Source: Rhizophagus irregularis (lineage: Eukaryota > Glomeromycota > Glomeromycetes > Glomerales > Glomeraceae). From it: DNA of 64,000 nt. The notes beneath the pieces are model-generated. The model made no database searches and was not told the DNA's origin. It saw nothing but the letters and a program-made list of their open reading frames with translations. Both the position numbers and the translations under genes were made by a program. The DNA is taken from assembly GCF_026210795.1 (NCBI RefSeq), contig NC_089439.1:4898001-4962000 (forward strand). The letters are read 5' to 3'. Of this stretch, positions 1 through 64,000 are shown in pieces (the first letter of the stretch is position 1; each line of letters starts with the position of its first letter).

Positions 1-680
1 AAAGAAAATTCCAGAACATAATTTTGAATTAATAAGTCAATAGTACGCCTCACCGCCTACGTGCATTAATCTTGACCCACTTGTATTCTATATAAAAAAC
101 AGTTAAAGTATTGTCAATCGTCACACAAGCCAGATTTAACATAGTTTTACCGATCTTCATTGGCTTAACCTTTTTTGTAATTTTTGTAAATTTAAAACGG
201 TAGCATTAGTAATCAATTAATTTCAGTACGTCATTGTATAACGCATAATACGATTTATGCATGTATAGGCAAAATTATGTGCCGTAATTTATTATATCTA
301 TTTTTGTATTGAAATTAATTATGTTGAAAAAACCGAAATACTATAGTTTCGGTATTAAAATTTTCCGCAAAACTTCATTATTATATTACCAAAAAAGAAG
401 AAGGGATTAAAACTTTCTGCAAGCGATTCGGTTTAGCGGCATAACATGGAATTCGAATGCAGTTACCCGACAAGTTTGTTTTGCCGAATAAATTAATCTA
501 ACCAAAATTAAATTTAATTGTCAAAATCAAAATTTTGTGATAGAAAATTTTTAAAATGATTTTATTCTATGGTTGAATATTAAAATTTGATTTTGTAATT
601 AATTATAAAATAATTTAATACATTTAATAATTATAATTGCATTCAAATGAGAATATTATCCCGGAATGAGTCATATTGAT
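1..680. other. A+T-rich intergenic DNA
   Basis: I see no coding region, RNA gene or clear repeat in this stretch. Confidence 0.5.
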
Positions 681-1399
681 TCAATTTTTTGATTCTTCAT
701 CTTTAATTGTTCGTTCAAGTTGTCTTTTTTTTACATTCCATATATTTTTAAGTCCATTTAATGAGCGAAATTTTCCAAATTCTTTTTCTATTTCAGGTTG
801 TAAAAATTTCCATTGTATGTTGCCACCATTTGATTTTTGATGGTTTTCAACCCATTTATAAATGTATTCTTTCTCGTCACGAGTGAAAGGTTCGTGGTCA
901 ACTAAATAAAAAACGTTAATTTAAACGTAATTTTTTTTAAAAAAAAAGATAAAACAGTTAATTTAGACGTAATTTCTTTTTTTTTTTAAAAAAAAAGATA
1001 AAAAAAATATTGTAAACTCACGATGTGGATCAAGCATATTCCACCAACTATATTATAAAATTATTTTTAGTTTATTTTATGAAAAAGAATCTTTTCTAAC
1101 AAAAACAGCTTCAGTCGTTAATAACTTACTAATTACAAATTGCTTTTGGTTCATAACGATTCTTTAATTGTTTGCTTAACTGTACGAAAGGATTTTTAGG
1201 ATTTTTTCCGCGTTTATTCCATTCTTTCATATAATTTATAATAATTTTCTTGTCCTAAATAAAAGAAAAAAAAATTCAATATGAGAAAAAAAAATAAATA
1301 ATTAAATAAATTCGATTAATATAATACGAATAAATTAATTTGTCGTACGTCTGAATTTATAGTTTTGTTTATGTTATTCCTTCTCTCTATTTTCTTCAT
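681..1399 (-). CDS. Myb/SANT-like DNA-binding protein, four exons, about 140 aa
   Basis: I read four exons: 1349-1399, 1130-1254, a 26-nt micro-exon 1022-1047, and 681-901. They sum to 423 nt (140 codons plus stop) without a frame break, and all introns are GT-AG. The micro-exon encodes a Trp-Trp-Asn-Met-Leu-Asp-Pro segment that joins two helical, Trp-containing SANT-like halves. The second half has the DEKEYIYKWVENHQ segment, then WKFLQPEIEKEFGKF and a basic end. The layout, including the 26-nt micro-exon, is the same as in the genes at 40570-41418 and 52171-53098, so the three are paralogues. Such proteins presumably bind DNA in the nucleus; targets are unknown. The first exon is the least certain: its ATG, basic sequence and phase-0 donor fit, but conservation there is weak. 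Confidence 0.75.
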
Positions 1400-1696
1400 T
1401 TTGTGATAAAAAAAATGTTTTAGTTGTTACTCTTCGTTTGAAAAAATTTATTCATTCAATTTATATTTAAATTTGTATTCGCGTTGCGTCAGTTAGTATA
1501 ACATTATTAGATTCAACTAATAATTATAATGCTATGCAGATAGTTGCATGATTTAAACTGACAAATATAAATAAATAAATGTATGCATTAATGCAACATA
1601 TACATTAAAAAGTGCAGCATGACCTTTTGATTGTCTTTAAGCTTTTTTTGATTGTATTAAATTTTTAAAAAAGCATTTATTTTTGCCAAAATTTTC

Positions 1697-2035
1697 TCAA
1701 AGGAAATAATAAATAAGATAAGAAAAACAAAATGGAATTTCTCATCCTTTAATATAAATAAATAAGTAAATGTGAATGAAAAAAATGATGAACAAATTAA
1801 AAGATATATGAATGTATTTTTATATATAAATGCAGTCAGTATAATTACATATAACTTTGTCTTATCAAATTTAAAGGTACGTTATTTTTTTTTCATTTAT
1901 TATATGGAGAAAAAAGGCCAATGAAGTGCCGATTATACTATTTTATTTGCATATTCTAGAAAATTTTCTCATTATAGTTACAAAAATGCTTTAGCCTTTT
2001 TTTATTGTTAATAATGAACTTTGTTCATGAGTATC
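1697..2035 (+). repeat. Dispersed direct repeat, copy 1
   Basis: About 320 bp align by eye with 24010-24320 in the same orientation. Shared landmarks are CATCCTTTAATATA, GTGAATGAAAAAAAT, TATATGGAGAAAAA, TTTTATTTGCATATT and AATGAACTTTG, in the same order, with small indels. The two copies lie outside the two ends of the 17-kb candidate element. Confidence 0.6.
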
Positions 2036-2201
2036 GAGAAAAAAGTTGATCACGTAAAACATCTGCAATGTATATTATTCCTAAAATCAAATGTGTATTT
2101 TTAATTTACAAATGAAAAAAATTCTTATACAATCGGTTATTACGTACATTATACTAAAAATAATCGAATTTGCTAGAAACATCATATTTGAACGACTTTT
2201 G

Positions 2202-2209
2202 TATAAATA
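2202..2209 (+). promoter_or_regulatory. TATA-box-like sequence before a small ORF
   Basis: TATAAATA lies about 45 bp before the ATG at 2249. Spacing and sequence fit a fungal core promoter, but TATA-like strings are common in DNA this A+T-rich. Confidence 0.3.
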
Positions 2210-2248
2210 AAAAGCACCTATTATATCTACAAAATAGAACATTTAGAA

Positions 2249-2344
2249 ATGATCGACAGAACACAGATCGTGGGTGCTAAAAAACGTAAAAAACGGAATT
2301 CTGAATCAATTTCACGACCGGGAAGGCGCAATCACTTGCTTTAA
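2249..2344 (+). CDS. Small basic ORF, 31 aa, or a first exon
   Basis: An ATG-to-TAA frame of 32 codons encodes a peptide with an AKKRKKR cluster that looks like a nuclear localisation signal, followed by a Ser/Arg-containing tail. I recognise no family. A TATA-like sequence lies just upstream, and the stretch has more G+C than its surroundings, which is why I list it. It may be a remnant of a longer nuclear protein gene or a first exon. I could not find a continuing exon. Confidence 0.3.
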   Translation: MIDRTQIVGAKKRKKRNSESISRPGRRNHLL

Positions 2345-4497
2345 ATAGTAAATTCATATTATTTTTAAATTAACTACTAATTTTTATAAATTCTTTTATT
2401 CTTAAAATTAATTTGAGATGATCCTATAATAATGCAATAGAAAAATCCATTTGTCGCTCTTAATGGGTTGATTAAACTTTTAGTTATTTATTGATTAGGC
2501 TCCTTTTTTCTGAAAATCAGTATATAATAATGAAATATAGTTAGTAATGATAGTCTTTTTTTTTCACATGTAATAAAATCATTTTTATTTTTGTTTGTTC
2601 ATCTCGGATTTGTTATATTAAATCGGAGAGTTAAATTTTATTTATAGTTAATAAACAATACTTTTATATTCATTGATTTGTTCTATTTTTGGTTATAATT
2701 ATTATTGTAACAAATCTGAAACTAAAAGAACAAAGAAGTATCGGTACAAATCATTTTCTTACCAAATATGAAAAAAATTTCAATATCTAAGTTGTTTGCT
2801 TTCTAACAAAAACTTTGTGATAGAACAAATTTATACAAAAGCGAGAAAAAAGTGAAAATATTAACGATTTATTATAATTATATCGTTATTAATCTGCTTA
2901 AAATATTGAGAAGAACGAGTATACTAATTCCGTTATTTAACGGCGGGGAGGCTTAATGTTTGTCGTGTTTAATGGAAGGTCCAATTAGAAGAGTGGATCT
3001 TACTAGTGTCGCAACTTCAAAATCATACTACATCAGTTTATCTTAGTCATCCTTCAGTAGTATATCTTTCATTACTGAACGCTCCAAATGTTTTCGAGAC
3101 CGTTAACGCAAACGATATTTCAATTATAAAATGTCATCAGCCAAAAAGCCAGAGCTTTAAAATAGCAATATATTCTCTTGAATAAGGTCCTTATATTTTC
3201 TTTAAGTAATTACCCTTCAGTTTAATAAAAAAAGGAATATATGAAAAAAAAAGAAAGAGATAATTTTCCTCGAATATAATTATGATCACGTGATTATTCT
3301 ATTTTCGACTTTTCGTCGATATGTTTCAGGTTTGGTTCGTCTGTCTGGGTATTTTTACGATAGTCAGGGGAACCAGTAGTTCTTTTCAGTTTGTAATTCT
3401 TTTGTATCAATGGTTTTACTGTTTATTTAATGAAATTGACTTATAATCTTAGTGCAAAAAAAAACTAAGAACTTTAGTTTGTAAATTAAGGTACACGAGA
3501 ATAATACACACGTAATCAGTTTGTTCTTGGCACAAAGTTTATAAAACAAAAGTTATATCATATGGGCCGATTGGAAAAATAAAGCCAATTAATATTTAAG
3601 TTCAGTTGATGGGTTCATTAATAACTGATGGGTTACTTATTGTCATTAGCATATAAAATTACAGGGGGCTTTTCTGATCAGCCGATATGTAAAATCATAT
3701 TCAATACGTAATATTGATCGGGAATGAGGTTTTCATCAAAGAAAACTTAATAAAGTAATTTCCGCTAGATGTCGTGGCCAATTTTCATCCAATCGCAAAT
3801 TATTACACAGCCTCTATGATTTATTTGTAAAAAATAAATAAGTTTTCAACGTAAAAAAATATATTATTTTGAAATTTCTCTTTCAAATTTCTCTTTCATT
3901 TAAAAAAAAAAATTCTTCTTATTTATTTTATGAAATATGAATTCAAATAATAATACTACACAAGTCAATGCATACTTTTAACACTTTGATATTAAAACTT
4001 TTAATACTGCGACTTATGTACCTCAAAACACTACATATGAATTTTATTCCATATGTATCGTTTTACATATCCCGTATTACATCTAAATAATGATTTAAAT
4101 CTATCTTAGTTGATTTGTAGACTACACAACACAGTAATGAGCCAGGATTAAACTCTTAACTTTGTTCCAATGTGAATTATATTCGTGGTATACTCAATTC
4201 CAGGGTATTGATCATCAATCTGTGCGATGATGCAATAACAGATAAGAACCGATCACAAATAAAAAAAGGCGTTTACGCTAATCGCTGGTCCAATAGATCG
4301 TATATATAAAAGTTTTTTTGGTTGTGAACTAGGCTGACAATTTTCATCGAAGCTGAACGACAATTGTTTCGGTAATAATTTCTGAGGTACATAACAAGCA
4401 AGCCCGAACTCAAATTTGACGATTATTTATTTATATTTATATTAAAATAAGATAATTTTTTTATTAATATTAATCAAGGTTGACTATTTGAGAACAA
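2345..4497. other. Gene-free A+T-rich DNA
   Basis: Both strands were read. Only short, low-complexity frames are present, and nothing resembles a known protein. It ends at the left end of the candidate 17-kb element. Confidence 0.45.
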
Positions 4498-4500
4498 TTG

Positions 4501-4514
4501 CCCTATGAAAAAAG
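4501..4514 (+). repeat. Left terminal inverted repeat of the 17-kb candidate
   Basis: CCCTATGAAAAAAG, matched exactly in inverted orientation at 21766-21779, with TTG immediately outside. Confidence 0.6.
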
Positions 4515-4685
4515 CCTGTGTGATTTTTGTTGAAAAAACATCCAATTAAATTCACTATGATTTCTGTATATTTGACCATACAATAATTGTGCTAAAAATT
4601 GCAATAAATCACACAATAGTTGTATGGCAATCATACAATAATCATCCAATTTATGACCTGATTTTATATAATTATTGTCTAATTT

Positions 4686-4891
4686 TTGAGCCAAATTTTG
4701 GGCCGAATTTTAGGAATTATTCTGGGCCGAATTTAGAAATTATTGTGAGCCGAATTTTAGGAATTATTAGGAATTATTATGGCCGAATTTAGGAATTATT
4801 GTGGGCCGAATTATTAAGAATTATTATGGCAAATTTAGGAATTATTGTAAGCCGAATTTAGGAATTATTGTGGGCCGAATTTTAGGAATTA
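4686..4891 (+). repeat. Subterminal minisatellite, units of about 24 bp
   Basis: About nine imperfect units of the type GGGCCGAATTTAGGAATTAT lie 185 bp inside the left end of the candidate element. Unit length varies, with internal duplications of GGAATTATTA. CACTA-type transposons often carry subterminal repeats that bind transposase; whether these do so is inference. Confidence 0.7.
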
Positions 4892-6246
4892 TGATTACAG
4901 TAAGTTAAAATTTGGTCAGTAACGATTAACGACAAGCAAATTTATAAAGTGAAATTATGGATTTTTATTAATTTAATATACAAAATAAAACACTATATTT
5001 GATATGAATTATAAATGTAGAAAACTATAAAAAAATATAAATATATATATATAATAATTCATAAATAATATACTATCGCTGTATTAGATATAAACTATAA
5101 ATTAAAACTATAAATGTATAAAGAAAATAAAATCAAATATTAAAGAAAGTAAAGTAAATTATTGGTATAAGTAAATTATTAATATTAAAAATAAAAAAGT
5201 ATGAAGTTAGTAAAGAAAGCAAAATTAGAATTAGTAAGTAGTATGGAAAGTAAATTGTTAGCATTTGTTAGCGTTAGTAATAATAAAAAAAAGAAAGTAA
5301 AATAAATTATTGTAAGTAAATTATTAATATTAAAAATAAAAAAGTATGAAGTTAATAAAGAAAGCAAATTAGTAAGTAGTATGGAAAGTAATTGTTAGCG
5401 TTTGTTAGCGTTAGTAATAATAAAAAAAGTATAAAGTTAGTGAAAAAAGCAAGTTAGTAATTGAAATGTAAAAAAGTTAGAAAATAAATAAAAGGATAAA
5501 AAAAATAAATTTTCTTACCGAAAAGAAAGTTTGAAGAAAAAAAGTTTGAAGAAAAGAAAGTTTGAAGAAAAGAAAGTTTGAAGAAAAAAAGTTTGAAGAA
5601 AAAAAAGGTTAAAAAAAATAAACAAATATTTTCTGCGTAGTGAAAAAAGTAAGTTAGTAATGTAAAAAAGTTAAAAAATAAATTCTGCGTAGTGAAAAAA
5701 GTAAGTTAGTAATGTAAAAAAGTTAAAAAATAAATAAACGAAAAGAAAAGTTTGAAGAAAAAAGAAAAAAAGTTTGAAGAAATAAAAAAATAAACAAATA
5801 TTTTCTGCGTTATATTTATTATTTATTTTGATGATCAGATCACGTGGTATAATATAATTTAATTTTAATTGGACGATCAGATCACGTGTATTATATACAT
5901 AATTTTAATTGGACAATTTCTTTTATTTTCCAAACTAACCGGATAAGTAGTGACACAAAATTTTAACTAACGAAAAATGAACTTTTAAACTTTAATTTTG
6001 CATTAGTTACAAAATTTCATTACAAAAGCAATACGACAACACAAAAATTTACTTTATTTAAAATATATATGCATATTATGTATGTTATCTCTAATTTATG
6101 AAATAAAATAAAATATTAGTATTTGTAACTAATTAATTTCAAATTAAATAACTTACTTTATTATTTTCGTTATAATCTAAAATAAAAATAAAAATTAATT
6201 GATTATTATAAAAAATTTTTTGTAATATAAAATGAAAAAATAAATA
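4892..6246. repeat. A-rich tandem and nested repeats, no gene
   Basis: A unit of about 150 bp (5165-5315, again from about 5317) contains TATGAAGTTAGTAAAGAAAG and GTTAGCGTTAGTAATAAT. Units of about 16 bp built on GAAAAGAAAGTTTGAA repeat from 5518 to 5610 and again from 5740. A block of about 51 bp with TCTGCGTAGTGAAAAAAGTA is doubled at 5636-5740. Near 5841 and 5883 a GATCAGATCACGTG box is doubled. The rest is A+T-rich without a reading frame. Confidence 0.6.
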
Positions 6247-7395
6247 TTAATTATTACCTTTTCGCGGTTGATTGGAAATCTGCCCAGATTTTTTTCTTTC
6301 ATTTTTTTTCTTCCCGCTCTTTTCGCTGGCATTTGTATTGCCAACGTCTGTACTATTATCATTTTTTTTCTTTCCGCTCTTTCCGCTGACATTTGTATTG
6401 GTATTGTCAACGTCTGTATTATTATCATTTTTTTTCTTTCTGCTCTTTCCGCTGACATTTGTATTGGTATCGTCAACGTCTGTATTATTATCGTTATTAT
6501 CAGACTTCAAGAAAAGTTTAAAAGAGATATAACTGAAGTTAAAAATATGTTTTTAACAAAATGCTTATACTATATATATTATACCTTATCTGATAAATCA
6601 TCTGCAGTTCCACTACTACTAATGACCACTTTGTTTTTAATTTTATCTCTAGTGATCACTGATTTATTCTTTTTTAAAATAACTTCCGTTTCCTTCTTCT
6701 TTAGTTTTTTTTGGTGGGCACCTTTTATAAAATTCAAAAATTAATACGTATTTATTTTTATAAATAAATATAATTCAAAAGATGAAATTATTATTTACGT
6801 TTATTGTTCATCGAGCGGCGAAATAATTCTTTGATAGCCCAATCTCCTGTTGTTTTGGGAAAATGACTATTATTCCCTTTGAACTGAAAAAAAAATTTTG
6901 TTAAATGTATTATAAATGTATTGATTTAAAGTATGATTAATTTACAATATACTCACCTTCTCGATAATTTTTAATATTGCTCTCCTCTCCTGCTTTTCCC
7001 AGGACATTTCAACATCGATATACGCTTCAATTAGGTCACGTATACTTGACTAGTAAAATATATAAAAGTTAAATCCTAAAATGATAATACATGAATTATA
7101 TCAACAATTACATATTTATATATTACAAACTTTGTAACCATTAAATTCCTCATTAGTCAGGTTTAAAATTTTTGCAATATTAATGTAAGCACCGGTTGGT
7201 TTGGAAATTGATACAGTTTCATCCACCACTTTTTCTAGAATTCTCTATATTTATAATTAAAACTTAATGTTAAAAAGAGATCAAACTGCAATATAAATGC
7301 TAAAATTAACTTACATTTTGTTGAACAGGAAGATCTGACGATTTTTTTGATTGATTAAGAACGGTTATTTTATTTAATTTTTTGTTAGTAGCCAT
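6247..7395 (-). CDS. Hypothetical protein with Lys-rich repeat tail, six exons, 255 aa
   Basis: Six exons give an unbroken frame of 768 nt: 7315-7395, 7131-7244, 6957-7049, 6799-6883, 6585-6721, 6247-6504. Donors and acceptors are all GT/AG, and the phases agree at every junction. The N-terminal half (about residues 28-125) looks helical and globular, with a segment PTGAYINIAKILNLTNEEF and then DWAIKELFRRSMNNKR. The C-terminal third has three tandem units of about 20-22 residues, each an Asn/Asp/Thr stretch ending in GKSGKKK, and a basic end. I do not recognise the family. The Lys-rich tail suggests a nuclear protein. The gene diverges from the transposase gene across the repeated upstream region 7490-8820 and may be an accessory gene of the same element. 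Confidence 0.7.
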
Positions 7396-7489
7396 AACAA
7401 AAAAATCCAAATGTAATGAAGAGAAATTCAGATAGAACGAAGAAAACGAAGAAAAAAGAATGAATTAAATTTCTCTGAATTTATATTAA

Positions 7490-8820
7490 CTTGACGAGGT
7501 TTTTTTTTTAAAAAAAAAGGTAGAAACATTAGCGATTTTTCCTAAAAAGAAAAGATAAACGAATAATTTTTTTTTTTAAAAAAAAGGCAGAAACATCATC
7601 GACATTTCTTAAAAAAGAAAAATACAATGATCAAATTTTTTTTCTAAAAAAAATTGATAGCGATATTGTGTACAAAAAAGGAATATAAAAGGGTTTTTAT
7701 AACATCTATTTTTAGCTATTTCAACAGTTACGGTAGAGTTTTTTAAATAAAGAATAATAAAATGAATAAACGATACAAATTATTATAACAAATTATTATA
7801 ATCGTGTGTGACTTAATAAAAATATGAAGATTTCCCACTAGATTTAGTATTAATATTTTTTGGGAAGTTGTTTCCTATTTTTTTTTTTTTTTTTTTAAAA
7901 AAAAAAAGTAGAAACATTATCGATTTTCTTAAGATTTTTTAAAAAAAATTGACAATATTTGACAGCAATATTGTATACAAAAAAGGAATACAAAAGTGAC
8001 AATATTTGACAGTAATATTGTATACAAAAAAGGAATACAAAAAGGGGTTTTTCATCATAAGACTTCAACCAAAGACCAAAGTTTCTTAAAGCGATCTTTT
8101 TTTTTTTAAAAAAAAAGAACAATCTTTTTTTTAAAAAATGACAGCATTCGAAGTACAAAAAAGGAATACAAAGGAGGTTTTCATATCTATTTTAAAATTA
8201 CACAGCCATTTTATCATAAGATTTTAACCCCTATAAAAAATTTTTATCCGAATTTTTCCATTATTTCTCCGTGTCTTCCGTGTCTTCCATAAAAATTCCG
8301 TGAAAATGATACATTCACGAATATCGAGATGAAAATTTCCATGATTTAAAGCTATTATTAATTCTATTAAAATGATACATTCATAAAAAAAAACATGGAA
8401 AGATAAAATACGGATCATATTTTTACAGGAATGTAATACTTATTTAAAATAATAGTTATTTAATTTGATGAATAATTGTTGACGTAAAAATATATTTTTT
8501 TTGACGACAAAAAAATAGTGATAGTATTACTGTAGATTAAGTGTTAGATCCTCGAACGAGGATAATTTTTTTTAAGATGATTAATCCGTCGTTAATCGCA
8601 ACAAAATAAATGGGTGTGTAATACTGGTGTAAAGATGTATGTAAAGAGATATGTATAATGCTTTTTTTTAAAAAAAAAAATAGGCAGAAACATTATCAAT
8701 TGTTCTTAAAAAAAAAAAATCTTTTTTTTAATACAATATTCGAAGTACAAAAAAGGAATACAAAAGGAGTTTTCATCTATTTTTAAATTACACAGCCATC
8801 TTAAAACGACAGGAATATTT
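7490..8820. promoter_or_regulatory. Tandemly duplicated promoter-like cassettes between divergent genes
   Basis: This gene-free stretch holds about five copies of a module. Each has a T-run/A-run palindrome, then GCAGAAACATTATCGATTTT or a variant, then AAAAAAGGAATAYAAAAGGG. The copy at 7675-7690 contains a true TATAAAAG. The others (near 7985, 8030, 8155, 8750) read TACAAAAG. Two copies continue into ATTACACAGCCAT, so duplication covered the following bases too. The same AAAAAAGGAATRCRAAAGG motif occurs before the P450 start (about 32750). I infer core-promoter duplicates; no transcription start can be read from sequence alone. Confidence 0.45.
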
Positions 8821-9003
8821 GTGTACAAATTATTCCAAATAAAGATAAATCAAAATTTTTTAGCTTATAAAATCTGAAACATAAATTTTATGCAGTGTGA
8901 AAAAAAAAAAGTATTTTAGTTTTTAATTTTTATAAATCTTGTATAGTGTAAAAAAAAAGTGTTTATTTTTTATAAATTGTGAAAAAAAAGTATTGGAAAA
9001 AAA

Positions 9004-12000
9004 ATGTCGAATAATAAAGTATTATGTATATGTTCCAAATGTAAAAAAAAAGGATCAGATAATATTGGTAAATATGTGCATCCTACTACCAAATGGAGAC
9101 ATATTAAAAATGCAAAAAAGAATTATAATTTTAGCGACAACGATGATGATAGCGACGATGACGATAGCGATAATGATGATAATAATAATAATAATAACGA
9201 TCATGACGACGATAATAACGATAACGATAATGATGATAATAATAACGACCACGACAAAGACCACGATGACGATAACGATCACGATGACGACCACGATAAT
9301 GATGGCGATAATGATGATAATAATAACGACTACGACGATAATAATCATGATGATAATAATGTAGAATATAAACAGTAAGTATTAAGGAGAATATTTCTGT
9401 TATTCGTTAACTAATAATGATTATTAAATGTTTTATATTATATTTTAATTGTAATGATGATAGGAGGAATGAATTTGATAATAGATCTTCAAGATCTCCT
9501 ACTCCCGTTCTCATGGTAATTGATGATGATTGCTATGATGACAATCAAGAACACCATGACAATCGTGACAATTCTGATGAAAAAACAGAATCATCAACTG
9601 CAACTGAATCTGAATCTTATGAAAGTTTATATGATTCTTTTGATGATAATAATACGTTTGAAGTATTACAAAAAGGACTATATAGTAGCGATAATGAATC
9701 ATCTGATGACGGTATTAATTTAACAGAAGGTAATATACGCAATATTTATTTATTTATTTAAAATTATTTATTATTAATGCAAATACATATTATTTGTAGG
9801 GTCTAATATTGTAGGGTCTAATATTAATAGTATTAATGATGAAGTTGCTAGAGGTTTACGTCTTCTTGAAGTAAAAACTCGACAAAATATTACTGATGCA
9901 GCCTTTAAAGAAATTGTTACTGCAGCTAGTGGTAATTTTACAAGTCAATATACACTAATAAAAACACTTAAAAATATAGTTCCTATTAAACCAATTTGGG
10001 TTGATATGTGCATAAATTCATGCTGCGCTTTTACTGGTAATTTGGAAACATTAAATAAATGTACCTATTGTAAAGCTGAACGTTATCAAGAAGGAGGACG
10101 ACCAAGAGCACAAGTAGCATATTTTTCAATTCAGAATCGATTTAAAATTCAATATCAAGATCCAACACGCGCAAAACAATTATGTTATCGTTCTGAATAT
10201 ATTACCAGAGAAGATAATGGTGCTATTGGCGATGTATTTGACGGCTCACAATATAAATATCTATCCCAAGAGGGATATTTTCAAAACGATCGTGATATTG
10301 CACTTTTAGGTTCTGTTGACGGTTATCAACTATTCAAACAAAAATGTGATGATTGTTGGATAGTTTTATTTATTAATGCTAATTTGCCACCCCATCAACG
10401 TGTAAAAAAAGAAAATTTACTTATTACTTCAATCATCCCGGGTCCTAAAGCTCCAAAAAATTTTAATTCTTTTATGAAACCAATAGTTGAAGAATTATGC
10501 TTATTAAATGGTAATTTTAATTATATACATTATGATAAAACTTAATGATAAAAAAAAATATATATTAAAAATAATTGTAAATTTGTAGATGGTGTTGAAT
10601 GCTATGATAGTGCTACGAATGAGAATTTCCTCCTAAAAGTTACGGTACTTTCCTGGTCTGGAGATACTCCCGGATTGTCAAAACTTGCTTGCTTAACTGG
10701 ACATAATTCATACATGGCATGTCGTTACTGTAATCTTCGAGGGATATATAACAATCAAATATATTATCCTACAACACCACCATCAATTGAAACATATAAA
10801 ACTTATAATCCATCAGATTTACCAAAAAGAACTCATAGAGATTATAAGACAAGAATTGAACAAATAACGACAATACCGCCATCAAGAACACACGATACAT
10901 TAATTTCTGATTTAGGTAAATAATAAATCTATTGCAACATAATTTTTTTTACTATAAAATTAATAATTATTATTTTGAAATAGGTGTTACAGGACGTAGT
11001 GTATTATTAGAAATAGAAACAACTCGATTTCCTACATGTTTTCCAATAGATATTATGCATTTGTTTTATGAAAACATCGCATTATATATGTTAAAACATT
11101 GGATGGGTTGTTTTTTTAAAGATTCTATTCTTAATGATCAGCCATATGTAATTAACAACAAACAATGGACTGAGATTGGGATTGAAATGGAAACTGTAAG
11201 AAAATCCATTCCAACTGATTTTGGTCGACCACCACGAAATATCTTACATCACCATAATGGTTACAAAGCAGAGGAGTGGGCTTCATGGATAACCTTATAT
11301 TCTTTACCTTTATTAAAAGATCGTTTGCCGGCAAAATATCTTAAAGGTTAGTCCTTTTTTGTTAAAGCTGTTCAGCTTTGTCAAAAACGAGTATTATCTT
11401 TACATGATCAAGAAGAAATAAGGAAATTATTATTGCTATTTTATCAACATTATGAACGGTATATATATTACAACATTTATTTTATTTATTTGAATCTTTA
11501 TTGTTTTTTTATTAAAATAATATTATTTTTAGTTATTATTATCAGTTTTTGGCTGCCCGACTAAGTGTAATGAAAGTATGCTTTCATTATATTTTACATG
11601 TTGCTGATAGCATTCAGGATACTGGACCATGTTGGTCAACATGGCAGTTTCCTATGGAACGTACTTGTGGAATGTTACAACCGCTAGCAAAATCACGTCT
11701 CCATCCATATAAAAATCTAACAAACAATGTATATTTGTTAGAATTATTTAATAATTTGTGTTATTTTAGAAAATTTTATGATCAGATTTTTCCTTCTATA
11801 CCTTGTAAAGAGTATAAAGAACACCTGGTTTATACAAATCAGAATTATGAAGAAGAATTTCAATGGCCTTCTAAAACATATACTCTTACATTCCAAGAAG
11901 TTAAAAAAATAAAAGATCATTTATCTGTAATAGATAATCGTGCATCAGGAATGCGATTAAATGTATGTATATTATTTTATCTTTAATTTTAAAGTTAAAT

Positions 12001-12522
12001 ATTGACTAATATTTACATTTTTTAGGATTTTGAAACCAACGGAACAAAATTTGGTCATTTAATAACTTCCGATGGTCGAGTAATTGGATCAGAGTGGATA
12101 CGTAGAAATAAAGACTGGGCACGAATTAATTACACTGTTTTGGTTAGTATTTTATAATATAATTATATAAAATAATCATTTATTAAATTTTGAAGTTTTA
12201 TTTAATAATTTTATTTTAGACCCGTTTAGAAATTGACAAATGGGCACACTTACCAAGTGCAATCCCGGAATTTGTAACTAAATCATTTTACGCCCAGGTT
12301 AATTATTTTTTTTTATACGAATATATGGATCAGAAAATAATGCTAGCGAACGTAACATGGACAAATGAAGTTAATGAAGATTCATTAGGTACAACTTCCT
12401 TTGTAGGTGATGGTTCTACACAATTTATTGATGTTACTGCAATCAATAGATGTGTAGGTTTTATGAAATTGGGACGTAAAACATATATTATTGATAAGGA
12501 ATGTATGGAAGAATGGGAATAA
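9004..12522 (+). CDS. Tnp2-family (CACTA superfamily) transposase, eight exons, one internal TAG
   Basis: Exons: 9004-9374, 9464-9729, 9800-10510, 10589-10915, 10984-11458, 11533-11962, 12026-12142, 12220-12522. They total exactly 3000 nt and stay in frame, so the intended product is about 999 aa. Order: a short Cys/Lys start, an Asp/Asn-rich acidic stretch (roughly residues 45-120), a second acidic stretch, then the Tnp2 region: Cys pairs (CINSCCAFTG, CTYCKAERY), LLGSVDGYQLF, NLPPHQRVKKENLL, IIPGPKAPKNF, then a CRYC pair, FPIDIMHLFYENI, and MERTCGMLQPLAKSRLHPY. These match the order of conserved blocks known in Tnp2/En-Spm transposases. An in-frame TAG at 11349-11351 (codon 681) interrupts the frame, so this copy is probably inactive unless read through or misassembled. 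The start at 9004 gives the acidic N-terminus in frame with the rest. Confidence 0.8.
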
Positions 12523-12568
12523 TAATTTAATTAAAAATTGTCTATTTAGTCAAATGGTAAATTGAGTA

Positions 12569-12596
12569 TTTCGATGTAAACGGATTTACATCGAAA
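12569..12596 (+). terminator. Perfect 12-bp hairpin after the transposase gene
   Basis: TTTCGATGTAAA, loop CGGA, then its exact reverse complement, 46 bp after the stop codon. It could form in the 3' UTR and affect RNA end formation or stability. Function is inference; eukaryotic termination does not need such a hairpin. Confidence 0.35.
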
Positions 12597-12613
12597 GATA
12601 TGCGATGTGCATG

Positions 12614-12699
12614 TCGGATTTTCTTAAATAGTGAGTTTAGTAAATAAATTCTTATTTCGGATTTTCTTAAATAGTGAGTTTAGTAAATAAATTCTTATT
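12614..12699 (+). repeat. 43-bp tandem duplication
   Basis: Two nearly identical copies in tandem of a 43-bp unit containing TTCTTAAATAGTGAGTTTAG. The surrounding 12597-13105 has no gene. Confidence 0.8.
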
Positions 12700-13105
12700 A
12701 GTTCTTTTGCATTGTACTTTAAAGTTCTTTTGTATTGTAAATTTTTATTACACGTTTTATATAAAATCCCTTAATTTCAATCTAATAAAATTAGAAATAA
12801 ACGTTTGCGACAATTCCAAATACCCATTATATATTATATTCTCTGGCTGGTTGATTCCATCTTACCTATAGAATGGACACCATTATTAATAACAGACGTA
12901 TTTATTTATCACAGACGTATTGCAATGTATTATAATATAACGTTTATAAATAAAATTGTTTATAGATACAACAATTAGGCAGAGAGTCAATTTGATATTT
13001 AGCCTTTATAATAAAAATCACGTTAATACTATAGCAATAATTATAATAATATGAATATTTTTTTTATTAAAATGATTTATTAATTAATACTATTAAAATG
13101 AATTA

Positions 13106-13917
13106 TTAATCATCGTCAATTTCCCAAATAGCCAGGCTAGACTGGCTAGCCTGGCTAGAATCCTCTCTTTCTAATTCATCATCAAATACTTGGACCACTT
13201 GCTGATCCTGCTGTTGCTGTTGACTTCGTAATAATTCATCAAATATTTGGACCACTTTCTGATCCTCTAGACTTCGTAACTTTTGATCCTGATCAGGATG
13301 ATCAGAATTCTGCTGATGCTGTTGCTGTTGTTGTTGTTGACTTCGTAACTGATCCTGCCGTTGTTATTGTTGTTGTTGTTGACTTCGTAACTTATGATCC
13401 TGATCAGGATCCTGTTGTTGTCTTTGTAACTTTTGTGACCGTTGTGACCGTTGCCGTTGTAATTCTAAAAATATTATTTAGAAATCAATACTATTTAGTA
13501 AAAAGAAATTAAAAATTTTACAGATTCAAAATTAAATATTTACTTGGTTTTTTCCAAAACCCACTTCTGAACTCTACATGATATCTTTCTCCGTTTCTTG
13601 TTTGTTTTCCTCTCGGGTCCTCACTTAAAGATAATTCCATTAACTAGAAAGATTATGTAAATTAGCTTATATTTGAAGAGATAATGATAGTATAGTATTT
13701 GTATAATATTGAATATTTACACGGCAATCCTTTACGATGCCATGGAATTTTTCAGAAGCCTGGCACCCTGTATAAGTAGTTCGGTATCTCTGGTTGATTT
13801 TTGCAGCGGTTGAGGTCCACCACGCTCTCTTACAACTCCCCCACCGAGGGAGTGGTAATGATCGTTACCTTCTTTTCTTTCGTCAATCAACATTCTAACT
13901 TCGTCATCGGTCCACAT
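13106..13917 (-). pseudogene. SANT/trihelix-like protein with Gln-rich tail, frameshifted
   Basis: Three exons: 13721-13917, 13544-13643, 13106-13464. Exon 1 starts MWTDDEVRMLIDERKEGN, a SANT/Myb-like helix with the usual Trp, and after a frame change continues as RAWWTSTAAKINQRYRT and then ASEKFHGIVKDCR. These are the second and third helices of such a domain. The frames differ by one base near the G-run at about 13844-13848. Exon 2 encodes LMELSLSEDPRGKQTRNGER and a GFWKKP motif. Exon 3 is Gln-rich, with an in-frame TAA inside a CAA run at 13364-13366, and ends in an acidic peptide. So the gene has one frameshift and one nonsense codon. It is convergent with the transposase gene. It may be an accessory DNA-binding protein of the element or a host gene; which one is not clear. 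Confidence 0.6.
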
Positions 13918-15211
13918 TTTTAAACAATTAAAATTAAAATTTTTTTTGAAAAAAAAAAAATTGAAATTGAAATTTTTTTTGAAAAAAAATAATTAAAATT
14001 GAATTTTTTTTAAAAAAAAAAATGAGGAAATGAGGAAAACGAATGAATTTGATTTAATTTTTTTTTTCATAAATTAAATAATACTTACTTGTTAATGATG
14101 TAATAAATATCAATAAATAAAAGTCTAATTAATAATAATATTACTTATTAATGATGTAATGAATTACTACTCTGATTGATCAAATTGAATTACTCGATGT
14201 TTATGTATAATTCTGCGATTTTACCCGCGACTCACCCGCGATAATATAATACTTATAATATACTGAACACCCGCGACTCACCCGCGACTCACTCGCAACA
14301 TTACTAAACACTTTGATATAAGACACTATACTATTATCGTGAGATTGATCAACAGTTAGATGATTAAATCATAACCATCTCTTATAAAAAAATTACACAA
14401 ATTTGAACCTTTTTTTTTTATCAATTGACAAAAAGAATTTAATCACTAATACTTTATTAACAGTCAACAGGTGCCTCATTTCGAATGGTATGTAATTACA
14501 AAATGATGACCTAATACTCAACAGCGGCCTCAATATCAAAGACATTCGAATGGTATGTGATTACAAAATATGAATTTACCTCGCGAACCCACACAAAGAA
14601 GCAGTTTTTAGAAAACGTGGCTAGACAATTCAACGATTTTAGTTCTTACAAAATGTAATACTTCACAACTAAAACTAAATGTACAAGTGACCACTAGCCT
14701 ACCAATACTAAACAGAACAGAATGTAACAAAATGCTTTGGTTAATTATTTTTTGCGCCATTGATTTTTTAAATGGCTATTGCTATATATATATTAAATGG
14801 CTATTATATAGTACTATTATTTCACAATTGTATTATGGATTTCTTATATGATATGCAAAATTGCATGTGATATTTTAATAACGTTTTGTGTATTTTTGTA
14901 TTCTGCAGTTAGCCCATTATTTTATTTATATGGTTAAATTTATAATACTCTCAATCTTAGATTATCTATATAATGGAATATTCCCTAATTTAGAAATTTA
15001 CCATGATTTTAAAATTTTTTCCGTACAAAAAAAAATTTTTTTCCATGATTTTTTACTAAAAAAAAAAATTCCCCTAATTCCATGATTTTTAATTTTTTTT
15101 TACCTCCTTATAAAAAAAAAATAAAATAAAATGGATTTTATTTCAAGTCTCTCACCTTTCTCGCGTCTCTCACCTTCTTCGTATCTCTCACCTCGCTTCT
15201 AATTCTAAAAA
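13918..15211. other. Intergenic DNA with short tandem repeats
   Basis: At 14219-14297 units of ACCCGCGACTC occur five times with interruptions, a local G+C island. At about 14478-14575 the string ATTCGAATGGTATGT followed by ATTACAAAAT occurs twice. No gene is supported; the remaining frames are low-complexity. Confidence 0.5.
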
Positions 15212-15232
15212 ATGAATACCAATAATAATAAC

Positions 15233-15311
<79 letters not shown>

Positions 15312-16199
15312 TTCTATTTGCTCACCAAACAACAATGCAGGAGTTTAAAGAAGGAACTAACTCTATTCATAAAACGACGCTTAACGTGCTTATTAATAAC
15401 TTGCAGTAAGTAAAACAATTAATAAAAGAAATAAATAAAGTAAAAAAATAGATAAATAAATAAATAAATAAAAGAAAAATCTTTAATTATAATCTTATAA
15501 TCTTAAAATACATTTTTTGACGACTTGTAATAAATAGACCACCAGTATTTGGAAGTGGGAGAACTTCTACGTTTAGTTCGTTCGGAGTACCTTCGTTTGG
15601 AGCACCCTCGTTCGGAGTGCCTTCGTTTGGAGCACCCTCGTTCGGAGTACCTTCGCCTTCGTTTGGAGCACCCTCGTTCGGAGTACCCTCGTTCGGAGTA
15701 CCTTCGTTCGGAGTATCCTCGTTCGGAATTGGTAATAAAATTAATAAAATTTGTTTTTTTATATATATATATATTTAACTTTAAAACAACTTCTATTATA
15801 TTATTATAGCTGCGGCAAGAGCAGCAACAATAGCAGCAACGACCACAGCAGCAACAACAACACCAACAACAACAACAAGTGCACTAATACTAGCTGCACT
15901 AACACTACCAACCACATAAACAACTACATCAACAACCGCATCAACAACCGCATCAATAACACCACCAATACCAACCGCATTAACAACTACATCAACAACC
16001 GCATTAACAACCGCATCAACAACCGCATCAACAACACCACCAATACCAACCGCATTAACAACTACTGCTGCATCAACCACAACAACAGCAGCTATTGCAA
16101 CAACAACAATAGCAGCAGCAACAACAACAACATATCACCAGTCATCAATTCCATCATACTGGCCTTTACAGCAGCAGCAGCAGCAACAGCAGCAACAGT

Positions 16200-16236
<37 letters not shown>

Positions 16237-16243
16237 GCAGCAG

Positions 16244-16287
<44 letters not shown>

Positions 16288-16590
16288 GCAACAGCAACGG
16301 CAGCAGCAACGCCAGCAGCGTATGCAGTGCCGACAGCGCGAATGTTTTGAATCAACAGGTAATAAAATTTATTAATTTAATGTAAAAGTAAAATTTATAA
16401 ATTATTTAATAATAAAATTTTTAAATTAATAAAAATAGGAGCTGTTTGCTATTATTGTAATGATAATCATTACATCTTCGCTTGTACTCAAATACCGAAA
16501 GAGTACAAAGGCCGTTGCGTTAATTGCTGGGCGGACGATCATATGGTTATGAGTTGTAATAATGTTAAAATAAGAGAGCCTTGGCTCTAA
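15212..16590 (+). CDS. Asn-run / FG-repeat / Gln-rich protein with zinc-knuckle-like end, four exons, two internal stops
   Basis: Exons 15212-15405, 15538-15731, 15810-16358 and 16439-16590 join in one frame through GT-AG introns. Exon 1 gives MNT plus a run of about 30 Asn. Exon 2 in this frame is a run of SFGVP/SFGAP repeats (about twelve FG dipeptides), like the FG repeats of nucleoporins. Exon 3 is Ala/Thr-rich, then a long Gln run, then an Arg/Gln stretch. Exon 4 ends with CYYC, a His and Cys, then CVNC, His and Cys, resembling two CCHC zinc knuckles, as in nucleic-acid-binding proteins of mobile elements. In-frame TAA at 15917 and TAG at 16199 break exon 3. An unseen intron could skip them, otherwise this is a pseudogene. 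It lies inside the candidate 17-kb element. Confidence 0.5.
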
Positions 16591-16659
16591 ATTTTTTAAT
16601 TTTTTAACTTTTTTCTAATCTTTTTAATTTTTTAAGTTAGATTAAAAATTATTTTCTGA

Positions 16660-16896
16660 ATCATGTTATGTTCTCGAACATTTTTCTGATTGGGGTCGGA
16701 TAATAAAAGATTAATTAAAATATTCGATTGGGGTCGAATATTTTTCTTTTTCCGATTGGGGTCGGATATTAATCTTTTAAAAAATGTTCGATTACTATTT
16801 TTTTTTTGTCCGATCGATTGGGGTCGAATTAATTTTTGATTACTATTTTTTTTTGTCCGAGTCGGATTAATTTTTTTAAAAAACGTTCAATTGGGG
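16660..16896 (+). repeat. GATTGGGGTCG short repeat block
   Basis: Five to six copies of GATTGGGGTCG in A+T-rich spacers, several of them flanked as TTCGATTGGGGTCGAA. The CACTA element is inserted in the last copy, which resumes as GGGTCGAAC at 20243. Confidence 0.7.
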
Positions 16897-17334
16897 CACT
16901 AGTCGAAAAAGGACAATTCGGCCTAAATTTGACCAGGTCGAATATAGGTTGAATAATGGTCTAACCTGTGTCAAATTGAGGTCGAATTTTCGGGCACATT
17001 TAGGGTGCCAATCGTCCCAAATTCGGACTAATTATTCGACCATTATTTAGGTTTAAATTGACCAATATTCGACCTTAAAACTTTAAGCCGAATTATAGTC
17101 TAATAACAACCCATTTATTTATGAATTTATTTTGATTTTTTTTATCAAATTTATTAAATAAATGTATTTATTAATGCTTAAATACTTTATAATTATATTA
17201 TTATTATTGCATCTATCTAATTTACAAAAAATATTGCTAATTCAAATACAATTCTACAATTACATGATTCATGTATTCGTATATACGAATCTTTGATTGT
17301 TCTTTAGCAATACACCCAAACCTATAAAAAAAAA

Positions 17335-19765
17335 GAAGAACGGTTAGTAACCGTTTATAATATTAAAAAAAAATAAGAAAAAAAACCAAGATTCGTACTT
17401 ACTTACGAATCTTTGGTTTTTTCCATTCTTCGGAAGACACCCGAGACACCCGAGACCTAAAAAGAACGGTTATTAGTAACCGTTCATAATAATATTAAAA
17501 AAAAAAATCAAAAAAAATAAACCAAGATTCGTACTTACGAATCTTGGTTCCACTTTTCTGAAGATCAGAAGCCAATCCGAAGCCTAAAAAAAAAAGAAAG
17601 AACGGTTATTAGTAACCGTTCATTAATATTAAAAAAAAAAATACAAAAAAATAAACCAAGATTCGTACTTACGAATCTTGGTTTTTCCACACAAAAGCCC
17701 GCCCAAACCTATAAAAAAAGAAAGGAACGGTTAGTAAACCGTTCCAAAATGATAAAAAAAAAAAATATATAAAGATTCGTACTTACGAATCTTTATCTTT
17801 TGGTTTTCATTTTTCGGAAGCCCACCCGAACCTATTAAAAAAAAGAAAGAATGGTTAGTAAACCATTCGTAATAATAATAAATAAAAAAAAATTAAAGAT
17901 TCGTACTCGTACTTACGAATCTTTGGGTTTTCGTTCTTCGGAAGCCCACCCGATCCTAAAAAAAGAAAAGAACGGTTATTAGTAAACCGTTCATATATTA
18001 AAAAAAAACAAAAAAAAGAACCAAGATTCGTACTTACTTACGAATCTTGGTTTCTTGGTTTTCCGTTCTTCGGAAGCCCGCCAGATCCTAAAAAAAAGAA
18101 AAGAACGGTTAGAACCGTTCATATATTAAAAAAAAAACAAAAAAATTAAACCAAGATTCGTACTTACTTACGAATCTTGGTTTCTTGATTTTCCTTTCTT
18201 CAGAAGCCCGCCAGATCCTAAAAAATAGAAAAGAACGGTTATTAGTAACCGTTCGTAATATTTTTTAAAAAATAAAAAAAATCCAAGATTCTTACGAATC
18301 TTTGGAATTTTCCCGTTCTTCGGAACACGGAAGCCCACCCGAATCTATAAAAAATAAAAGAACGGTTATTAGTAACCGTTCGTAATATTTTTTTTAAAAA
18401 AAATAAAAAAAAATCCAAGATTCTTACGAATCTTGGAATTTTCCCGTTCTTCGGAACATCCGATCCTAAAAAAAAAGAAAAAGAATGGTTATTAATAACC
18501 GTTCATAATATTAAAAATAAACAAAAAAAATAACCAAGTTTCGTACGAACTTACGAAACTTGGTTTTTTTCATTTTTCGAAAGTCACCCGAGAGCCGAAC
18601 CTAAAAAAAAAATAAAAAAGAACGGTTAGTATTAACCGTTCATATTAAAAATATAAAAAAAAACTCCAAAGAATTCGTACTTATGAATCTTTGGGGTTTC
18701 TATACTTCGGAAGCCCACCCGAACGGCCGAACCTAAAAAAAAAGTAAAAAAAGAACGGTTAGTAACCGTTCATATTAAATTAAAAAATAAATAAAAATAA
18801 ACCAAGTTTCGTACTTACGAAACTTGGTTTTTCTATACTTCGGAAGCCCACCAGATCCTAAAAAAAAGAAAAGAACGGTTAGTAAACCGTTCATATATTA
18901 AAAAAAAACAAAAAAAAGTGAAACCAAGATTCGTAGTTACTTACGAATCTTGGTTTCACTTTTCCGAAGATCGGAAGCCCACCCGAAACCTAAAAAATAG
19001 AAAAAAATGGTTATTAGTAACCGTTCGTAATATTTTTTAAAAAAAGAAAAAAAATTAAACCAAGATTTGTACTTACTTACGAATCTTGGTTTCTTGGTTT
19101 TCCTTCTTCGGAAGCCCACCCGAAACCTAAAAAATAGAAAAGAACGGTTATTAGTAACCGTTTGTAATATTTTTTAAAAAAAGAAAAAAAAATTAAACCA
19201 AGATTCGTACTTACTTACGAATCTTGGTTTTCCATTCGTCGGAAGTCCACCCAAACCTATAAAAAAAGAAAGGAACGGTTAGTAAACCGTTCCATAATAA
19301 TAAAAAGAAAAAAAAATTTAAGATTCGTAATATAATACTTACGAATCTTAAAAAAGTACTCCTTTTTCCGTCCCCATTCACTTTCCCTTTCCCTTTTGTT
19401 TTACCCTTTCCTTTCATTTTCTCTTTCCCCTTCGTCTTACCCTTTCCCCTTCGTTTACCTTTTCCCCTTCGTCTTACCCTTTCCCCTTCGTTTACCTTTT
19501 CCCCTTCGTCTTACCCTTTCCCCTTCGTTTACCTTTTCCCCTTTGTCTTATCCTTTCCCCTTTGTCTTACCCTTTCCCCTTCGTCTTACCCTTTCCCTTC
19601 GTTTTACTCTTTCCTCTTCGTCTTACCCTTTTCCCTTCGTTTTACCCTTTCCCTTCGTTTTCCCGAAACCTATAAAAAAAAACAAGAACGGTTAGTAACC
19701 GTTCCATAATATTAAAAAGAACTACTAAGATTCTACTTATGAATCTTAGTTTTTTTATTATCACG
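17335..19765 (+). repeat. Array of about 17 two-hairpin units, period about 125 bp
   Basis: Each unit has palindrome A (GAACGGTTA, short loop, TAACCGTTC), an A-rich spacer, palindrome B (ACCAAGATTCGTA, short loop, TACGAATCTTGGT) and a link such as TTCGGAAGCCCACCCGA. Palindrome A occurs near 17340, 17465, 17601, 17728, 17853, 17970, 18105, 18234, 18360, 18485, 18622, 18755, 18872, 19008, 19144, 19276 and 19686. In several units both arms carry matching changes: GAATGG with CCATTC at 17849-17868, AAGTTTCG with CGAAACTT at 18532-18565 and at 18799-18830, and TTAAGATTCG with CGAATCTTAA at 19317-19352. So palindrome symmetry is kept while the sequence changes. No protein is encoded. Confidence 0.9.
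19360..19665 (+). repeat. Pyrimidine-rich minisatellite
   Basis: Tandem units of about 18-20 bp of the type CCCTTTCCCCTTCGTCTTA, strongly C+T on this strand. They separate the last palindrome unit from the rest of the array. The long frame through it is only a repeat translation. Confidence 0.85.
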
Positions 19766-20242
19766 AAGCTCATTTCGTCCGGCAATACCTGCAAGAAAAA
19801 GAAAAAAAAGAAACGTTAAAACATTTCTAAAGTAAAAAAAACCGGTTCTAAAGTAAAAAAAATGACTTCCCTTCCCATTTACCTTATTATCCAAAGTCCG
19901 GTGCGTGGTTTCGACCAGTATTCCCATAGAATTACTACGAAAAGGGAAAGGGCCACATTAAAATTTTTAAAAAGAAAATAAAATAATTTTTTTTTGTTTT
20001 TTTCCGCGCCTATAGAGCCAAAGGACGAGGAAAAGAAGGAATAAAAGTTTAAAAAAGAATGCATAAGATTCTTTTTTAAACTTTTGATACGCGTAATGTG
20101 TGACGTGGCTATTCAACCAGCATGGTTGGTTATTCGACCAATGTCTAATCGTAGATCATTGCTAATTAAGGTCGAATTTTTTAATTTTAGTCAAATATAG
20201 GCCGAATTTTACTAAGGCCGAATATTCCTTTTTCAACTAGTG

Positions 20243-21490
20243 GGGTCGAACCAATATAATAAAAAAAAATTTTTTTATAAAATTATATATTTATTTTCAT
20301 ATATATTATTTTTAATATTTTTTATTTATTTTTAATATTTTTTATTTATTAATATTATTAATTCGCAATTCGTAAAAAAAGTAAACATGAAAAAATTTAC
20401 ATTACATTTATATAATGATCGGTAGGAATAGTAGTGATAATAAAATGCGTTAATATTCGTTAATACCAATAATTAAATGCGTTAATACTAAGAATCTCTA
20501 ATCGTTTTAGATCTAAACATGAATAACGACGATACTTGATGTAAAACTCGTTTCTATTAGTTAGTAAATAGTATGTATATGAGAGGTAACAGCAATCCAA
20601 AAGGCGCGTTACTTTATAAACTGGTAAACTTTATAGAATAAAATAACAGCTAAAGGAAACGAAAATAATGAGATATTACTAAGGTATACAAGGTATAGGT
20701 ATCATGTATCATTCAGCGATATTAAAACAGCACCAAGTTATATATGATAAGTTTATACGAAGTTTATATCAACGACGAAGTTTAATTTTCTAGATCTTTT
20801 ATTAAAAATTGGATTATTGGAATAATAATGAATTTCAAAGTATTTTTCTATTTATTATTTTATTTAAGAATTTTTTTTATAATAAAACTTGCTTAGTAAT
20901 ACAGTATATAATAAAATCAATAAAATCAATAAAATAAGTTTCATATTGCATAAAAAATTTTTTTATTTAATTAAATTTTTTTATTTAATTAATTATATTA
21001 ATATATTTATTATAAAAGATTATTAAGAAAAGGTAAAAAAATTAAGTAAATTTAGAATGTGACGAAGGTGGATAAGGAAATAACGCGAGCGTGATGGTAG
21101 TTGCAGATGGTATGTGTATATGGTGGCGGCGGCGGTTATTGTGGTGGAGGAGGAAGTAATTGTAGTAAAGGAAGTGATTGAAAAAGTAATTATAGAGACG
21201 GAAAAGGTGATCGTGATGAAGCGATTATTGTGATGTTTGCAGATATTTTCGGTTTTACTATAATATAAAAACTTGATACACGATTATAATATGGTTGAAT
21301 TACGGTTAAATGGGTTAAATGATATTAAATGTATATTATAGAAACGCGGTTCTGTTATAATAAAATAACTTGATCGCTAATATTATTATAAATTATAAGT
21401 TAATTTAAAATAAATACATTGTAGGTAAACAGTCATATATATTACTTTTTAAATACATTCACAATTCACAATTAAAGTAAAATGATCTCC
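20243..21490. other. Gene-free DNA inside the candidate element
   Basis: A+T-rich. At 21090-21200 there is a GGTGG-rich patch with many GTGATN repeats but no sustained frame. From 21490 to 21779 the DNA holds the subterminal GCACAAT/CGCACAATTTTT motifs of the right end. Confidence 0.4.
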
Positions 21491-21765
21491 CATCGTACAA
21501 TTGTAACGATTGTACTAAAATAAACGTATATTTCGTATATTTTCAAATATTGTACAATAATCGCACAATTTTTATATCCTAAACTTTTATTGCACAAAAG
21601 TTGAACGTTTTCTGTATACTTAATTTAAGTTTATTTTCAATTGTACAAAGATCGCACATTTTCAATACACTATAAAATCGACATAGCCATTTTTATCCAA
21701 AAAACTGCAATAATTGTATGATTTCCGCACGGACTTGAACAAATATTGCACAAAAATTGGATGAT

Positions 21766-21779
21766 CTTTTTTCATAGGG
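21766..21779 (-). repeat. Right terminal inverted repeat of the 17-kb candidate
   Basis: CTTTTTTCATAGGG, the exact reverse complement of 4501-4514, followed by TTG. Confidence 0.6.
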
Positions 21780-21911
21780 TTGATTAAGAAAGCGAAACCT
21801 TAACAGCTACATAAAGAATAAAATTTTAATTTTCTTTATAATTAATACTATGTACCGCAAATAATTAATGATAAAAATATTATAATGTCTTATAAATTGA
21901 ACAGCTTCATC

Positions 21912-22784
21912 TTAAGAATTCTTACTAAGTTCAGTCATATGGAGTGAGATGACTTTAGTTTGTAGCTTTTGAACCAGTTGAATATCTACTACTGTTTCTA
22001 ATGCTTCAGCTGTATCTGGTACTATTAGAGGTTGATTTGTCTTACATGTAGAACTGCCCAAAAGGATCTCCTGTGCTCGAGTAAGGTGGCGTTCAGCTTT
22101 AAGATATCTTTTTGCTTTACTAACCGCATCATATTTGTAGTCCCAATCATCGTTTTCTGGACAGAGATATAACTTAATTGTTTGTATACGAAATTCTGTT
22201 TTCAGGTCGTTAGTACATTTAGTCATTGGACTAACAACCTTTTCAATTCTTTCTTTCTACATCGATAGTATCGGAGTTCTCCTGTTGTTTCGCTCGTTTT
22301 TCAGTTCTCTTAGTGCTTCTTATCCATTTCTAAAAAAATGAAATAAAAGAGACGTGAATCAGCAGTTCATAAATATGACCAAACAAGTTTGCACTCAGTA
22401 CTCTCAACAATAGAAGAGTTGACTTTCAACAGACAAGTTGTTTGATGTTTAAGAAAGGTACGTAGCAGGTTCCTCCTCCTCCAGAACCAGCAGATCTTAA
22501 ACCAGGAACTTGAAAATAAAGAAGCACCACTCTTTTACGGATTGTAATGGACAATACTTTCTGATTCACGAGCTCAATACTTACATCCCAATTATCAAGA
22601 ATATTTTTTTTTGCTTTTTTGCGGAGATGAGTTTTAGTTCTTTTTTACTGAAATGTCTTGGGTCTTCTCTGATTTTAATTAACACTTCACTCAGGGTTTT
22701 GTTGTCTTTATTTTTGTTTCTGTAGTAATTATAGACCTCACTACACGTCCACTTCTCAGTTGACTCATCGCTAAAAAATTCCAT
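21912..22784 (-). pseudogene. Unknown protein gene, frameshifted
   Basis: The first exon starts at 22784 (MEFFSDESTEKWTCSEVY) and runs to a GTAAGT donor near 22585. A downstream exon from about 22328 begins KWIRSTKRTEKRAKQQ. It is separated by one base of frame from the part ending at 21912, which reads VVSPMTKCTNDLKTEFRIQT and then AKRYLKAERHLTRAQEIL. A possible middle exon near 22440-22500 encodes a Gly-rich piece (RSAGSGGGG). The product looks helical and charged. I do not recognise the family. The frame break near 22245 suggests a pseudogene or an assembly error. Confidence 0.4.
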
Positions 22785-23159
22785 AATGAAAACGCGTAAA
22801 GCCGTAAACTTTCTAAAATCAAAATAATGTAATGTAACATTTCCTTTTTAAATTTTAGGCTGGTTGGTGTAACCCGATCGGACCCACGTGACGAAATTTT
22901 CATCTATGATTTATGATTTTACAGATACTACTGGGATACCGCCCTGAAGAGCATTCCAACAATTGAGATAAAAGTTCGTTCTCCACAATATTCACCAGAA
23001 CTCCATTCACCTATATTATTCCGTATACTTTTTTCTTTATGATCTCTTTGCAAATAGGGCAAATTGCTGAATTATTAAGATTAAATCTGTCACCACGTTC
23101 GTCATTATCTCCTAAAGATAGATAAAGAAACTAAGTCTTTGATCGACAACTGACAGGTT

Positions 23160-23420
23160 TTGATAATACAAAGACTCAATCTATCTCCCAAATGGATTTG
23201 GAGATGACTTCATTTAGGAATATTTCTGGATACGGGATATGACATGATTAACTACATTTCCTAAGAATTACTTTATCTTTCAATAAATCAGATATTATTC
23301 TTTTTTATTCTTTTATTTTTTCTTGAACTCGGATTACAACATTTTGATTTATCTCGTTAGGCAAAATTATAGAGATATTTGTTTTTATTTTATTTATTAT
23401 AAAATTGCTATGAATTGTTT
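23160..23420 (+). pseudogene. Decayed copy of the 3' end of the 26997-27623 gene
   Basis: GTATTTGGAGACGACTTC and the following GGGAATATTTTTGATA of the intact gene match GGATTTGGAGATGACTTC and GGAATATTTCTGGATA here. The downstream 3' flank also matches (GGATTACAACATTTTGATTT, then TTAGGCAAAATTAT). The reading frame is broken. A similar 3' flank also occurs inside the inverted repeat arms (about 50700), so this piece has spread with a repeat family. Confidence 0.6.
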
Positions 23421-24009
23421 GTTTAGATGTATTTCTTTAATAAAAATAAATAAATAATAAGTTTGACTGAGCTTTCTTATTGTATATACTTATATGATGT
23501 CACAATAAATAAATGATAAATTTAATAGACATTATAAGTTTGAACTTTCAATTATATTTTTTTCGGAGCGCAATTTTCTATTTCCAGTCAAATTAAAATA
23601 ATTAAAATTAAAACAAAAGATAATTATTGAAAAATTTTATGTACATCATGGATCGAGTCTTAGAACTCTTATGAAATTTGATCGTACAATATAAAATTTT
23701 TTTACAATATTGATGTTTAACTTATGCATTTTTTTTACATATATAGTATGATTTTAACAAAATATCGATCGTTTAATATTAAATGGCATAAACTCCCTTT
23801 TAATAATAATAAATGTACAATTGTTTAGCTTATTCTTTCCTTGAGTTTTATTGCATATATTAGCAATCGGGTGCGAAACGTTGCCTCGAATTTTTGGTAT
23901 GCAAGTCAGCGAGCGCCGATCTTAGCCAGACCGGCAATTAATTATTTTTCTTTTTAATTAGAATTAGTTATTTTAACGCTCCTGAGTATATATGATTTTG
24001 TTTACTTTA

Positions 24010-24320
24010 ACTTTCTATGAAATAATAAATAAGAAAAGTTAAGAAAATAAGTAAGGAATTCATCATCCTTTAATATATATAAATAAGTAGGTAAATATGT
24101 GAATGAAAAAAATCGATGAGCAAATAAATATATAACAATATATTCTTATATACTCTATTTATGTATACATATTATCTTACTTTTTATTTACTGTATATGG
24201 AGAAAAAGTCCGGTTATGATATTTTATTTGCATATTACAAAGAAATCTCTTGTTACATTTTCAGAAATACTTAAATTTTTTTTTGATTATTTGATTTTGA
24301 ACAATGAACTTTGATCGAAT
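24010..24320 (+). repeat. Dispersed direct repeat, copy 2
   Basis: The partner of 1697-2035; see there for the shared landmarks. Confidence 0.6.
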
Positions 24321-26647
24321 GTAACGTACTAAGAGAACAAATCGAAGAGATAAGATCATATTTATAAGGACTAACGTTCATAGATGAAAGCCACAGTGAG
24401 AATAAATGTGATCATATTTCAATTATTAGACTCGATAATTTATATTTCGATAAATCGAACGGTTTTATTTATTATATTTATTTTACGTCAAGCGGGCAAG
24501 TGATGTAGTACAAATATTTACAATCAAATAGAAAGTTATTAACTATGGAAATACAATTGTCATCTAACTAAAAGCCAGACCCTCGCTTGTAAGAAAAGGG
24601 AACCCGACGTTCTACCCTTCACCACGCCCGATAAAGGATAGTAAATAAATCGAACGGTCGTAGAAATTCTGTTTCAACTCTCATGAGCACGTGATTTACC
24701 GATCATTTCCACAATTTTATTGGTTCAGTCAAATTGGGTCATAATAATTTTTCTCACTCTTTATTTTTCTCGTTTTAAAAAAAAATAATTTTAAAAGGTT
24801 TGTTACAGTAATTAATAAGTTATACATTTTTACAGTGGTTCAAGTATGAAGTACATAAAGTTTTGGATATTTTCGTAGATAATTTCAATACAAATACATT
24901 TTTGTATTATAGAGAATTCACAATATAATTTTAGCACTCTGGTCAAACTAAACAGGCGAAAAATATCTAGGGAAAATTGTTCATAAGGTATTGAAATACT
25001 TGTATATTAATTTTGTAAGTCTAGCTTGAAATTATGAGTAGTTATAATAATATTAAGACGCGGGTTTGTCTTTTTTTACTTTTCAGTGTAACTTGAATGC
25101 TTTAGTTAAAGGAAATAAACAAAAAACTTAAAAAAAGTTATTTAGCAAATATTGAAGTATTTGTATATTAATTTTCATGGGCTGGTCTAAATAGTTGTGG
25201 AACCAGCGTTCTTTCTGTAAAAATTTCAGTGTTAATACAATATAGCATTCAATAACATCTAATAGAATGTAATTTTTAATCCTGACATCGATTTTGGCAT
25301 TAATTCAAATAAGCTTTTACTTAATAAAGTTTTGTATTTCAAAATTAATCTAACCTTTTTTTAATTGTTTTATAATGATAAGAATTCAGAGTGTTTAAGG
25401 TGGGAATTGCATCAATCGTAATAGTAGGAAATTTCTTAGAAAATTTATTTAATAGCTAGTCCAATATGACGACCACAAGAAAAAATCCAATAGTAAATAA
25501 ATTTTATTATATATAATGAACTAGATATATTTTTGTTAAACTATGCGTCAAGACTCATATTTTGCGCCAGAGAGAAAAATGAAAGATTTAGTTTATAGTG
25601 TAAATAAAAATTTACATAAACAGACATGAAGATTTCAAGTTTTTATTCATATTTAATTTCGAACAACTTTCTATTTAGAATTTCCTTCAATTCTAAAAAC
25701 AATTGTCTGCTTTAATCACGTTCCCGAGTATTAACCTTAAATGATCTAAATGATCTACAAGAAATACCTGTAATACCAATTTTACAATAGTAATACAAGG
25801 ATAATTTGTATTAAACCTTCACGAATGTCTAATTATTTTTGGCGAATTTTAAATAAAGAATATTATTGGTTCCTATTTTTTGAAGTCATACATATTACAT
25901 ACATAATATATTTTTTTATTTATTTTTTTTTTTTACAAATTTTTACACGTTAATTGTCAGTTTTTATTTTTTCAAAGAATTTAAAATTTTTCAAATTTCA
26001 ACGCGCGAAAAAAAAGCCAAAATATTCGAAAAATAATGATAATTAATTTTATTTAAAAGAAGGGTCTAGGTTAAATGTGCACTTTTATTTTGCAAATTAA
26101 GGTACAGTACATTTCATACTAGGAATAGTACGATTTTAGGCCCTATTTGTAAATAATTTTTTTTTTTTGCGCCTTCACGATTTGTATTCCCAGTAGTTGA
26201 CATCACCCATTTTCATGAAAATATATCATTGGATGTTTAAGCTTTTATTTGAACTGACTTAAATAATAAAATATCAAAATATATAATTTTTTCGTGCACG
26301 CTTATTAAATTAATATATTTGCACATCGGTAGATATGATAATTTCAATGTGAAAAAAATTAAATTAATTATTCTTCTTATTAATTAATGTAAAGAATTAG
26401 ATCTCTTAATCTATAGTTTTGTTTACATTGATCCTTCTCTTCAGTTTCAGAAATACTTTAACCTATATTGATTGTTATTATGATTGTACTGTACAATATT
26501 CTCATAATAGATTAACCAATCAATTACTTTCCGCCCGTTAAGCACATTATTACGTTACACAATCAACTATGTGCATTTTTTTTCGGATCAACACAGTATA
26601 TATATATTTATATCACGGATTAAAGTTCGTGTCATCGTTGTGATATA
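24321..26647. other. Gene-free A+T-rich DNA
   Basis: No supported gene. A small patch at 24585-24650 has more G+C (ACCCTCGCTTG and GAACCCGACGTTCTACCC) but no frame or RNA fold that I recognise. Confidence 0.4.
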
Positions 26648-26847
26648 AATACACTATAAAATTCGATATATATAATGGAACCATCCATTCCATTAGTAAA
26701 TTTGTCAAAAATCCGTTATATCAAAAATTCCGTTATATCGAGGTAAATAAATTATATGTTATGATAATTCGTTCCAGACCAGATATATCAAGATTTTACT
26801 TATGGTCCGTTATATCGAGGTTCCGGTATATCGAATTTCACTGTGTA
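26648..26847. mobile_element. pogo/Tc1-like MITE, about 200 bp
   Basis: The right end, read inward, is CAGTGAAATTCGATATACCG, then AACCTCGATATAACGGACC. The left end, after TA, is CACTATAAAATTCGATATA, a decayed inverted copy. TA flanks both ends. Internal copies of CCGTTATATCGAGG in both orientations support an old palindromic element. This CAGT...CGATATA type end is common in Tigger/pogo-derived MITEs. Confidence 0.65.
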
Positions 26848-26996
26848 ATTACTCTTAATCACACAAATATTCAACACAAATATTTACTCAATTGAAAAAA
26901 AAGAAAAGAGCTAAAAATGAATATAAAAGCACAATAAAATAGATCTAATTTTCAAAATTTCTCAAAAAAAAAAATTTTTTAGGTTATTTTGTAAAC

Positions 26997-27623
26997 ATGG
27001 ATTCGAATAATCATACCATACAAGACTATTCTGATTTTCCAATGAGTCATACCATACAAGACTATTCTGATTTTCCAATGAATCATACCACACAAGACTA
27101 TTCTGATTTTCCAATGAATAAGACTGAAAATAGCTTCGCACCTTTACAAGTTCTTGATAATCGTGGCAATGAAATCATTCAGCATACTTTAATTAATAAT
27201 GACAACGTAGAAATACCCAATATAAATTTAAACACCTTACATGATACTATTGACACCCTTAATACTCTTAATACTGCAACTTCTATGACTCAAAATACTA
27301 TATTTGAATTTTATTTTCATTTACCAAATGATACACGTATCTTTCATGTTACATATTCCGAATTGCATCCTTCAGAAAACATTCGACTCTTAAATAATAG
27401 CATTAATCTATCTCATATTCCTGATTATCAATTTCCGCATCATTATAACGTACAGTCTTTGGTCCGACAACAGATTCAGCAACGAGTTCAGCAACCCTTT
27501 GATATTATGAGATCTCAACCTACTCCCCAAGTGTATTTGGAGACGACTTCAACTGGGAATATTTTTGATAATATGCAAGATATGGTATATGACGGAGTTC
27601 CTAATGATCAGAATAATCCCTGA
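26997..27623 (+). CDS. Hypothetical 208-aa protein with three 12-residue repeats
   Basis: A single-exon frame opens at 26997. Three 36-bp tandem units (27009-27044, 27045-27080, 27081-27116) encode NHTIQDYSDFPM with small changes. A polar Asn/Thr-rich middle and a Gln-rich stretch (RQQIQQRVQQPF) follow, and it ends at NDQNNP. There is no signal peptide, membrane segment or known domain. The upstream 15 bases (TTATTTTGTAAAC before the ATG) are ordinary. The third repeat differs by IQ to TQ, and the DNA of the units is nearly identical, so the expansion is recent. A decayed copy of its 3' end at 23160 shows that the sequence has been duplicated. Function unknown. Confidence 0.55.
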   Translation: MDSNNHTIQDYSDFPMSHTIQDYSDFPMNHTTQDYSDFPMNKTENSFAPLQVLDNRGNEIIQHTLINNDNVEIPNINLNTLHDTIDTLNTLNTATSMTQNTIFEFYFHLPNDTRIFHVTYSELHPSENIRLLNNSINLSHIPDYQFPHHYNVQSLVRQQIQQRVQQPFDIMRSQPTPQVYLETTSTGNIFDNMQDMVYDGVPNDQNNP

Positions 27624-30600
27624 CCTTCTATATCTCTTAAGAACTGTTTCATCTTAAATATTTTATATTTTATTTTCTTTATTTACATGGGTTATAACAT
27701 TTTTGATTTATTTTGTTAAGCAAAATTATTGTGATATCTGCTATTATTTTACTTATTATATTTATTATAAGATTTTCGACTTATTGCCTGATTATTATTC
27801 TGTAAAGAGGACATTTTTACGCTCGCCGAACGTGCTATCACGTGATAAAAATTTTTCAGATTTTCTCATTAGAGCTTTTAAAGGAATTTCTCTTTCTTCT
27901 ATTTGATCTGTATTTCTTTGTTTTCTTTTCTTCTTACTTTCTTCTCTCTCTTTTCTCTATATGTATTTTGCTGCTTTACAGCTCTACTTAAAGGTCAAAT
28001 AAGCCAATAAGAGTTTAAACGACAATTTTAAGGTATATTTACCTGTGTATAAATTTTAAACTTATAATAAATACTGTATTAACGTTAACACTAATAAAGT
28101 TCTATTAAATTTTATTGATTTTTTCTATTATCAAATAAATGATCAAAATAAAATACTCTTTTCTTTTGTGGCTTTTTACCGGTCCTTTTGTTTTTGGAGG
28201 TATTATGGAAAAGGTCCCATATGTTAAAGTACACGAAAAAATTAGTATAATACGGTTTTGTTAAATACTCCAGATGGAATTTACTACGAAATCCTGATGA
28301 TTAGAATCCCGTTATAATACAAATTCGACGTTCACAATCCTAATTCCGAAAATTCAAATTCCCGGCACTCATTATTCCGATCTTCAAAAAATTTAAAAAA
28401 TAATTTATTGTTTACTAGCTGTTGCGTTACAAAAGGATTAATGAGTTTAGACCAATATAATAATAAAATTTTTGACTTATATTTAGAAATTTAGATGTTA
28501 GATAATTTTTTTAAATAATTAATATAATTAATAATTATGAATAAATTAAAACTCTAAACTACTTATTATATTATATATGTAATTTAAAGAATTTGATTTA
28601 AACAAATAAATTATTAATTTTTTTTTTTTTGGCTGAATACACTGGTTCTGACTAAAAAAAAAATCATACGAAACATATTTATTCAAGTATAAAAAATGTG
28701 ATTACAGTATATTACGGCAATGGCCTTTCAACCTAAAAGGTGAAAACCGAAAAAAATTAGCAAAAAAAAAAACAATTAGGAAAAAAAATTATTATTAAAA
28801 ATAAGAATCAGACTTATCTAATCTTTATTATTGACACTAAATGTATTAATCTTATCAATACGTTACAATTATAGTAAGATAATAAATGATGTACAGCATT
28901 TGCTAAATATACATTATATTAATATTTAACACTTCTAGATATCTTATCTGCTGTTGCGCTAATGTAAAATAAGAGACAAAGACAGATACATTTAAGTATC
29001 ATTATCAAAATGAACTTAAATATTTACAGGTATCACACCGATTAATTAATTATGTTAGTGACGTTTGAATTAAATATTCTATTGTTAATTTTTAATAATA
29101 AATATAATACTTCGAAACTGTTCTTAAGAACTATCCTCAAATATTTACATGTATTTTTTTACAAAGTTTTTAGAATGGTTCAATATCTAGAATTTTATAT
29201 GATAAATAGAAATATTCTTTGTTCTTAAGCTATTTATAGATTTGCTGCGGATTTCAATAACGCGGTGATACATTTTTGATTATGTTTAGACAAAATGCCA
29301 AGAAAGCACAATCACGTGAAACAGCCATTGTAATTCTTCAAATTTAATAGAACTTAGAACAAAAAAACGTCTGCATATGAACGAAGCAAGCATGTTGTTT
29401 GAAAACTTATTTGGAAAGTAATTAAAAAATTTTATCCGTCATTTCTGTAAAACTCTGTAAAAATGAGCCTTCACGGTTCCATTCACGGAAATAAATTCCG
29501 GGATATAAGGTTATTAATTCCGGAAATACGAGCCTTTTACGGAAAAAAAGATAGAATATAAAAACGGATATACTTTTTTACAATGAATTACTAAAATTAA
29601 ATTAAAGAATACTAAATTATTTTTCTTTCATGCGAACGGAGTACGTACTATTATAATGAAGGTTTCTTTTTCTCCAAATTTACATTGTTAATAATGGTAT
29701 TGATCATATTTCTTATTTTTAAAAGGATACCAATCTTACTGTCTGATTGGTCATTGGGACTTACACATTACATAATTCAATTTATTTATACGGAGACTAT
29801 CATTCTAATCCTCAAAGGGAGCCGTTCAAAATCCCGACAAATTATAATTCCGTAACTTCAAAATCCTGTAACCATATTATTCCTGACATTCATTATCTCG
29901 GTATTCATTATCCTAACACTTATTATGTTAAGAAATAATTTTTACAATAAAACAATGTTAAAAAAATTATTATGTATTAATAAAATTATTAATTGTTACT
30001 TAATTTTTACAATGTATTCATTATTAAATATTAACATAAAAACATTTATTTTTGCTAAAACTCTTTATATCGACAAAAAAAATTTTAAATTCGTTATTTG
30101 TAGGTATGATTCCATAATTTTTTTTTTGCTAATTAGTAAAATTAAACGAAAACGTTTAATCATCATTATTTAGGATTCGTAATTTGAGATATTCTTACGA
30201 TTTATTTATTATGTAAAATATTATATTTTTAATGTCTAATAATACTAATCATTGCCCGTGTTGTAAATAGTTTAATTATTTTTTTAAAAAAAAATTATTT
30301 TTGAATTAAAAATGCAAATAAAGAAAAAAAAAATAAATATACAGTACAACAAAAATAAAAAAATCTTAATGGAAGTTTTTCTTGTTTGGTGGAAAGTTCC
30401 AATTTTATTAACTGGAAGCGCGAGTTTGTGCATTTTATTCAGTTATATCTTCAATTTCATTTTTATCTCAAATTTCAGCTTTTTCAATTTTTTTTTTCTT
30501 TAATTTCACCTTTACCCTCAATCCTATCTTCAATCGTTTCTTCGATCGTTTTATTAATTATAAATTTGTATTATTAATTTATCAGTCTATCTAAATAAAA

Positions 30601-31304
30601 GGATTTGGCACAATAAGTATTATTTACTTTTATAATTATAATTTCCTTTGTTGCTTTATCGTTATACTTTACGCTTGAATTAAGGAGTGAGCATAATTTT
30701 ACAGTACGTACACTAAAATGATTTTAGAATCATGATTTCACATGAAGGAAGATATCAAACTCAATATGTTATATATACAGAAAGTACAATATCTACAAAG
30801 ACTTCTATTATATGTTTATTTAAGGAATATAGAATCCGAATGTGACAAATAAATAAAAGAGTATGCAATTATTTAGATTATTAACCAAATTTAGATCACA
30901 CATGTCATTAATCTTCAGGAATCCTTTGACCGATATTTGATCAGCAGTAGGGCTAAATCGATCGACGCATAAATAAACTTTAAAAAATCAATTGCATGTG
31001 ATCAATCAACAGTAACGACGACCCACGTGATTTACGTGATTTCAATATTACAATTCTGAAAAACATTTCCATAGTGATCTTTTTTGATGGTCTTTTCCGT
31101 TAATTTCTTGATTTTGTTGATCTTGTTGATCATCATATAAGGCCAAGCAAACTAATATGTTTGGTTCATGGGTCACTTTTTCAAAATTTGACCAAAAAAT
31201 TTTATATGTAAAATTATTTTTCACGTGATTTCAAGTGATTTTATTGGTTAAATCTTAATTAATATTATGAATAGTAATTTAAACATTTTTACGTCTACTT
31301 GACT
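27624..31304. other. Gene-poor DNA with degenerate short motifs
   Basis: At 28280-28390 and 29760-29930 the DNA has repeated AATCCCGACA/ATTCCGACATTC-like strings, so the 63-codon frame at 29747 is probably a repeat translation. At 29440-29550 there are ATTCACGGAAATAAATTCCG-like short inverted motifs. No gene is supported. Confidence 0.35.
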
Positions 31305-31597
31305 TTACAAATTTATTTTCTTTACTCCTCTTTTATCATCAACTGATGCACTACAATCTTCGCAATATGGAAAATACTCTCCATAATTATTTTCTTCTTC
31401 ACATTCTGCCTCACAGTTAACCACTTGAATAATATGGAATTTCAATAGGACTATTACATGTTAAAGTATTATTAACTTTAACAATAAAAAATATTTTTTT
31501 TAAGAAGTTATCTGTGCTATGAGGACTTTGTGCATTTATACCTTTAGAACTAGATATATCATAAAAAGTATCACCACATGTATATTGAATTTCATCT
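31305..31597 (-). pseudogene. Cys-containing protein fragment, frameshifted
   Basis: On the minus strand, after an AG acceptor, the frame reads DEIQYTCGDTFYDISSSK and on to TCNSPIEIPYYSSG. A one-base shift then gives VVNCEAECEEENNYGEYF, PYCEDCSASVDDKRG and a stop at 31305. The two frames meet near 31425. Six Cys spaced in pairs suggest a zinc-binding module, but I recognise no family. The upstream part is missing or replaced by the MITE at 31663. Confidence 0.4.
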
Positions 31598-31662
31598 AAA
31601 AATTACCTACATTTTTACAGTGCTGTTATGCAGTTCGATTCTTAGTGTAAGTAAAAAAAAAA

Positions 31663-31966
31663 TACCGGCCATAGTACCCCCCTTATGTATAGTACCCCTC
31701 TTGAAAAATTTCATAGAATTGTATAGTACCCGGGGGTATTTTACAATTATCTCGTGATCCAGTGATCAGATTTGAGCCATCTTTTTTTTTGTTTGATAGA
31801 GCTCATTGAGCTCTTCAAAATAAAAAAAGATGGCTCAAATTGGACCGGAAGATCGTGAGATATTCGCAAAAAACGGAATTTTTAAGTTTTGTTTAGTACC
31901 TGGGGGTACAGAGTCAAACCCCTGATTTTTGCAAGATACCCGGGTACTGTCAGTGGCCCGCTATAT
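31663..31966. mobile_element. Foldback MITE, about 300 bp
   Basis: Ends CCGGCCATAGTACCC and, inverted, CGGGCCACTGACAGTACCC. Three TAGTACCC boxes follow the left end. The middle (31750-31865) is a long hairpin: ATTTGAGCCATCTTTTTTT on one arm and its complement on the other, closing on AGAGCTCATTGAGCTCT. There is no coding frame. The target duplication is unclear. Confidence 0.6.
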
Positions 31967-32741
31967 ACGGTAATAAAATGTGGAAAAATATCAGAAAAAT
32001 ATACAAGAAAAGTTAGAAAAGAAATGTAAGAGGAAAATTTAATAATTTTACTGTTAAGGTAATTACATTATTTTTATTATTAAAAAGACTACATCGTTTT
32101 TAAACTCAAAAAATGGACATCTGGAAATTCTTAGCTTCCCCATTTTAGATTTTCGTTATACATGCAAGTTTATTCAAATAAACCACTTAATCACATGAAA
32201 ATATAAACTTTAAATTCTTTGATTTGAATTCAATAAATTAATTATAGAGTTCGCATCCGTCCATTCGGATATCCGATTATTGCATTTATCCGTTAATTTG
32301 GATATCCAGATAATTCATCCGTATATAACCCGGATATTACCCGGATATCTTAAGTTATCATATCCCAGGGATTATTCAGGCCAAATTTATAATTCCGACC
32401 AGAATTATGACTTGTAAGTCGATCATTTTCTTTTTTGGAGATAGCCGTTCCACAAAAATAGCTGGATCCACTATTGTACTAGCAAAAAAAAAAATCACGC
32501 GGCTTGCAAATCAAAAACGGTTGAGCCGAGGTCCCGACTCCCGACTCCATAATTTATTTTGGAAAATGAAAACTCGTGATATTACTTATCGTTTCATTTT
32601 GTGAACATGAAAAAAGTAATAATTAATTTTTAACCATTTCGAATAATATATTACCCTGACATACAATAAAAAATAAATTCTTAAATATTTATGTATGTTT
32701 CTTACTCCCTAGTATATCAAAACGCTTAGCATACTATTAAA

Positions 32742-32777
32742 AATAAATACAAAAAAGGAATGCGAAAGGGGATAATT
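32742..32777 (+). promoter_or_regulatory. Promoter-like motif before the P450
   Basis: ACAAAAAAGGAATGCGAAAG resembles the repeated ACAAAAAAGGAATACAAAAG motif of 7490-8820 and lies about 150 bp before the P450 start. I infer a core-promoter-associated element. Confidence 0.3.
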
Positions 32778-32898
32778 TTTATTCTTGTAAATAATATAAA
32801 TAATCGTTAACAAGGATTAATAATTTGAAGATAAACTTTTCGTAATTGATATTCATTTTTTCATTTTTCCACAATAAAAAAAAAATTTTCATAAAACA

Positions 32899-34505
32899 AT
32901 GTCATTCGCGTCAATAGTGTCAATGGTAGATTTGATAACAATTATCAAAGCACTAATTTTTCTATATGTATTAAAATATTATTACAAATATTTTACACGT
33001 AAATCACCACTTCCCGGTCCATTTCCACTTCCATTAATTTGTAATTTACATCAAATCAGATTAAACCCAGCACAATATGCAAAGGAACATCGTAAAAAAT
33101 ATGGTGACATGTACGAAATTTGGGTTGGAAGTAATAGATTCGTTGTTCTTTCTCATCCCTCGTTAATCCATCAAATTTATGCTCCAAACACAAAAACTAT
33201 TTTTTTCCCAAGAAGTGAAATCAAATGGGTTAATATTTAATGATGACCCTTAACATGGAAACGAAATAGAAAATTTGTTGTACAATCATTAATGACTCCC
33301 AGATTTCTTAAAAGCTTCATCCAACTTGCACAATCATTATTTAAAGTTATTGGGATAAAAAGGAATATCAAATTGATTTTGCTAAATGGATAAAATGTTT
33401 CACAACAGACATTACCTTACAAACTATTACTTGCAAGCCTTCTTATTGTCTTAATACGTACTTGTTCGGCGAAAATCATGACGATCCGGTTAGATCTGAA
33501 GAAATCAAAAGATCCGTTTATTTTACTAAAGCCGTTCAAACTTTTTTAACAAACGTGTTATTTCAAATTTTCATTCCTGAAGTATTAAAAAATTATTTTC
33601 CAGGATTTTATCATTTGAACAAAGAATAGTGATTGGTTGACTGAAACTATGCTTGATGTTATCATTAAAAGAAGAAAGGAGATTGATAATATGCAAAGTG
33701 ATGAAATGATTGGTTCAAACTTGTTGGATATCTTATTGACGTTACATACTCCACGTGATCCTAGCGGGTATGATGAAAGTGAACCTCCATTAACTGACCA
33801 AGAAATTTGTGCAATCATTACGGAAGTCAGTATAGCAGGTATAGATACGGTAAGTTTATATTTTAAATTATTAAAAAATATAATTTCTTTCAATTAAATA
33901 ATTTATTTAAATAAAATAATTTATTGCTATATTAGACTGGAAATACATTCTGCTTCGCAGTCTGGCTATTAGTTAAGCATCCTAAAGTTATTGCACGTTT
34001 TCGAGAAGAAATCAGTGAAATACTAGGTGAAGATATATCACGACAAATAACCTACGAAGATTTAGAAAAATTTACATACCTTGACGCAATTATGAAAGAA
34101 TCCACACGAGTCATAACACTTACACCAATTTCACCACGTAATTCAACACAAGAGAGTATTATTGGAGGAAAACATTTGGAAGCTAATACAAAGTTCTTGA
34201 TTCTTCATGAATTAATTCATAAATCACCTGAATTTTGGGAAAACCCTGATGATTTCATTCCGGAAAGATTTTTGAAAGAAACTAATAATGAAATTGCTAA
34301 GAATACCTTTATTCCTTTCGGAGGTGGTACAAGAATGTGCCCAGGAAGGTATATGGCCATGGCAGAATTGAAAACCTTGTTGATTTTGTTATTTAGAAAG
34401 TATGATGTCGAATTGGTTGATAATGTATCAAAAGAACCGAAAATCCAATTTACATCTGTTTATGAATGCACTGAAATGAAAGTTTTAGTACGTCCTAAAT
34501 ATTAA
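32899..34505 (+). pseudogene. Cytochrome P450, disrupted
   Basis: Exon 1 (32899-33849) starts with an N-terminal membrane anchor and the proline-rich hinge SPLPGPFPLP. The intron is 33850-33935 (GTAAGT to TTAG) and exon 2 is 33936-34505. The I-helix reads AGIDTTGNTF across the junction. ExxR is KESTRV, then come FIPERF and the haem loop FGGGTRMCPGR with its Cys ligand. So all catalytic P450 landmarks are present. Exon 1 has an out-of-frame patch with TAA TGA TGA at 33238-33246, a frame change near 33345 and another near 33627 (TAG TGA). Either it is a young pseudogene or the assembly has indels. A membrane-bound monooxygenase is expected if intact; the substrate cannot be told. Confidence 0.8.
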
Positions 34506-36062
34506 CTTATAATTATGTATAGCATTTTATTTTCGAATCTATATAACTAAAAAATACATGAAAAAATCGTAACGTTTAGACTAGCATCTATAAATAGTTT
34601 GCTCTTTATTTTCTAGATTATTTAGGTTAATATCGGTAAGTTCAAGGTATGAATTCCGAATTGATATTGTTACCAAAATTAGATCATTTGTTTAAATCAT
34701 TTGATCATCGATCCTAAGAAGGTCGGATAGGTTATATTTTTTTTATAGACTAAACCCATTTTTTTACGTAATTTTTTTTTGACTTTTTTTTTGTTTGATT
34801 TTTTTTTATTTGATTTTTTTTTTATAACACTTTTTTTGTTATTTGATTTTTTTTATAAATACTTTTTGACTTTTTTCGATTATAACAATTATTTAATAAA
34901 CGTTATTATTTTTTTTTACATAAATTTTTTTAAAAATATTTGTAGTATGATTTTCACAACATTAAAGTTTTTTCGAAAATACTTCTAGAAAGTTCATCAA
35001 TTCTTATTGATAATTATTTTTTCACAATTCCTTAATTAATATGAATTTCATTCTACACTTAAACGTTAAATCTTTAATATAAATAACTACATTATTGTAA
35101 ATATAATTGGGAATTGCTAAACGTTGCCTGGGCGATTGTCGCCTGAGTTTTTTTTAAATGTCACATGATGTACAATCATATAATAAAGAGTAAATTCACT
35201 AAATTTATTAATCGGCTGACGGCTGATTTTTTCAAACTTAGCTAATTTTCGATCAGCTAAACTACAAAAAAAATTTTTTTTGCAAACATATAAACTATTT
35301 ATCCAGCATTTAATTTAATTGAAAAATCTTAATCATCTTTCTATTAATGTCAGTCAATTTTCCTATATACTATATTGATTTTTTTAAAAAAATAATAATT
35401 TTGTAAATATATTTAATATAATATTTTATTTCTTTATTTAATAATAATAAAAAATTGAAGGAAAAAGAAAAAAAAATAAAAAAAAAATTTGGGAGGAAAG
35501 AAAGGATAAAGAAAGAAATCAGTTTAAAAAAGGAAAATTTCCAAAAAAAGGGAATTCGAAAAAAAATAAGTACCGAAAAAAATTCTGAAAATAAAGGACA
35601 ACATTTTGACCAAAAAAAAAAATAATAAAAAAAATCAAAAAAATAATATAAAAAAAATCAAACGTTTTTCTGGACAAAAAAATTAATAATCAAAAAAAAA
35701 TTCAGGTAAAATTTCATTAACTGAAATTGGATTAGTTCATATGGATTGAATAATTCTTGACCATAAATAGATCAGGTAGAGGCATGTCATGGGTTTTAAT
35801 TATATGGCATGGGATTTCAAGTTATGGAGACTAATCCAAATGTCAGACAAATTTTTTATTTATATAGATTTATCAAAAAATTTATTATAGATTTAATTAC
35901 AAAATTATTAATATTGTTATATATCCATATAATTAAAAACAATCTTACTTAAAAAAAATTTTCACACAAATTTATTGACTAAAACAAGAAGAAAATTAAC
36001 AATAAAGCGAATAAAACCTATAGAAAAGTAAAAGGTTTATTAAATGGGATATATTTTAACAT
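34506..36062. other. Low-complexity A+T-rich DNA
   Basis: T-rich tracts at 34735-34980 and A-rich tracts at 35455-35700. The frames there are homopolymer translations. No gene is seen. Confidence 0.4.
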
Positions 36063-36358
36063 GGGACCTTTGGATTTTACAATATATGTCATCCTTATTA
36101 ATTATTTTTATTATTATTTTCGTGTTTATTTGCCCGATAGGGTGAGTTTGTAGATAGTTTCTTTTGTCCTTTTAATTTTTATTTTATTAATCTGGTTTGT
36201 TGGGGGTATGTTAATTTATTGGCATATCCTAAATATTTAGTTTAGTATTTTTGTTTATATAGTTTTTTTTGCTATAATTTGTATCAAACTAAAGGCATAT
36301 TTGTAATTTCTAAATAATTTTATTAATAAAGTTTTTGTTTGTTAACCGGAAAAAAAAA
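36063..36358 (+). mobile_element. 3' end of a LINE-like retroelement
   Basis: It has TTTATTTGCCCGATAGGGTG, a T-rich 3' region, AATAAAG and a terminal A run. This parallels the 3' UTR of the complete copy at 61131-61478 (TTTGTTCGCCCTTTAGGGTT, AATAAAG, A run). No coding part is attached, so it is a 5'-truncated relic. Confidence 0.45.
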
Positions 36359-38127
36359 GATTATTGGATTTAAGAATAAGAATAATGAAACCTAAATCTA
36401 AGAGTATAACGCCCACTCTCCTTGCGAATCGATGGAATTTATATATTAACACATGTTACGCAAAATCTCAAGATGATGTGGCTGAAATAACAATAAATAA
36501 ATCATGCTTCTAAGTTCTAAAAAGCAATTCCAAAATAGATTTTTTTTTCACAACCTCCTTTATTTTATTATCGAAAAAAAAACTGAAATAAAAAAAAAAT
36601 TTAGATCTTTTTATTAAACAAGAGTCCATCATTCATGGGGAGCTGTGGAATTTATAATTAGGAAAAATGCTGTTTCAGCATTTTATATCAATTTATGAAA
36701 AAAACTGCTGAAATGATATTTTTTTCATATTAACCTAAGAAAAAAATGCCGAAATGGCATTTTCGTATCAATTATCAGTTATTGAAAAAAATGCATTGAC
36801 CAGCAGTCGGGTTGACCTGAAATATTCGGTTACTAATATTTATTCTTTTTTTCTAAATAGTCCGATTTTAGTTTATTCCTTTATTTATTTTAATTAATAT
36901 ATTAAAAAATACTATTAAATTCTAAGAATTTTATTTTTTTTAGTATTTTTAGTATGATTTTTCTTATTACTGATTTGTTTTCTATTTTAATTTTAGTAAT
37001 GTTTTTTCTTTATCGATAATAATTTCTTTTAGTAATTTTTATAGATTTTTTTCCCGATTTTTTCTTAGTAATATTTTAAAAGCATTTTTTCAAATTTTTT
37101 TTTGATTTTTACTTCAAATCACCAAGGGTTATCATCACCGTTGGCCAGAATTATCAATTTTTACCGGCACTATATTTTTTAATGCTGGTCGATCATCATA
37201 ATTTCAGTCACCGGTGATCATCACCCCAATGATAGAAAAATTCTATTCCCGATAACAATAGACCGGAGGGACATTTTTTTTTCTACAGCTTCGGTAAATT
37301 TTTTTTTGATGATAATTTTTTTTCGATCATATTGTATCTCCCTGATAACAATAGGCCTTTCTTTCATTTATTTATTATTTTTTTTTACATACAGTATTTT
37401 ATTTTATTTTTATTAACGATAGATCATTCAGTATTTTTTTTTTCATTAGAAATTTTTTTTTATTTTTTTAAATTTTTTTTTCCAACAATAGAGGACTTTG
37501 CCCTTTCTTTATGTTCGGTAACTGACATTTACTAATATTAATTGGTAATAGTTAGTTCCGGTTATAAAAAAAATTTACTTTTTTTTGCTTCCTGGTACTA
37601 ACTGGCGTCATTCTAATACTTAAGTAATAGTTCTATCGATTTTTTAGTAATAACAATAGGCTTTGGTGATAAGAATACTTTTTTTTTGTAACAATAAATT
37701 TGATAATGGAATTTTTTTTTTAATTTTTATTTTAAACGATAGATTACTATGATATAATCTCTGTAATAATACATTCGTATGATGGTATTCTTGGTGATGA
37801 GAAATTTATTTATTTTTTTTTGTAACAATTAATAATTCAGAATTGATTTTGTGATGAGTCTGTAAACGTATAAACCATAAATTCTATAATACTGCAACAT
37901 TTGTTTAATATTATAATATTTGTCTCAAGTTATTGTAATACTAAATCATTTTAATTTAATCATATTGTAAATACACTTCACAATATTGTATTGTAAATAG
38001 GGATTAAAATTTGAATGCACCTGCGTTTTGAACGCACCCCCCTTTTTTGGAAATTTTTATATAATAACTAGGGTGGCGTCAGGAATTAAGTTGGCACGGT
38101 CTTTAATATTTTTTTAGTTAATGTTAT
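36359..38127. other. Gene-free T-rich DNA with short inverted motifs
   Basis: At 36665-36795, AAATGCTGTTTCAGCATTTT and AAATGCCGAAATGGCATTTT form small hairpins. At 37130-37260 there are several CCGGTGATCATC-like strings. No gene is supported. Confidence 0.4.
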
Positions 38128-38670
38128 TTATTGTGAGTTTGTATTTATGTTTTTGTTTGCAATAATGTAGAATATATTAAGAAAAAGAATCTGTTTATGG
38201 ATTTTTTTCGCTTTATTATCAATTCTCTCATCCGCTTTTAAGCATCTACATTTTATATTAAATTTGTCAACAACATATTCCTTTCCAACAAATTCATTAA
38301 CATTAAATTTGATACTTTTAAATAAATCATCATCATCTTGTACTTGTCTTATAACGTAACTAATGAGAAAAACAAAGATTGAACTAATCGTCAAATGATC
38401 ACGTCCTCTAATTTATTTTTTATTTTTTAATTTTAAAAAAAGAATTAATAATTATTTTCTTTGGGTGTTATTATTTTTTTTACATAAATAATAAATTAAA
38501 ATTACCTCCAAAATATCATCATGAAGAGGTTCCTCATTGAGAAAAATTTTCCTGTAAACCTAACTACATCACCAGATGTAAAATCAGGAATCCATTTTGA
38601 AACTGATGGATTTTTTGGAAAAAAGGAAGTATTATCTTCTAATAATTTCTTTTATAATAAAATTATTACT
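38128..38670 (-). pseudogene. Hypothetical gene fragment, two exons
   Basis: The upstream piece (about 38655-38515) reads, with one frame change, SKWIPDFTSGDVVRFTGKF and then EEPLHDDILE, with a GTAATT donor. An AG acceptor near 38404 leads into RDHLTISSIFVFLISYVIRQ and VGKEYVVDKFNIKCRCLKAD. It resembles uncharacterised multi-copy proteins that I associate with Rhizophagus, but I cannot name the family. Start and end are both uncertain. Confidence 0.35.
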
Positions 38671-38837
38671 TTCTCATTCAATAATTGAACGAATTACACA
38701 GTTTTGCTGGCATAGTATATATTTATTTTTATGTAAGGAATAGATATTTTTTTTACTAATATTTTTCTTAAACGATTTTTTTTCTTTTTTTCTTTTTTTT
38801 TTCAAAAAAAAGAGATATTTATTAAATGTTTTTTTTA

Positions 38838-38956
38838 TGAGTGTTATTAACGCTGTTATACAATCTCATTTACAAGCATATTATTTAAGTCGCAAACTTA
38901 CTGAAATTTTAGTTCAAGAAGAGACTCAAGGTCTTGATTGTATAATTGAAGATTAG
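38838..38956 (+). other. Small ORF, 39 aa
   Basis: ATG to TAG frame MSVINAVIQSHLQAYYLSRK, then LTEILVQEETQGLDCIIED. The composition looks protein-like, not random. It may be a C-terminal fragment of a larger protein. It stops two bases before the stop of the convergent kinase fragment. Confidence 0.3.
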
Positions 38957-38957
38957 A

Positions 38958-39278
38958 TTAATAAGTCCAATTTGAAAAATTAGATTTTAAATAATTTCGA
39001 ACACAATATTCACTATATAATGTAGCTAAACATTTTTGGTTACAATTTTCACAAACTCTTCTTGCCTCTTCATTATAAATAATTTTATCTCGGTCATAAT
39101 ATTTATTATTTTTTCTTATTGCTTCGGTTTTTTCTTCTTCTGTAAGAGATTCGTCAGCAAGAATGAATTGTTCACAAAATTCGTATTGTTCATGAAAGTT
39201 AACATAAATATTATGATCAATTGATGCATCTGCCCTACTAAATACTGCATTTATTAATTCTTCCCGAATATTAGACAT
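38958..39278 (-). pseudogene. Orphan N-terminal module of a Rhizophagus-type protein kinase
   Basis: A 106-aa frame begins MSNIREELINAVFSRADASI, continues ADESLTEEEKTEAIRKNNKY, has a Cys cluster (VCENCNQKCLATLYSEYC) and ends VRNYLKSNFSNWTY. I recognise this as the N-terminal region that precedes the kinase domain in a large kinase family of these fungi. Here a stop follows the SNW motif, and no kinase catalytic motifs (GxGxxG, HRD, DFG) lie downstream. So it is a truncated copy, or a stand-alone module if translated. The Cys pairs could bind zinc. Confidence 0.65.
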
Positions 39279-40354
39279 TTTTGTAAAAACAAATTATTTT
39301 TAATAATGCAAAAAAAAAAAAATAGTCTGTTAAACAAATAAGTTGTGCAACCACTAAAATTTTAATATTGTCTACCTGTCATGTGCTGCATTGTAAACAA
39401 AATAATGATACTCTGATCATACAATATAGACAAAATAATCCGTCATTACCGGCAACTTGGATCTTTTATTTTTTTTTTTATTATACATATATGATGTAAA
39501 AAACTAAAAGGTACAAATGACGTCAAGCTTGAGCTAGAATTATTTTCTGCAAATTTAATTTGATGTTTTTGAAAAAAAATCTATTTTATCAAATCATCAT
39601 AGAATTCAAAAAATGGAAACACCTTTAAATTCATAGTAAAATAAAATTTCAATTGCCATATTTGTGATGATGATTAAAAGAGCCAAATTTGAAGTTTCGA
39701 ATGAAAAGGCGAAATCAAAAATTCAATTTTGATTATAAAGTTTTATTTGCATAATATTTCGACATTATAATATAGTAACATATATTTTCAGGCAGAATTT
39801 ATTGCCTTTTTCATAACATAATGAGCTTATAAAAATTAAAAGTTAACCATGTTTTAGATAATTTCTCTACTCAATAAAACTTTTTTTAAGAGATCATCTC
39901 TTAATAATTTTTATGTCAGGAAAAATAAAATTATTATAGTTGGAGACTAAAGTCACTAAATATTTAAGAGTGTACTATCCATTTTTTAGATGATTATATC
40001 TATTTGGTAAGCGACTCTACAAAATGATCCTTATTTTAAGCATCGTTTTTTATTCACTTTTTAATGCAAAAAAAAAAAAAAAAATACTGAGCAAATATAA
40101 AACAATAGATATTATTATTGGCAAAGAGCAAGAAGTAATTATAGGTAGTAGACTAGGTTGTAAAATTTATTTATTCATTGATGCATTTTTAACAACTTAC
40201 AATATTCTTAATTTTTATTTAATTTAGTAATGGAAGTGAGATTCGATTCAATTCATCATATTTTCTTTCATTACCAGCAAATAATTAAAAGGACAGTATT
40301 TGAACTGATAAAAATGACGTTTGATAAATGAAAACATTGTACAATGCAATACTT
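39279..40354. other. Gene-free DNA
   Basis: No gene is supported. The 67-codon frame at 40024 is A+T-rich without motifs. Confidence 0.4.
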
Positions 40355-40569
40355 ATTTTCTCAGAAGTTAAAAAATGATAATTCTTACAATAAAAGCAGA
40401 ATCGTTCAACTACTAAATAATTACAGTATTAATTAACTTTTCTATTTCTTATTTGGCAAATTTTCAATTTTCATCACTTTGTATTTTTTGTCGATTTAAA
40501 ATATATAAGTTTAATATAATACGATAATATAATGTGTGGTTGTTTTTATACTAATTGGAGTGTATTTTA

Positions 40570-41418
40570 CTAATTTATCAAATTTCTGATTTTCATCATT
40601 TCAGAAACTTGACTTTCTTGAACGTTATTATTATAATCTTTAGATGAAGGCGATACGGTTGTTGAAACGTTGTTATCTTGAGGGGAAGATGGTACGCTTT
40701 TTGGAACATTATTGTCTTGAGAAGAAACATCATCTTTCGAAGGTAGAACTCCTTTATGTCTTCCTTTTAAGTAATAATGATTTTTCACCATATTTTCTGA
40801 TCGCATTTTACCGAATTTATTGTTCAAATCTTCAATTAATTGTTTCCATTTAATACCATTAAATGGATGTTTATTTTTATATTCTTCAACCCATTCGATA
40901 ATGTATAATTTTTCATCCTCACAAAGTTTCTCGTGACAAACTAAAAAGAAAAATTTAGATAAAATTAAAATCAAATTAAGAACTTTAAATTAGGTAAAAT
41001 TTACTTACAAAGTGGATCGAGTTTACTCATCCAACTATAAATAACATTAAAAAAAATTTTTATTGTTATGAAAAAAAAAATAGATTTTGAAAAATTAAGT
41101 AAATTTATATAATGAATATATTTACCGCTGACGAATTTGTTTTGGGGTAAATTCTTTGATTTCTTTACTAGCCTTTATATATGGGTTACGTTCATTTTTA
41201 TTTTCATTCATAAATTTTATAATCTCATTATCAATCTAACAGGAAATTTTTTTTTTTTTAAAAAAAAAAAAGAATTTAGCAAAAAAAGATTTTTTTTTTA
41301 AAAAAAAAAATTTAATACGCACTAATTTTATCTTTCTTATCGATTTCATTTTTATCGATTTCATTTTTATCTGGTTTGTTTGTGTCTTTTTTGTTTGTTT
41401 AGGTTTTGGTATGCCCAT
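40570..41418 (-). CDS. Myb/SANT-like protein, four exons, 200 aa (left-arm copy)
   Basis: Exons 41323-41418 (32 codons, MGIPKPKQTKKTQTNQIK, very basic), 41126-41235, 41009-41034 (26-nt micro-exon, WMSKLDPL) and 40570-40940 total 603 nt in frame. Exon 2 has IDNEIIKFMNENKN and KQIRQR. Exon 4 begins CHEKLCEDEKLYIIEWVEEY, with WKQLIEDLNNKFGKM, then a Ser/Pro/Gln/Asp-rich tail with repeats of the kind SSPQDNNV. It is the inverted paralogue of 52171-53098; the tail is about 27 codons shorter because it has fewer repeats. Probably a nuclear DNA-binding protein; targets unknown. The reading frame is intact. Confidence 0.75.
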
Positions 41419-41994
41419 TTTTTTTTCTTAAAAAAAAAGAAAGAAAAAAAAGAAAGGAAAATTCTTCAATACAGTATTTATACATTTTTTTTTTTTTTGG
41501 CTTAAAATAATGATAAAAAGTTATTCTATGCCATTTTCTATCACGTGATCAATTTTACCCTTCCTTAGAGAAGTTTTACACATTTGATCATATGATTAGT
41601 AACAGTTTAAATGTTGAACAAAAACTTTATTTAAAGTTTCACAATTAAATAAGGAATACATTGATTGTCCAAAAATTTAACAATCAAAAAAGAATGTTTT
41701 ATTGTCTAAAAATATTACAATCACAGTTTCAGTTTTTTTAATAATAAATAAAGTACTATTCTAGAACTAAAATTCAACAATCAAAAAAAAAGTCATTTTT
41801 TTTTTAACTGTAATGTCTATATATTTATTGTAAAATTAAGTTTCAGCCTTTTATGTTGTGATAACCTTGTGTAATGATAAATTTAAATGTAATATTATGA
41901 ATAGTAGAGAATAATAGACTTCTTATTTATTTACATTAAAAAAAAAGATGCCACTATTAATTGGCTTTCTTTTTCTTTAAAAAGAAAAAAAACC

Positions 41995-43697
41995 ACAAGA
42001 TGAAAAAATTGGCAAAAGGCTGAAGTGTTGACAGTGTTGATTACAAAATAGAATGCAAAAGTGTTGAAGGCAACAAAAGTATTGAAGACTAAAAAAATTG
42101 ATGATTACCAAAAAAAAAACCATGCCAATAATGTAAAAAAAAAATTAGATGAAGATGTACGTAAAAAATAAATTTTAAACCAGTTGATTTTACTCTTTAA
42201 GGAAAGAAAATCTATAAGAAATTATACGAAAAATTAGGGAAAAATGATAAAAATCATAAGAATCCTATAGTAGAATTGGCTTAATCGTTATAGTTGAAAA
42301 GCTATTTGTGATTAATAGTAAGTTAGCAACTCATTCTATTACTTTTTTTACTTAAAAAAAATATAACTTTAAACTACGGCGATTTTACAAAATAAGATTT
42401 TTTTTTTCTTAAAAAGTTGAATTAACTTTTCATTCCATTTATATATTCGACTATAAGTAAATATGTAGTTAAAGATAAAAATGAATACAAAAGAATTCAT
42501 CTATTTAACCACGTACCACATAAGAAATAAATTATTTTTTTTACATGTAAATGGACATAATATTATTTTTAACGGACCTTCTTGGCTGGAACACAAAAGA
42601 ATCTGAAAATTACAACCACGTGATAGTATGATCAGCAAATAACAATAATGAGTCGACAGAGACCCGGATTTATTCCGATATTAAATCGCAAATTTTTATC
42701 ACGATAACGAAAAAAATTCCGATTTTATTCCGATAAAAAATTACCAATTATAGTAAGAAACATTTGATAATTCTAGCCGGCCTACATCTTAATGCAGGCC
42801 AACTTAGGTTGCGCTAGTGACACGACAATAATTTTTAGTCAAAAACTGTATAGATATTACAAAATTGCAAAATCACATTTTTTAGTTAGACTTCTATCAC
42901 GATATAGTCAATAAAATATGCAATAATGATTGGCTAGTTGTCACGTGCCGGAATAAAATTGTTAAAAATCATAAAAATTCCGTTTTATTCCATAATACAG
43001 CAAAAATTCTGATTTATTCATTTATTATAAAAATGGAATTTTCCCGGGTCTCTGTGAGTCGATGAGTCGACGAGTCGTGTTTATAGAGGTCTGAGAACAA
43101 TATTTAAGCAATAACACATAGAACCTCATATTAAATATAAGTAAATAAAATAATAACAGTTAATGAAATGAATCAAAAATGTTGTAATCCAAGTTCAAGA
43201 AAATGAATAAAGAAAATAAAAAAATAAAAATACTTAATTTATTGAAAGATAAAGCAGTTGACAGGTGATGTGTTAAAAAAATGTCAAATCTCTATTTTTA
43301 ATTTCTTGTAACATATTAAAATAACAAATCTAAAGAGATCATCATGAAAAGCCAACCCTTATTATCATTATACCATAATGGTATGAAAGTTACATATTTA
43401 GTAACAGATTTTGATGCTCGTGAGAATGAAAAGTTAAAACAAAAAAAAAGGGTTAAAAGGGTTGAAAAAGTATTATCGATCTATTAATTTATCTACTTAT
43501 GTTATCTATAAATACTTGTATCTTGTAACGATTAAAAAAAATAAATATAATGGATTCTACTACCACTACAAATATTTTATATTGTATTTTTCATTTTCTT
43601 GAAAAAAAAAGACATTGCTCTTAACGAAGTCAGTCATTAAATATGGTACTCAATTTGACGGTATTAATATATTACCTAATGATTTTATTATTAAATT
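41995..43697 (+). pseudogene. Relic of a long OTU-type gene (left-arm copy), cut at the arm boundary
   Basis: Broken frames with recognisable pieces in order: KIYKKLYEKLGKNDKNHKNP near 42207, NKLFFLHVNGHNIIFNGPSW near 42525, LLSLYHNGMKVTYLVTDFDA near 43355 and EVIKYGTQFDGINILPNDF near 43655, all on this strand with intervening stops. The right-arm copy continues into an OTU cysteine-protease-like block, which is missing here because the homology ends at about 43697. A MITE at 42657 interrupts it. Confidence 0.6.
42657..43054. mobile_element. hAT-like MITE, 398 bp, in the left arm only
   Basis: The ends are CAGAGACCCGG and CCGGGTCTCTG, an exact 11-bp inverted repeat. The 8-bp target duplication is TGAGTCGA on both sides (42649-42656 and 43055-43062). 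The right arm has the empty site in a run of CGAGTCGA units (about 50820-50842). TIRs starting CAG plus an 8-bp duplication are typical of hAT elements. There is no coding frame inside. Confidence 0.92.
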
Positions 43698-44361
43698 GAA
43701 GACTTCACCACCCCACTTTGTTAAAAATTAAAATAAAATACCACACCGCAGGTACATTCGTCCCTGGGTTATTAAGGCATATTGGTATTTTACCTGGTTT
43801 GTTGTGAGCGTAGTACTTCTCCTTCATATTCGTTGTATTATTTTATTGTCTTAATTTCACTATGTTCATTATATATATATTTGTCGTATATTTCTACAAA
43901 CTCTCTGAAGTACATACTGATATCCATATAGATGTTGATAAGTCCTTCAACCTTGTTGTGACATATTTATGTTTCTTGTTAATAGTATATAGATAAAATA
44001 TGTTTTTATTTTTCCATTAAATTTTGGTATGAGAGATCGGCGGAAAGAGTTTTTTTAAAATGATATTATTAACGATATTATTTAATGTCTTTACTGATAC
44101 TGTATTATAATATCAAAATGATATCTTTAGGATTATTTTAACGATATCAGATAAATTTTTAGGGATTATGTAAAACATCACTAAATAATTTTTTTTTATT
44201 TCAAATCTGAAAACTTCATGATATATTTTTAATAATTTTTTTTTTAAATAAACAATTACTATTATAGATTAGAAGCAAATTAGGATGTCTGGTCATAAAT
44301 AGTATGTTCATGTAATCATGTGATATGTGTATTTTATCGCCCATCTAACATTCTATAAAAC
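43698..44361. other. Gene-free spacer DNA
   Basis: Start of the unique region between the inverted arms. A+T-rich, with repeated GATATTATTTAA-like strings and no gene. Confidence 0.4.
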
Positions 44362-45785
44362 TTAACAGTTAATTGCATGTTTAGCTTGGGGAGCATATAT
44401 AACAGTTCTCTTTCTACGATATAATAAGTAACTAACAGATATAGTAATTATTATAGTTGCAATACCACCAGTTGTTCCACCTATTATTGCTGCATGAGCT
44501 ATTCCATGCGATTTAGTTGGATAAACTATATTTGTATTATTTGGAGTAAAACTTTTAACCCACTTGTAATTATCTTTTTCGCTCACGTCAATCATATGAA
44601 TTTGATCACTAAGAATATAATCATGAGTAGTATTACAGTAATGCCTTAAATAATAAAATAATTTGAAAAAAAATTAAATAAACTTAATTCAAGTAAAAGC
44701 AAGATTTAATCAATATAACATTCATACCAAATGCAATCATATAATTTCCAACAAGAGTAGCCGTATGTCCACCGAATGGCGCAGAGCTAGGTGCAGTATT
44801 GATTTTACTAGGAGTGGACCAATTAAAAGGGGTTACATTGGTATCTAAAACCGATATTTGATTGGGAACAGGATAGTATCTCCTATCGCTTCCTCCATAA
44901 ATAATAATAAGACCATCTTGTGCTAGAAAATTATTTAACCCATTTTATTAAAAATACTTTATTTAACCTAATATATGTATTTTTTAAAATTGATATATAC
45001 TTAAGACCGTTGTGTGAATATATCTAGGTGATGGTTTAATTCCACTTGTACATATATACAAATATTCCAAATATTCCGAAACTGTGTTAATATAATAAAC
45101 ATATAGTCAATTAAAATCATTACGTATCTAATAATGATTAAAAAACCCAAAATTATTTATGTTTCGCCGATATAAGCAATTCTTCCATCTGGTAATAAGA
45201 TTGCCGAAGCAAGATTTTTCGGTACTATATTCGAATCAGATGATTCTAAATACCAGTGAGTTTTTGTAGTATTTATAATATCCATCATATCTTTACCATT
45301 ATTAACACCACTACCACTACCATATATATATATATGTTCCATTTTTATTACAGACGGCTGATGTCCATTGAATACTATCATTGGTTGATGGAATCATATC
45401 CCACTCTTTGTTATTGATAAATCTATAATAAAATTGTTTTCAGAAACTCCACAAATTAGAAAGATCGTATCTTTGTTAGGATCACAAATAGTTGATACCC
45501 CATTACCATAAGCATTAACATAACGAGAATCGTTACTTAAATCAGATATTGGTAAAGTAGAATCCAAATTAAAAGGTTTTGAAACGTCTAAATAAAAAAA
45601 TCATTGGTACTGCTAAAATATTTTTCTGCCATTCCACCAAAAAAATAAATTTTATTGTCCATATAACTTGCGGTATGACCACTACGTTCAACAAGTGTAT
45701 AAGGACTAGTAATAATTAATTGTGAAAAAAAAAACAAAAAAGAATATAGAATATCGAGACATTTGATTAAAAATGTCACAAACAC
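44362..45785 (-). pseudogene. Kelch-repeat membrane protein, several frameshifts
   Basis: The N-terminus (45785 downward) has a hydrophobic signal segment, then VERSGHTASYMDNKIYFFGG, a Kelch blade with the GG pair. In other frames follow LDVSKPFNLDSTLPISDLSN, AYGNGVSTICDPNKDTIFLI, NNKEWDMIPSTNDSIQWTS, TTKTHWYLESSDSN, GLIIIYGGSDRRYYPVPNQ, APFGGHTATLVGNYMIAFG, and the last exon with MIDVSEKDNYKWVKSFTP, a membrane helix (GTTGGIATIIITISVSYLLY) and a basic RRKR tail. So the order is signal peptide, beta-propeller, one membrane helix, short cytoplasmic tail. Two frame breaks (near 45592 and 45427) each look like one T lost from a T run, and there are others. Pseudogene or assembly errors. Confidence 0.75.
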
Positions 45786-47904
45786 ATTTAATATGTTTAA
45801 AATAACATATTAAACACAACGGTGATAAAATTTTTTTATTTATTACGGGCGATAAAGTATAGATTAATGTCACAAACAATAATAAAAAATTTCGCGAAAC
45901 CTTAGAATAAGTCACCACACTACTGGAAAAATCAAAATACAATATACGATATGACAAAAATAGGAAAATAGGAAAGATGTGAAACTTAAATGTAATAAAA
46001 CCTTATATGTTGCCTGATTAAATGGCGAATTATTTAGCCTGGTTTTGTTACACACTTAGCTCCTTTAGTATAAGAGGACCCCGAAAAAGTCGAAAAATAC
46101 ATATGGAGGTCATAAATGATCGGCAAGATTTTGGCCTAAAATAAGCAACTTTTCAGGGCCGGAATTATGATAATGCTGGCCAGTATCAAAACGGACAATA
46201 AAATTTAGGCCGGCACTATCTAAAGAAGGCAAGATTTTCATGAAAATTTTAAGCAAATTCAAATGGGACCTTTTTATGTATTTTCTGGGGTCCTAGTATA
46301 AGATAATAAGAAGTGTCATATTTGTAATAATTTGGCAAAGGAAGTTTTGGCCTTATTATAAAGTTCAGAATATATTTCGTATCTTGCAAAACTGTCTCAT
46401 AAAAAAAAAATCAAAAATGAAATAATAAAGTAAAAAAAAAATAAATGAAATAATAATGATAACAATAAGTAATTGTTATTGCTTCATATGCATCATGTGA
46501 ACTAATATTTTTTTAAAAAAGAGGACGGTATACTAAGCGTCAGATTCGTACCAAAAGAAAGAAACTTTTTTTCCTGCTTCGTGAATTTTATATTTAAAAA
46601 TTTTTTTTGTTTTGAAAATGCGGTAGAAGTTTCAATACTTCTCTCTTTAAAAAACTACTTTAACAAAAATTTCAAATAAAAAAAATTTTTTTGCAACAGT
46701 TTCTTCATTTTATGAGAGTGGCGGTTTCTTAGCATACTAAACAGATAATACAGATAATATACTTTCTTTTCTAAGAACGGCTTTATTTGAAATTTAGAAT
46801 TTAGATATAAGTTTTGTGTAGATATTTGTTTTACAACAAAGTAATGTAAATTCTTTTTTCTTATTTATGAACAAAATTCAAATGAGAGGGACTGCTTATT
46901 AGTTAAATTCAATGGTAATGTTTTGTTAGGAGTTTAAAACAAATTAACTTTTCTTTCTCTTTTTCTATATTTGAAACAGTTCTATGTTAAATTTAGTGGG
47001 TAAAGTTACTGAGAGTTATTATGTTATTTTTTACATTTTTTTTCTATTGTAAAGTTCAGGAGGAATAACTTGGTTTAGATTGCTAGAAAATGAAAATGAA
47101 GAAACACTACTCTATATCAATATAATTTAAGCAACTGTTACAAATTGGAAAAAAAATTGAAAAAATTTAATTTTTTTTTAAAACTTTTGAATTTTATTTT
47201 CATTATATAGGAATAAAAGGTTAAATTATTTGACAAATTATTCAATTAAAAATGCAATGTAATGTATAGTAAATATAATAATAATAAATAAGGATATTAT
47301 CTACAGGCTTGATGAACGATCAGTACAGCAGTCACAGTTTAAGAAATGCAATTGCTTGATCTTAAATCTGCTTTTTTTTAAAAAAAGACATGTTCGGATA
47401 ATGATTTGATGATGATTACTTAACTGAATAGTAACAAAGCACAGATTTCTGCAAAGAAATTAAATAATTTATTTAATAAAGTAATATTTTAATTTGCAAA
47501 ATTATATTTTTTGATTATTAATTATTAGTCAGAAGCACCTTAAATTTTTACTTGTTATTAATCATAATTAGTTTTAGTCTAATAGCAAGTTCCAGATTGT
47601 AGATCTGATAATACTAATGTGTTCAGTTACAATAAATGACCACTTCTCAAATGACATATGACCTGTTATTTGATACAAACTATGTAATAAGATGTCAAAC
47701 AACCAAAATAAATGACTAAAATAACAAATGATTATAAATAAGGACAACAAATCCTTTAAATGGTCAAATAACCGCAAAATATAAGTAATTATTGACTTTT
47801 TTTAATATTATAACCGTCATAGTGAATCACTAAAAATTCCTGATTATCAACGTACAGTATATGTCAACGTAAATCTTCCTCTCTTCTTCATTCTACCTTT
47901 AAAA
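45786..47904. other. Intergenic DNA upstream of the F-box gene
   Basis: Apart from the MITE at 46075-46294 I see no gene. The last 100 bp before 47905 are less A+T-rich and pyrimidine-rich (CCTCTCTTCTTCATTCTACC), as is common before fungal start codons. Confidence 0.4.
46075..46294. mobile_element. MITE with 8-bp target duplication, 220 bp
   Basis: Ends AGGACCCC and GGGGTCCT. The similarity continues imperfectly inward (GAAAAATACAT and AGAAAATACAT, then GGTC). AGTATAAG flanks both sides (46067-46074, 46295-46302). The 8-bp duplication points to the hAT superfamily. Inside are inverted GGCCGG/GCCGGCAC strings. Confidence 0.88.
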
Positions 47905-49284
47905 ATGTCTTTATCTATGTCCTTACCTAATTTAAATCCAGACATTCTTCTTGAGATTGTCAGGGAGTTAAAAGATAATAGAGGTAGTTTGTTCAACTTC
48001 CTTTTTGTAAATAAATTTTTCTGTGAAGTCGCTGTATCAGTTCTCTGGAGAAATCCATTTAGATATAAGGTCAATAGTTATTCAATCATACAAACTTATA
48101 TTAAACTTTTTAATGAAGAGGAACGGGATGAAATTGATGAATTCTATAATGAACAAGAAAAGCCACTTCATTTTCAATATGGAAAATATTTAAAAGTTTT
48201 TAAGCTTGAAGAAATAAAGAATGCAATAGGATCATGGTATGATAAGATTGAACAAGAGGATCATATAGGAGGAGATTACAATCGATATGAAGAATGTATC
48301 ATGAAATCAATTATGAGACAATGTCAAACATTAGATTGCTTGGAATGGCATGTACGTTTTATGAATGAAGATTTATTAAAAATTATGCAAGATAAAATTA
48401 AGGATTTGAAATATTTTATAATATGTTACTATAATAGTTATGATTATAGAGAAGAGAAACGAAATATTTTTGGTTATTTAAAAAATCACAGTAAAAATAT
48501 TTCAAGTTTAATAATAGAAAATATGTGTGATGATGAAATTGCAAAAAAAGAATTGGTTTCTTTTATTGAATTACAAAATGATCTGAATGAATTCATTCTT
48601 AAATATACGGGAAAAAATTATGAGTATAAAGTTCTAATCACAAGCACATTAGAATTTCAAGCTAATAATTTAACTAAGGTGATAATAATTGAAGTGGATT
48701 TTAGCGACATATCATTTGATATTATTGATAAGTGTATTAATTTAAAATTATTAATATTAAGATCTAACAAAGGGTTAAAATCTAATGAGATGGATTCATA
48801 TACTCCATTTAAAAATCTTAAAGTATTGGATTTAAGTTATAATGATTGGTCATCTGAAGTAACTATTTTGATTATTAAAAAAGCAGGAAAGAGTTTAACT
48901 TCTTTGACAATTGGAGAAAATAATATTAAGCAAGCAATTAATGATGATACTTTGACTGCTTTGACAGATTCTTGTCCAAATATTTATTCTTTATCAATTT
49001 CCAAAACTTCTAGGAAAAGCGTTGAAATGGTTCTATCATATCTTAAATATTTAAAATTAATTACTTTACAATTATTTCAAATTGAAAATAAAGGAACGGT
49101 TATGAAATCTAAAGTTCTTTTAGATTACATAAAAAATGAAAATTCTCTATTTAAATTGGGATTAGGTAAAAATGACAAGTATTGGGATAGTTATAATAAT
49201 GTACGTAAAAATTTTGAAAAAATTTTGAAAGAGCATAATATTAGGTTGATTGTATATAACCCAGAATATAAGATCGGATTATAA
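47905..49284 (+). CDS. F-box / leucine-rich-repeat protein, 459 aa
   Basis: A single intact exon. Residues about 8-50 form an F-box: NLNPDILLEIVRELKDN, then FLFVNKFFCEVAVSVLW and RNPF, as in F-box proteins of these fungi. F-box proteins bring substrates to SCF ubiquitin ligases through Skp1. The C-terminal two thirds have degenerate leucine-rich repeats, e.g. KNLKVLDLSYNDWSSE, KSLTSLTIGENNI and CPNIYSLSISKTS, likely the substrate-binding part. ATG 47905 is followed three codons later by a second Met; both are possible starts. It lies alone in the spacer of the inverted duplication, convergent with the OTU relic. AATAAA-like signals follow at about 49331 and 49379. The substrate is unknown. 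Confidence 0.88.
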   Translation: MSLSMSLPNLNPDILLEIVRELKDNRGSLFNFLFVNKFFCEVAVSVLWRNPFRYKVNSYSIIQTYIKLFNEEERDEIDEFYNEQEKPLHFQYGKYLKVFKLEEIKNAIGSWYDKIEQEDHIGGDYNRYEECIMKSIMRQCQTLDCLEWHVRFMNEDLLKIMQDKIKDLKYFIICYYNSYDYREEKRNIFGYLKNHSKNISSLIIENMCDDEIAKKELVSFIELQNDLNEFILKYTGKNYEYKVLITSTLEFQANNLTKVIIIEVDFSDISFDIIDKCINLKLLILRSNKGLKSNEMDSYTPFKNLKVLDLSYNDWSSEVTILIIKKAGKSLTSLTIGENNIKQAINDDTLTALTDSCPNIYSLSISKTSRKSVEMVLSYLKYLKLITLQLFQIENKGTVMKSKVLLDYIKNENSLFKLGLGKNDKYWDSYNNVRKNFEKILKEHNIRLIVYNPEYKIGL

Positions 49285-49961
49285 AGTTATGGATTATTAC
49301 ATTTATTTACTATTTCATATTGTATGAGAATAAATTGTTAGTCAATAATTTAACTATGCTTTTTTATTGTTGAAAGAAATAAAATCTATATTGAAATAAA
49401 GCATATTTACTATATTTGTAGTTTGCAATATAAAGAAATAAAATTAAGCTATGATATATAGAAAAATTTTAAAAAATCTATTACGACATTTTCATACAAG
49501 TATTCATAATCTAAATATTATTTATGTCCAATGTTTTTATGGAAATTTAACTATTAAATTTGGTAATACAATTTAACAAAATATCAGTTGATGATGCGAA
49601 GCAAATGTCTAAGTCTCCTCATTATTAAAAAAAAAAATTTATTTTTGTTAAGACTTAAGACTGCGGTGGGAACATAGTTTACTACGGCGGGCGTAGAGCT
49701 AGCTTTACAGCGGATATACTTGTCTATCATTTGCCAAAATTAATGTTAATTCCGGAAAAATGATCAACATTCAACATTCCGATCAAAAGATAGCCCATAT
49801 GATAAATGAATCAGAAAAAAATTTTTTTAAAATATAACCAATTAATCGGTTTAAACCGGTCGAATATAACCGAATATTCGGTTAAACCGGTTTAAATATA
49901 ACCGGTTTACATTCGATTATATCGTTTCAAATTGGTTTAAAACCGGTCTAATCAAGTGTTC
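49285..49961. other. Intergenic DNA with ACCGGTTTAAA repeats
   Basis: At 49840-49950 there are about six GGTTTAAACCGG/ACCGGTCGAATATAACCG-like strings in both orientations, possibly a worn MITE. No gene. Confidence 0.45.
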
Positions 49962-51570
49962 CTTCTTGATAAATAATATCTTGTTCAAAGATTTGTTGTT
50001 GTAAATAGAATTGTGCATGCACCATTAACTCAATCATCACAACTAATTACAACTCGATATTAATTTTTTCATTTCCAAATGCTATTAAAGATGCACTGTT
50101 AAAAAAACAGTTTCCATTAGGAGTTGTTCTAACGCAAATATGATTTTTATGTTTATTTGGATGGGAGTAGCTTCATGGCTTCATAGTCTTGCTCATTATC
50201 ATTCCAATCTTCATTAATAATAAAATCATTAGGTAATATATTAATACTGTCAAATTGAGTACCATATTTAATGACTTCGTAAAGAGCAATGTCTTTTTTT
50301 TTTAAGAAAATGAAAAATATAATATAAAATATTTGTAGTGATAGTAGAATCCATTATATTTATTTTTTTTTAATTGTTACAAGATATTTATAGATAACAT
50401 AAGTAGATAAATTAATAGATCGATAATACTTTTTTAACCCTTTTAACCCTTTTTTGGTCTTAACTTTTCATTCTCATGAACATCAAAATCTGTTACTAAA
50501 TATGTAACTTTCATACTATTATGGTATAATGATAATAAGGGTTGGTTTTTCATGATGATCTCTTTAGATTTGTTATTTTAATATGTTACAAGAAATTAAA
50601 AAAAGAAATTTGACATTTTTTTAACACATCACCTGTCAACTGCTTTATCTTTCAATAAATTAAGTATTTTTATTTTTTTATTTTCTTTATTCATTTTCTT
50701 GAACTTGGATTACAACATTTTTGATTCATTTCATTAACTGTTATTATTTTATTTACTTATATTTAATATGAGGTTCTATGAGTTATTGCTTAAATATTGT
50801 TCCCTGACCTCTATAAACACGACTCGTCGACTCGTCGACTCGTTATTGCTATTTGCCGATCATACTATCACATGGTTGTAATTTTCAGATTCTTTTGTGT
50901 TCCAGCCAGGAAGGTCCGTTAAAAGTAATATTGTATCCATTTACATATAAGAAAAATAATTTATTTCTTATGGAGTACGTGGTTAAATAGATGAATTCTT
51001 TTGTATTCATTTTTATCTTTAACTACATCTTTACTTTCATCTTTACTTTCAATTTCATTATTATCTTTAATTTATTTTCAATTTTACTAACTAACCCTCA
51101 GGTGTATGGTCGAATATATAAATGGAATGAAAAGTTAATTCAATTTTTTAAGAAAAAAAAAATGTAACTTTAAACTACGGCGATTTTACAAAATAAAATT
51201 TTTTTAAGTAAAAAAAGTAATACTAACTTACTACTAGTAATTATAAATAGCTTTTCAACTATAACGATTAAGCCAATTCAACTATGGGATTCTTATGATT
51301 TTTTTCATTTTTCCTTAATTTTTTGTATAATTTCTTATAGATTTTCTTTCCTTAAAGAGTAAAATCAATTGGTTTAAATTTTATTTTTTACGTACATCTT
51401 CATCTATTTTTTTTTATATTATTGGCATGGTTTTTTTTGATAGTCATCAATTTTTTTAGTCTTCAATACTTTCGTTGCCTTCAATACTTTTGTGTTCTAT
51501 TTTGTAATCAACACTGTCAACACCTATTTTGCGGTCAGCCTTTTTGACCGGCAATTTTTTCATCTTGTGG
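49962..51570 (-). pseudogene. Relic of an OTU-type cysteine-protease-like gene (right-arm copy)
   Basis: Reading down from 51570: MKKLPVKKADRKIGVDSVDY, later pieces homologous to the left-arm relic (LSLYHNGMKVTYLVTDF), EVIKYGTQFDSINILPNDF, then NEDWNDNEQDYEAMK. After one frame change comes CVRTTPNGNCFFNSASLIAF, the GNC block of OTU-fold cysteine proteases with the would-be catalytic Cys. OTU enzymes remove ubiquitin; OTU-like domains also occur in mobile-element proteins. Stops and frame changes show that it is dead. The inverted-duplication boundary falls within this gene at about 50213, so the right arm keeps the part that the left arm lacks. Confidence 0.6.
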
Positions 51571-53285
51571 TTTTTTTTCTTTTTAAAGAAAAAGTAAGCC
51601 AATCAATAGTGGCGTCTTTTTTTAATGAAAATAAATAAGAAGTTTTTTATTCTCTACTATTCATAATATTACATTTAAATTTATCATTACACAAGGTTAT
51701 CACAACATAAAAGGCTGAAACTTTATTTTACAATAAATATATGGACATTACAGTTAAAAAAAAAATGACTTTTTTTTTGATTGTTGAATTATAGTTCTAG
51801 AATAGTACTTTATTTATTATTAAAAAAATTGAAACTGTGAAGTTATTAAGTTAATACGAAATACTATTCAGTTTATCCTTTTTTGATTGTAATATTTTTA
51901 GACAATAAAACATTCTTTTTTGATTGTTAAATTTTTGGACAATCAATGTATTCCTTATTTGATTGTGAAATATTAAATAAAGTTTTGTTCAACATTTAAA
52001 CTGTTACTAATCATATAATCAAATGTGTAAAACTTCTCTAAGGAAGGGTAAAATTGATCACGTGATAGAAATGGCATAGATTAACTTTTTATCATTATTT
52101 TAAGCCAAAAAAAAAAAAATGTATAAATACTGTATTGAAGAATTTTTCTTTCTTTTTTTTTAAAAAAAAAATGGACATACCAAAACCTAAGCAAACAAAA
52201 AAGACACAAACAAACCAGATAAAAACGAAATCGATAAAAAAGAGATCGACAAAAAAGATAAAAATAGTGCGTATTAATTTTTTTTTTAAAAAAAAAAATC
52301 TTTTTTTGCTAAATTCTTTTTTTTTTAAAAAAAAATTTCTTGTTAGATTGATAATGAGATTATAAAATTTATGAATGAAAATAAAAATGAACGTAACCTA
52401 TATATAAGGGCTAGTAAAGAAATCAATAAAGGATTTACCTCGAAACAAATTCGTCAGCGGTAAATATATATTTATTATATAAATTTACTTAAATTTTCAA
52501 AATCTATTTTTTTTTTCATAACGATAAATTTTTTTTTTCATGTTATTTATAGTTGGATTAGTAAACTCGATCCACTTCGTAAGTAAATTTTACCTAATTT
52601 AAAGTTCTTAATTTGATTTTAATATTATCTAAATTTTTCTTTTTAGTTTGTCACGAGAAACTTTGTGAGGATGAAGAATTATACATTATCGAATGGGTTG
52701 AAAAATATAAAAATAAACATCCATCTAATGTTATTACTAACTGGAAACAATTAGTTTTAGATTTGAACAATAAATTTGGTAAAATGAGATCAGAAAATAA
52801 AGTGAAAAATCATTATTTCTTAAAAGAAGGTCGAGAAAAACTACAGGGACAACTACCTTCGAAAGATGATGCATCATCTTTCCCTCAAGATAGTAATTCT
52901 CCAAAAAGCGTACCATCTTTCCTTCGAGATAACAATGTCCCAAAAATCGGGTCATTTTATCCTCAAGATGATAATGCCTCAAAAAGCGCACCATTTTATC
53001 CTCAAGATAATAACGTTCTAAAAAGCGTATCATCTATTAATAACATTCAAGAAAGAAAAGTTTCTGAAAAGATGAAAATCAGAAGTTTGTTAATTTAGTA
53101 AAATACACTCCAATTAGTATAAAAACAATCACATGTTATATTATCATATTATATTAAACTTATATATTTTAAATCGACAAAAAATACAAAGTGATGAAAA
53201 TTGAAAAATAAGAAACAAAAAAGTTAATTAATAATTATTTTGAAGTAAGAATTATCATTTTTTAACATCTGAGAAAATAAGTATA
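50213..53285. repeat. Right arm of the large inverted duplication
   Basis: The partner of 40355-43697 in opposite orientation. The outer end is ACATCTGAGAAAATAAGT. It lacks the MITE of the left arm and has a roughly 50-bp insertion near 51850-51895. Confidence 0.9.
52171..53098 (+). CDS. Myb/SANT-like protein, four exons, 228 aa (right-arm copy)
   Basis: Exons 52171-52266, 52347-52459, 52553-52578 (26 nt) and 52647-53098 total 687 nt with no frame break. The start MDIPKPKQTKKTQTNQIK is basic. IDNEIIKFMNENKN and KQIRQRWISKLDPL make the first SANT-like half across the micro-exon. HEKLCEDEELYIIEWVEKYK and WKQLVLDLNNKFGKM make the second. The tail has four repeats of about 16 residues of the kind SFPQDSNSPKSVP / FYPQDDNASKSAP. 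The gene is the inverted paralogue of 40570-41418, and both frames are open, so selection or very recent duplication is implied. Both first introns consist mostly of T and A runs. Confidence 0.78.
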
Positions 53286-53780
53286 GTTTTGTTAGCCCAG
53301 AGCATAGCGAAGGACTATATGTTCTAGTTGTTCGCCTGCAAAATTATCTTGATCGGTTAATTGGCCATGTGATAATCCACCTATTTTAACTTGTATACTT
53401 TCGATCATTTATTAGAATTTACATTAAATTTATTTCTTTGTAAAAAAGTACTAAATAGAATTTTATTGTTTTCTAAAAATGAAACATATTTGTATGATCT
53501 TTTAACAATACATAATAAAGCACAGTGTGAAATACATATCACCCGTAGGGATGACTGATATGTTACTCTCCATTCTTATGCATGCCACCCAAGATCATGC
53601 CTAATTTTAGCAATTTTTTAAATAATTAACGTGTTATTTTTATACATAACTGATATTTTAACCCACCCTTTTTACTGGCAAAAATAATGGTAATAGGCTG
53701 CATAATAATATATATTTAATAACCGTAGATTGTTTTCTATCGTCATACTAATATAATTTGCTCATTATTCTTTATAAAAA
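53286..53780. other. Intergenic DNA outside the right arm
   Basis: No gene is supported. At 53530-53560, ACATATCACCCGTAGGGATG is followed by GACTGATATGT, a small imperfect palindrome. Confidence 0.35.
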
Positions 53781-53939
53781 ATGTCAGGACCACTAATCAC
53801 TCAGCAGATTGATAATATTATTAAGGAGCTTATAAAAGTGTTGGACTATCTTCCTCACCTTTGTGAAATGATTCGTGAAAAAGTCAATGAACAATATTTA
53901 TTCTACAGATTTTTTACTTCAAATCAAATCTGTCAATAA
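53781..53939 (+). CDS. Small hypothetical ORF, 52 aa
   Basis: ATG follows TTTATAAAAA. The peptide MSGPLITQQIDNIIKELIKV continues LDYLPHLCEMIREKVNEQYL and is predicted helical and amphipathic. A diverged copy with stops lies at about 54070-54250 together with its 3' flank, so the piece was duplicated in tandem at about 280 bp. No family is recognised. It may be one exon of a longer gene. Confidence 0.35.
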   Translation: MSGPLITQQIDNIIKELIKVLDYLPHLCEMIREKVNEQYLFYRFFTSNQICQ

Positions 53940-54069
53940 AGATACCGTCATTATTTACAATTAATTAATTATTTATTTATTCGTTTTATTCATTTACTTG
54001 GGTTTTACTATAATTTAGTTTGAAAAACGTATTAAATAAAAATATCATAAAATAGAACTCAACCTTTCG

Positions 54070-54250
54070 TTACACAGGTTGACAATTCTGTTAAAGAGTT
54101 TATGAAAGAGTTTTGAGTTTGGACAGTCATCCAACCTTTATGTGAAGATTAATGAAAAAATTAATAAACAATATAATACAATTTATACTTCAAAACATTT
54201 GTTATTTATTCATTTATTCATGTATTTGGTTCTATGATAATTTAGTTGGA
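54070..54250 (+). repeat. Diverged tandem copy of 53781-54000
   Basis: CAGGTTGACAATTCTGTTAA matches CAGATTGATAATATTATTAA. AACAATATAATACA and the TTATTTATTCATTTATTCAT flank also match. The frame is interrupted by stops. Confidence 0.5.
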
Positions 54251-54900
54251 TAAGTAAACTCTATACAAATCGTAAGTATACTGTAACTTACATTTATATT
54301 GCTCTTTTAACAAGGGGAAAAGGAGGAACAATGAAAATAATCATTGCAACACATTTCTCTGATTATTTTTGCAAACAAGGAAGGAGGAACAATAATAATA
54401 ACCTTCGTAACAGTTTGTAACAGATATCATCGCACAACTTTTCCATCTATCATTAGCCGCAGTACCACAGTAATGACTTAATACGAGGCCCATCAAAATG
54501 GAACCGCCACACCTCTTAATTTCCAGAAGCGGTTTAGCTCAGCCTGCTTAACTAAATTGACTAAACCATTAAAGTGGAATCTTAAAGAAAAAAAAATAAA
54601 TAAAAATTCATCCCACTAACTAGTACTTATTTTTCTTTCACTAAAAGTGCCACACGTAAATGTTGTCGGGTATGGAAGTGTGTATAGGGAATTACAGCTG
54701 TATTGTTAGATTTTATAAAATGCTAAAGGAGTATGAGGCTGCTACCTTGATAATATCAGGCATAATATCAAGTGACGCGACATTTTTTAAAAGTGTGATT
54801 ATGATCAAGGATCGTGATGCAGGGTCGATAGTGGTGAAATATTAATTTGATTATGATGTGATTGTACTGTATCTGTATCAATATTCATATCAAAAGTATA

Positions 54901-55069
54901 CAGTCAACTCTTGATATAACGAACTCGAAATTTCCAAACACGTGACATTTAACTAAACAAATACGTCAAATATTCCAGATCAGCCAATTAAATTTTTTGA
55001 ATTCTTCTCTATAATTTTATAGCGAATTTGAGATGAAAACCTGAGGTTTGCTATAATGAGAGCTGACTG
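54901..55069. mobile_element. pogo/Tigger-like MITE, 169 bp
   Basis: Ends CAGTCAACTCTTGATATAAC and, inverted, CAGTCAGCTCTCATTATAGC, with TA on both sides. This end type and the TA duplication are known for pogo/Tigger MITEs. The small 61-codon frame at 54660 lies just outside and is not supported as a gene. Confidence 0.75.
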
Positions 55070-56580
55070 TAATTGATTTAAAATTTTTGTCTTACTAGAT
55101 ATTTTGAATCCTATGTTGTTGGGTGTTATCTACTATTTGGACGACGCGCTTCCTGATTCTATAATGTTGTTTTTTATACAGTAGAGAGGAGCGATTATCT
55201 CACAAATTAATGTAATAAGTGTTTTTAAAATAATCGTAAGAATCTCCAATAAAATCCAAGGCGAAAGGTTTTAATCTTAATTTTTATTCTTTTTACGATA
55301 ATTTCTATTATTAATTCTTTTTCTCTTCCTCTGAAAGGAGAAGGATTAAATGTTTTATGAATTTCCAAATTAATATATATAGTATATTTTAATGCCAAAC
55401 GTAAATATTGTCAAGTTGGAAATGTTAAACTTATTTCTATAAAAAGAAACTATTGTAGGTTTTTGTAAATTAAACACTTTACTTAATGTGAAAAAAATTA
55501 TAGATTTATTTTTTAGGTACATTTTTGTTTTAGCGATCTCTTATTGAAAATGTAAGTAAATTTTGGTTTTTTAATTTATTTTTTTCATCTTTAGTACTAA
55601 TTCATTTATTTAGAGTTTGTCTCATTTTAGCCTTTAAGCGTGTTGGAATTTGGTGGGTAAGTTACTAGGTTTCCTTATTTTTTTTTTATGTTTACAGTAA
55701 CGAAATTTATTAATAGTTTGAACTTTCTTTTTAAGATATGGTCTAGACACATGGGAATTTGGTGAAAAATCAGCTTAAATACTTAGATTTAGATATCCTA
55801 GTCACCTAACCTTTATATTCACAGGAAATATCAAGAAGTTATTGAAAAGATTAGGAAACAAAGATAAGAAGAAACAGGACGTGGGATTTTGGCTAATCAG
55901 CTGGAATACTGCTGGACTCAGGAATTTTTTTTCTAGACGAGTTTGAAGGTGGGAACTTACACATTTTTTTAAACCATTTTTTTTTAACGAAATACTTACT
56001 AACGTTTTGTTTCTTAGCAAACTCATACTTGTCTTAAAAAATTGCGCGACATCTATCAAGATACTGATCATACTTAAATGATAAAATCTTTGTGATGACA
56101 ATTTGGCATTTTATTTTAAGCAAAGGTTATGACGGTACATTATGAAGATCATGAAACAATTAGAAGTGATGTCATTTATTTACCATATATTCATTATTTG
56201 TATATTAATTAGCTTATAGGTACAAAATGAATGATGTGTTAATATTTATTTTCATTAAGTATGTATAGTATTTTACTTATTAAACATTTTTCTATATATG
56301 TGAATTGACATCAAAATATTTTCTCTTTTTATTAACAAAAATTTGGAAAGATATACATAACATCTGCATACAGCAGTGGAATAATTATATGTTTATATTT
56401 TTTAAGGGGCTGTGTTACGTTAAACAAACTATTTCATAAGAGAATTCATATCTAACATTAATATGGTGATTAGCAAGAAGATGTAGTAATCACTTACCTA
56501 CCAATGATGAAATTCAATCACGTAAATAAAAGAAAAAATGTTGAACCTAACACTAGTAATATTATACTTCTCAAGATGAA
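55070..56580. other. Gene-free DNA
   Basis: Short frames only (for example minus strand 55802-56101, mostly Ser/Leu/Phe without motifs). Nothing is supported. Confidence 0.4.
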
Positions 56581-57048
56581 ATGGCCAATAGAATTTTAGA
56601 TTTTTTCAATGATAATAAGGTTGTTGATGAGGTAGACGTTGAAGATTTCCAGAATTTTGATGTAACTTAATATAGAGAAGAAGCAAACAGAAAATTTTTA
56701 TTGAAAAGTTTGTTAGATAAAATGTCCGGAAAGATATCAATTAATTTATACCGATCGGTTATCGAGCTTGCGCTTCTATGTGATAAGTACAACAATAACT
56801 ACAATGATGATGACGATAACGACGATGATGGCGAATCCTCGAAGAGAGAAAAAAAGGTCATTGAAAGAATTAAAATCGGTTATGATCAGTACACTTAGAG
56901 CATCTTCTATTTTAAAAATTTCGAAAAGATTTATTTTATTGTTAGTAAATGCAAGAAATATGGTTTGGAAATTACAAAGTTCAACCTACTTTTTGGAGAT
57001 TATTGGTTAATTTTCCGTAACATTAAAATTTTATATTTTATATTTTAG
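56581..57048 (+). pseudogene. Hypothetical ORF broken by two in-frame stops
   Basis: The frame from MANRILDFFNDNKVVDEVDV stops at TAA 56668, reopens as YREEANRKFLLKSLLDKMSG, has an Asp/Asn-rich run, meets TAG at about 56896, and continues SIFYFKNFEKIYFIVSKCKK to TAG at about 57048. The single frame across both stops argues for a once-open gene. No family is recognised. Confidence 0.4.
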
Positions 57049-57984
57049 TATCCAAATATTTGTAAAGAACTATCAATCATTGACTTGTATTTTAATAAAA
57101 TCCTTATGTAAAAGATAGCCAAAGCAAAGACGATGTGGACGAGAGTGTTAAATTCAACGGTATGTTTGTAAGTTACAGTATCTTAATCCGTTGAAAGGAT
57201 ACGGGAAAATGCACAATTCCGCAACACTAAAAGTATGATTTGGATACGGGATTTACAGGGAATTTATACGGATTTACTTGATTCTGAATTTACTATTTAT
57301 ATAATCTTCCATTAATTAAATTAGTCAAAATCGTTAGATTTAAGATATCCTCAATGATGAACCATTTTCTCTGAATGCTGCCATCGTACTTACTTTAAAG
57401 CATAAATCTTACAGTTATTACAATTATTCATATTATCACGTTCTCTTCATTATTTCATACATTATTTTTTTGTCACTATTTCGTATATTATTCTTTCATT
57501 TCTTTTTTGATACTATGATGTTAAGAGAATATTAGACAAATAAAAATATATAAATGGAATAAACGTTCTGTAAATATAAATTCATGTATAATGTAATATT
57601 TTATTTATTCACATGAGTGTAAAAATACTTACCCAAAGAACTTGTTTAGTAATATTACTATTTCTTGCAAGAATAAACTAACCTTTTTTTTACAGATCAT
57701 ATTGCATACGTATTAATAAAATTTCCAAAATTCAAATGATTCATAAACATTAAATTAAAAATTTTGGGTTTATCTATTATTCGGTAAAACCATTATTATT
57801 TTCATTTTCTTTCATTTTATTCCATTTCCTTTTTTTTTTAGAAAATGTTTTTTTATTCATGAATTTGGTAAAAATGATGTGAAAAACTCCTGTAAAAAGC
57901 AACGTCAATTGATATTGACGTCATTTAACTCATTAATTATATAATCTTTTAACAACTTTAATTTTTTTTTATATGATAGGGCAC
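57049..57984. other. Gene-free DNA
   Basis: A+T-rich; no gene, RNA or repeat identified. Confidence 0.4.
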
Positions 57985-59060
57985 TTTTACTTACAGCTCA
58001 GCCGATATTAAAACATTGAATCAAGCAATGATTTAGGATGTGCCTTTTGGGATATTCTGTTTGTATTTAAAATTTTTGGTAATTTAGCTTAAAATAATGA
58101 TATATTAAATTTTTTAATTTTAAAATATAAAGGATATTTATGGAAATGAAACAACAAATGAAATTCTCCTTTCAAAAGTTCGTAATGAAGTATTTCTTTC
58201 ATTTTCAAAATTTGGCATTGCGAATAGTGAATTTAAAGGTATGTCGGGTACACTATAGAATACGTTCATAAAGCTTGCAAAATCTTGTAGACCCATTAAA
58301 GACACTGTCGGCAATCTAGCAGAACTTGTTAAAGAAGGAAAAATCAAATATATTGGTCTTTCTGAATGTTCCGCAGAAACTCTTCGACGTGCTTATAAAG
58401 TGTATCCTATTGTCGAAGTCCAAGTAAGTATAACAATTTTTATTTATAATATTGTCATTATTTTAACGTTCAAATGACTAATATTAACCATATTAAAAAT
58501 TATTTTTTAAGATTAAATATAGTTTCTTGGATTCTTGATATTGAAACAAATGGAATTATGTAAGCTTACCCTGAATTAGGTAGCTTATAGCCTACTTAGA
58601 CGCAGATTTCTAACCGTATTATCATTTTGATTTCTAAGTAATTTTACAAAATGTATGCATATGTATATTTTTTTTAGGAAAATATAAGTCTATTGATGAT
58701 AAAATTTATTCCACATTTTCAGGGTGACAATAAAAATTTTGGAAATTGGATATAAATTTAATGAATTTGTGGGGGAAAAAGGCGTAACTTCAGGAAATTT
58801 AGTTTATCTTGGATTCTAGCTCAGGTAAATATTAACCTTAAAAATTTATTACATTTTAATATCATAACATTTTATAAACTATAATATTTTATATACTTTT
58901 TACATGAAAATAATATGCTTGTTATTCTTGGTATAAGAAAAATTAAACATTTGAAAGAAAATATTGAAACAGCAGTATAAGTTAATTTCAGTTCTGAAGA
59001 ATTATCTGAAATTAGGAAAATTATTAATTTTATTGACATTGTAGATAATGACATTTATAT
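57985..59060 (+). pseudogene. Aldo-keto reductase, decayed
   Basis: Pieces in order and on one strand: ADIKTLNQA then DLGCAFWDI (about 57995-58065), DIYGNETTNEILLSKVRN (58130), [20 protein letters not shown] with [19 protein letters not shown] (58290-58420), ILDIETNGIM (58535), GVTSGNLVYLGF (58780) and VNFSSEELSEIRKIINFI (58980). This is the order of aldo-keto reductases of the yeast YakC type: the active-site Tyr in the DIYG segment, the conserved [13 protein letters not shown] strand and the C-terminal helix. Stops, frame changes and gaps between pieces show that it is dead. Some gaps begin with GTAAGT and are old introns, so it is not a processed copy. These enzymes reduce aldehydes with NADPH. 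Confidence 0.75.
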
Positions 59061-59516
59061 GAAGGTAGGAAATAATAATTATTTGTATATATATTTGCCT
59101 TTTATATTTATTTACAACGAATTAATATTTTCCTTATACAAAAAAACAAATATAATACGACTTTGGATTTGTAAAAAAGACCGCCCTCAATTATAACTTA
59201 TTTTAATCAACCGAAATTATTTTATAAAATTCAATAAATTCAAAATTACTATGTGAAGATTTTCATGTTAAAACAATAAAAAGATATTATTGGGCGTTTT
59301 TTATAAAACTAGTAACGATTTTGTTGATCATTTGTTGATCATTTATTTTAAATTTATTATAAATTTTGTCACGAGATTTTCTATGGAAATCATTTCTCAA
59401 TTTGTTATTAAAACACCTGCTGAATTGCCTCGAAATTGAAAATCATTTCCCTTTTTATAAAAAAATTTCCTTTTTGGTAAAAAACTCTCAGATTAATCTT
59501 ATATAACTTTATGTAA

Positions 59517-59532
59517 ATGTCAATGACAATGT
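59517..59532 (+). repeat. Left 16-bp target duplication of the retroelement
   Basis: ATGTCAATGACAATGT, repeated exactly at 61479-61494 after the poly(A) tail. Confidence 0.9.
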
Positions 59533-61478
59533 GGAAAAAAAAAAAACTTCTTCCCCAAATTATTAAAAACATAACAATTCCGCAGTAAAAATAATATTTT
59601 TACTCAGTTTTTTATTAATATGGAAGATAGTAGAAAATATCCTATAGCCGAACATAAATTTCCTTATGGGTCTGGCGACGAATATAATTTTTTAATATTA
59701 ACATATCACCATTTTATAAAATATTGTGAAAGTCTAGCTTCTTCATTTTTTTCAGGTCATGACACAGAAGTTCAGCGTAATATACTGCGCGCTAATTTTG
59801 GCCTTTCAGATGAAGATATTAATAGTTGGAAAGAAAGGGCTTTACGCTACAACATGTCAACTGAAAGTTTCACATTTTTTCTACATATAGCAATATCCTC
59901 TGCGGTGGATGGTTTCCAAGCACGAAGGAAAGAATTAGAAACTTTTGTAGATCACGTGACTAAATATAGGGAGACATCTAGCAAAAAGTCCAAAAAAATC
60001 GACAAAAAAAAGAAAAAGTCGAATAAATCCAAACACCGTTCCATAATTAATTCTGACGTAGATTCAGATGAATTAGATGATTTTCTTGATAAGGCAAATG
60101 AAGAGTTCGCTCATTTTAATTATTCTTCCGATGATCGAGATTCTAATATTAATCGGCCGATCGCGACAGCCTCTGGATCAAAAATGGATGTTGATCATCC
60201 GATTAATACAAATGAGTCATCAAATACGGTCTTACAATCGGTACCTAATAAGCCTCAGTCGCAGCCTATACAAATACCGGAGAAAAGTATTACCGATTCA
60301 ACAAAGTCTTCAAATAAAAATAAGAAGTTGAATAAACACCTTATCGAAAAAGTTATTACAGGTCATAAGCCAGCTGATGATGATACATCAAGAGTTAGAG
60401 ATATTCTAGTTTACGACGTCCCAGTATCCTGGACGGCAGAATATATTCTGCAACAGTTAATGCTGTGGGGAAAGCCTATCGATATTCAGATGAAACAACA
60501 AAGAAAATATCAGACTGTTCGTTTGAAGATAGAGTTAAGTACCTTTCGTCTTGCCCAATTTGAAGTTAATGAAAATCCTGTGTGGACAACAGATTTAGGG
60601 GGGATACCGGTAAGATGGTTTCCAGCAAGGTGGACTCTCAAAGAACGAAAACAACGTGAGAAATTCCAAGCTACGATTAGAAAAATTCCAGATTCTATGA
60701 CGTATGCAGCCTTATGGGTCGACCGTCTCCCACATACTTTTCTTTCTTCGGTTAGAGGGTTGAAAAGTTTTAAAATTATTCAAACAGCTCGGGGTGAACG
60801 TAAACTTATTGGTTATTTCGAAAAGTGGGTTGATATGCGGAACGCATTAGATAATCAATTCGTTTGGGATCTTCAGAACCTATCTTGGAACCGATACGAA
60901 CCTCCGACGCAACAAACAAGGTCGCATGGTAGTAATGCCAACAAGAACCAAGGAACTTCAAGAAGTCAATCGACTAACAAACATCAACGAAATTCAAAGA
61001 ATTCGAAGAAGAAACCAGATGAGACGAAGTCTGAAAAGCCAAAGAAGCAAAAGAAAGACAAGTCCCGTAAATCATCGAGATCGAAGGTCTTAGCGGAAGT
61101 TATAGATGTTTTGCGTAAATTAATAATTTAGGTTTTAGAATTGAGGGTAAAATAGTGGTTCAAAGGTGCCAATTTTATTTTTTCATAAAATTTTTATTCT
61201 TCGTTATTTTATCCATTTATTTTCTGTTTGTTCGCCCTTTAGGGTTGATTTATTTTTTGTTTTTGCTTTTCCCCCTTCCCCTTTTTATGGTCATATTCTT
61301 TATCCCATTTTTTAAGCCAGTAGGTCTTTAAATATTCGTTATTTTTAGATTAGCTGTTGTAGGTTACTCGCTGTTTACTTTTGTATTTGCATTTGTTAAC
61401 TTACATAACCATGTAAATTTTTATTTTCTATTCAATAAAGTGTGATCGGTTTGCTTAAAAAAAAAAAAAAAAAAAAAA
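59533..61478 (+). mobile_element. ORF1-only non-LTR retrotransposon copy
   Basis: Bounded by the 16-bp duplication ATGTCAATGACAATGT and ending in AATAAAG, a short spacer and about 22 A. It is intronless. It carries a 503-aa ORF1 but no endonuclease or reverse transcriptase. The 3' UTR is about 325 bp. So target-primed reverse transcription moved it in trans, or it is an internally deleted LINE. The intact ORF and exact duplication mean that the insertion is recent. The target is the edge of a TGTCAA repeat array. Confidence 0.85.
59620..61131 (+). CDS. LINE ORF1-like nucleic-acid-binding protein, 503 aa
   Basis: A single open exon. Residues 1-115: helical N-terminal region (YPIAEHKFPYGSGDEYNFL). 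Residues about 118-142: Lys-rich cluster (SKKSKKIDKKKKKSNKSKH), a likely nuclear signal. Then a Ser/Asp/Asn-rich linker. About 258-400: RRM-like fold with RDILVYDVPVSWTAEYILQQ, QTVRLKIELSTFRLAQF, TTDLGGIPVRWFPARWTLKE and GERKLIGYFEKWVDM. C-terminal 80 residues: Ser/Lys-rich. I recognise the WTTDLGGIPVRWFPA block as typical of ORF1 proteins of Rhizophagus LINEs, which coat element RNA. The start at 59620 lies 87 bp from the 5' end of the insertion. The frame is intact and may be expressed if a promoter is internal. Confidence 0.8.
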   Translation: MEDSRKYPIAEHKFPYGSGDEYNFLILTYHHFIKYCESLASSFFSGHDTEVQRNILRANFGLSDEDINSWKERALRYNMSTESFTFFLHIAISSAVDGFQARRKELETFVDHVTKYRETSSKKSKKIDKKKKKSNKSKHRSIINSDVDSDELDDFLDKANEEFAHFNYSSDDRDSNINRPIATASGSKMDVDHPINTNESSNTVLQSVPNKPQSQPIQIPEKSITDSTKSSNKNKKLNKHLIEKVITGHKPADDDTSRVRDILVYDVPVSWTAEYILQQLMLWGKPIDIQMKQQRKYQTVRLKIELSTFRLAQFEVNENPVWTTDLGGIPVRWFPARWTLKERKQREKFQATIRKIPDSMTYAALWVDRLPHTFLSSVRGLKSFKIIQTARGERKLIGYFEKWVDMRNALDNQFVWDLQNLSWNRYEPPTQQTRSHGSNANKNQGTSRSQSTNKHQRNSKNSKKKPDETKSEKPKKQKKDKSRKSSRSKVLAEVIDVLRKLII

Positions 61479-61577
61479 ATGTCAATGACAATGTCAATGT
61501 CAGTGACAATGTCAATGTCAGTGACAATGTCAATGTCAATGTCAATGTCAATGTCAATGACAATGACAATGACAATG
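61479..61577 (+). repeat. TGTCAA / TGACAA hexamer microsatellite
   Basis: About sixteen hexamers of ATGTCA, GTGACA and ATGACA type directly after the retroelement tail. The first unit is the right target duplication, so the array predates the insertion. Confidence 0.9.
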
Positions 61578-61639
61578 AAAAAAACTTCTAATGCCAACTT
61601 TTTGCAAAAACTCTTCCTGTGCCACTAAAAGTCCCTGTT

Positions 61640-61895
61640 AAATTGTTGCATCATTCAATATTTGCATAATTTCATTTTTTTGTTGATCATTAAAATTTCA
61701 TAAAATATTGCAAAAAAATAAAAAAATTGTAAAAAAAACATTTCAGTGTTTTTTCATATAATATTATTAAAAAAAATGCCAAAAACTTTTTTTTTTGCAT
61801 TACTATTAAGAAAAAAACGTTTTGGCATTTTTCCATATAAAATTATAAAAAAAATAACGCAAAAACGTTTTTTCTTCATTTTTTATTTTTTTAAC
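61640..61895 (+). repeat. A+T-rich inverted motifs before the satellite
   Basis: Repeats of AAAAATGCCAAAAAC and its inverse AAAACGTTTTGGCATTTTT separated by TTCATATAATATTATTAAA. They look like an older relative of the following satellite. Confidence 0.5.
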
Positions 61896-63860
61896 AAAAA
61901 ATGTCAAGACTGACGTTTTTAATTAAAAAAACCAATATTTTTTTGATTTTTAATCACAAAAATGTCAAAGTCTGACGTTTTTAATTAAAAAAAATCATTT
62001 TTTTTTGATTTTTTAATAACAAAAACGTCAAGTCTGACGTTTTTAATTTAAAAAAAACCAATATTTTTTTGATTTTTATTTTTTAATCACAAAAATGTCA
62101 AGTCTGACATTTTTAATCAAAAAAATCATTTTTTTTGATTTTTTAATTACAATAACGTCAAGTCTAACGTTTTTAATCAAAAAAATCATTTTTTTTGATT
62201 TTTTAATTACAAAAACATCAAGTCTGACATTTTTAATCAACAAAATCATTTTTTTGATTTTTTAATTACAAAAACGTCAAGTCTGACGTTTTTAATTAAA
62301 AAAAACAATATTTTTTTGATTTTTAATTACAAAATGCCAAGTCTGACATTTTTAATTAAAAAATCAATATTTTTTTTGATTTTTAATCACAAAAACATCA
62401 AGTCTAACATTTTTAATTAAAAAAAACCAATATTTTTTTTGATTTTTAATCACAAAAACGTCAAGTCTGACGTTTTTAATTAAAAAAATCATTTTTTTGA
62501 TTTTTTAATTACAAAAACGTCAAGTCTGACGTTTTTAACTAAAAAAATCAATTTTTTTGATTTTTAATTACAAAATTGTCAAATCTAATGTAAAAAATGA
62601 TTTTTTGAATCATAAAAATGTCATGTCTGACGTTTTTAACTAAAAAAATCATTTTTTTTTTGATTTTTTAATTAAAAAACGTCAAGTCTGACGTTTTTTA
62701 ACTAAAAAAGTCATTTTTTTGATTTTTTAATTACAAAAACGTCAAGTCTGACGTTTTTTAACTAAAAAAGTCATTTTTTTGATTTTTTTAATTACAAAAA
62801 CGTCAAGCCTGACGTTTTTAACTAAAAAAGTCATTTTTTTGATTTTTTAATTACAAAAACGTCAAGCCTGACGTTTTTAATTAAAAAAATCATTTTTCTT
62901 ATTTTTAATCACAAAAATGTCATGTCTGACGTTTTTTGACTAAAAAAGTCATTTTTTTTTGATTTTTTAATTACAAAAATGTCAAGTCTGACGTTTTTTA
63001 ACTGAAAATGTCATTTTTTTTGATTTTTTAATTACAAAAACGTCAAGTCTGACGTTTTTTAACTGAAAATATCATTTTTTTTGATTTTTTAATTACAAAA
63101 ACCTCAAGTCTGACGTTTTTTAACTGAAAAAGTCATTTTTTTGATTTTTTAATTACAAAAACGTCAAGCCTGACATTTTTTAACTAAAAAAGTTATTTTT
63201 TTGATTTTTTAATTACAAAAACGTCAAGCCTGACGTTTTTTAACTAAAAAAGTCATTTTTTTGATTTTTTAATTACAAAAACGTCAAGCCTGACATTTTT
63301 TAACTAAAAAAGTCATTTTTTTGATTTTTTAATTACAAAAACGTCAAGCCTGACGTTTTTCAACTAAAAAAGTCATTTTTTTTTGATTTTTTAATTACAA
63401 AAACGTCAAGCCTGACGTTTTTCAACTAAAAAAGTCATTTTTTTTGATTTTTTAATTACAAAAACGTCAAGCCTGATGTTTTTCAACTAAAAAAGTCATT
63501 TTTTCGATTTTTAATCACAAAAATGTAATGTCTGACGTTTTTAACTAAAAAAATCATTTTTTTTGATTTTTAATCACAAAAATGTCATGTCTGACGTTTT
63601 TAACTAAAAAAAACATTTTTTTGATTTTTTAATTACAAAAACGTCAAGTCTGACATTTTTAATTAATAAAATCATTTTTTTTTTGATTTTTTAATTACAA
63701 AAATGCCAAGTCTTACGTTTTTAACCAAAAAAATCAATTTTTTTGATTTTTAATCAAATCTAACGTAAAAAATGATTTTTTAATCATAAAAACGTCAAGT
63801 CTGACGTTTTTAATAAAAAAATCAATTTTCTTTATATTTAATTATAAAAATGTTTGATGA
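61896..63860 (+). repeat. Satellite, about 34 monomers of about 57 bp
   Basis: The monomer is TTTTTGATTTTTTAATTACA, then AAAACGTCAAGTCTGACGTTTT, then TAACTAAAAAAGTCA. Each monomer contains the hairpin ACGTCA-AGTC-TGACGT. Sub-types are ordered: AAGTCTGACG on the left, AAGCCTGACG mainly 62810-63475, and CATGTCTGACG scattered, as expected from local unequal exchange. No protein frame. Confidence 0.92.
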
Positions 63861-64000
63861 CCCGACCCAAAATTTTCAAGTCAATCTGACAGTATAATGA
63901 TTATAACTCACTAATAATTACCAAGTTACTCTAGTTGTTATGAAAATTATAAAGCTTACCTCATTTTTGTATAAACTTCAAAAAACAGTATATAGGTCAC
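63861..64000. other. Unique DNA at the window edge
   Basis: Contains TGATGACCCGACCCAAAATT. There is too little to assign. Confidence 0.3.

Follow-up and report, generated by a model that had tools for sequence, protein, structure and literature searches.

The closest described systems are plant CACTA transposons, in which subterminal repeats are bound by an element-encoded protein such as TNPA (PMC2613891). The soybean element Tgmt* has a 3-bp target duplication and 28 subterminal repeats able to pair into 14 stem-loops (PMC2613891); for TgmR*, the more methylated element is described as the stable one (PMC4219821). Fungal EnSpm families have 5'-CAC..GTG-3' ends and 3-bp target duplications (PMC12730594). 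For Rhizophagus irregularis, there are published reports of small RNAs and of DNA methylation at transposons (PMC8647823), as well as a curated transposon library (PMC11075540); quasi-palindrome mutation has been described in yeast (PMC3820800). In the literature searched, no work joined transposon subterminal repeats, stem-loops, and compensatory change.

The window, that is, the whole 64,000-nucleotide stretch of R. irregularis DNA that was analysed, holds an element with the ends CACTAG..CTAGTG and CACTA-type terminal inverted repeats (Table 1). In other genomic copies the borders of homology coincide with the element ends, to within one or two bases in most rows listed. Forty-one stretches were examined for target duplications, and a regular expression located both ends in 13; the 3-bp flanks are identical in 12 of these 13 (in L005 the match uses the second of two 5' ends), L008 being off by one base, and in L011, L014, and L016 the 3-bp flanks also match when read off the element ends. 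The flanks in the window fit insertion into a TTGGGGTCGAA sequence, which is present twice nearby, at 16728 and 16818. The first-pass annotation had placed its palindromes inside a CACTA element, and the terminal inverted repeats, the shared homology borders, and the 3-bp target duplications bear this out. Insertion beside or into other CACTA elements is hinted at as well.

Table 1 Features of the element and of its palindrome array; positions are those of the window
Feature	Position	Strand	Basis
Non-autonomous CACTA-type element, 3,346 bp	16897..20242	+	terminal inverted repeats at both ends; homology borders
5' terminal inverted repeat CACTAGTCGAAAAAGG	16897..16912	+	
3' terminal inverted repeat CACTAGTTGAAAAAGG (minus-strand reading)	20227..20242	-	
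Target site duplication GGG, left copy	16894..16896	.	flanking letters
Target site duplication GGG, right copy	20243..20245	.	flanking letters
Palindrome array: 17338-19360, 16 units of ~130 bp in tandem; 19686-19757, a separate unit	17338..19757	+	
Tandem repeat rich in pyrimidines, separating the last A/B unit from the tandem units	19371..19661	+	
Palindrome A, typical copy GAACGGTTA-TTAG-TAACCGTTC	17464..17485	.	
Palindrome B, typical copy AACCAAGATTCGTA-CT-TACGAATCTTGGTT	17520..17549	.	
Palindrome A variant GAATGGTT/AACCATTC, largely inherited two-arm change	17849..17868	.	
Palindrome B variant AAGTTTC/GAAACTT (position 6, A-T to T-A)	18532..18565	.	
Palindrome B variant AAGTTTC/GAAACTT, second unit	18799..18830	.	
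Palindrome B variant TTTAAGATTCGTAA/TTACGAATCTTAAA	19317..19352	.	
Palindrome B with 22-bp perfect arms reaching into the spacer; candidate arm-to-arm copying event	18914..18963	.	

Each unit of about 130 bp carries palindrome A and palindrome B (CCAAGATTCGTA/TACGAATCTTGG). In 17335-19765 there are 30 perfect inverted repeats (arms of at least 8, at least 3 G/C, loop of at most 16), whereas 60 dinucleotide-shuffled versions of this stretch have 0.42 on average and never more than 2. Across stretches the units are regularly yet inexactly spaced: 129 +/- 9 bp from A to A (486 distances under 220), 54 +/- 6 from A to B (548 distances), and 75 +/- 7 from B to A (489 distances). The array, its coordinates, and the two palindromes in each of about 17 units are as first described, and so are the four named variant places (17849-17868, 18532, 18799, 19317). 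The array starts 441 bp inside the left element end and stops 485 bp inside the right end. We regard it as probably the subterminal-type repeat region of a non-autonomous CACTA transposon, although it also occupies the middle of the element and not the ends alone, a point against that reading. Elsewhere in the window, a second tandem array (61879-63751; 60-bp unit, about 30 copies by TRF) has a unit palindrome AAAAACGTC...GACGTTTTT, and an open frame at 33936-34505 matches cytochrome P450.

The search for an autonomous partner gave at least 155 Transposase_21 matches (the best 150 of 393 candidates were scored), and comparison by eye with the listed element ends put none of the matches listed between paired ends. 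Five long copies were examined (C13, C12, and C29 with both ends listed; C10 and C6 presumed from a 5' end and the array). All 47 of their 47 frames were scanned, 18 of at least 100 aa (L035-L036) and 29 of at least 150 aa (L041-L047); L039 and L040 have no frames of at least 150 aa, and L037, L038, and the short copies L001-L034 lie outside the scan. No tnp2 transposase turned up in the 47 frames, a point against the subterminal-repeat reading, and none of the long copies is claimed as the autonomous partner; what the frames gave was retroelement domains, an F-box match, a hAT-like fragment, or nothing notable. A frame of 1,081 aa in the C29 copy is a repeated gene of the genome with no Pfam family above cut-off, and its motifs look like those of a type-B DNA polymerase; it was set aside. 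In the window itself an open frame matching Transposase_21 (tnp2) lies at 9778-10545, upstream of and outside the element.

In the genome (146.7 Mb, 32 contigs) at least 38 array loci, the window included, were counted by eye among the best 40 of 458 candidates scored. Exact A palindromes number 539 genome-wide, against 0 for a reversed-pattern control. A single stretch holds from 3 to 26 A palindromes, partial copies being among the stretches. All 595 matches to A were kept as hairpins; scrambled-motif controls gave 13-130 matches at the same threshold and 1 each with one mismatch fewer, at which 569 A hairpins remain. For B, 911 loose matches were reduced to 559 hairpins by requiring no more than 5 mismatches and a place 20-120 bases downstream from an A hairpin. 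Palindrome B was modelled with 9-base arms, a model with 10-base arms misfitting the short-loop units. The unit alignment used for the trees contained 524 distinct units of 556.

The first-pass annotation had held that paired changes keep the arms complementary, and had named RNAalifold and covariation above phylogenetic background as the check. On the 17 units of the window RNAalifold yields a consensus structure of 18 pairs, 5 of which have at least one matched two-sided change (1 in A, 4 in B), yet the covariation term is only -1.23 of -21.65 kcal/mol, and in the all-pairs test against a tree-based null 0 of 1891 column pairs reach E<0.05, so that covariation is not helix-wide. The consensus structure agrees with a selected folded RNA, a rod of hairpins transcribed from the array and serving, for example, as a small-RNA source; the small covariation term and the absence of significant pairs speak against it. 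The same null result agrees with the view that the paired changes are nothing but a few ancestral variants inherited by duplicated units with uncoupled arms. Partner pairs nevertheless rank high in the all-pairs test, B6 being second and B2 fourth.

Pair by pair, 3 of 19 partner pairs fall at p<=0.01 against a pair-specific null, as do 2 of 113 slid pairs; at p<=0.05 the counts are 5 of 19 and 12 of 113. In 1000 simulations on each of the two trees, B2 stands at 1/1001 (unit tree) and 2/1001 (spacer tree) and B6 at 1/1001 on both, and these two pairs tell against pure inheritance. A4 (13/1001 and 5/1001, in the same order) and B3 (23/1001 and 8/1001) exceed the phylogenetic null more weakly; B1 (125/1001 and 104/1001), A5 (167/1001 and 180/1001), B9 (869/1001 and 841/1001), and A1 (886/1001 and 870/1001) do not stand out. 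One of the three low pairs is not partner-specific: B-1 (6/1001 and 1/1001) was set aside as a dyad signal, the non-partner control -1/-2 being equally strong (2/1001 and 1/1001), while the other five non-partner controls are unremarkable.

Matched changes are a minority everywhere. Single, matched, and other two-arm changes number 242, 11, and 1 in A and 230, 11, and 5 in B on the unit tree, and 258, 22, and 3 in A and 247, 19, and 6 in B on the spacer tree. Matched two-transversion changes in B number 5 (unit tree) and 12 (spacer tree); other two-arm changes in B with a transversion number 5 and 4 at partner sites, and 1-4 and 1-7 at slid sites.

Arm re-pairing bears on the same question. 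Hairpins were grouped by context and the majority arms of each group were shuffled among types in 5000 shuffles; the types are related, so that re-pairing speaks of coupling somewhere in their history and not of a number of events. For B, 190 of 207 core cells pair in 23 types (groups of at least 3) against 170.9 +/- 3.3 when re-paired, and 453 of 531 cells in the 59 types of all groups against 413.0, a fit reached by 0/5000 shuffles in either case. For A, 94 of 96 cells pair in 12 types against 92.2 (467/5000), and 448 of 552 in the 69 types of all groups against 434.1 (16/5000), so that A shows some arm coupling too when all groups are taken. In B, and in A over all groups, re-paired arms thus fit worse than the arms that belong together, which tells against uncoupled inheritance. 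Pure inheritance is disfavoured for B2 and B6, where coupling is best supported, and as an account of all paired changes we think it doubtful. Paired changes are commoner than duplication of ancestral variants gives at B2 and B6, may or may not be so at A4, A5, and B3, and are no commoner than that at the remaining pairs.

For recent changes, each hairpin was paired with its nearest relative by 130 bases of context per side, the stem excluded and hairpins with less than 100 bases of context omitted, which gave 287 sister pairs for A and 273 for B; these are not fully independent, as both members may come from one element. At a context identity of at least 0.95, stem differences are 76 one-arm, 4 matched, and 1 unmatched two-arm in A (146 pairs) and 46, 2, and 1 in B (143 pairs), or 122, 6, and 2 over both palindromes. 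At 0.85-0.95 they are 87, 10, and 2 in A (99 pairs) and 82, 2, and 2 in B (89 pairs), and at 0.70-0.85, 63, 5, and 6 in A (38 pairs) and 51, 7, and 5 in B (39 pairs); matched changes rise once context identity falls below 0.85. The first-pass annotation had reasoned that drift of a plain tandem repeat should break one arm at a time, and most recent changes do exactly so. Its rule of paired changes holds at B2 and B6 beyond the tree-based null, but one-arm changes outnumber matched ones among close relatives as well as on the unit tree.

Stem changes are mostly C>T or G>A, with A positions 4 and 5 and B position 9 as the commonest sites. At identities of at least 0.85, matched lineages number 15 in A against 5.3 expected, and non-partner pairs 19 against 13.6; in B the corresponding figures are 4 against 2.7 and 11 against 6.1. 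This excess at non-partner pairs suggests that copies decay unevenly. A5 alone has 11 matched lineages against 3.2 expected, which uncoupled inheritance leaves unaccounted for; this commonest recent matched change does not stand out in the tree test, however, a point in favour of inheritance, and A5 was set aside as a dyad signal.

At CpG sites, difference rates are 5.4% (stem A), 4.4% (stem B), and 6.75% (spacer) at an identity of at least 0.95, and 11.5%, 13.5%, and 18.7% at 0.85-0.95; at other G/C sites they are 2.5%, 2.3%, and 2.6%, and 5.4%, 6.5%, and 8.1%, respectively, the spacer rate being computed from the 45 bases downstream of B only. CpG-site differences in stems thus amount to 61-80% of the spacer rate. 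Stems vary somewhat less than the spacer, as a folded RNA would lead one to expect, but they look conserved partly because hairpins were chosen by likeness to the motif. Inserted copies mostly drift, with some constraint in place being possible.

In RNA of the + strand, a C>T change in a C-G pair leaves G-U, and a G>A change leaves A-C. Over all stem changes, C>T and G>A number 111 and 68 in A and 46 and 67 in B. Where the two arms share their local sequence, the ratio is 74:53 in A (A4 and A5; binomial p=0.08) and 15:13 at B9, a site whose same-context status is broken by the short-loop units; in the spacer, CpG sites show 81 C>T and 113 G>A changes. These wobble counts lean weakly to G-U in A, which together with strong folding of the first 1,300 array bases on either strand (taken without a shuffle control) would suit a folded RNA. 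The counts in B run the other way, partly since short-loop units lack a CpG in the left arm but have one in the right. Right-arm changes (C>T and G>A, all stretches) exceed left-arm changes by 107:72 in A and 72:41 in B, an excess that strand-specific pairing leaves unexplained and that in B is due in part to local sequence. The first-pass suggestion of selection for a folded RNA finds no helix-wide covariation, the strand counts decide neither way, and we consider such an RNA very unlikely.

Of the named variants, GAATGG/CCATTC has T-A at position 4, as have 74 of 595 A hairpins. It is largely inherited, since it predominates in a single context group of 67 hairpins, as inheritance from an ancestral variant would predict. 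The B unit at 18914-18963 differs in that its 22-bp arms run into the spacer and are found in the window copy and L008 alone; read by eye, it is like unit 17970 in its left flank and like unit 17520 in its right, and an extra TGA on the left brings the flanks into match. These arms fit quasi-palindrome mutation, as a rare event. A third small dyad occurs in two units, TTCTGAAGATCAGAA and TTCCGAAGATCGGAA (17555-17570 and 18961-18976), with a matched T/C and A/G difference.

Quasi-palindrome correction, in which a folded-back arm templates the other during DNA synthesis, would keep B matched without any selected function. The matched two-transversion changes in B, the low values of B2 and B6 on both trees, the 22-bp arms, and the precedent of this mutation type in yeast (PMC3820800) are consistent with it. 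Against it, among 247 perfect B cores there are only 3 whose arms run past the 9-bp core by more than 4 bp, and two of the 3 are the one event shared by 18914-18963 and L008; one-arm changes also persist in close relatives. As a general explanation of the matched B arms it appears unlikely. Template switching, proposed at first pass as one source of the paired changes, has in this way gained one good candidate, arm extensions of its kind being otherwise rare.

One-arm drift dominates, and a small coupled remainder is clearest in palindrome B. Under the subterminal-repeat reading, which we prefer, the A and B palindromes would be paired half-sites for an element-encoded DNA-binding protein supplied in trans, the role of TNPA in En/Spm, and a transposase bound in a regular lattice, as first suggested, is plausible by analogy. 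Unit number differs between copies and may shift by unequal exchange. In mobile lineages the palindromes would be retained; copies once inserted would drift, and their CpG sites would disappear from single arms, probably via deamination of 5-methylcytosine. The few matched B changes may be of ancestral origin, owed either to rare copying between arms or to selection that favoured the dyad, and may then have been multiplied by duplication of units and elements. The matched changes at B2 and B6 are not as binding to a fixed motif predicts, which counts against the protein-site reading; for B, one arm may on rare occasions have been copied onto the other, or mobile lineages may be under selection for the dyad. 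A stronger form, in which active lineages maintain the B dyad rather than its exact letters through fold-back DNA synthesis that copies mutations from arm to arm, is put forward tentatively and seems improbable to us; if true, it would make the array a natural record of quasi-palindrome correction in hundreds of hairpins of one genome. Hundreds of related hairpins in any case allow arm-to-arm copying to be measured against independent drift.

Compared with known systems, quasi-palindrome mutation in yeast matches the arms of an imperfect palindrome in one step (PMC3820800), whereas arm matching is here read from fixed differences and not watched as mutations. Plavaka elements end in TGT..ACA or CATCA..TGATG (PMC12730594), which the CACTAG..CTAGTG ends of the present element do not resemble; fungal EnSpm elements share with it the CAC..GTG ends and the 3-bp target duplications (PMC12730594). 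Maize En/Spm likewise has CACTA ends and repeated motifs inside its ends, but its motif is of 12 bp and is known to be bound by TNPA (PMC2613891), while for the present array we infer binding. Most similar are soybean Tgmt*, Tgm1, and TgmR*, with CACTA ends, a 3-bp target duplication, and many subterminal repeats capable of forming stem-loops (PMC2613891, PMC4219821), 12 of the stem-loops of Tgmt* lying on the right and 2 on the left (PMC2613891). Tgm elements use a single 17-bp motif, direct and inverted, within 159-732 bp of the ends (PMC2613891, PMC4219821); the present element, from a host outside the plants, has two palindromes, unrelated to each other and alternating over 2.4 kb in units of about 130 bp. 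The CACTA repeat arrays able to form stem-loops, known from plants, thus have a counterpart in the genome of this mycorrhizal fungus, with two alternating palindromes per unit.
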